DNA from: a bacterium
Lineage (GTDB): Bacteria > SZUA-182 > DTGQ01
DNA length: 30,176 nt
Direction: 5' to 3'
Assembly: GCA_040755755.1 (NCBI GenBank)
Contig: JBFLZW010000029.1
Location: 1-30,176 of the forward strand
Shown here: one piece after another, positions 1 to 30,176 of the stretch
Numbering within the stretch: the first letter of the stretch is position 1
How the letters are laid out: each line of letters opens with the position of its first letter
Program-made: the position numbers and the translations under genes
The notes under the pieces: generated by a model
The model's database searches: none
What the model was told of the DNA's origin: nothing
Seen by the model: the letters and a program-made list of their open reading frames with translations, nothing else

Positions 1-321
1 CAGGGTGTTTCTGGTAATCAATTTGGGGTGATTCCACCATTTTTTATGCCTCCCTTCCTACTTTTTCGAGGCATAAAGGATAAAAATTCACCTCATATAG
101 CAAAATTTATTCCGATCTCTATTGATGTCCGAACCTCTTTTTGTTTTCTATGTGGTCGCGTATTTATGGCGACCTGTACTAAGATACTCGGCCCGGTGAA
201 AATAGGTAATAACGTAACTATAGGAGCAAATTCAGTCGTAACTCGTGATATCCCTGCAAACCATACCTATCAGGGCATACCCTCCATATTAAAAAAATTA
301 AGCACAAACAACCAAATATAA
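1..321 (+). pseudogene. Hexapeptide-repeat acyltransferase, C-terminal fragment
   Basis: The open frame runs in from the left edge and stops at 321. Its last 45 or so residues are typical of the left-handed beta-helix acyltransferases (CysE/WbbJ type): ILGPVKIGNNVTIGANSVV followed by DIPANHTYQGIP. The family uses acyl-CoA to acetylate serine or sugars. The upstream half (about 28-160) is Phe/Pro-rich and shows no hexapeptide rungs, although QGVSGN at the very edge resembles one. An in-frame ATG at 46 and a GTG at 28 have no convincing ribosome binding site, so I treat this as the tail of a gene that begins outside the window and may be internally damaged. The family is clear for the tail only; the substrate cannot be told. 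Confidence 0.55.
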
Positions 322-506
322 TTATTGATGCGCCCGCGAAAGCAGGAATTGAGAAGGATGAGCCCGGGTTCTCACTTTCTCATTCTCCCTGGGTAGCTGG
401 ATAAACAGAAAAAATCCGATTGGGGAGATCAGGAAGATATAAGCGGTGGATGTCCATTGTGCACAGGTGAAAACCGGATAACTGCTCGTTTGCCAAGGAG
501 ATGGGT

Positions 507-965
507 ATGCCGATACGAAAATTAAAAGAGTTTCTGGATAACAATAACATCAGGTATGTAACTATCACTCACTCACCTGCCTACACTGCTCAGGAGATTG
601 CAGCCTCAGCCCACATTCCTGGGCGGGAGATGGCCAAGACAGTCATGGTGAAAATCGATGAAAAAATGGCTATGGTTGTTCTGCCTGCCAATGTTCAGAT
701 AAACTTCGATTTCCTCAGATGCATCACCGGAGCACAGAGAGTTTCGCTTGCCAGTGAGGAAGAATTCAAGGACAGATTCCCGGAATCCGAGATTGGAGCC
801 ATGCCGCCTTTTGGCAATTTGTATGGCCTGGATGTACTGGTGTCAGAAGATCTGGCCATGGATGAGGAAATCGCCTTTAATGCCGGTTCTCACTCGGAGC
901 TGATCAAGATGTCCTATAAAGATTTCGAGCGGCTCGTAAGGCCAAAAGTGATAGTAACGTCTTGA
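507..965 (+). CDS. YbaK/ProX-type aminoacyl-tRNA deacylase
   Basis: A 152-residue single-domain protein of the YbaK/aminoacyl-tRNA-editing family. These proteins hydrolyse mischarged tRNAs in trans in the cytoplasm (for example Ala-, Cys- or Ser-tRNA, depending on subfamily). Family signatures are THSPAYTAQEIA near the N-terminus, AKTVMVKIDEKMAMVVLPA with the conserved lysine after KT, the GAMPPFG loop near residue 105, and FNAGSHSELIKMSYKDFERL near the C-terminus. The ATG at 507 is preferred because AAGGAG at 495-500 lies six bases upstream; the ATG at 501 touches that site directly. It appears monocistronic. The exact tRNA substrate cannot be told from sequence, and the product is often annotated only as a YbaK domain protein. 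Confidence 0.88.
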   Translation: MPIRKLKEFLDNNNIRYVTITHSPAYTAQEIAASAHIPGREMAKTVMVKIDEKMAMVVLPANVQINFDFLRCITGAQRVSLASEEEFKDRFPESEIGAMPPFGNLYGLDVLVSEDLAMDEEIAFNAGSHSELIKMSYKDFERLVRPKVIVTS

Positions 966-1339
966 AGTCAGCGGACAAGGAAAATACCATCTTCAATTTC
1001 CCTTGCTCTCACTGCCTGGCTGGGGGTACCACATGAAAGGGTCGATCCCTGGTATCACCTGGTATCAAGGATGATACCTGCCAAAACGTGAAGAGTATTC
1101 GGCTCTTGAAACATCATCTTGACTATCGACTGCCATTCCTGCTATTTTTATTTAATAATCACTCTAATTTTGATAATAATATATATTTATAGGATCGTAT
1201 TTTGGAACTCCCATACCCCAGGAATATGGAGTATCTCACCAGGCACTCGAAGATGCGCACCCTAATTGATGGCTCATCATGGTACTCTGATGGCCATTTC
1301 CTGAGAGCAACAGAAGATACTTACCCCCAGAGGATACAA
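966..1339. other. Intergenic region before the large secreted protein
   Basis: No gene is seen. The stretch holds a tandem GGTATCA (1051-1057 and 1061-1067), the second of which pairs with TGATACC at 1072-1078 in a short inverted repeat. From about 1140 it becomes AT-rich, which suits a promoter for the secreted protein, but no convincing -35/-10 pair was found. A TTG at 1202 would lengthen the downstream protein by 46 residues ahead of its signal peptide, which I judge unlikely. Confidence 0.5.
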
Positions 1340-4300
1340 ATGAAACCTGTAATCAGCCTCAATACAATATGCCTGAAAAGGCGCATGGGGATAATTATTC
1401 TCCTGCTTCTGGCAATCCTGATGCCCGGCAAGCCTGCTCTCTCGGCAGTTGTCCTGGAGCCTGGGGCAATATTGGAAGCCGGGGCAATACCGGACCCTGG
1501 AGCAATAACGGCCAAACCGGCTCAAAGAAGTTGTCTGGAGGATAATTCCGGCATCCTGGACATCGAAGGGGTCAGTGGAAAGGTGGGCGATGAGATTCTC
1601 ATTCCAATAAAGATCCAGGCCCTGCCCAGGGCAGTATTTTCCTTTGGCTTTGAAGTTTCTTATGATAGTCGCATTCTGGAATACACGGGTTTTGGCTTTG
1701 GCCGGGGAGATCTGGCTGCTTCACTCAACAGGTTCGATGTCTATTCCTTGAGCCCTGGCAAACTCAGGGGCGGGGGGCTTTCCCTGCGCGATGGGCTCTC
1801 GAAAGGGGCAAATGGCTGCCTTGCCTCGCTGAAGTTTATGATCAGGGGTGGCCTTGAAGGTGAATGTTACCCGGTGAAGCTTGAAAATCTGGTGGATGAC
1901 ATGGCCAATTTTCCTGCCAGTTCCGCGTGTGTCTGTATTACTTCCGTCAGGATGTGGTATAAGGATGCGGACAAAGATGGATATGGCACCAGGAGCGTGG
2001 TTAAGGTCCAGAGTAATCAGCCGTCCGGTTTTGTGTCCAATGCCGATGATTGCGATGACAGCCAGACCAGGATTAACCCGGCCACTGTGTGGTATCAGGA
2101 CGAGGATGGTGATGAATATGGAGATAAGGATTCGTCCAGGGTCCAGTGCAGGCAGCCCGATGGTTATACTCTGAATGCTCCTGACAATTGCCCGAAGGTG
2201 TCCAATCCCAAACAGACAAACAGTGATCAAGACTCCCGGGGAGATGCCTGCGACAATTGTCCTTTTATGGCCAATGAGGATCAGGAGGATAAAGACGGAG
2301 ATGGAGTGGGTGATGCATGTGACCGGTGCCCGGACTATTACAACCCGGATCAGGATGATGCCGCTTCAGTGGTTCCTGACAGGGCAGAATTGCCTCTGCT
2401 GACCCTGAATTGCGGCCAGAAGGTGACACTTACTCCGCCGACAGCTACCGATCCCTGCACCGGCAGGAAAATAACGGCCATAAGAGGGAGCACTGAGGAT
2501 ATCTTCTCCTCTGGACCGGGGACATATACCGTAACCTGGAACTACCAGAAGGATAGGAAAACCATCCTGACCCAGCAGCAGACTATCGCTGTGGTTGATA
2601 AGGAGCCCCCGGTTCCCCACCAGAAAGACCTTCCTGCAATCGTGAGAGACTGCGTGATCACGGATCCAGGGAAGCCATGCACCTGTGAACAAAAACCCAT
2701 CGATCCTCCCAGGGCTACTGACCTGTGCGCTGGAGAAATCATTGCCACTACCCAGGATCCCCTGGTCTGTGAAAGTCCCGGCACCTACAAGGTGACCTGG
2801 ACCTATAGTGATGACTCCACAAAACCTGTCTCACAGACTCAAGAGGTCATCGTGCGGCTTGTGGCCCACGTTGGACCAGGACAGACCTTTGCACGAGTGG
2901 CAGATGGAATTGGTGCTGTGTCTGCTCCAGGTGTTATCGGCAAGATCAAGGTTGCCAGAGGAGAATACCGTTTCGACCCGAAGATTTATGTTCAAAGCAG
3001 GCAAATTCTGGAAGGCGGGTGGGACCCCAATTTCAACATTCGGGACCCGAAGATCTATAAGACGTTACTTTCCGGCAGTTCGATCGTTTTTATCGATGCC
3101 AATGCAGCCAGCCTGGATGGTTTTATTATTGAAAATTCAACTGCCGGTGACAGGGATATACTTCCAGCAATACTACCGGTACGGTTCAGAAAAGAAAGTT
3201 TCGGCAATATTGCCTACTCCGGCGGCGGCATATACTGCAAGAATTCCTCACCGCTCATATCAAACTGCGAGATACTCAATAACCGGGCATATGAAGCAGG
3301 CGGCGGTCTGTTTTGTCTCAATTCCTCTCCAACCATTTCCAACTGCGTCATATCGAAAAACAGGTCCGATCTTTTCGGCGGCGGCATTTGCTGCCTGAAC
3401 TCATCACCGGTCGTTCAAAATTGCACGATCTCGGAAAATACTGCCATGTACGGCAGCGGGATTTCCTGTGACGGTTCCTCGTTTCCGGTTATCATCAACT
3501 GTACCCTATGGAAGAACACGGCTTCCAGCGACGGCGGCGGGATATATGTCAGGGACTCGAGCCTGAAGGCCGTAAACTGCACCCTGTGGGGAAACAGCAG
3601 CGCCTCTCAGGGAGGCAGCATCTATGCTGAAAATTCCCTGTTCACGGTGACGAACAGCATCCTGTGGAATAACCTGCCCGATGAGATATGGTCCGATGCC
3701 GGATCAACCAGCCAGGTAACCTATTGCGCTGTTCAGGGAGGGTTTGGCGCTCCTGAAATCACCCATAATATTCAGAGCAATCCCTTATTCAAGGATCCCA
3801 ATGCCCGGGATTTTCGCCTTTTTTCCGGCATACACCAAAGATCTCCCTGCATCGATGCAGGCACCGGGAGTGAAGCTCCGGATGAGGATAAGGATGGCGA
3901 ATCAAGACCTTACGATGGGGACTGTGACGGGACGCCCGAAGTTGACATTGGTGCTTATGAGTACCGGGATGACCAGCAGCCGGTGCCTGATCTCGATCCC
4001 CTGCCGGCGGTCAGAGGAGATTGCCAGCTTGCCCTGACCCCGCCGACAGCGACCGATGACTGCGCCGGACCGATTACCGCTGTCACTGATAAGCCGCTCC
4101 TCTACACCAGCCAGGGCACTTTTTCGGTGACCTGGACCTATGACGACGGCCACGGGAATATCACCCGGCAGGACCAGACGGTCGTGGTTCAGGATACCAC
4201 TCCCCCTGTTTTCGACCAAAATCCTTTGCCGGACCTGAGATTCGAGTGCGCTGATCAGATACAGATCATCCCGCCGACAGCCACAGATCTTTGCGCCGGA

Positions 4301-5392
4301 AAAGTAACGGCAACCACTGCCGATTCCGTACCCTCATCGGTCGGCACAACTACTCTGACCTGGTGCTATCAGGACACCCTTGGCAATGTCTCGTACCAGA
4401 CGCAGAAGGTTCTGGTGACCGATACCCAAAAGCCGGTGCCGGACCTCGATACCCTGCCGGATATCGTGGCTGAGAATACCGTTACCCTGACACCGCCGAC
4501 AGCCACTGACCGCTGCCAGGGGAAGATTACAGCAATAACCGACCACCTCACCTATACCCAAAAGGGCAGTCATACGGTAATCTGGACCTATCGTGACAGC
4601 AGCGGCAATAGCGTGGAGCAGCAGCAGAAGGTAACTATCAGGCGGGTGCTCTTCACCGGCCCCGGACAGGCATATTCAACCATCAAAGCGGCCCTGGACA
4701 GCGCTGACAGCGAAGATACCATCAGACTGGCCGCAGGCTCATATTCCGGTGTCCAGGTTACCATCCAGAAGGGAATCAGGCTGGAAGGGGGATGGGACAG
4801 CGGTTTTACGCACCGGGATCCCGCCCTCTATCCGGCTGTTCTGGCTGGTGCAGCGGGAGCAGGGCCGGTGATAACCTTTATCAATTGCAATCAGGCAATA
4901 GTTGACGGATTAACCATTACCCATGTCAGCAGTCCGGGCAAGCCCGGGGCCGGCTCCGGAATATCCTGCCGCAATTCTTCTCCCACAATCGTAAACTGCA
5001 TCATATCCGGCAACAGCACCTCGTATGGTGCCGGAATATATTGTGAACATTCCTCTCCCCAGATCGTCCGCTGCACCATCACGGAGAATACCGCTGCCAC
5101 AGCCGGAGGAGGGATTTACTGGACCTCGGACTCCCGGCCAGTTATCCTGGATTGCCGATTCATCCATAATATCAGCCAGGGGAAGCCCAGCCATGTCAGT
5201 ATGGAAAGTAACCCCGGTTTCTCTTCCGACCTCCAGTTGACAGGCCACAAGGCTTTCAGGCAGGTTCAGTTCCTGATCTACAACAACCGGAGCGGGCTGG
5301 GAAGATCTGCCTACCGGTTCTTTGAACAGCCATGCGGGTTGAATCAGGTTATCGGTAACGATGACCTTGTGGTCATCTCCCTTCAGCCATGA
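1340..5392 (+). CDS. Secreted mosaic protein: cohesin-like, TSP3, HYR repeats, two beta-helices
   Basis: A 1350-residue exported protein. The ATG at 1340 follows AGAGGA and places a basic, hydrophobic signal peptide at the N-terminus (RRMGIIILLLLAILMPG, then PALSA). Approximate order: cohesin-like beta-sandwich, residues 72-197; MopE/thrombospondin type-3 calcium-binding repeats, 205-341 (DADKDGYG, DEDGDEYG, DNCPxxxNPxQ, DKDGDGVGDACD); two HYR/Ig-like repeats, 346-507; a right-handed beta-helix of about seven coils rich in GGGI, NSSP and NC, 510-875, ending in SPCIDAG and VDIGAYEY (choice-of-anchor Q type); three more HYR repeats, 877-1104, each with PPTATD; a second, shorter beta-helix, 1106-1297. 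No anchor is visible at the C-terminus. Likely a surface or extracellular, calcium-dependent adhesive or carbohydrate-binding protein; there is no evidence for an enzyme activity. Its 3' end overlaps the convergent gene by 10 bases. Confidence 0.85.
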   Translation: MKPVISLNTICLKRRMGIIILLLLAILMPGKPALSAVVLEPGAILEAGAIPDPGAITAKPAQRSCLEDNSGILDIEGVSGKVGDEILIPIKIQALPRAVFSFGFEVSYDSRILEYTGFGFGRGDLAASLNRFDVYSLSPGKLRGGGLSLRDGLSKGANGCLASLKFMIRGGLEGECYPVKLENLVDDMANFPASSACVCITSVRMWYKDADKDGYGTRSVVKVQSNQPSGFVSNADDCDDSQTRINPATVWYQDEDGDEYGDKDSSRVQCRQPDGYTLNAPDNCPKVSNPKQTNSDQDSRGDACDNCPFMANEDQEDKDGDGVGDACDRCPDYYNPDQDDAASVVPDRAELPLLTLNCGQKVTLTPPTATDPCTGRKITAIRGSTEDIFSSGPGTYTVTWNYQKDRKTILTQQQTIAVVDKEPPVPHQKDLPAIVRDCVITDPGKPCTCEQKPIDPPRATDLCAGEIIATTQDPLVCESPGTYKVTWTYSDDSTKPVSQTQEVIVRLVAHVGPGQTFARVADGIGAVSAPGVIGKIKVARGEYRFDPKIYVQSRQILEGGWDPNFNIRDPKIYKTLLSGSSIVFIDANAASLDGFIIENSTAGDRDILPAILPVRFRKESFGNIAYSGGGIYCKNSSPLISNCEILNNRAYEAGGGLFCLNSSPTISNCVISKNRSDLFGGGICCLNSSPVVQNCTISENTAMYGSGISCDGSSFPVIINCTLWKNTASSDGGGIYVRDSSLKAVNCTLWGNSSASQGGSIYAENSLFTVTNSILWNNLPDEIWSDAGSTSQVTYCAVQGGFGAPEITHNIQSNPLFKDPNARDFRLFSGIHQRSPCIDAGTGSEAPDEDKDGESRPYDGDCDGTPEVDIGAYEYRDDQQPVPDLDPLPAVRGDCQLALTPPTATDDCAGPITAVTDKPLLYTSQGTFSVTWTYDDGHGNITRQDQTVVVQDTTPPVFDQNPLPDLRFECADQIQIIPPTATDLCAGKVTATTADSVPSSVGTTTLTWCYQDTLGNVSYQTQKVLVTDTQKPVPDLDTLPDIVAENTVTLTPPTATDRCQGKITAITDHLTYTQKGSHTVIWTYRDSSGNSVEQQQKVTIRRVLFTGPGQAYSTIKAALDSADSEDTIRLAAGSYSGVQVTIQKGIRLEGGWDSGFTHRDPALYPAVLAGAAGAGPVITFINCNQAIVDGLTITHVSSPGKPGAGSGISCRNSSPTIVNCIISGNSTSYGAGIYCEHSSPQIVRCTITENTAATAGGGIYWTSDSRPVILDCRFIHNISQGKPSHVSMESNPGFSSDLQLTGHKAFRQVQFLIYNNRSGLGRSAYRFFEQPCGLNQVIGNDDLVVISLQP

Positions 5393-6042
5393 TGTTCAGA
5401 TAAGAGAGACGGAAGCTGAAACGGTTTTCTCATGGCCAGAGGGGGGCGGAGGATTTCGGACATGACGACTCCCTGCCAGAGCATGTCCGGATGGATCAGA
5501 AAGGATATCCCTTCGGCATCGATTTTCTCTCCGGAAATCTCCGGCCTGCCAGATAACGGCGGTTGTAATTCCCCTGGCACTGCACCCTGCCCGGCACTTA
5601 TTGCCTCTCCTGCTGCCTTGCAGGAAATGATCTCCGCTGGCGTAGGCCGGGTCCTCATCTCAGGTACTGGGCCTCTTCCCGGTGGAATTTCGGCTGTCCT
5701 TCCCGGTGGAGTCGATGCCCTCCCCGGCGACGGAGCCGCAGGCCCGGTTGGTCCTTCCCGGTGCGTTCTGGCCCTGCGCTCCCAGTCAGCCAGAACATCC
5801 AGGGCTTCTCTCTCCCGGGGAGTAAGCACTGGCCGGGGGGCTGCTTCTTTCGGCCTGCTGGTGGAAGATGACGGCCCCGGCTCCCTGTGAGGCGAAGGGG
5901 GGGATGGCCCTCTCTGTTGAGGCAGCCTCTGCCGCTGAGGCGGCGGGTAATGCCGGTCCTTCCCCTGCTGGCTTTTTTTCAAAAACCGGAGAAAGGCGCT
6001 GATGAGATAAAAGACGATGACAAGCTCGATAACTCTGTCCAT
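5383..6042 (-). CDS. Proline-rich single-span membrane protein downstream of floA
   Basis: A 219-residue protein that I do not recognise. The start at 6042 (MDRVIELVIVFYLISAFLRFLKK) gives one N-terminal membrane span followed by basic residues. The frame continues upstream inside floA but those codons are shadows. The start lies four bases after the floA stop, with AGAAAGG about ten bases upstream. The middle (residues about 25-145) is rich in Pro, Arg, Ser and Gly and probably disordered, interrupted by a short helical segment around TPREREALDVLADWERRARTH. The last 40 residues look folded (ISFLIHPDMLWQGVVMSEIL). Position suggests a partner of FloA or NfeD in membrane organisation, comparable in place only to the third gene of the Bacillus floA operon. 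Its 3' end overlaps the convergent secreted-protein gene. Confidence 0.72.
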   Translation of the reverse strand: MDRVIELVIVFYLISAFLRFLKKSQQGKDRHYPPPQRQRLPQQRGPSPPSPHREPGPSSSTSRPKEAAPRPVLTPREREALDVLADWERRARTHREGPTGPAAPSPGRASTPPGRTAEIPPGRGPVPEMRTRPTPAEIISCKAAGEAISAGQGAVPGELQPPLSGRPEISGEKIDAEGISFLIHPDMLWQGVVMSEILRPPLAMRKPFQLPSLLSEHHG

Positions 6043-6046
6043 AAGG

Positions 6047-7069
6047 CTAGCCTTTCTCTTTCTCGGTCTTGGGTTGTCCGCCGCCGGGAGTTGCGGGTTT
6101 TTCCCCTCCCATTCGGGAAATGGATTCCCGCATTTCGGTATCAGCCGAGATATTCTTGAGATGATAGTAATCCATGACACCAAGATTCCCCCTGCGGAAG
6201 GCTTCGGCCATAGCCAGCGGCACCTGGGATTCGGCCTCGATGACTTTGGCCTTCATTTCCTGTACCTTGGCTTTCATTTCCTGCTCCATGGCTACCGCCA
6301 GAGCACGACGGCTTTCAGCCTGTGCCTGAGCGATTTCCTTATCAGCCTGGGCCTGCATGGTCTGCAGGCGGGCTCCGACATTTTCTCCTACATCCACATC
6401 GGCAATATCAATGGACAGGATTTCAAAGGCAGTCCCTGAATCCAGCCCCTTGGACAGGACTGTCCGGGAGATGGAATCCGGGTTTTCCAGAACGTCTTTA
6501 TATGAGGCCGAGGAGCCGATGGTAGTGACCACACCCTCTCCGACGCGGGCGATGATGGTTTCCTCTCCCGCTCCTCCGACCAGCCGCTCCATGTTGGCCC
6601 GCACCGTCACCCGGGATTTGGCCTGAACCTGAATACCGTCCTTGGCTACGGCAGCCACAACCGGAGTTTCGATGACCTTGGGAATAACGCTCATCTGCAC
6701 TGCTTCCAGTACGTTCCGGCCAGCAAGGTCTATGCCCGATGCAATGTCGAATCCCATCTTGATTCCTGCCTTGTCTGCGGAAATGAGGGCCTTGACCACG
6801 GATTCGACATGCCCCCCTGCCAGAAACAAGGCCTCAAGATCATTGATGGCAATATCCAGACCCGCCTTGACAGCGCTGATTCTGGCATTAACCACCACAT
6901 GGGGCGGCACCCGGCGAAACCTCATGCCGATCAGGTTGATGATTCCCACATAAGCTCCGGAAGACCAGGCGGCAATCCAGAGCTGGACCGGAATAAGGTA
7001 GGTGAAAAGAATCAGGAAAATAATGATAAAAGCAAAAGCGAAAAATGGGAATAATGGTGTTAAGGGCAT
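6047..7069 (-). CDS. floA: FloA flotillin-like protein (UPF0365)
   Basis: A 340-residue flotillin-like protein. In Bacillus, FloA scaffolds functional membrane microdomains and is encoded beside NfeD proteins, as here. The sequence shows a long hydrophobic N-terminal hairpin (residues about 5-50) that inserts in the membrane from the cytoplasm. A SPFH/PHB-like core follows ([66 protein letters not shown]). The C-terminal coiled segment is rich in Ala, Glu, Gln and Lys ([18 protein letters not shown]), ending in a Pro/Gly/Lys tail. Length fits the family (about 330). The gene lies 55 bases after the short nfeD and almost abuts the proline-rich gene downstream, so all four are probably one transcript. 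Confidence 0.92.
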
Positions 7070-7124
7070 AGCTCAAGCCTCCAGGGTTACAGAGTTAGTT
7101 AGTTATTTTAAAATTTGATAATTC

Positions 7125-7721
7125 TCACTGTTCTTCCTCGACAAATATGCGATTGCCCTCTATCCGGACAATCCTGACTCTGGTGCCTTTTTCCAGATAG
7201 GTGCCATCGGTGAGCACATTCAGGCGATGTCCCTGAAAGTTGGCTATACCTGCCGGTCTGAGGTCAGATGCGGCCAGGCCGGTTTGCCCGGGAGATAGAG
7301 CTGAATTTTTCCCTGCGCCCTCTTCTCTATCTCCACCACCGGCAGCGTGAGGGGCAGGCTTTCCAACCTGGCGTTTCAGCACAAAAGTGCTGGTCAGACC
7401 GCTTTTCCGTAAAAGGATGATCGACAGGACAATCGATCCAATGCTGACCAGCGCGGCCCCGATTGCCCAGGCTATGTTCAGCCTGCTCCATGCCAGATAA
7501 ACAGCCGTAGCCAGCAGGAAAACGGCTCCGGTACCTGCAAGGCCAAAGCCGGGGATAATGAATACTTCGACGAGCATCAGGACCGTTCCCAGAAGCATCA
7601 GCAGGAGAATCAGAACAGGCAGGCTCATTGCCGATCCGGTGAGCAGCAGAATGCCCGACACCAAAAGCAGAAGCAGCATGGCCAGAACGGGCAGATGCAG
7701 GAAGGCATACCGCAGTATCAA
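7125..7721 (-). CDS. NfeD-family membrane protein, short form
   Basis: A 198-residue NfeD-type protein without the protease domain. Hydrophobic segments cover about residues 5-110, including the family-like GTVLMLVEVFIIPGFGLAG. A charged linker rich in Gly, Ala and Glu follows, then a C-terminal OB-fold of about 50 residues (DLRPAGIANFQGHRLNVLTDG, RVRIVRIEGNRIFVEE). Short NfeD proteins act with flotillins at membrane microdomains. The ATG overlaps the stop of the preceding protease gene by four bases (7718-7721), so translation is probably coupled. The OB-fold strongly resembles that of the upstream gene, which suggests that the two genes arose by duplication and protease-domain loss, or that a long-form and a short-form NfeD work as a pair. 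Confidence 0.9.
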   Translation of the reverse strand: MILRYAFLHLPVLAMLLLLLVSGILLLTGSAMSLPVLILLLMLLGTVLMLVEVFIIPGFGLAGTGAVFLLATAVYLAWSRLNIAWAIGAALVSIGSIVLSIILLRKSGLTSTFVLKRQVGKPAPHAAGGGDREEGAGKNSALSPGQTGLAASDLRPAGIANFQGHRLNVLTDGTYLEKGTRVRIVRIEGNRIFVEEEQ

Positions 7722-9208
7722 ACCCTCTCCTCCTTTCCGATTTTTTGGACCATGATCCTGCTGCCCTCCACCCGGACAATCCGCACTGCAGAGCCCCGGT
7801 CGATAAAATCTCCCTCGCTGACCACGTTCAGGCGCTTTTTTCCGAATGCCGCCTTCCCGGCGGGCCGAAGGTTAGTCAGGGCCACTCCGCTCTGGTCAAG
7901 ATGCTGAACCCGGTCCGGTTCCTGGTCTGATTTCAGGGCTGGCCGTGCTTCTTCCGGCGCAGCAGTGTCGGTTTTTGGCTGTTCAGCCTCACGCTGTCGT
8001 CCCTGGCCGGTGCGGGTCTGGAGCACCAGCCGCTGGACAGCCGCGCTTTTGGCCAGAAATTTCACCGACAGGGCAAGGGCAATCAGGGCGATGAGCATGA
8101 CAATCGAGATGTGCGATACCGCACTCCATAGCTCCCAGGAAGTGGGATTCCTGCCCACCAGACTCAGGATGAAACCGGCGGCCAGGGCTGCCAGGCCAAG
8201 GATGCCGGTCAGACCGAAACCGGGAATAACCAGGATTTCCAAAAGGAGCAGAACCGTGCCGATCAAAAGGAGCGCGACCTCTTCCCAGCCGACCAGCCTG
8301 AGAATCACATGCCCCCAGAAGAACACAGCCAGGCAGATCAATCCCACGGTTCCGGCGATCCCCCAGGTAGGTGTCCTCAGCTCAATAAGCAGGCCGAGCA
8401 GGCCAATGGTCAGGAGCACGGAGCTGATCAGACTGCCGCTCGTGGCCCGGAGAAACTTTTCTGCCCAGTTCGCTCTTTGCTCCACCAGCCTGGCTTGCAT
8501 AGGTAGATGGAGATTGAATTTTTGCAGGATCTCTCCGGTTCCGCCGGTGATTTCAAAATCGGCAACTTTGGAACGCAGGGCCTCAGAGGTGGTCAGCGTC
8601 AGCAGCTTTCCTTTTTCGGTCAGTCCCTCGATGACTACATCCGGATCGACCATGGCTTCAGCAATTCGCGAAGGACGGTGGTTTTTTTCCGCTGTGGCCT
8701 TCATCTCCTTGCGGAAGTAGGAGATCACCTTTTCACTGGCAGGTTCTCCCTTCTGACTGAAAGGGTCGATTATAACTGGTGTGGCTGCTCCGATCGTGGC
8801 TCCGGGGGCCATGACAATTTTCTGGCAGGCCAGGGAAATCAGCGCTCCGGCAGAGATGGCCCGCTCGTTGATATAGGCGATGGTCAGGGTTTTTGAATTC
8901 AGCAGGGTATCCCGGATGTCGATGGCTGCATCCAGGCGGCCTCCAAGAGTGTTGATTTCCAGGATTATGGCCCGGATACCCTGTTCATCAGCCTGCCGGA
9001 CCACGCGCCTGATGAACGGGGAAAGCCCCTGATCGACCTCTCCACTGAGCTTGACCAGGAAAACCTCATCCTGCCTGTTCCGCCCCTTATCCCCCCCCTG
9101 CCCGATTACAGCCACACTGTTTGAGGCTCTCAAGGAAAAGAGAGTCAGAAATAGAATCAATGACAGCACCAGTGCCGGGAAGCGATGCACAGAAAATATC
9201 CTTTCCAT
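7718..9208 (-). CDS. NfeD1-type membrane serine protease (ClpP/SppA class)
   Basis: A 496-residue protein with an N-terminal signal or membrane anchor (residues about 10-27), a ClpP-class protease domain (about 48-230), a cluster of membrane spans (about 260-395) and a C-terminal OB-fold (about 440-496). The nucleophile is Ser119 in ERAISAGALIS. Lys160 in ASEKVISYF lies 41 residues later, the same spacing as the Ser97/Lys138 dyad known for Pyrococcus 1510-N, so the catalytic dyad looks intact. INTLGGRLDAA is the usual oxyanion strand region. The archaeal homologue cleaves hydrophobic stomatin C-termini, which makes the FloA encoded in the same operon a reasonable partner or substrate (inference). 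It is the first gene of the operon and follows a good promoter at 9272-9300. Confidence 0.92.
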   Translation of the reverse strand: MERIFSVHRFPALVLSLILFLTLFSLRASNSVAVIGQGGDKGRNRQDEVFLVKLSGEVDQGLSPFIRRVVRQADEQGIRAIILEINTLGGRLDAAIDIRDTLLNSKTLTIAYINERAISAGALISLACQKIVMAPGATIGAATPVIIDPFSQKGEPASEKVISYFRKEMKATAEKNHRPSRIAEAMVDPDVVIEGLTEKGKLLTLTTSEALRSKVADFEITGGTGEILQKFNLHLPMQARLVEQRANWAEKFLRATSGSLISSVLLTIGLLGLLIELRTPTWGIAGTVGLICLAVFFWGHVILRLVGWEEVALLLIGTVLLLLEILVIPGFGLTGILGLAALAAGFILSLVGRNPTSWELWSAVSHISIVMLIALIALALSVKFLAKSAAVQRLVLQTRTGQGRQREAEQPKTDTAAPEEARPALKSDQEPDRVQHLDQSGVALTNLRPAGKAAFGKKRLNVVSEGDFIDRGSAVRIVRVEGSRIMVQKIGKEERV

Positions 9209-9271
9209 TTTGCTTTTACCTTAATTTCCTGCATCTTGTACCGAGCTGTTATTTTCTCTTAACTCAACCGC

Positions 9272-9300
9272 AGTATAACAGGGTACGGGCTAATTGGCAA
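9272..9300 (-). promoter_or_regulatory. Sigma-70 type promoter of the nfeD-floA operon
   Basis: On the minus strand TTGCCA (-35) is followed after 17 bases by TATACT (-10). The expected start near 9265 gives a leader of about 57 bases before the protease ATG at 9208. Both hexamers match consensus at five of six positions. Confidence 0.65.
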
Positions 9301-9479
9301 GGGTTTATGCAATGATATCATCTTCTTATGGTGATAGTACAAGGCAACAGCAGGGTGGGGCTAAAATGCCTCATCACTGCCATGAGTAAAAAAGCAACCC
9401 TGGCATGAGAGAAAAGGCAACCCGGTGGTGGGTCATGTGCCCCACCATAAGTCAGGGTAGAGATAATGTCATTACTCAG

Positions 9480-9511
9480 GAAGGCGCAAAGGGGCAAGGG
9501 CACAGAGGCAG
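9480..9511. repeat. Divergent CACAGAG/GCAGAG-family repeat copy
   Basis: The stretch GAAGGCGCAAAGGGGC followed by AAGGGCACAGAGGCAG resembles the repeat copies at 18646-18704, 21564-21635, 26800-26849 and 30085-30144. It is a weaker match than the others. Confidence 0.35.
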
Positions 9512-9546
9512 TCATGGGCTGGGGCTGTCTGGCCCCAGCCCATGAC
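9511..9546 (-). terminator. Hairpin downstream of the 67-residue gene, possible terminator
   Basis: Perfect 15-base arms (9511-9525 and 9532-9546; GTCATGGGCTGGGGC and its complement) enclose a six-base loop. It lies about 83 bases downstream of the minus-strand stop at 9629. No T-tract follows on either strand, so it may be a rho-independent terminator lacking its U-run, an mRNA-stabilising hairpin or a repeat palindrome. Confidence 0.4.
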
Positions 9547-9628
9547 TTGCAATAGTATATGTTAATCTTACAATAAGCCTGACTCAGTGAAATAATTGCA
9601 GTACTACCAGTAATCACGATTGGAATTA

Positions 9629-9832
9629 TCAATTCAACCGGGTATCAGTCTGGATGCTGCACTGACCTATGCCACCCTGGGAGAGGTTAAGAACAAAGAT
9701 CAGCTTCCCCGTGAACCCGCTCTCCACCTTATTTGAAATCTCCCTGTTGATGCTTTGCAGTAAGTGCGACTTTGGATCGGCTGCTCTTACGAATTGTCTC
9801 ACGTCGGATACCTTATCTGCGGTGACTCTCAT
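9629..9832 (-). CDS. Small conserved-looking hypothetical protein (67 aa)
   Basis: I do not recognise the family. The start at 9832 (MRVTADKVSDVRQFVRAAD) is chosen because AAAGGAG lies about eight bases upstream, a strong ribosome binding site; the longer frame to 9880 has none. The product is soluble: a charged helical N-terminal half, INREISNKVESGFTGKL, and a C-terminal strand-like segment IFVLNLSQGGIGQCSI. Codon and residue use look like a real protein. It lies 145 bases downstream of another small minus-strand gene with an equally strong site, so the two may be co-transcribed. No function can be assigned. Confidence 0.6.
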   Translation of the reverse strand: MRVTADKVSDVRQFVRAADPKSHLLQSINREISNKVESGFTGKLIFVLNLSQGGIGQCSIQTDTRLN

Positions 9833-9977
9833 TTCACCTACTCCTTTCGTCCGGCCTTTTGTCCAGGCTCCAGGATTCAAACTGAATCCACAAACTGCTT
9901 CATGATCATCCCCCCGGTTATGGATAGCTGTTATTCTCTTGATGGCAAACTCCGTTCAAATGTTCCCCATGTTCCTC

Positions 9978-10205
9978 TTAAGCACCTTCCTTAACGAGTT
10001 TACTCTTCTCCTTCCCTGCTGATGTCAGCTCATGCCCCAAAGGGGCTTGTTCTGACTCTTCTCGAATGTTCTGGCACTTACGACATTTCTTCCGCCAGCC
10101 AAGATCGCAGGTTCCCCTGCCGACTTCAAATCCGAAGATGGCGAAAAATATTCCGGCCAGTTTAATACAGAACCAAAACCCATCGATAGATTCTCTCACT
10201 GACAT
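9978..10205 (-). CDS. Small single-span protein with a cysteine cluster (75 aa)
   Basis: Unrecognised. The ATG at 10205 has GGGAGG seven bases upstream, which is the main support. The N-terminal third has one hydrophobic segment (FWFCIKLAGIFFAIFGF, residues about 10-26). It is followed by a basic Cys cluster, CDLGWRKKCRKC (residues about 33-44), that could bind metal. The C-terminal half is hydrophilic and rich in Glu and Lys. A small membrane-tethered metal-binding or regulatory protein is possible, but this is only inference. The AT-rich region immediately upstream probably contains its promoter. Confidence 0.58.
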   Translation of the reverse strand: MSVRESIDGFWFCIKLAGIFFAIFGFEVGRGTCDLGWRKKCRKCQNIREESEQAPLGHELTSAGKEKSKLVKEGA

Positions 10206-10837
10206 GGTTTTCCTCCCTGTTCTTGTCTTTGCAGGTTTCTCGCGGTATGCGGATATTATTGTTCTGCAAAAGCAAAAATTCCCTTGAAGTGTTCCTTGTT
10301 CAATGCTCTGATTATTATTAATATTTAACCTTATTTACTTATTTTAAACTGATGTTAAAAATTTGAGATTATATTCATCTGCTTTAATATACATTACAAT
10401 AAATGTGCCATTTATTTTAAATAAGATGAATGATAAGAATATCTTATATAAAACATCATAACACCTTGATTTCTTTCCCTGCTCAAAACGGTATTCCAAG
10501 ATGTCCGGATTACCAGCGCGGCTTTTATTTTATCAATAAAAACAAGTAATTTTTAATTAGTTCGTATATAATGTCGAAAGATAGTAATAATTAACTAAAA
10601 ATCAAATATAAGTTTACTTATTAAATATTAAATTACTAATAATCAAAGGTATGCACAGACTCCGGGAAACAGGTCTCTAAAATACAAAATGTATAAATTT
10701 CAAGTAGTTATGAATTAAAACCGGATAGAACTGGTAAAAAAGTTATCAGAAAACCGGATTCCTGCCGGTCTGGAGTCTGGTAAATTGCATAATTTTGATG
10801 CACTAGATATTCTCTGCAAGGATCGCTAATCAGTTAT

Positions 10838-10858
10838 ACTGCACATATTTAGTGCAGT
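10838..10858. promoter_or_regulatory. Possible operator: 7-base inverted repeat
   Basis: Arms ACTGCAC and GTGCAGT match perfectly around a seven-base AT-only spacer (ATATTTA). Size and symmetry suit a dimeric helix-turn-helix regulator, but the nearest gene is about 300 bases away, so the assignment is weak. Confidence 0.3.
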
Positions 10859-11055
10859 GTTATTCATCTTTTTGCTGGTATTTATTTTAAGCTGCCAATA
10901 TTATATAGAATTATCTAATCTTTTATCTAACCAGGTCAGAATAAATCAAAATGCATTAAAATGATGCAAGGCCGGATGCGGAGAAAAGAATTGGAAGCCG
11001 GGAGTTTTTTAGATAGTGAAAATGGGAAAGAGAAATCAGGATAGGGAAAACAGGT

Positions 11056-11085
11056 ATGGCGGGGCATAGGTACCTGCCCCGCCAT
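11056..11085 (-). terminator. Probable terminator of the parvulin gene
   Basis: Perfect 11-base GC-rich arms, ATGGCGGGGCA and TGCCCCGCCAT, enclose an eight-base loop. It lies about 70 bases downstream of the minus-strand stop at 11156. On the minus strand the stem is followed by ACCTGTTTTCCC, a short T-run. Confidence 0.5.
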
Positions 11086-11155
11086 GATCAGAAGGAGAAA
11101 TCAAAACCAATGCTTAATGCTTATGGCAATGAAGCGCACTGTAACCTGAAGTGTA

Positions 11156-12352
11156 CTATTGACCTGCTGGCGTATTCCCTGCGGGGGGAGCCGCAGGTGC
11201 AGCAGGAGCTGGTGGTGAACCTGCTCCGGGAGAAGGAGTTGCCGGATTTTCCGGTGCAGGCGATGGTTTCGGTAAAAAGGTTTTTATGTCAGCCTTCTCC
11301 CGTAAGGACTGAATGTAATTTTTAACGGCATCGCTCCGCTGTTTTCCGCTGAGGTACTGCTGGATCCGGGCTTTACTTTCTTCGAAGGAACTTTCAGCAG
11401 CAGGCTTAGTATTGGTAACTTTAATGATATGGTAGCCAAACGGGGTTTCGACCACGTTGCTGATTTCCCCAACCTTCATGCTAAAGGCTGCCTGAGAGAA
11501 TTCCGGAACCATCTGTTTGCGGGTAAAAAAGCCCAGGTCCCCGCCGTTTTGAGAGCTTGGGCAATCGGAATTTTCCTTGGCAAGTTTAGCGAAATCTTCG
11601 CCTGCCCTGGCTTTCTTGAGGATTCCCTCAATTTTCTCTTTAGCCTGCTTCTTCGTTGCCTCATCAGCATTCTTTTCAACCTTGACCAGGATATGGCTGG
11701 CCTGGACCATCTCTTCCTGCTTAAACTGATCCTTATGCGCCTCATAGTACTTTTTGAGATCTTCATCGCTTGCCTGCTGGGATGTGGTTTGAGCAGTTAT
11801 CTGCTGCTGAATAACCTTGGAGATGATCATGTTCTTTCTTAACTCATTCTTCAGATCATCCAGGTTTATATTATTCTCTTTTAACCTGTTATTAAACTCC
11901 TCTTCGGTGGGGAACTGTTTTTTGAATTGCTCAATCCGGGCCAGTATCTCTTCGTCCGGAATCGTAATGTTGAGCTCCTTGCCTTTTTGGCAAATCAATT
12001 CACCCTCGACCAGCCGGTCAAGAATCATCTGCTGAAGCTGGAGCTTTTGCTCCGGCGGCATTTTATCTGCCATATCCGGGTTCTGGGAGGTATGAGCATT
12101 CAAGGTCCGGTCCAGTTCTTTTCGAGAGATATTCACTCCATTAACCGTAGCGACGACATCGCCCGGACTCTGAAGCTGACCGGATGGGGATTGTTTTTCT
12201 CCCCCCTCCTTTGGTGCAGCGGGAGAAGATGTGGTTCCTTTATCTTCACCCTTGCCAGGTGTGGGAGAAGAATGGCAGGAATAAAGCAATAAAGAGATAC
12301 AGGCGCAGGCAAAAAGTGTTACGGTAAATCTGACAGTCTTTTGATAATTCAT
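11156..12352 (-). CDS. Parvulin-type peptidylprolyl isomerase lipoprotein (SurA/PrsA-like)
   Basis: A 398-residue chaperone-isomerase that should assist folding of exported proteins at the periplasmic face. The start at 12352 follows AAGGAGG with good spacing. A signal peptide ends in a lipobox LYSC with the lipidated Cys26. A Ser/Pro/Gly-rich linker follows. A SurA_N-type helical region covers about 65-200 ([38 protein letters not shown]). The single parvulin domain covers about 215-313 and contains the expected [25 protein letters not shown] and [13 protein letters not shown]. The last 40 residues are almost only Pro, Ala and Gly, probably an extended envelope-spanning tail. It appears monocistronic, with its own promoter (12438-12466) and a likely terminator (11056-11085). 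Confidence 0.92.
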
Positions 12353-12437
12353 TACTTTCCTCCTTGGTTTCAATGACGACTATAGACTGCTGGTAAGGAA
12401 CAGACACTCAGCCGGAACTCTCTGTCATAAAATCGGA

Positions 12438-12466
12438 ATTATGTCAGGTAGCGGCATCTTTGTCAA
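12438..12466 (-). promoter_or_regulatory. Sigma-70 type promoter of the parvulin gene
   Basis: On the minus strand a perfect TTGACA is followed after 17 bases by CATAAT. The expected start near 12431 leaves a leader of about 80 bases before the ATG at 12352. Confidence 0.7.
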
Positions 12467-12543
12467 TGAATATCCATGCCTTACTGACTGGCAGGTAAAA
12501 GATTTCCATCGGCAATACAAGCAGACAGGCTTTTAAAAGACAA

Positions 12544-12571
12544 AGGCCACCAGCAAAGATGCTGGTGGCCT
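12544..12571 (-). terminator. Strong hairpin terminator on the minus strand, without an obvious gene
   Basis: Perfect 12-base arms (AGGCCACCAGCA and TGCTGGTGGCCT) enclose a four-base loop. On the minus strand TTGTCTTTT follows, as in a rho-independent terminator. No minus-strand gene was found upstream, so it may end a small RNA or insulate the parvulin promoter from antisense transcription. Confidence 0.55.
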
Positions 12572-12578
12572 GAGCCAA

Positions 12579-12681
12579 CAGTATTGTAATCCCCATTTCC
12601 CGAGATATGATAAAGCTATCAGCCCGGCTTCCTGGAACTACAACCTCGACGGCCTGGTGACCCTGGCGATTGAAAAGTGAG
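12579..12681 (+). pseudogene. Possible gene remnant
   Basis: One plus-strand frame reads without a stop into SPASWNYNLDGLVTLAIEK and then TGA. The composition is protein-like (Asn-Leu-Asp-Gly, aromatic residues) but there is no start, no ribosome binding site and only about 34 codons. It could be the tail of a lost gene or chance. Low confidence. Confidence 0.2.
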
Positions 12682-13024
12682 GCTCAATCCGGTTTCATTA
12701 TCGGCCTTTTTCTGGAAAATATACTATCCGGGTAACTATCGTAACTATTCACTTTCCTTCGGTTTTCCGTCATTCCGACTGAATGGATAAATCTTGGAAT
12801 GTACGGTTATTCAAACAGTTGGCTGGCTACTATCTTTCATATCCGTTCGGGATGTCCAGGAGTGCTGAACGATTACGCTACATCCATAGCTGCTTTATAA
12901 AGACTAATATTTTCAATAAATTAACTAGCTTATGCCGGGAATGAAAAATAAATGAGTGTAGGAAAAGACTACAAATTTATTATTTTCCTCATCATACCTG
13001 GCGGATAAGTCGAAAAAATCAGCA

Positions 13025-13040
13025 TGGCATAAACATTGCA
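13025..13040 (+). promoter_or_regulatory. Sigma-54 (-24/-12) promoter of the PEP-CTERM gene
   Basis: TGGCATAAACATTGCA matches the RpoN consensus TGGCAC-N5-TTGCW at all positions but one, with the invariant GG and GC at the correct ten-base gap. The expected start near 13052 gives a leader of about 190 bases. RpoN promoters upstream of PEP-CTERM genes are known in PrsK/PrsR-regulated systems, so the match fits the gene it precedes. The enhancer-binding site was not identified. Confidence 0.7.
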
Positions 13041-13055
13041 AAGTTCGAGGTAGAA

Positions 13056-13247
13056 GTGCTTTCAAGGAGGGGGAATACTGGTAAGGAGGTGATAGTAAAA
13101 ATAGAGTTATGCTGCAATGAGACTTCCAAAGGGAGCTTGCTCCGAGGCTATGCTCCGGAAGATGTCTCCCAAGAAATGAAAGTGAAATGTCTCTTTTCGG
13201 TCCTTAAACTGCAAGTTCTCAATCTCGAAGAAGGGTTCATACTATGA
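13056..13247 (+). CDS. Possible leader ORF upstream of the PEP-CTERM gene
   Basis: A 63-codon frame opens with GTG at 13056 and ends with a TGA that overlaps the ATG of the PEP-CTERM gene (ATGA, 13244-13247), an arrangement that would couple translation. A second in-frame GTG at 13089 abuts AAGGAG, too close for a normal site. The predicted product (KIELCCNETSKGSLLRGY in the middle) resembles nothing I know. Because the predicted sigma-54 transcript begins near 13052, the first start would have almost no leader. The sequence also folds as RNA (13119-13168), so it may simply be untranslated leader. Confidence 0.25.
   Translation: MLSRRGNTGKEVIVKIELCCNETSKGSLLRGYAPEDVSQEMKVKCLFSVLKLQVLNLEEGFIL
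13119..13168 (+). ncRNA. Structured 5' leader element of the PEP-CTERM mRNA
   Basis: The stretch can fold with an outer stem GAGAC (13119-13123)/GTCTC (13164-13168) extended by TTCC (13124-13127)/GGAA (13157-13160). Inside is a hairpin GGAG/CTCC (13132-13135 and 13140-13143). A second CTCC at 13153-13156 can compete for the same GGAG, giving two alternative folds. It does not match a riboswitch class that I can name. Confidence 0.35.
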
Positions 13248-13822
13248 AACATGTAATGGCTATCGCTCTTTCTCTTGGCTTATTCTTCCTGTCATCCATT
13301 CTCATTCCATCTCCGGCTGCGGCATCAACCTTTGATTTTGACGGTTATATTACTTATCATAATGATGTTGTACCAATCGCTTTCACCTTAAACAACGATG
13401 CTACCGATGTAAGGGTATGGACCGATTCATTTCAAAACGGCGCTAATTTCGATCCTATTACGGCAGTGTGGCGTAGCGATGGAACTTTACTTGGAGAAAA
13501 TGACGATAATGATACCATAAATCCCGCAACTCAAACCTACTGGGATTCAGGGCTCTATTTTGCTTCTCTGGCTGCCGGGGATTATCTTTTTACCGTTGCA
13601 GCATATTCCAATTTTGCAAATGGACCAACCTTAGCAGATGGTTTTCGGTTTGATGGCGATATTCCTATCCCAATCGAAAACTGGTGGGTACAGGCTCCAG
13701 GATATTACCATGTATGGCTTGATGGAGTTGACAATGCAGCACCGGTCCCAGAACCTGCTACTTACCTGCTTTTCCTCTTCGGTTTAGCAGGATTGGTAGG
13801 AGTAAAGAAGAGATTCAGTTGA
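13244..13822 (+). CDS. PEP-CTERM exported protein, DVUA0089-like
   Basis: A 192-residue exported protein. A signal peptide ends near residue 28 (AAAS before TFDFDGYITY). The core resembles the DVUA0089 family of beta-sandwich exported proteins (FDPITAVWRSDGTLLGENDD, SGLYFASLAAGDYLFTV, NFANGPTLADGFRFDGD). The C-terminus is a classic PEP-CTERM tripartite signal: VPEP (168-171), a hydrophobic stretch (YLLFLFGLAGLVGV) and a basic end (KKRFS). Such tails are recognised and cut by an exosortase (EpsH/XrtA type) in bacteria that make extracellular polysaccharide; no exosortase gene is in this window. The gene is preceded by a sigma-54 promoter and a structured leader and is followed by a strong terminator, so it is an independent unit. 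Confidence 0.9.
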   Translation: MKHVMAIALSLGLFFLSSILIPSPAAASTFDFDGYITYHNDVVPIAFTLNNDATDVRVWTDSFQNGANFDPITAVWRSDGTLLGENDDNDTINPATQTYWDSGLYFASLAAGDYLFTVAAYSNFANGPTLADGFRFDGDIPIPIENWWVQAPGYYHVWLDGVDNAAPVPEPATYLLFLFGLAGLVGVKKRFS

Positions 13823-13844
13823 TAGCACTTCCTATCGGATATTG

Positions 13845-13877
13845 AAAGGCAGAGCCGATAAAGGCTCTGCCTTTTTT
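13845..13877 (+). terminator. Rho-independent terminator of the PEP-CTERM gene
   Basis: Twelve-base arms (AAAGGCAGAGCC and its complement) enclose a six-base loop, and the stem runs into six T residues. It lies 23 bases after the stop at 13822. Confidence 0.88.
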
Positions 13878-14104
13878 GTTGCTTTCAGTACTGATCATCC
13901 CTCAAATAGATTTGTTACCCAATGAATGGTTAAGAATTAAAGGATTACCAAGACAGGGGGAATAACTGTTCCGGAACTTACTTGGCTATCAAGGCCAGCC
14001 CAGGTAAATTACCAGAATATGTTTCCAGCAGTATTTAAATTTTCGCCAGTCAGACCGGCTCAGCCAACTTTGGCCTGCGCCCCAACCTTGGACCTTGGCC
14101 ATCC

Positions 14105-14446
14105 TTAACAGGTCAGATGGAGAGCGGCCACTACCTTTCTGATGGCTGACAGCTTATTGCAGGTTTTCCAGGCGTTAACAGTATCTTCAACGATCAGGAT
14201 TATTCCCTGATCAGCGACCTGCCTCCTGAGTCCATCAGGAACCCTCATGCAGCCCGCATATCCGGTACCTACGATCAGTATATCTGGCCTCGATTCCAGC
14301 GCATCCTCGATATCTTCAAGACTGAGCACGTGCCCCTCTTTTCGCCACCAGGGGGAAATGACCCTGTCAGGAAATATTTTGAGATCCGAATCATAACGGA
14401 CCCCATCAATGACGATGGAACCAAAAGTATAATCCTCAATGGTCAT
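14105..14446 (-). CDS. Mth938-like (DUF498/AAMDC family) protein
   Basis: A 113-residue single-domain protein of the Mth938-like fold, related to NDUFAF3 and AAMDC of eukaryotes. Family hallmarks are YTFGSIVIDGVRYDSDLKIFPD at the N-terminus, then PWWRKEGHVLSLEDIEDAL, DILIVGTGYAGCMRVPD (the glycine-rich loop) and a C-terminal VEDTVNAWKTCNKLSA. Length fits the family. The biochemical role in bacteria is not established. GGAGG lies about 11 bases before the ATG. The gene follows the Gly-rich exported protein by 84 bases on the same strand and may share its transcript. Confidence 0.85.
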   Translation of the reverse strand: MTIEDYTFGSIVIDGVRYDSDLKIFPDRVISPWWRKEGHVLSLEDIEDALESRPDILIVGTGYAGCMRVPDGLRRQVADQGIILIVEDTVNAWKTCNKLSAIRKVVAALHLTC

Positions 14447-14530
14447 ATCCCGTTGTTCCTCCCCTTCCTTCCCCTGAAACTGTCCCCCTGTATCCCCCTG
14501 AAATCATCGAATCCAGGGATATGATAATGA

Positions 14531-15673
14531 TTAGATCGGAGGGAACAGGAACGACAGAGGAGTAAAAATCGGAGGAATGAATAAAGGAGAGGCTGCCGGA
14601 GGTAACAGTGCAGGTGTTGTCAGCGGTACAGTCGCTGTCAGGGTTGGAGCGACGGCGGTTGGGGCCGCAATCCCCGGAATGGGTGTTATCGGTACAGGAA
14701 TGGTCACAGGTGCAGTCACTGCTGTCGGCACCGTGACCACCTGAGTAGGAGCCGACACCGATATGGCCGGAGCTATCAGAGAAAGGTCAAAATTGCCTGC
14801 ATCACCTTTGGAATAAAGCTGATCATAGAGCACATACCGCCCGGTGATATTCTCCGGGTCAACTAAAGTGCAATCCAGTTTCAGTGACCATTCTTTCAAA
14901 AGTAAATCAATATATGTTCCGGTGAGGACAAAGGTGGAGTCTACCGGATCGAATGTACCTGACACATCGACCGGGCCGGTAAGGTATCTGTTGAGCAGCA
15001 GCGTGCAGCTTCCCGATAGCTCACGGGTAACGGGAGCTTCAACCAGATCAAGAGTCATTTTGCCGGTTGAAGATGTCTTGACCAGGCTGAACCATGTTCC
15101 CTCCCATGAACCTGCCTGCTCGGCTGCAATAAATGACCTGACAACCCGCTTCCCCTGCTGTTTGCCAGCCGTATTCAGGGGAAGCTCGGCAGACGGATTC
15201 GGAGCGGCAGCCGAAATAGTTGATGACTGGCTGCTCATCAGTCCGGCCCAAGGGCCAAAGGCCAGTAAATAGGCAAGACTTACAGGATCATAGAAGCCGC
15301 CATAACCATAGATTCCAATCCCTCCCAGGCCTAAAAAGCCGAATGCGCCGAGTGCACCCAATCCGCTCAACCCGTTCAATCCGATGCCCCCATAGGGACT
15401 GCCGAGAATTCCCAGGGCATAGGGGGACGCCCCGCCAAAACCGAGAGGTCCAAACAGCAACCCTCCCTGCTGGCCATACCATCCTCCCAAGCCCAGGCCC
15501 ACTCCCCCAAGACTGGAAAAACCTAAAGGATAGGAGCCGCCACTGCCAAACAGGCTGTAAAAGGCGTATGAATCCGGAGAGCCGTTCAAGAAAAAAAACG
15601 AGAACAGAAAAACGGTGAGCAGCAGAGAAAAGTGAGCTGTAGTGATCCATTTCTTGACGGCCGCAGAAGCCAT
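14531..15673 (-). CDS. Exported Gly-rich protein with C-terminal Pro/Thr-rich tail
   Basis: A 380-residue protein that I do not recognise. The start at 15673 (MASAAVKKW) has a GGGGGG stretch at proper spacing. A signal peptide covers about residues 5-35 (FSLLLTVFLFSFFF). Residues about 40-135 are extremely rich in Gly, Leu and Tyr with repeats such as LGGxGxxGLGG and SPYGGIGLNG, a composition typical of surface or matrix proteins. A beta-rich domain follows at about 180-300 (SWEGTWFSLVKTSSTGKMTL, SGTFDPVDSTFVLTGTY). The tail from about 305 is rich in Pro, Thr, Val and Ala and ends hydrophobically (FIPPIFTPLSFLFPPI). It is probably anchored or surface-exposed; no enzymatic motif is visible. 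Confidence 0.75.
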   Translation of the reverse strand: MASAAVKKWITTAHFSLLLTVFLFSFFFLNGSPDSYAFYSLFGSGGSYPLGFSSLGGVGLGLGGWYGQQGGLLFGPLGFGGASPYALGILGSPYGGIGLNGLSGLGALGAFGFLGLGGIGIYGYGGFYDPVSLAYLLAFGPWAGLMSSQSSTISAAAPNPSAELPLNTAGKQQGKRVVRSFIAAEQAGSWEGTWFSLVKTSSTGKMTLDLVEAPVTRELSGSCTLLLNRYLTGPVDVSGTFDPVDSTFVLTGTYIDLLLKEWSLKLDCTLVDPENITGRYVLYDQLYSKGDAGNFDLSLIAPAISVSAPTQVVTVPTAVTAPVTIPVPITPIPGIAAPTAVAPTLTATVPLTTPALLPPAASPLFIPPIFTPLSFLFPPI

Positions 15674-15687
15674 GTAGTATTCCCCCC

Positions 15688-15948
15688 TCAATAGTCCTGA
15701 AAAAGCAAAGCCGGATCCTTCGAGCCTTCTCGTACGTATTTCCCGATCCTGGTGCCTGTTTGCAGACTTTTCACAAAACCGATCCCGGCCTGATGCCTAT
15801 CCATGAGATCCCCAAGGAGATTGGCTATTTGCCATATTTTCTCCTTCCCCTCTGGATATACTCCTGGCACCATATCGGGCTCAAGAGCAGCAAACAGCAT
15901 GCCAGGCAGAAGAGGGTACGGTAAACGATGATTAAGCCAAAATTTCAC
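15688..15948 (-). CDS. Small ORF upstream of the Gly-rich gene, doubtful
   Basis: An 86-codon frame opening at a GTG (15948) and ending 14 bases before the ATG of the Gly-rich gene. Composition is protein-like (VPGVYPEGKEKIWQIANLL, GIGFVKSLQTGTRIGKYV), and the spacing fits an operon, but the start has no ribosome binding site and no ATG exists further upstream in frame. The frame stays open to about 16020, so it may be the tail of a gene that has lost its start. I do not recognise a family. Confidence 0.35.
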   Translation of the reverse strand: MKFWLNHRLPYPLLPGMLFAALEPDMVPGVYPEGKEKIWQIANLLGDLMDRHQAGIGFVKSLQTGTRIGKYVREGSKDPALLFQDY

Positions 15949-16026
15949 CTGGTAACTATTACCAAGGACGATAAATGTTATGACAAAATGAGTAAAATTT
16001 TCCTTTGTTCTATCGTTTTTTCAAGC

Positions 16027-16056
16027 TTGACAATCAGAATCAACTGAGGTAATACT
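16027..16056 (+). promoter_or_regulatory. Sigma-70 type promoter of the SNF2 gene
   Basis: A perfect TTGACA is followed after 18 bases by AATACT. The leader would be about 105 bases long. Confidence 0.5.
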
Positions 16057-16166
16057 TAAAAGTTTTCAGAGAATTAGAGTCATCGGTCTACAGGAAAGAG
16101 CACACCTCAGGAATTCACAGTCTGGATCACGCATACCACATTTTTTATAAGGGATGGGGGCTTAGT

Positions 16167-18629
16167 ATGAGGAGAGAATCAACAATCAAATCAAAAAAGG
16201 AAAAGTCATCAGCAGCCGCAGCACCAAAAACCAAAAAACTATCGCGCACTCACAAGCCAGAGGACATGACCGTGGAGCAATGGCAGGTGGAACTGCGCCG
16301 GCAGTTCGGCCGTGAGCAGAACTTTCTGATGGAAAACATCGGGGATCACCCGGTCTTTTCGGATTTCGCCATTACCAATCCTGCTACCCGAAAAACCTAT
16401 CGCGTGGTGATCAGGGGCGATCGGATCGGATTGAACTATTGCTCCTGCCCTGACTTCAGTGTAAATACCCTGGGTACCTGTAAGCATATCGAGTTCACGC
16501 TGGCGATGCTGGAAAAAGACGAGCAGGCCGTGCAGATGCTTCGGGCGGGCTATGTTCCGCCATTCTCGGAAATCCGCCTCCAGTATGGTGCCCGGCGCAG
16601 AGTACTGTTCTTATCGGGTAAGGAGTCTCCCCGGGAACTGGCGCAGCTCGCTGATCGATACTTTGACCATGAAGGCTTTTTACATGACGATGCCTTCATC
16701 CGCTTCGATGCTTTTCTCGAAGAAGCCAGACGGTTCGATCCGGAGCTTCGCTGCTATGACGATGCGCTGGCTCTTGTCGCTGAAAAGCGGGATGCCGAGC
16801 ACCGCCGCGCTGTCGTTCATCAGCGCTACCTCACCAACGGAGGTGAAGAGCGGATGAACACGCTTTTGAAAGTAGCCTTATATCCCTATCAGCGCGAGGG
16901 CGCCCTGTTTGCCGCCCAGGCTGGCCGGGCCCTGATTGCCGACGATATGGGACTTGGCAAAACCATCCAGGCTATTGCCGCCGCTGAAATCATGGCCAGG
17001 GAATTCGGTGTGGAAAAGGCTCTCATTGTCTGCCCGACCTCGCTGAAATATCAATGGAAATACGAGATAGAAAAATTTTGCGACCGATCCGCCCTCGTGA
17101 TCGAGGGACTGTTACCTGCCCGGCGCAAGCTGTACCAGGCGGAGGCTTTCTTCAAAATCATCAACTATGAGATGCTCTCACGGGATCTGGAGATCATCAT
17201 GGCCCTGTCGCCGGACCTCATCATCCTCGACGAGGCTCAGCGGATTAAAAACTGGAAAACGAGGACCGCGCAATGCGCCAAGCAGATCCAATCCGATTAC
17301 GCCATCGTTTTGACCGGAACACCGCTGGAGAACCGCCTCGAAGAGCTTCATTCCATTGTCGAATTTGTCGATCGCTATAAGCTTGGCCCCTTATTCCGCT
17401 TTTTAGCCAATCATCAGATTACCGATCAGCAAACAGGCAGGGCCGTAGGGTACCAGAATCTCAAATCGATCGGTGAAACCCTGGCCCCTATCCTGCTGCG
17501 GCGAACCAAGAAAGAGGTACTTCAGCAGCTCCCCGAACGAATGGACAAAAACTTTTTTGTACCCATGACCCAAAAGCAGCGGGAGTATCATGACGAAAAT
17601 CGCGACATCGTGGCCAGAATCGTAGCCAAGTGGAGAAGGTATAAATTCCTCTCGGAAGCCGATCAGAGGAGACTCATGGTCGCACTGCAATACATGCGCA
17701 TGGCCTGCGATAACACCTACCTCATTGACCAGGAGACCTGTCATGGTCCAAAGCTGGATGAGCTCCTGACTCTCCTTCAGGAGATCTTCGAGCAGACGGA
17801 AGCCAAGGTGGTAATTTTCAGCCAATGGCAGAGGATGAACGATCTTGTGGCCCAGATGCTGAACAAAAACAGCATCCCGTTTGTCTATCTTCATGGCGGC
17901 GTGCCCGGCGCAAAACGCAAGGATCTGATCAGTGCCTTTCGTGACGACTCTGCCATCCGGGCCTTTCTTTCCACCGATGCCGGCGGCACCGGCCTGAATC
18001 TCCAGGCTGCCTCGACCATCATCAACATGGATTTGCCCTGGAACCCGGCAGTCCTGGAGCAGCGGATCGGCCGTGTCCACAGGATCGGCCAGCACCGGCC
18101 TGTGCAGGTCGTCAACTTTGTTTCGGAAGGCACCATCGAGCATGGGATGCTCGATGTTCTTACCTTTAAAAAATCTGTCCTGGCCGGTGTGCTCGATGGT
18201 GGTGAGGATACTGTCTTCATGGGCGGAACACGGCTGAATAAATTCATGGAGAGCGTGGAGGTCGTATCCCAGAGTATTCCTGAGACTGCCTGCCAGCCGC
18301 CTGAACTGCCGGAACCACCGTCATCAGCACTATCATCCACCAGTGCCGGGGAGGAAAAAGCGGCTGAAAAGGATAAGCAGCAGAGAGCAGCAAAGCCAAG
18401 GGCAGATTTGGAGCCGCTTCTTGAGGCCGGGGCAGCCTTCCTGAAAGAGCTGGGGACATTGGCAACCAAGAGTCGCGAGCAGGGGAAATCCCCCCTGGCT
18501 TCCTTCTTCGACACGGATGAAAAAACCGGCAAACCCTGCCTGAAAATCCCCATGCCCGATCCAAAAGTCGTTGAAGGAGTGATCAGCGCTCTGGGACCAT
18601 TATTCAATATGTTTTCGGGGAACCGGTGA
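16167..18629 (+). CDS. SWIM zinc finger/SNF2-family DEAD-like ATPase
   Basis: An 820-residue Swi2/Snf2 (RapA-like) ATPase. SNF2 proteins translocate on double-stranded DNA and remodel protein-DNA complexes. A Lys/Ala-rich N-terminus is followed by a SWIM zinc finger at Cys92, Cys94, Cys105 and His107 (CSCP...CKH). The helicase motifs are I DDMGLGKT (259-266), II DEAQ (355-358), III LTGTP (382-386), V GGTGLNLQ (606-613) and VI QRIGRVHRIGQ (632-642), all intact. Residues about 690-740 are a low-complexity Pro/Ser/Glu/Ala linker, and the last 80 form a conserved-looking helical tail. Start: ATG after GGATGGGGGC. No methylase, nuclease or other defence gene lies next to it, so a role in phage defence is not supported; transcription-associated or repair roles are as likely. 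Confidence 0.9.
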   Translation: MRRESTIKSKKEKSSAAAAPKTKKLSRTHKPEDMTVEQWQVELRRQFGREQNFLMENIGDHPVFSDFAITNPATRKTYRVVIRGDRIGLNYCSCPDFSVNTLGTCKHIEFTLAMLEKDEQAVQMLRAGYVPPFSEIRLQYGARRRVLFLSGKESPRELAQLADRYFDHEGFLHDDAFIRFDAFLEEARRFDPELRCYDDALALVAEKRDAEHRRAVVHQRYLTNGGEERMNTLLKVALYPYQREGALFAAQAGRALIADDMGLGKTIQAIAAAEIMAREFGVEKALIVCPTSLKYQWKYEIEKFCDRSALVIEGLLPARRKLYQAEAFFKIINYEMLSRDLEIIMALSPDLIILDEAQRIKNWKTRTAQCAKQIQSDYAIVLTGTPLENRLEELHSIVEFVDRYKLGPLFRFLANHQITDQQTGRAVGYQNLKSIGETLAPILLRRTKKEVLQQLPERMDKNFFVPMTQKQREYHDENRDIVARIVAKWRRYKFLSEADQRRLMVALQYMRMACDNTYLIDQETCHGPKLDELLTLLQEIFEQTEAKVVIFSQWQRMNDLVAQMLNKNSIPFVYLHGGVPGAKRKDLISAFRDDSAIRAFLSTDAGGTGLNLQAASTIINMDLPWNPAVLEQRIGRVHRIGQHRPVQVVNFVSEGTIEHGMLDVLTFKKSVLAGVLDGGEDTVFMGGTRLNKFMESVEVVSQSIPETACQPPELPEPPSSALSSTSAGEEKAAEKDKQQRAAKPRADLEPLLEAGAAFLKELGTLATKSREQGKSPLASFFDTDEKTGKPCLKIPMPDPKVVEGVISALGPLFNMFSGNR

Positions 18630-18645
18630 TAGAGAGACATTAAAA

Positions 18646-18704
18646 AGACAAAAGACAAAGGACACCACAGAGACACAGAGGCACAGAGAGGTACACAGAG
18701 AAAA
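18646..18704. repeat. CACAGAG-type interspersed repeat
   Basis: The stretch contains ACCACAGAGACACAGAGG then CACAGAGAGG and more ACACAGAG units. Close relatives lie at 26800-26849 (also beginning with AAAGACAAAG and ACACCACA) and 30085-30144, with the GCAGAG form at 21564-21635. It sits in the short spacer between convergent genes. Confidence 0.6.
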
Positions 18705-18754
18705 GCATAGGAGTTGGAGTGGGGGAGAGTGAGAAAGATGTAGTTTAACATCCG

Positions 18755-20050
18755 TTACCTTCCGAAACCCAAAGATGCGGACCAGACCTCGTAATTCCGT
18801 TCCCGTTCCTTTTCTTCCTCGCGGTAAAAGACAATGAAGGTCATGACATGCCAGCCGATGAACGAGCAGCTTTCACCATCGAATGCCGTAGCTTCAAAGA
18901 CTTTGCGCCAGGTACCGCTGTTGAAGTAAACTCTTTCCACGGCAAGACCGGGCGTCAGAGAGGTAATGTCCAGGGGAATCTGAGCCGCACGGTGGGTATG
19001 TCCGTAGACCACGTAATTAACCTCGTTGTTCTTCAGTGATGCCTCGCTGTAGGCATATTTTCTATAGCTGTCAGGCTGCTGAGACAGGAACTGGATAAGG
19101 TGACCGCTGAAAATTTCCTTGAGTTTGCTGAAGGAGAAACCGGAGGACAATTTCATGCCCATTTCCAGGAGGTCGGTTATATCCGGACCGAGACGGTCAT
19201 GCTCCTTCACAAATCTGATCTTGAAAAACCTGTCAACCAGGCTGTTCCAGATTTCATGCACGCTCTTTTCGGTCCCGGGCCGCTGCCTGCAAATACCCTG
19301 TATCCAGGCAGGAATATCGAACAAGGGCCGGACATTATCGATCTCTTTCAGCCGGTTGATCAGGTCAGTATCACGGCCAAGGAAAGAATCGTTTTTCACC
19401 TCCTGCGGAAAGCGGGTTAAAAGATCAATAACAATGGCATCACCGAGCGAGGATGCATCCCTGTCCTTTTCATAGTTGAACTGGTCATAGCAGTCACCAT
19501 GACGGGCCATGACCTTGTAATCTTCGATGACCCGCTCGTAGGGGAACCGGTTGCGGGTATAGAATTGAGGGTCTGATATCCGCATCCCCAGAAAATCCGC
19601 TACCTTTTGCCTGACTGATGGGTATCTGTTGATGAGCCAGTCATGATTGCCGATCAGGTAGGAGATCCGGACATCAACATCCATGCAGTGGTCCTGGAAT
19701 TCCTTCAGGTAACCTGCGACCTCGATATTCCGCGGATGGCTGATGATTTTATCGACAATCGCCTCGGTATACCGCTGCAAGTTCCAGCCGCTGCGATCAG
19801 TATCCGTAGATGCTGACCAGGGCCTCACCGGACGGGTGAGCCCTTCGTTTTCCGGACGCAGCCAGAAATCCGACCGGATCAGGTCGAATATATCCCCCAA
19901 AAGGACGATTTCTATCTCCTTGATATTGGATTTGCGGGGATCTCCGACAATATTCTTTAAGGACTGGCAGAACTTGTTAAAGGCCCTCGGATCGATGGTC
20001 GTTCCGGATGAGCCGTCGGTAAGATGGATATCACTTAAAAATACCAGCAT
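18755..20050 (-). CDS. Calcineurin-like metallophosphoesterase
   Basis: A 431-residue protein of the metallophosphoesterase superfamily. The start at 20050 follows AAGGAGG by eight bases; the longer frame to 20140 is a shadow over the neighbouring gene. Metal-binding motifs are SDIHLTD (Asp7, His9), GDIFD (Asp53), GNHD (Asn135, His136, Asp137), a later HGDCYDQ and the terminal GHTHRA. It is longer than typical UDP-diacylglucosamine hydrolases (LpxH, about 240), with insertions between GNHD and GHTH, so substrate assignment is unsafe. It starts only 17 bases after the glycosyltransferase-methyltransferase gene ends, which suggests a job in the same surface-glycan or lipid pathway. Confidence 0.85.
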   Translation of the reverse strand: MLVFLSDIHLTDGSSGTTIDPRAFNKFCQSLKNIVGDPRKSNIKEIEIVLLGDIFDLIRSDFWLRPENEGLTRPVRPWSASTDTDRSGWNLQRYTEAIVDKIISHPRNIEVAGYLKEFQDHCMDVDVRISYLIGNHDWLINRYPSVRQKVADFLGMRISDPQFYTRNRFPYERVIEDYKVMARHGDCYDQFNYEKDRDASSLGDAIVIDLLTRFPQEVKNDSFLGRDTDLINRLKEIDNVRPLFDIPAWIQGICRQRPGTEKSVHEIWNSLVDRFFKIRFVKEHDRLGPDITDLLEMGMKLSSGFSFSKLKEIFSGHLIQFLSQQPDSYRKYAYSEASLKNNEVNYVVYGHTHRAAQIPLDITSLTPGLAVERVYFNSGTWRKVFEATAFDGESCSFIGWHVMTFIVFYREEEKERERNYEVWSASLGFGR

Positions 20051-20067
20051 GGTTGTAACCTCCTTTT

Positions 20068-21486
20068 TTACTTTACCCCAACAGCAATGGTCGATAGGCC
20101 ATGCCAGGGCAGAATGGCATTGATTTTGCCCAGCACGCACTGAAACGTGTTCAGAATCTTGATTTGGACTGGTGAGAAGCTTTTCCTTTTTAATATCTTG
20201 CCGTTCAGGACCCAGGCAGGGACGCCGATGCGGTTAAAGGATGTGACGAGTGCGGTCAGGCCAAAGCCCGCCCTGGTCATGACCTCCTGCAACCGGCTGT
20301 CCGAGTACCGGCGATAATGGCCCAGCACTTCGTCAAAGCTTGAAAAGAGCCGGTCTCCGTAAGGGACCAGAACAATGGCCCGGCCACCAGGTTTCAGCGC
20401 CTGGTAAATATTCCTCAATCCTGCCAGATCATCCTCGATATGCTCAAGAACATTGAGGCAGATGACCGTATCGAACTGGCCGCGGAAGGGGACAAAGTCC
20501 TCCTCCCTGGTCAGGTCGATGGTTTTGACCTCCATATAGGGTTTATACAGGCAGTAGTTTTGGAGATAGTCAAGGTAGTTCAGGTTGATATCGCTGACCA
20601 CATACCGATGCCGGGGAATGAGGTGGCTGGTCAGATTACCCAGGCCTGCACCGATCTCCAGGACATGATCTCCGACATAGGGCCGGATGGTATCCGCCAT
20701 CCAGCGGCAGAAATTCGGGGCATGCGCCAGGCTGTTCAGAATGGCCGATCCGTATTCATCCTTCTGGTAAATATCGTCGATAAGCCAGAATTTAATCAGG
20801 GTATACAGTGCAGTTACCCCGTCCCTCCAGCCGATTTTCTTCCCCTCCTCCTTCGTCCTGCCAGCATAGGAAATGGGCACCTCGAAGATCACCGCCCTTC
20901 GCTTGGCCAGTTTGACTGACAGCTCAGGTTCGAGATCGAAGCCATTGCTGCGAATGGGAATCGATTTGAGCAGCCGGGTCCTGACTGCCTTATAGCAGGT
21001 CTCGATATCGGAGTAGTTGACGTCGGTGATCAGATCAGCCAGAAAGGTCAGAAAGCGATTGATCAGGGCATGCCGGAAGTAGAGAAGCCGGCAGAAATCA
21101 CCCACCAGAAAGCGAGAACCAAAGACTGCATCGGCATGCTCCCTGATGAAGGGAATGATCAGTTTTTCATAGTCAGCGGGGTTGTATTCGAGGTCGGCAT
21201 CCTGGATGATGCAGATATCCTTGGAAGCTCTGGAAAGAGCGGTGCGTATGGCCTCCCCCTTGCCCCGATTGGTTGTCTGCTCGATCAGGATAATCTCAGG
21301 GTGCTGTGCGGCCAGCTCCCGCACAATCGTGCGGCTGCCATCGGTCGAGCCGTCATCGACCACGATGACCTCGATCCCGGAAATAAAGGCACTCCTGACA
21401 GCCAGGACCCTCCTGAGACATTCCCCAACCGTATAAGCTTCGTTGTAAACAGGCATCAGGACTGACAGCGAAACAGTCGGATTCAT
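20068..21486 (-). CDS. GT2 glycosyltransferase fused to a SAM methyltransferase
   Basis: A 472-residue two-domain protein. Residues about 5-240 are a GT-A glycosyltransferase of family 2, DPMS/undecaprenyl-phosphate type: VLMPVYNEA, VVDDGSTDG (43-50), NRGKGEAIRTAL and QDADLEY (95-101, DxD metal site), then YSDIETCYKAVR and FDLEPELSVKL. Residues about 255-400 are a class I methyltransferase with VLEIGAGLGN (275-284), an acidic VVSDI strand end and VICLNVLEHIEDDLAG. The last 60 residues carry a membrane-like segment around GVPAWVLNG. The start at 21486 has GAGGGG upstream. It probably transfers sugar from a nucleotide sugar to polyprenyl phosphate and methylates a related product. The N-terminal domain is clear; the methyl acceptor is unknown. 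Confidence 0.88.
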   Translation of the reverse strand: MNPTVSLSVLMPVYNEAYTVGECLRRVLAVRSAFISGIEVIVVDDGSTDGSRTIVRELAAQHPEIILIEQTTNRGKGEAIRTALSRASKDICIIQDADLEYNPADYEKLIIPFIREHADAVFGSRFLVGDFCRLLYFRHALINRFLTFLADLITDVNYSDIETCYKAVRTRLLKSIPIRSNGFDLEPELSVKLAKRRAVIFEVPISYAGRTKEEGKKIGWRDGVTALYTLIKFWLIDDIYQKDEYGSAILNSLAHAPNFCRWMADTIRPYVGDHVLEIGAGLGNLTSHLIPRHRYVVSDINLNYLDYLQNYCLYKPYMEVKTIDLTREEDFVPFRGQFDTVICLNVLEHIEDDLAGLRNIYQALKPGGRAIVLVPYGDRLFSSFDEVLGHYRRYSDSRLQEVMTRAGFGLTALVTSFNRIGVPAWVLNGKILKRKSFSPVQIKILNTFQCVLGKINAILPWHGLSTIAVGVK

Positions 21487-21501
21487 GATCCGCCCCTCAT
21501 T

Positions 21502-21696
21502 ATGACAATCGCTCTTATAGGATAAATGGCACACATCCAATGGCACGTATTAAAGAACAATCTTCCCGCAGAGACGCAGAGGCGCAGAGAACGACCGAAG
21601 AATGATATTCTCTGCGCCTCTGCGTCTCTGCGGGAGAAATAACAAGAAATAACAGCACTGTCGGGTCGTCGTTCCCATAAGAGCGATGACAATCGC
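21502..21696. mobile_element. MITE-like element (176 bp) with target-site duplication
   Basis: Direct repeats ATGACAAT (21502-21509 and 21686-21693) flank a 176-base body (21510-21685). The body begins CGCTCTTATAGGA and ends, on the other strand, with CGCTCTTATGGGA, so the terminal inverted repeats match at 12 of 13 positions. Inside, perfect 28-base arms form a large hairpin (21564-21591 and 21608-21635) made of GCAGAG units. There is no open reading frame. The arrangement is that of a miniature inverted-repeat element moved by a transposase encoded elsewhere. The direct repeat actually extends to 11 bases (ATGACAATCGC), partly shared with the terminus. Confidence 0.6.
21564..21635. repeat. 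Large palindrome of the GCAGAG repeat family
   Basis: Two perfect 28-base arms (left CCGCAGAGACGCAGAGGCGC core) surround a 16-base loop. The same words recur at 30121-30139 in single orientation, and A-for-G variants (CACAGAG) occur at 18661-18700. Confidence 0.8.
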
Positions 21697-21754
21697 CGAT
21701 TCCACACCATAACGATTCCATTTCCATCACCGGGATTTTTTCTCCGGCAGCCCG

Positions 21755-23215
21755 CTAGCGGTACACCGGATAAATAATCCCTATCAGGCTGTAGAGGTTC
21801 AATCCGATCAGAAGCACCAGGAAAGCATAGGTTACAAGCTCCTGCCGCACCCTGAGCAGCCGGGAGATACTGTTGAGCCCGCTGCTGACACCCATCGCCA
21901 TGAAGATGCACAATGGGGCCATCACCGGAAAGATCAGTCTGCCCTGGGCTGCAATAAAGTTCCAGTTCAGGATAACGAGGTTGGTCACAGCCAGCAGTAT
22001 GGCCGCAAGGAAAAGCTCAAGGCAAACCGTGACCCGTATTTCCCTCTCCCTCCAGAGCTTTCTTCGGATGCCGCTGGCCAGGAAAAACGCAACTCCAGCC
22101 AGGCCTGCCAGACTGATCAGGCCATAAATACCATATATCCACAAGGGAAGCTTGATAGTCAGCCAGTCGAACTGCCCCCAGAAAGAAGTAAACAGCATGG
22201 GAGCGAAGGCCCGGGTGAGAAACTGGGTCCTGATCCGGGCAGGCATGACCAGATCGGGGTTTTGTATGGCCTGAAGCTTCCAGCCCAGCGGATCATCGAC
22301 CCCGAAAAGGGAAACTCCCCGTACAAAATACCAGCCGGAAATTATGGCCATAGGAATCAGGAGCAGGGCCAGATTCCGGATCACCCTGACAAGTTTCCGG
22401 CTCGGGTCGGAGGCTATCGTCTGGTAGATCACCCCGATGATGGATATCACCACCAGGAAGGAAATATTCACTTTGCTGATCAGCCCCAGCCCGATGGCTG
22501 CTCCAAGGGCTGTCAGCCTCCGCGGGTTATCGCGCTCTGACAGAACCAGCCCGGTCAAAAGATACAAAGAGATGGCCGAGAACATCGTCACCAGATTGTC
22601 GTTGTTCAATGCGCCGCTCAGGAAGGTGAATTGAGGATTAAAGGCGCACAGGCAGGCAGACAGAAGGGCAATGCTCTTGTGGTCGGGGAAGAGTATCTCA
22701 GCGGTTTTCAGAATAAACAGGACAGTCAGGGCACCGATGAGGACGGATATCAATCTCAGCAGGTGAATCACCCTGATCGAGCCGGAGAAGGGAAACCGGT
22801 CCTGGCTGGTGGTCAAAAACATGTTTCTTTCCCTGCCCCCCTTGCCCCATTTGATGTAGCCGGGATTGAGCGGCGGGTAAATCCGCTCACTGAATCCGGC
22901 CTCTGGATAGTAATAGAACTGCGCCAGGTCCTGCTCGTTATGGATGCCGATATCAGAAGCCCTGTTCCCGGACAGGAGCCCCAGAGCGCCAGCTCCGATC
23001 AGGTAGTAAAGGGGCGGGTTAAATCCTTCGGTGGTAATCGAAAGATCCTTGACTGTCTGGTTGGGCAGTTTTTTCTGCATGGCCAGGAAGCGGATATATT
23101 CAAAATGGAAGGGCTCATCCGGTGCATTGAATATTGGAACAACCAGACTATAGGCCAGCGCGAGAAGAATAAAAAGCATGATGATCAGTGACACGTTCAA
23201 TAACCTTCGGCTCAT
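21755..23215 (-). CDS. Multi-span membrane protein, GT-C glycosyltransferase/DUF2142-like
   Basis: A 486-residue protein with about eleven hydrophobic segments. The first periplasmic loop has NAPDEPFHFEYIRFLA, which resembles the acidic DExxH region of DUF2142 and of ArnT/PMT-type (family 39) enzymes that use polyprenyl-linked sugars. Later loops include FNPPLYYLIGAG, CAFNPQFTFLSGALNNDNL and FAPMLFTSFWGQFDW, typical of these proteins. It likely transfers a sugar from a lipid carrier on the periplasmic side of the inner membrane. The gene is upstream of the GT2-methyltransferase (which could make the lipid-linked sugar) on the same strand, separated by the MITE-like element. I am sure of the architecture, less so of the exact family. 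Confidence 0.8.
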   Translation of the reverse strand: MSRRLLNVSLIIMLFILLALAYSLVVPIFNAPDEPFHFEYIRFLAMQKKLPNQTVKDLSITTEGFNPPLYYLIGAGALGLLSGNRASDIGIHNEQDLAQFYYYPEAGFSERIYPPLNPGYIKWGKGGRERNMFLTTSQDRFPFSGSIRVIHLLRLISVLIGALTVLFILKTAEILFPDHKSIALLSACLCAFNPQFTFLSGALNNDNLVTMFSAISLYLLTGLVLSERDNPRRLTALGAAIGLGLISKVNISFLVVISIIGVIYQTIASDPSRKLVRVIRNLALLLIPMAIISGWYFVRGVSLFGVDDPLGWKLQAIQNPDLVMPARIRTQFLTRAFAPMLFTSFWGQFDWLTIKLPLWIYGIYGLISLAGLAGVAFFLASGIRRKLWREREIRVTVCLELFLAAILLAVTNLVILNWNFIAAQGRLIFPVMAPLCIFMAMGVSSGLNSISRLLRVRQELVTYAFLVLLIGLNLYSLIGIIYPVYR

Positions 23216-23282
23216 CAGACCCGATACTCCTTACCTGCGTTTGATGTAATTCCCCCCTAACCCCCTCAACATTGAGAAAACT

Positions 23283-23816
23283 CTATGACCGGCCAGGAAA
23301 AATTTTCCTCCACCACGGACGTCGTCGTATCTTTTTCACCTGAGCCTCAAGATCCTGAATCCGCTTCTTCTGTTCGATCAGTTCCCTTTCCCTGGATTCC
23401 AGATGTATTCTGGCCCGGGACAGCTCTCTTTCCCTGGCCGCGAGGTTATCTCTGGCTGTGGATAATGCCAGGGCGTTAATAGCCAGATCATCTCTCGCTC
23501 TGGCCAATTCCCGGTCCTTATGCTCCAGACTTTCCGGGGTGGAACTGCCGGCAATCCGCTCCATCTCCAGGCGGTCCAGCCGGTTCGACAAGGATTTGAT
23601 CTTAAAATCCAGTTGGTAATCCCGCCTGCTCTTGACCGGAGTCAGCTTTCTGCGCAGGAAAATAATCTCATCACTCACGGTTGTCAGCTCACTGGCCAGC
23701 AGATCCAGCTTCCCTTCATGAGCAATAAGCTGGTTTAAGGCCGAAGACAGCCGCTTGAGGCTTTCCACTTCAGCTTCCAATTCGTGGAGGAGCTTTACTA
23801 TATCATGGTCAGTCAT
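23283..23816 (-). CDS. Coiled-coil protein
   Basis: A 177-residue protein that is almost entirely alpha-helical with heptad patterning. Two long charged segments (residues about 5-90 and 95-165) carry near-repeats such as KDRELARARDDL, ARDNLAARERELSRARIHL and ESRERELIEQKKRIQDLEAQ. It ends in a basic aromatic motif, RRRPWWRKIFPGRS, that could dock on a membrane or partner. Similar coiled-coil proteins often accompany glycosyltransferases in surface polysaccharide clusters, and here it stands first in the minus-strand cluster. The ATG at 23816 has only a weak AGCAGG site. No function can be assigned from sequence. Confidence 0.7.
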   Translation of the reverse strand: MTDHDIVKLLHELEAEVESLKRLSSALNQLIAHEGKLDLLASELTTVSDEIIFLRRKLTPVKSRRDYQLDFKIKSLSNRLDRLEMERIAGSSTPESLEHKDRELARARDDLAINALALSTARDNLAARERELSRARIHLESRERELIEQKKRIQDLEAQVKKIRRRPWWRKIFPGRS

Positions 23817-24268
23817 TTGGCCTGCTTTTCAACCTCAATCATCATTATGCAATTGCGCTTCCTTCCCCGCCCCTGCGCCGCAGCTTCAGCATCCCGTTAA
23901 CAGGTAAGTCCATATCTGATAGAAAACGATACCAGACAGGTAACGACATAACTTTTAACAAAGGACTGCCTGGTTACGATAAATGCAAATCTCCTGCCAC
24001 GATTTCCTCTGGTTTTGTTGTTATTTTTCTTTCGGTCTCGATAGTTGAACATCCGGTTATAATATCAATACCAAAGTACTATGGATCACCAAAATCTGTC
24101 AAGATAAAATCAACATTTTAAATTTTATGGAAAGTTATTCAATATCCTCATTAAGCAGAGAATCGACGATTGTCTTTTATCGAGATTGAAAAATAAATTT
24201 GACTTTACTGAAACATAGTCTTACGATGAGCGAGGGAGAAAAACGCTACCCTGGGCTCTCAGTGTTTT
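23817..24268. other. Intergenic region between divergent genes
   Basis: No gene seen. The part from 24040 to 24230 is AT-rich. It contains the hicB promoter at 24199-24227. A 24-codon plus-strand frame (MSEGEKRYPGLSV, starting at 24226) overlaps the hicB start and is probably chance. Confidence 0.45.
24199..24227 (+). promoter_or_regulatory. Sigma-70 type promoter of hicB
   Basis: TTGACT is followed after 17 bases by TACGAT. Expected start near 24234, giving a short leader of about 35 bases. Confidence 0.5.
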
Positions 24269-24490
24269 ATGGAACACGCACATTACGAAATATTGTCTGA
24301 TGATGGGACATTTTATGGAGAAATACCGGAATGCCCAGGGGTTTATGCAAACTCTGAAACATTAGAAGGATGTAGAGATGAACTGGAAGAAGTTTTAGAG
24401 GAGTGGATATTATTTAGAGTATACAAGAATCTTCCAATTCCTGTAATTGAAGGAGTGGAAATCAAGATCAGGAAAGAGGCTGCTGCCTGA
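24269..24490 (+). CDS. HicB-family antitoxin, apparently orphan
   Basis: A 73-residue protein with the partial RNase-H-like HicB fold: GTFYGEIPECPGVYANSETLEGC, then DELEEVLEEWILFRVYKNLPIP and a closing strand VEIKI. HicB antitoxins neutralise the HicA ribonuclease, normally encoded by the adjacent gene. Neither flank codes for HicA: no frame shows its small double-stranded-RNA-binding-like domain, so this looks like an orphan. There is no added DNA-binding domain, as in the short HicB form. No good ribosome binding site precedes the ATG, although a promoter lies just upstream. Confidence 0.85.
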   Translation: MEHAHYEILSDDGTFYGEIPECPGVYANSETLEGCRDELEEVLEEWILFRVYKNLPIPVIEGVEIKIRKEAAA

Positions 24491-24704
24491 TGCCTATGTA
24501 ATCAGACTCTCAGTTCTGAAGGCCCTGGGAGAGGATGACAATCCCGCCCACTGGAAGACCTGGACTTCTCCGGTGTTTACTATCATGCGCCCATAGGCTT
24601 CTCCGATGTCAATCGAGCAGCAGGGGGGAGCCTCGCGGTTCCTCCCTCTCGCATACTACCGGGCACCTGCCCTGTACCGCGAAGGAGCAGGGATCATCAG
24701 GATT

Positions 24705-26615
24705 TTATTTTGGGGTCACGATCAATTTTGGTCCCAGGGAAGGATTCTCCTGGAACGAAGAACTGCAGAACTCGTTCACTCCATCGCCATTCTGAGTCAG
24801 GCGGAGCTGGATGCCGTAATTGGGGCAGACTCCTGCCTTCCATTTGCGATAGAGCGGAGTGATATCAATTGCAATCCAGGAATGAGCAGCAGGAGCAGGG
24901 ATGCAGCCTATTTTCATGGAGGCGGGCTTGCTGAACCATCCGGTGTTTTCATTCCAGGGTGAAGTGATCATATCTAAATACATTGAGGTTAGATATCCAG
25001 TTTTACTGCCGCCGTTACCATTATTATCGCCATTACCGCTTTTTTTACTATTACCGTTACTATTTCCATTACTGCTACTGCTTCCTCCACTGCTGTTTTC
25101 CTTACCAGTGCATTTTCTATCACCATTACTAATACTGGTGCCATTCGGATTGGTCGTATGGAAGCAATAGAGATACATGACAGCGGAGGATACCTCCTGG
25201 GGAAGCTCTTCGATATTGAATCTGATGAGAGTATAAGAGCGGTTCTCGCCTAATTTCCCGACCTTCAGTTTGGAATCTCTCTCTTCGTTATTGTCATACT
25301 GATTGGAAATCCAGATATCCTGGACATCGGTCAGGCCCGATACGACAATCTCAGCCGGAGGATCATCATCGGCAGGTGGATCCTGGATATCGTCACCGGG
25401 CAAATCGGAACCGGGAGCGTCGGAAGAACCGGAAAAATCGGGGAATTGCCCGCTTGGCAGATTACAGGTTATGGTCGTTGAGCCGCCACTCCCGTAAACG
25501 GTCAAAGTCAAAACCCCCTCGCTAGAAGGGCTATAGCCCAGCATGACAGCCGGATTGGAGGATCCGTTTTTAAACTCCAGCCCGCCATCGAAGGACCATT
25601 GATACTTTAATCCTTCATTTGCAGCAGCATCCGCCTGGGTACTCGTACTTGACCGTGCACTTGAACCTGCCTGCGCCCCGGTATCCACTATGGCTGTCCA
25701 GATGATGTCTGTTCCCGACCGCTTTGCTTTTAAGGAGGTAACGACCGGGGCAAAGCTGAGATAGAGTTGCGGATCGACCGGTGTTCCTGGCTCTACTCCG
25801 CTATCCCCATTCTCTTCGCCGGTATCTCCATCCTCCGGGTTGCTCACTGTTATCTTAAATTCTGTTTCTGCCGTGTTGTTTTGTTCATTTGTTACAGCGA
25901 TGGTGTAATAATAATCTCCTGTCCTGCCGGGTGCCCGATAGTCAATTTCGATTACCCCGCTACCATCAGCCTGTACGGTAATCGTTCCGGAACAGGGATC
26001 AAAGGTTTCCTCCTCTCTGCATTTGCGCTCGGAATTTTTCCCTTCGAGGAGTCGATATGATATTGTCTGGCCAGCATTGCCTCCCACTAAAACCGTTATT
26101 TTCGCTGTCTGTGATATTGCCAGGGGAGGTTGTGGCGTGATCTGTATCTGGCTGATTTTGGGGAGCAGGAATGCACCATCATAAATCGGTGACAGAGAAA
26201 TGCTGACAAGGTCATTGTTGCCGGTCAAAATTTGATCCGTGCTGCCCTGGAAGATTTCAGTCCCCGAACTGTCATAAGCCCGCACGAGAAAGGTCAATGG
26301 TGGTCCTATGGGTAAATCGCTCAACGTTCCTGTCCAGGCACCGTCAATTTTTACCAATGCCTGATCTTGTATGAGGCAGGTTGAACCTTCTTTCACCTCG
26401 AGGATAACTTTTGTTACTTCGGCACCCTGCTCCTGTTCCTTCGCCCGGGAGGCAAAGCTATCTTCGGGAAAACTGACGACAACATCCGCCGAAGTTTTTG
26501 AAAAGGCGTTTATTCCTTTTCCTGTCGGATCACCGCTGCTGCCTGAGTTCCCTTCTCTACCACAGCCGGAAATGAAAAGACTGAGTAAAGCTACCATTAA
26601 CAATAATTTTTTCAT
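24705..26615 (-). CDS. Lipoprotein with Ig-like regions and DNRLRE domain
   Basis: A 636-residue exported lipoprotein. MKKLLLMVALLSLFISGC has a lipobox with lipidated Cys18, and GGAT lies just upstream of the ATG. Beta-rich Ig-like stretches cover about 40-270 (IYDGAFLLPKISQIQI, TGDYYYTIAVTNEQNN) and 285-390. A low-complexity acidic/Pro linker follows (PGDDIQDPPADDDPPAE). A DNRLRE-type (CBM96-related) module covers about 430-636, with VQDIWISNQYDNNEERDS, YTLIRFNIEELPQEV and AHSWIAIDITPLYRKWKAG. A Ser/Asn/Gly repeat tract interrupts this module at about 505-545. DNRLRE modules occur in surface and carbohydrate-associated proteins. The function is unknown but surface display is likely. Confidence 0.82.
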   Translation of the reverse strand: MKKLLLMVALLSLFISGCGREGNSGSSGDPTGKGINAFSKTSADVVVSFPEDSFASRAKEQEQGAEVTKVILEVKEGSTCLIQDQALVKIDGAWTGTLSDLPIGPPLTFLVRAYDSSGTEIFQGSTDQILTGNNDLVSISLSPIYDGAFLLPKISQIQITPQPPLAISQTAKITVLVGGNAGQTISYRLLEGKNSERKCREEETFDPCSGTITVQADGSGVIEIDYRAPGRTGDYYYTIAVTNEQNNTAETEFKITVSNPEDGDTGEENGDSGVEPGTPVDPQLYLSFAPVVTSLKAKRSGTDIIWTAIVDTGAQAGSSARSSTSTQADAAANEGLKYQWSFDGGLEFKNGSSNPAVMLGYSPSSEGVLTLTVYGSGGSTTITCNLPSGQFPDFSGSSDAPGSDLPGDDIQDPPADDDPPAEIVVSGLTDVQDIWISNQYDNNEERDSKLKVGKLGENRSYTLIRFNIEELPQEVSSAVMYLYCFHTTNPNGTSISNGDRKCTGKENSSGGSSSSNGNSNGNSKKSGNGDNNGNGGSKTGYLTSMYLDMITSPWNENTGWFSKPASMKIGCIPAPAAHSWIAIDITPLYRKWKAGVCPNYGIQLRLTQNGDGVNEFCSSSFQENPSLGPKLIVTPK

Positions 26616-26651
26616 AGCCTTATCCTTTTATTTATGGGTATGGGGCAATAT

Positions 26652-26683
26652 ATTATACTGTAAACGGCTTAAATCAGTATAAT
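26652..26683. promoter_or_regulatory. Operator-like palindrome over the lipoprotein promoter
   Basis: Perfect nine-base arms ATTATACTG and CAGTATAAT are separated by 14 bases. On the minus strand the left arm supplies a perfect TATAAT about 35 bases ahead of the lipoprotein ATG, and the right arm a TATACT. A dimeric regulator binding both arms would cover the -10 element. Confidence 0.45.
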
Positions 26684-26799
26684 TGGGTAAAGAACAGGGA
26701 TGTAGAGTAAAAATAAATTTAAAATTTCCTGCCTGGTTTTGTTTTAGAGATTTAGCTTAGTATATTCGGCAAAAATTTTACCGAGAGCTACAAATAAAA

Positions 26800-26849
26800 A
26801 ACAAAGACAAAGAACACCACAGGCACAGGGACAAAGATACCCGGAGAGG
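26800..26849. repeat. CACAGAG-family repeat copy
   Basis: ACAAAGACAAAGAACACCAC followed by AGGCACAGGGACAAAGA matches, with substitutions, the copy at 18646-18704. Confidence 0.5.
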
Positions 26850-26893
26850 AATAGATAAATATATCGGTTAGTAGCCTTAAGTTAATAACATTG

Positions 26894-26924
26894 CCCTTGA
26901 GGGGGAAGCGGGGTGGGGGTGATG
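26894..26924. repeat. G-rich interspersed repeat, copy 1
   Basis: CCCTTGAGGGGGAAGCGGGG, then TGGGGGTGAT; the end GGGTGGGGGTGAT recurs at about 29973-29985. Confidence 0.4.
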
Positions 26925-27017
26925 TATTATGCCCATTCCTCTATTACCACAGAAAAGTCTCGTTGTAATACTAAGAGTAGGTATTTTCAACCCGGCAGCT
27001 AAAATATTCAGCCTATA

Positions 27018-27047
27018 TTGACAAAGATCGTATTAGTTGAATATACT
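27018..27047 (+). promoter_or_regulatory. Sigma-70 type promoter of the YifB/ComM gene
   Basis: A perfect TTGACA is followed after 18 bases by TATACT. Expected start near 27054; leader about 120 bases. Confidence 0.65.
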
Positions 27048-27177
27048 AAAATAAGCGTGAAAGCATAATTTCCGCTGCAGGTTTGTATTAGCTCTCTTTA
27101 CTTTCGAGTAAGCATTTGAAGCCGGAAAACTTCATGGCAACCTTTTTTCAGCAATTGATTTTTAGCTTAACAGGTCA

Positions 27178-28716
27178 ATGATTTCAAAAATTCTGAGCGG
27201 TGCCATTTTAGGCATAGATGCTTATGCGATCCAGGTGGAAGTAGATCTTTCCAAAGGGCTTCCCATTCTAACTACAGTAGGGCTACCGGATGCTGCTGTT
27301 AAAGAAAGCAAAGAGAGAGTTAAATCTGCACTGAATAACTCAGGGCTCGCATTTCCCTCCCAGAAAATCACTATTAATCTGGCTCCTGCCGATACACGAA
27401 AAGAAGGCACTGTTTATGATCTGCCTATTGCTATAGGTCTTCTCTCTGCTCAAGGAATGATTCCTGCAAAGATCCTTGACCAATATCTGATAGCAGGAGA
27501 GCTTTCCCTTGATGGAGCGGTTCGGCCCATCAGAGGAGCTTTGGCTATGGCAATGTTAGCCAAGCAAATGGGGCTGTATGGATTTGTTCTTCCGGTAGAT
27601 AACGCCAACGAAGCAGCAGTAGTCAATGGTATTAAAATCTTTCCAGTCAGGTCATTGCTTGAAGCGAATGCTTTCCTGAATGGTCAACTGGAAATCCCTC
27701 CTCATAAGATTGATTTGGAACATATCTTCCATTCTGATCATCAGCAAGACTCTGTTGATTTTAGTGACGTCAAAGGTCAGGAGCATGTTAAACGCGCTCT
27801 TGAGATTGCCGCTGCCGGCAATCATAATGTAATTCTGATCGGTTCTCCTGGGACTGGCAAAACCATGCTTTCCAAGCGTTTGCCTACCATACTTCCTGAT
27901 ATGACCCTGGAGGAAGCCATTGAGACTACCAAAATACAAAGTATTGCTGGATTAATCAGGAAAGGCCAGGCTCTGGTGGTATCTCGTCCGTTTCGAGCTC
28001 CTCATCATACCATCACCAATGCAGGATTGATCGGTGGCGGGAATATTCCCCGTCCAGGCGAAGTATCTTTGGCCCATCATGGTGTCCTGTTTCTGGATGA
28101 ATTAACAGAGTTTGATCGCCGTACCCTGGAGGTCATGCGCCAGCCTCTTGAAGACGGCACCGTCACGATATCCCGATCTACCATGTCTTTAACCTTTCCA
28201 GCACAGTTCTTGCTGATTGGTTCTATGAATTCATGCAAATGTGGCTTCTTGGGGCATCCTGCCAAGCATTGTCGCTGCACTTCATGGGAGATTCGCAAGT
28301 ATCTCTCCAGTATCTCAGGACCGCTGCTTGATAGAATTGACCTTCATGTCGAGGTGCCTCCGCTGGAATATCATGAATTGAGCGGCCAATCAGCCCAAGG
28401 TGAAAGTTCAGCCGAGATCCGCCAAAGGGTCAATTGTGCCAGAAAAATTCAGGAAGCTCGTTACGCCGGAAATGGCATATTCTGCAATGCCCAGCTTAAC
28501 AGCAAACAGCTCAAGAAATATTGTTCCCTTGACGAAGAATCCTCAAAACTGATAGAAATGGCCATCAATAACCTGGGCTTAAGTGCCAGAGCTTATGATC
28601 GTGTTTTGAAAGTTTCCCGCACTATTGCTGATCTTGCCGGTGAGGAGGAGATTCGATCCCATCATGTTGCCGAAGCCATCCAGTATCGGAGTCTGGACCG
28701 GGAATACTGGAAATGA
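27178..28716 (+). CDS. comM: YifB/ComM family Mg-chelatase-like AAA ATPase
   Basis: A 512-residue ATPase with the whole family layout. An N-terminal ChlI/Lon-like fold covers about 1-170 (GLPILTTVGLPDAAVKES, KITINLAPADTRKEG, YDLPIAIGLLSAQG, IAGELSLDGAVRPIRGAL). The AAA core carries a Walker A GSPGTGKT (222-229), Walker B LFLDEL (304-309) and the PFRAPHHTITNAGLIGGG loop. A Cys-rich insert NSCKCGFLGHPAKHCRC follows, then the lid domain (GLSARAYDRVLKVSRTIADL). In naturally competent bacteria ComM is a hexameric helicase that promotes branch migration during uptake of homologous DNA. The ribosome binding site is weak, and the gene stands alone behind a good promoter. Confidence 0.93.
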   Translation: MISKILSGAILGIDAYAIQVEVDLSKGLPILTTVGLPDAAVKESKERVKSALNNSGLAFPSQKITINLAPADTRKEGTVYDLPIAIGLLSAQGMIPAKILDQYLIAGELSLDGAVRPIRGALAMAMLAKQMGLYGFVLPVDNANEAAVVNGIKIFPVRSLLEANAFLNGQLEIPPHKIDLEHIFHSDHQQDSVDFSDVKGQEHVKRALEIAAAGNHNVILIGSPGTGKTMLSKRLPTILPDMTLEEAIETTKIQSIAGLIRKGQALVVSRPFRAPHHTITNAGLIGGGNIPRPGEVSLAHHGVLFLDELTEFDRRTLEVMRQPLEDGTVTISRSTMSLTFPAQFLLIGSMNSCKCGFLGHPAKHCRCTSWEIRKYLSSISGPLLDRIDLHVEVPPLEYHELSGQSAQGESSAEIRQRVNCARKIQEARYAGNGIFCNAQLNSKQLKKYCSLDEESSKLIEMAINNLGLSARAYDRVLKVSRTIADLAGEEEIRSHHVAEAIQYRSLDREYWK

Positions 28717-28917
28717 TTATAGTTTATCCCGTTATTAATGCAGTCCCATTGATCCCAGATTTCACCTTAAAATTGCAGATACTGCTTGACAGTCTGCTGC
28801 CATCATGGTACTCAGCCGTCATAAGAGATCGAAAAAAAGTGAATGGCTGTAATAGTGAATGACTGTAATATGGCTACTTGCCTATTCCGGCTGATATATG
28901 ACTTTTATGTTGAATGT

Positions 28918-29262
28918 TCATTTCCTGATGTAATCACGAGGAGGAAGAGGTAACTCTGTCTTGCTTATTTGCCTCCAGTCAGCCTTTTCCACCGTACCGA
29001 GCACCAGATATTCATGTCCCACAATCTCTGGTTTTGTTTTTTCAAAAGTAGCCCACATGAGGGATTTCACCTCACTTTTCCTGGCAATGATCAGATCGCA
29101 GTATGGACAATAGCGGCAAACTTTGTTCAGGATCAGAGGCTGCATGGGTTCAATATGAATGACCAGAGGAAATTTTCGCTGCCTTGTTTTATCATCACAC
29201 TTCGGACAGCGGGTAAAAGCACAATCCTGGTATGGGTTGAGGAAGAAATAATGCTTTTTCCC
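28918..29262 (-). pseudogene. Zinc-ribbon protein gene without its start
   Basis: A minus-strand frame stays open from about 29319 to the stop at 28918. Its coding-like part begins at GKKHYFFLNPYQDCAFTRCP and continues with CPKCDDKTRQRKFPLVIHIE, CRYCPYCDLIIARKSEV and VGHEYLVLGTVEKADWR. Two Cys pairs (CPKC and CxxCPYC) indicate zinc ribbons, and the text resembles a widespread uncharacterised family. No ATG, GTG or TTG occurs in frame between the upstream stop (29320-29322) and the internal ATG at 29145, which would remove the first zinc knuckle. The missing start lies where the truncated vapC joins, so a deletion probably fused the two genes. Confidence 0.6.
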
Positions 29263-29486
29263 TGCGTAGGAATTTGGATCATTTGGAGCCCGCAGCCGAT
29301 AAATGCTTCTTCTGACTCTTCAATACGGGCAAAGCCAATGGAAACTTCAGAATAGATAATGGGATTGATATATAAGGCATGAGTAAGGCTGTAATGGTAA
29401 AGCATTGATTCAGACCACTCAACCCAATGAGGATCATTTTCAAAAATATCCAGGATAACATTCGAATCGACCAGCAGACCGGTCAC
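29133..29486 (-). pseudogene. vapC: VapC-type PIN toxin, C-terminally truncated
   Basis: The first 75 or so residues are a clear PIN domain: GLLVDSNVILDIFENDPHW with catalytic Asp7, and INPIIYSEVSIGF with Glu47. Beyond IQIPTQ (about 29262) the frame continues for 42 codons that are only an out-of-frame reading of the neighbouring zinc-ribbon gene. The second half of the PIN domain, with its DFFIGAHA-type and TRD-type acidic residues, is missing. The product cannot form the full four-acid metal site, so the toxin should be inactive. The GTG start (29486) overlaps the vapB stop by four bases, the usual coupled arrangement. Confidence 0.78.
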
Positions 29487-29710
29487 TCTTCACCTCTGGT
29501 CAAGGCCATGATCTCATCCGTTGACATTTTGATTGTAGCCACACCCCGAAAACGCCGGAACCTGTTCTCTCTCATGGTTTCAGGTGCTTTCTTCACCAGA
29601 TACACCCGCTCATCCTCTTCCAGGAACTCAACCTCGCTATTCGGGGCTATCCCCAGCTTTTCCCTGATATGCTGCGGTATGGTCACCTGGCCTTTGGCTG
29701 TAACACGCAT
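29483..29710 (-). CDS. vapB: VapB/AbrB-type antitoxin
   Basis: A 75-residue protein with an N-terminal SpoVT/AbrB swapped-hairpin DNA-binding domain: MRVTAKGQVTIPQHIREKLG, then PNSEVEFLEEDERVYLVKK. A C-terminal charged segment (FRRFRGVATIKMSTDEIMAL) normally wraps the PIN toxin. A strong GGGAGG lies eight bases before the ATG. Such proteins neutralise the VapC RNase and repress their own operon. The antitoxin looks intact, while its toxin gene is truncated, so it probably now acts only as a repressor or is on its way to loss. Confidence 0.9.
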   Translation of the reverse strand: MRVTAKGQVTIPQHIREKLGIAPNSEVEFLEEDERVYLVKKAPETMRENRFRRFRGVATIKMSTDEIMALTRGEE

Positions 29711-29928
29711 GATATGTACCTCCCTGGTATTTTGAAAAATCCTGTGTATAGCCCTGCATCCTCAACTTGAGCCCGTAAAGGCATACTTGTAGCTGTCAGA
29801 CAATATCTCAAGGAATGTCCACCACTAACGCCCCTCACCCCGACCCTCTCCCCAGAAGGCACAGGTGTTAAGCTAAGGGTTCCCCTATGGCTGGGATAGC
29901 CTGTCCCTATTGGGAAGTAGCCTGAAAA

Positions 29929-29985
29929 TCTCCTCCCCCTTGAGGAAGGGAGCCCCTGTGGCAGGGGAGGCCGGGTGGGGGTGAT
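29929..29985. repeat. G-rich interspersed repeat, copy 2
   Basis: Includes CCCTTGAGG, an imperfect hairpin around GCCCCTGTGGCAGGGG and the end GGGTGGGGGTGAT shared with 26894-26924. Confidence 0.4.
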
Positions 29986-30084
29986 CGTCGTGAAAGCCTT
30001 GTCACTAAAGTTCCTCCACCAGGGAGGGGATAGGAAAAGCTGTCTTAGCTTGAATGGCACTTACATAAGCCAAGCTTATAATAT

Positions 30085-30144
30085 AGAGAGGACACAAAGC
30101 ACACAGGGAAAAAAGATCTCCCGCAGAAGACGCAGAGAACAACC
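30085..30144. repeat. CACAGAG/GCAGAG-family repeat copy
   Basis: GAGAGGACACAAAGCACACA then AAGATCTCCCGCAGAAGACG and CAGAGAAC. This copy joins both versions of the repeat: the ACACAAAG/CACACAG form of 18646 and the CCCGCAGA-GACGCAGAG form of 21564. Confidence 0.55.
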
Positions 30145-30176
30145 AATCCGGCAAGGTCCTGATGAAAGTCGGGATA

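Follow-up and report, generated by a model that had tools for sequence, protein, structure and literature searches.

A PEP-CTERM protein gene with a perfect sigma-54 promoter element and an upstream palindrome, in a genome encoding PrsK, PrsR and PrsT

Haft et al. (2006; PMC1569441) described PEP-CTERM genes that stand as single-gene units behind a large upstream region carrying a sigma-54 motif, together with the corresponding PrsK, PrsR and PrsT proteins. The predicted PrsR site in that study is a 17-nt "motif 1" that ends in TTTACA and is set off by a spacer of 32–92 nt, with distances of up to 221 between the sigma-54 site and the start, and the motifs were found only in Proteobacteria as then defined. 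Two later studies bear on the same kind of control. In pepA of Aquincola tertiaricarbonis RN12, a −24/−12 promoter was mapped and found to be RpoN1-dependent, and the gene is followed by a terminator (PMC9850573); in Desulfovibrio vulgaris, DVUA0057, a PrsR-type sigma-54 activator, bound DNA in vitro at predicted PEP-CTERM targets (PMC3333781). The original prediction for the locus described below had called RpoN control of PEP-CTERM genes through PrsK and PrsR "established" in some polysaccharide-forming bacteria, a slightly strong word: it holds for the RpoN dependence of one PEP-CTERM gene (PMC9850573) and for binding in vitro (PMC3333781), whereas the full chain from PrsK to PrsR is still mostly predicted. 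More generally, surface functions are a recurrent target of sigma-54 (PMC3162934).

The locus lies in a window of 30,176 nucleotides (the whole stretch of DNA that was analysed) and is a clear member of this PrsK/PrsR/sigma-54 promoter class (Table 1). A 17-bp palindrome, TGTAG-N7-CTACA, is separated by a 51-nt spacer from a sigma-54 motif, i.e., it has the length of motif 1 and a spacing inside the published 32–92 nt, and the gene behind it is a single-gene unit with a large upstream region in a genome that also encodes PrsK, PrsR, PrsT and exosortase. Two points set it apart from the published class: the half-sites are TGTAG/CTACA, as opposed to the TTTACA end given in PMC1569441, and IHF-type sites accompany most of the boxes. 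The box variant and the IHF-type sites are best regarded as features of the lineage. The class of the organism comprises nine genomes in the collection searched, and it is probably not one of the large proteobacterial classes. The 203 nt between the sigma-54 element TGGCATAAACATTGCA and the ATG of the 192-aa PEP-CTERM gene (the original prediction gave about 205 for this RpoN-type element) are near the top of the published range. With Aquincola pepA the locus shares a PEP-CTERM gene, a terminator after the gene and a −24/−12 promoter, mapped there and predicted here; the pepA intergenic region measures only ~85 nt, however, and the protein is a different one. With the D. vulgaris system it shares a PrsR-type activator and a product of the DVUA0089 family, which takes its name from a gene of that species; no binding motif has been validated in D. 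vulgaris, and the lineage is different.

Table 1. Positions of the features of the locus, numbered from the first nucleotide of the window
Feature	Position	Strand	Remarks
IHF-type site TTTCAATAAATTA	12911..12923	+	weak; one mismatch to WATCAA-N4-TTR; 46 bp upstream of the box
Palindrome TGTAGGAAAAGACTACA, predicted PrsR enhancer box	12957..12973		copies before PEP-CTERM genes; length and spacing of motif 1
Sigma-54 −24/−12 promoter element TGGCATAAACATTGCA	13025..13040	+	perfect match to the TGGCAY-N5-TTGCW consensus; rpoN in genome
First Shine-Dalgarno-like element AAGGAGG	13064..13070	+	no start codon; 13 nt after the predicted transcript start
Second Shine-Dalgarno-like element AAGGAGGTGAT	13083..13093	+	no usable start codon; 32 nt after the predicted transcript start
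Open GTG frame, 52 codons	13089..13247	+	overlaps the ATG of the gene by ATGA
PEP-CTERM protein gene, 192 aa	13244..13822	+	with signal peptide
DVUA0089-family domain, aa 25–162	13316..13729	+	NF038127, 149 bits (cut-off 29)
PEP-CTERM sorting tail, aa 167–187	13742..13804	+	PF07589 and TIGR02595 above cut-offs
Intrinsic terminator	13844..13875	+	13-bp stem and T-run

The product had been announced as a clear PEP-CTERM protein, and the profiles agree, with 28.1 bits for PF07589 (Pfam cut-off 20.7) and 24.5 bits for TIGR02595 (NCBIfam cut-off 16). It has the marks of an exosortase substrate, i.e., a PEP motif, a hydrophobic helix and a basic C-terminal end together with a score above the curated cut-off, and at its N-terminus inspection and a crude score point to the signal peptide MKHVMAIALSLGLFFLSSILIPSPAAAS. 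Across the named genomes, only two relatives were found at the protein level, both of them weak and partial. The upstream neighbour (11156–12373), which encodes a SurA-like peptidyl-prolyl isomerase, is on the opposite strand, and the downstream neighbour (14531–15691, minus strand) is an unrelated secreted-protein gene, so that the PEP-CTERM gene stands alone. With its own sigma-54 element and the strong terminator that had been predicted, this single gene is in fact a self-contained unit. Elsewhere in the window, a 1396-aa protein (1202–5392, plus strand) with cohesin, HYR-like and right-handed beta-helix (PMP-like) domains is probably a large surface protein.

As sequence features, the sigma-54 promoter and the PEP-CTERM protein are near certain. 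The statistics are based on searches of the genome and on roughly 0.8 Mb of retrieved sequence. The genome contains 75 sites of the form TGGCAY-N5-TTGCW against 6 for a reversed control pattern, and the motif is therefore real in this genome and the promoter type truly used. The prediction that such elements would also precede other PEP-CTERM genes was borne out, a perfect site being present within 300 bp upstream of two of the nine PEP-CTERM genes (~0.02 expected, P ~2e-4). The position of the element predicts a transcript start near 13051. A second perfect sigma-54 element of the window (15889–15904, minus strand) lies ~200 nt before the gene at 14531–15691; this codes for a 386-aa secreted protein that matches no Pfam or NCBIfam family, and is another sigma-54 surface gene with a long leader.

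The palindrome falls outside the stretch 13025–13877 that the original prediction covered, and was missed there. It was first noticed when the sequences preceding the sigma-54 sites were read for five PEP-CTERM genes, three of which had it, the window included, and TGTAG-N7-CTACA was then searched in four genomes of the family. The genome holds seven copies, six of which are upstream of four of its nine PEP-CTERM genes (two copies on contig C1, two on C3, one on C10 and one in the window); the other five PEP-CTERM genes are without the box. When the loci used to read the motif are excluded, two of the three remaining copies precede a PEP-CTERM gene (P ~4e-6). In the genome of a sister genus (G001), 5 of the 11 copies are before PEP-CTERM genes called by HMM (P ~7e-12), a gene ending PIPGSFLLLACGLFGLALLKRERS / SNVPIPGSFLLLACGLFGLALLKRERS is preceded by a sixth box and a sigma-54 site with one mismatch, and a seventh box, at a contig end, has a sigma-54 partner with two mismatches. 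Box and perfect sigma-54 site also precede a PEP-CTERM gene (L096) in a genome that belongs to the same order but a different family, which brings the pair of box and sigma-54 site before PEP-CTERM genes to three genera. Of 72 perfect sigma-54 sites inspected across the genome, the one in the window alone follows a perfect box by no more than 300 bp; at the remaining PEP-CTERM genes with a box, the sigma-54 site has one or two mismatches. The box of the window has the 3′ end ACTACA, and relatives were searched for CTACA-type boxes only. In two further genomes (G002 and G003), boxes were no more numerous than the reversed control and none preceded a PEP-CTERM gene. In G005, which belongs to the same class, neither the box nor a perfect sigma-54 site accompanies the many PEP-CTERM genes, and the promoter type is thus not universal in the class. 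A gene near the prsK/prsR/prsT genes of C10 (L033; C10:88297, minus strand) encodes a PEP-CTERM protein and has a perfect sigma-54 site without the TGTAG box; a different palindrome, GTTTTGActgaatTCAAAAC, is found there 44 bp before the promoter element, and is perhaps the site of another activator.

IHF-type sites close to the enhancer are a usual architecture of enhancer-dependent promoters. Around the boxes, ten exact WATCAA-N4-TTR sites were counted, spread over 8 of 11 box regions and sharing one strand; 126 kb of upstream sequence gives an expectation of 0.34, and Markov resampling of the regions one of 0.55. They are mostly placed between box and promoter, or 29–46 bp before the box. 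The box region of the window contains no exact copy of the consensus, only the one-mismatch copy of Table 1, whose offset is that of an exact copy at −46 at locus L031. These positions and counts suggest that IHF may bind at such sites.

The partners that had been predicted elsewhere in the genome, namely an exosortase, a PrsR-type activator and polysaccharide genes, were all found, as was rpoN. Two PrsR proteins score 562.8 and 548.5 bits (cut-off 502.6) and two PrsK proteins 454 and 443 bits (cut-off 300), their genes being paired at C10 and at C80, and a PrsT (507.5 bits, cut-off 312.2) adjoins the pair on C10. Exosortase (EpsH) matches comprise two strong ones and one weak. The XrtA-type exopolysaccharide cluster on C10 consists of an exosortase, EpsI, an XrtA-type glycosyltransferase, a FemAB-like protein, an amidotransferase, a chain-length determinant and a polysaccharide deacetylase. 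The genome as a whole has about nine PEP-CTERM genes, and dozens of matches to NtrC-type regulators. Three minor observations belong here. Exosortase and the XrtA-system polysaccharide deacetylase are normally separate genes; a 633-aa reading frame on C10 (L165:10820–12718, minus strand), with exosortase at aa 9–281 and XrtA-system polysaccharide deacetylase at aa 313–575, is apparently a fusion of the two. On C80 (L166:5174–9521, plus strand), a weakly scoring PEP-CTERM gene is placed between the second prsK and prsR. On C17 (L145, near 14397–15646), an inverted repeat GTAGACAGGGAGGTG...CACCTCCCTGTCTAC is found between two divergent genes.

The presence and order of these elements, their recurrence in front of other PEP-CTERM genes and the full set of protein partners are shown by the sequence, and they make it likely that a gene for an exosortase-sorted surface protein, forming a one-gene operon, is under the known PrsK/PrsR/sigma-54 system. 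The membrane kinase PrsK would sense a signal and activate the NtrC-type regulator PrsR, which would bind the palindrome; a bend in the DNA, probably made by IHF, would bring PrsR to the sigma-54 RNA polymerase at the −24/−12 element, and transcription would run from near 13051 to the terminator. The product would then be exported via its signal peptide, and its PEP-CTERM tail recognised and presumably processed by the exosortase of the genome, with the protein thereby attached to, or kept at, the exopolysaccharide-coated surface, where it may have a role in the matrix. PrsR as the activator, together with sorting by exosortase, is a reading that we hold with strong confidence. If correct, it supplies a sharp target on the DNA for PrsR in a lineage that has been little studied: PEP-CTERM genes there are marked jointly by the variant palindrome, a sigma-54 promoter and IHF-type sites, a signature by which the exosortase regulon could be catalogued in genomes assembled from metagenomes.

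Several points weigh against the PrsR reading. The half-site is not that published for proteobacteria (TTTACA 3′ end), either of the two PrsK/PrsR pairs may be the one that acts here, and with dozens of NtrC-type matches in the genome the box could belong to another regulator; the exact IHF consensus is also absent from the window, and five of the nine PEP-CTERM genes are without the box. One might then suppose that the promoter is sigma-54-dependent and that another NtrC-type protein binds the TGTAG-N7-CTACA box, a suggestion further favored by L033, which is close to prsK/prsR/prsT and has a sigma-54 site and no box. Against it, the copies of the box are found almost only before PEP-CTERM genes, as expected for a dedicated regulator, and box length and spacing match motif 1, so we consider a different activator unlikely. 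The sigma-54 match itself might be a coincidence and the gene use another promoter: motif matches alone are no proof, and one-mismatch sites are expected by chance at a mean of 2.3 in a sequence the size of the window. The site here is perfect, though, with a correctly spaced box; the same pair precedes PEP-CTERM genes in three genera; and on the plus strand no sigma-70-like site is present between 12612 and 13331, i.e., none close upstream of the gene. Coincidence is thus highly improbable, and control by PrsR and sigma-54 is the preferred reading.

The stretch between promoter and gene had been described as a long structured leader, of which the length stood and the structure did not. From the expected start to the ATG it measures ~193 nt, and its predicted fold of −42.5 kcal/mol is weaker than the shuffled mean of −50.9 kcal/mol (z +1.9); a search of the leader against Rfam gave no gathering match and one chance-level hit (E 0.5), and on these two results a structured cis-regulatory RNA was rejected. 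Nor is the length special to this gene, since leaders of >200 nt follow many sigma-54 sites of the genome and 203 nt is within the published maximum. What the leaders do contain are Shine-Dalgarno-like elements. In 60 sigma-54 leaders of the genome, AGGAGGTG is found away from a start codon 9 times (0.23 in shuffles) and never on the other strand, counts that were noticed before testing and whose P values are therefore optimistic. The leaders that bear it are >200 nt long and precede signal-peptide genes. GGAGGTG was counted 6 times (0.31 expected) in 27 regions upstream of PEP-CTERM genes in the family, the copy at L052 being probably the true ribosome site of a TTG start. That such elements mark all secreted-protein leaders was rejected, as the genome-wide excess counted with 7-mers is only ~1.6-fold and not specific to signal-peptide genes, and the claim is therefore restricted to sigma-54 leaders.

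A precedent for a ribosome-binding sequence of this kind is the STAB-SD of the Bacillus thuringiensis cry3A mRNA, whose mechanism is defined by the blocking of RNase J (PMC4113751). As in cry3A, the sequence in the window is start-less and lies a long way ahead of the gene, close to the predicted mRNA 5′ end. The two Shine-Dalgarno-like elements of Table 1 might act by holding a 30S subunit, so that the mRNA is protected or loaded in advance, an effect that would add to the main explanation. The excess in sigma-54 leaders on one strand favors this, and so does the cry3A precedent; on the other side, no match to TIGR00649, the model used for RNase J, was found in the genome at E 0.001, so that a STAB-SD in the strict RNase J sense was rejected, the bacterium is of a different kind, other upstream regions across the genome show only a mild excess, and in two non-PEP-CTERM leaders a tiny reading frame makes use of such a site. 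The idea is a tentative one for this locus. That long sigma-54 leaders of exported-protein genes in the lineage carry a dedicated start-less ribosome-binding element, AAGGAGGTG, which holds 30S subunits and stabilises or pre-loads the mRNA, is likewise possible and somewhat doubtful; if true, it would be a STAB-SD-like device without detectable RNase J, tied to sigma-54 control of surface proteins, and it is a question separate from regulation by PrsR. The leader could instead encode a small protein (13089–13247), translationally coupled to the PEP-CTERM gene via the ATGA overlap. Its 52 codons are open and its codon bias equals that of the PEP-CTERM gene, which is indecisive. However, the only start is a GTG that overlaps the Shine-Dalgarno-like element, the leaders of other PEP-CTERM genes have no matching frame, open frames this long are not uncommon by chance, and no homologue beyond chance was found in nine genomes, which led to its rejection as a conserved small protein; a resemblance to an open frame in the leader of L011 has a shuffle rate of 16/3000 in a comparison chosen after the fact, and is given no weight. 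The frame is probably not a real gene, and coupled translation from it is very unlikely. Copies of the Shine-Dalgarno-like AAGGAGGTG far upstream of start codons, over-represented in sigma-54 leaders, are seen for example at L174, L183, L191, L011 and L158. At L174 and L183, which are the two non-PEP-CTERM leaders just mentioned, the tiny reading frames served by the site (MIGEKKIKKEV... and MIHYKKIKKEV...) contain a second copy of it.
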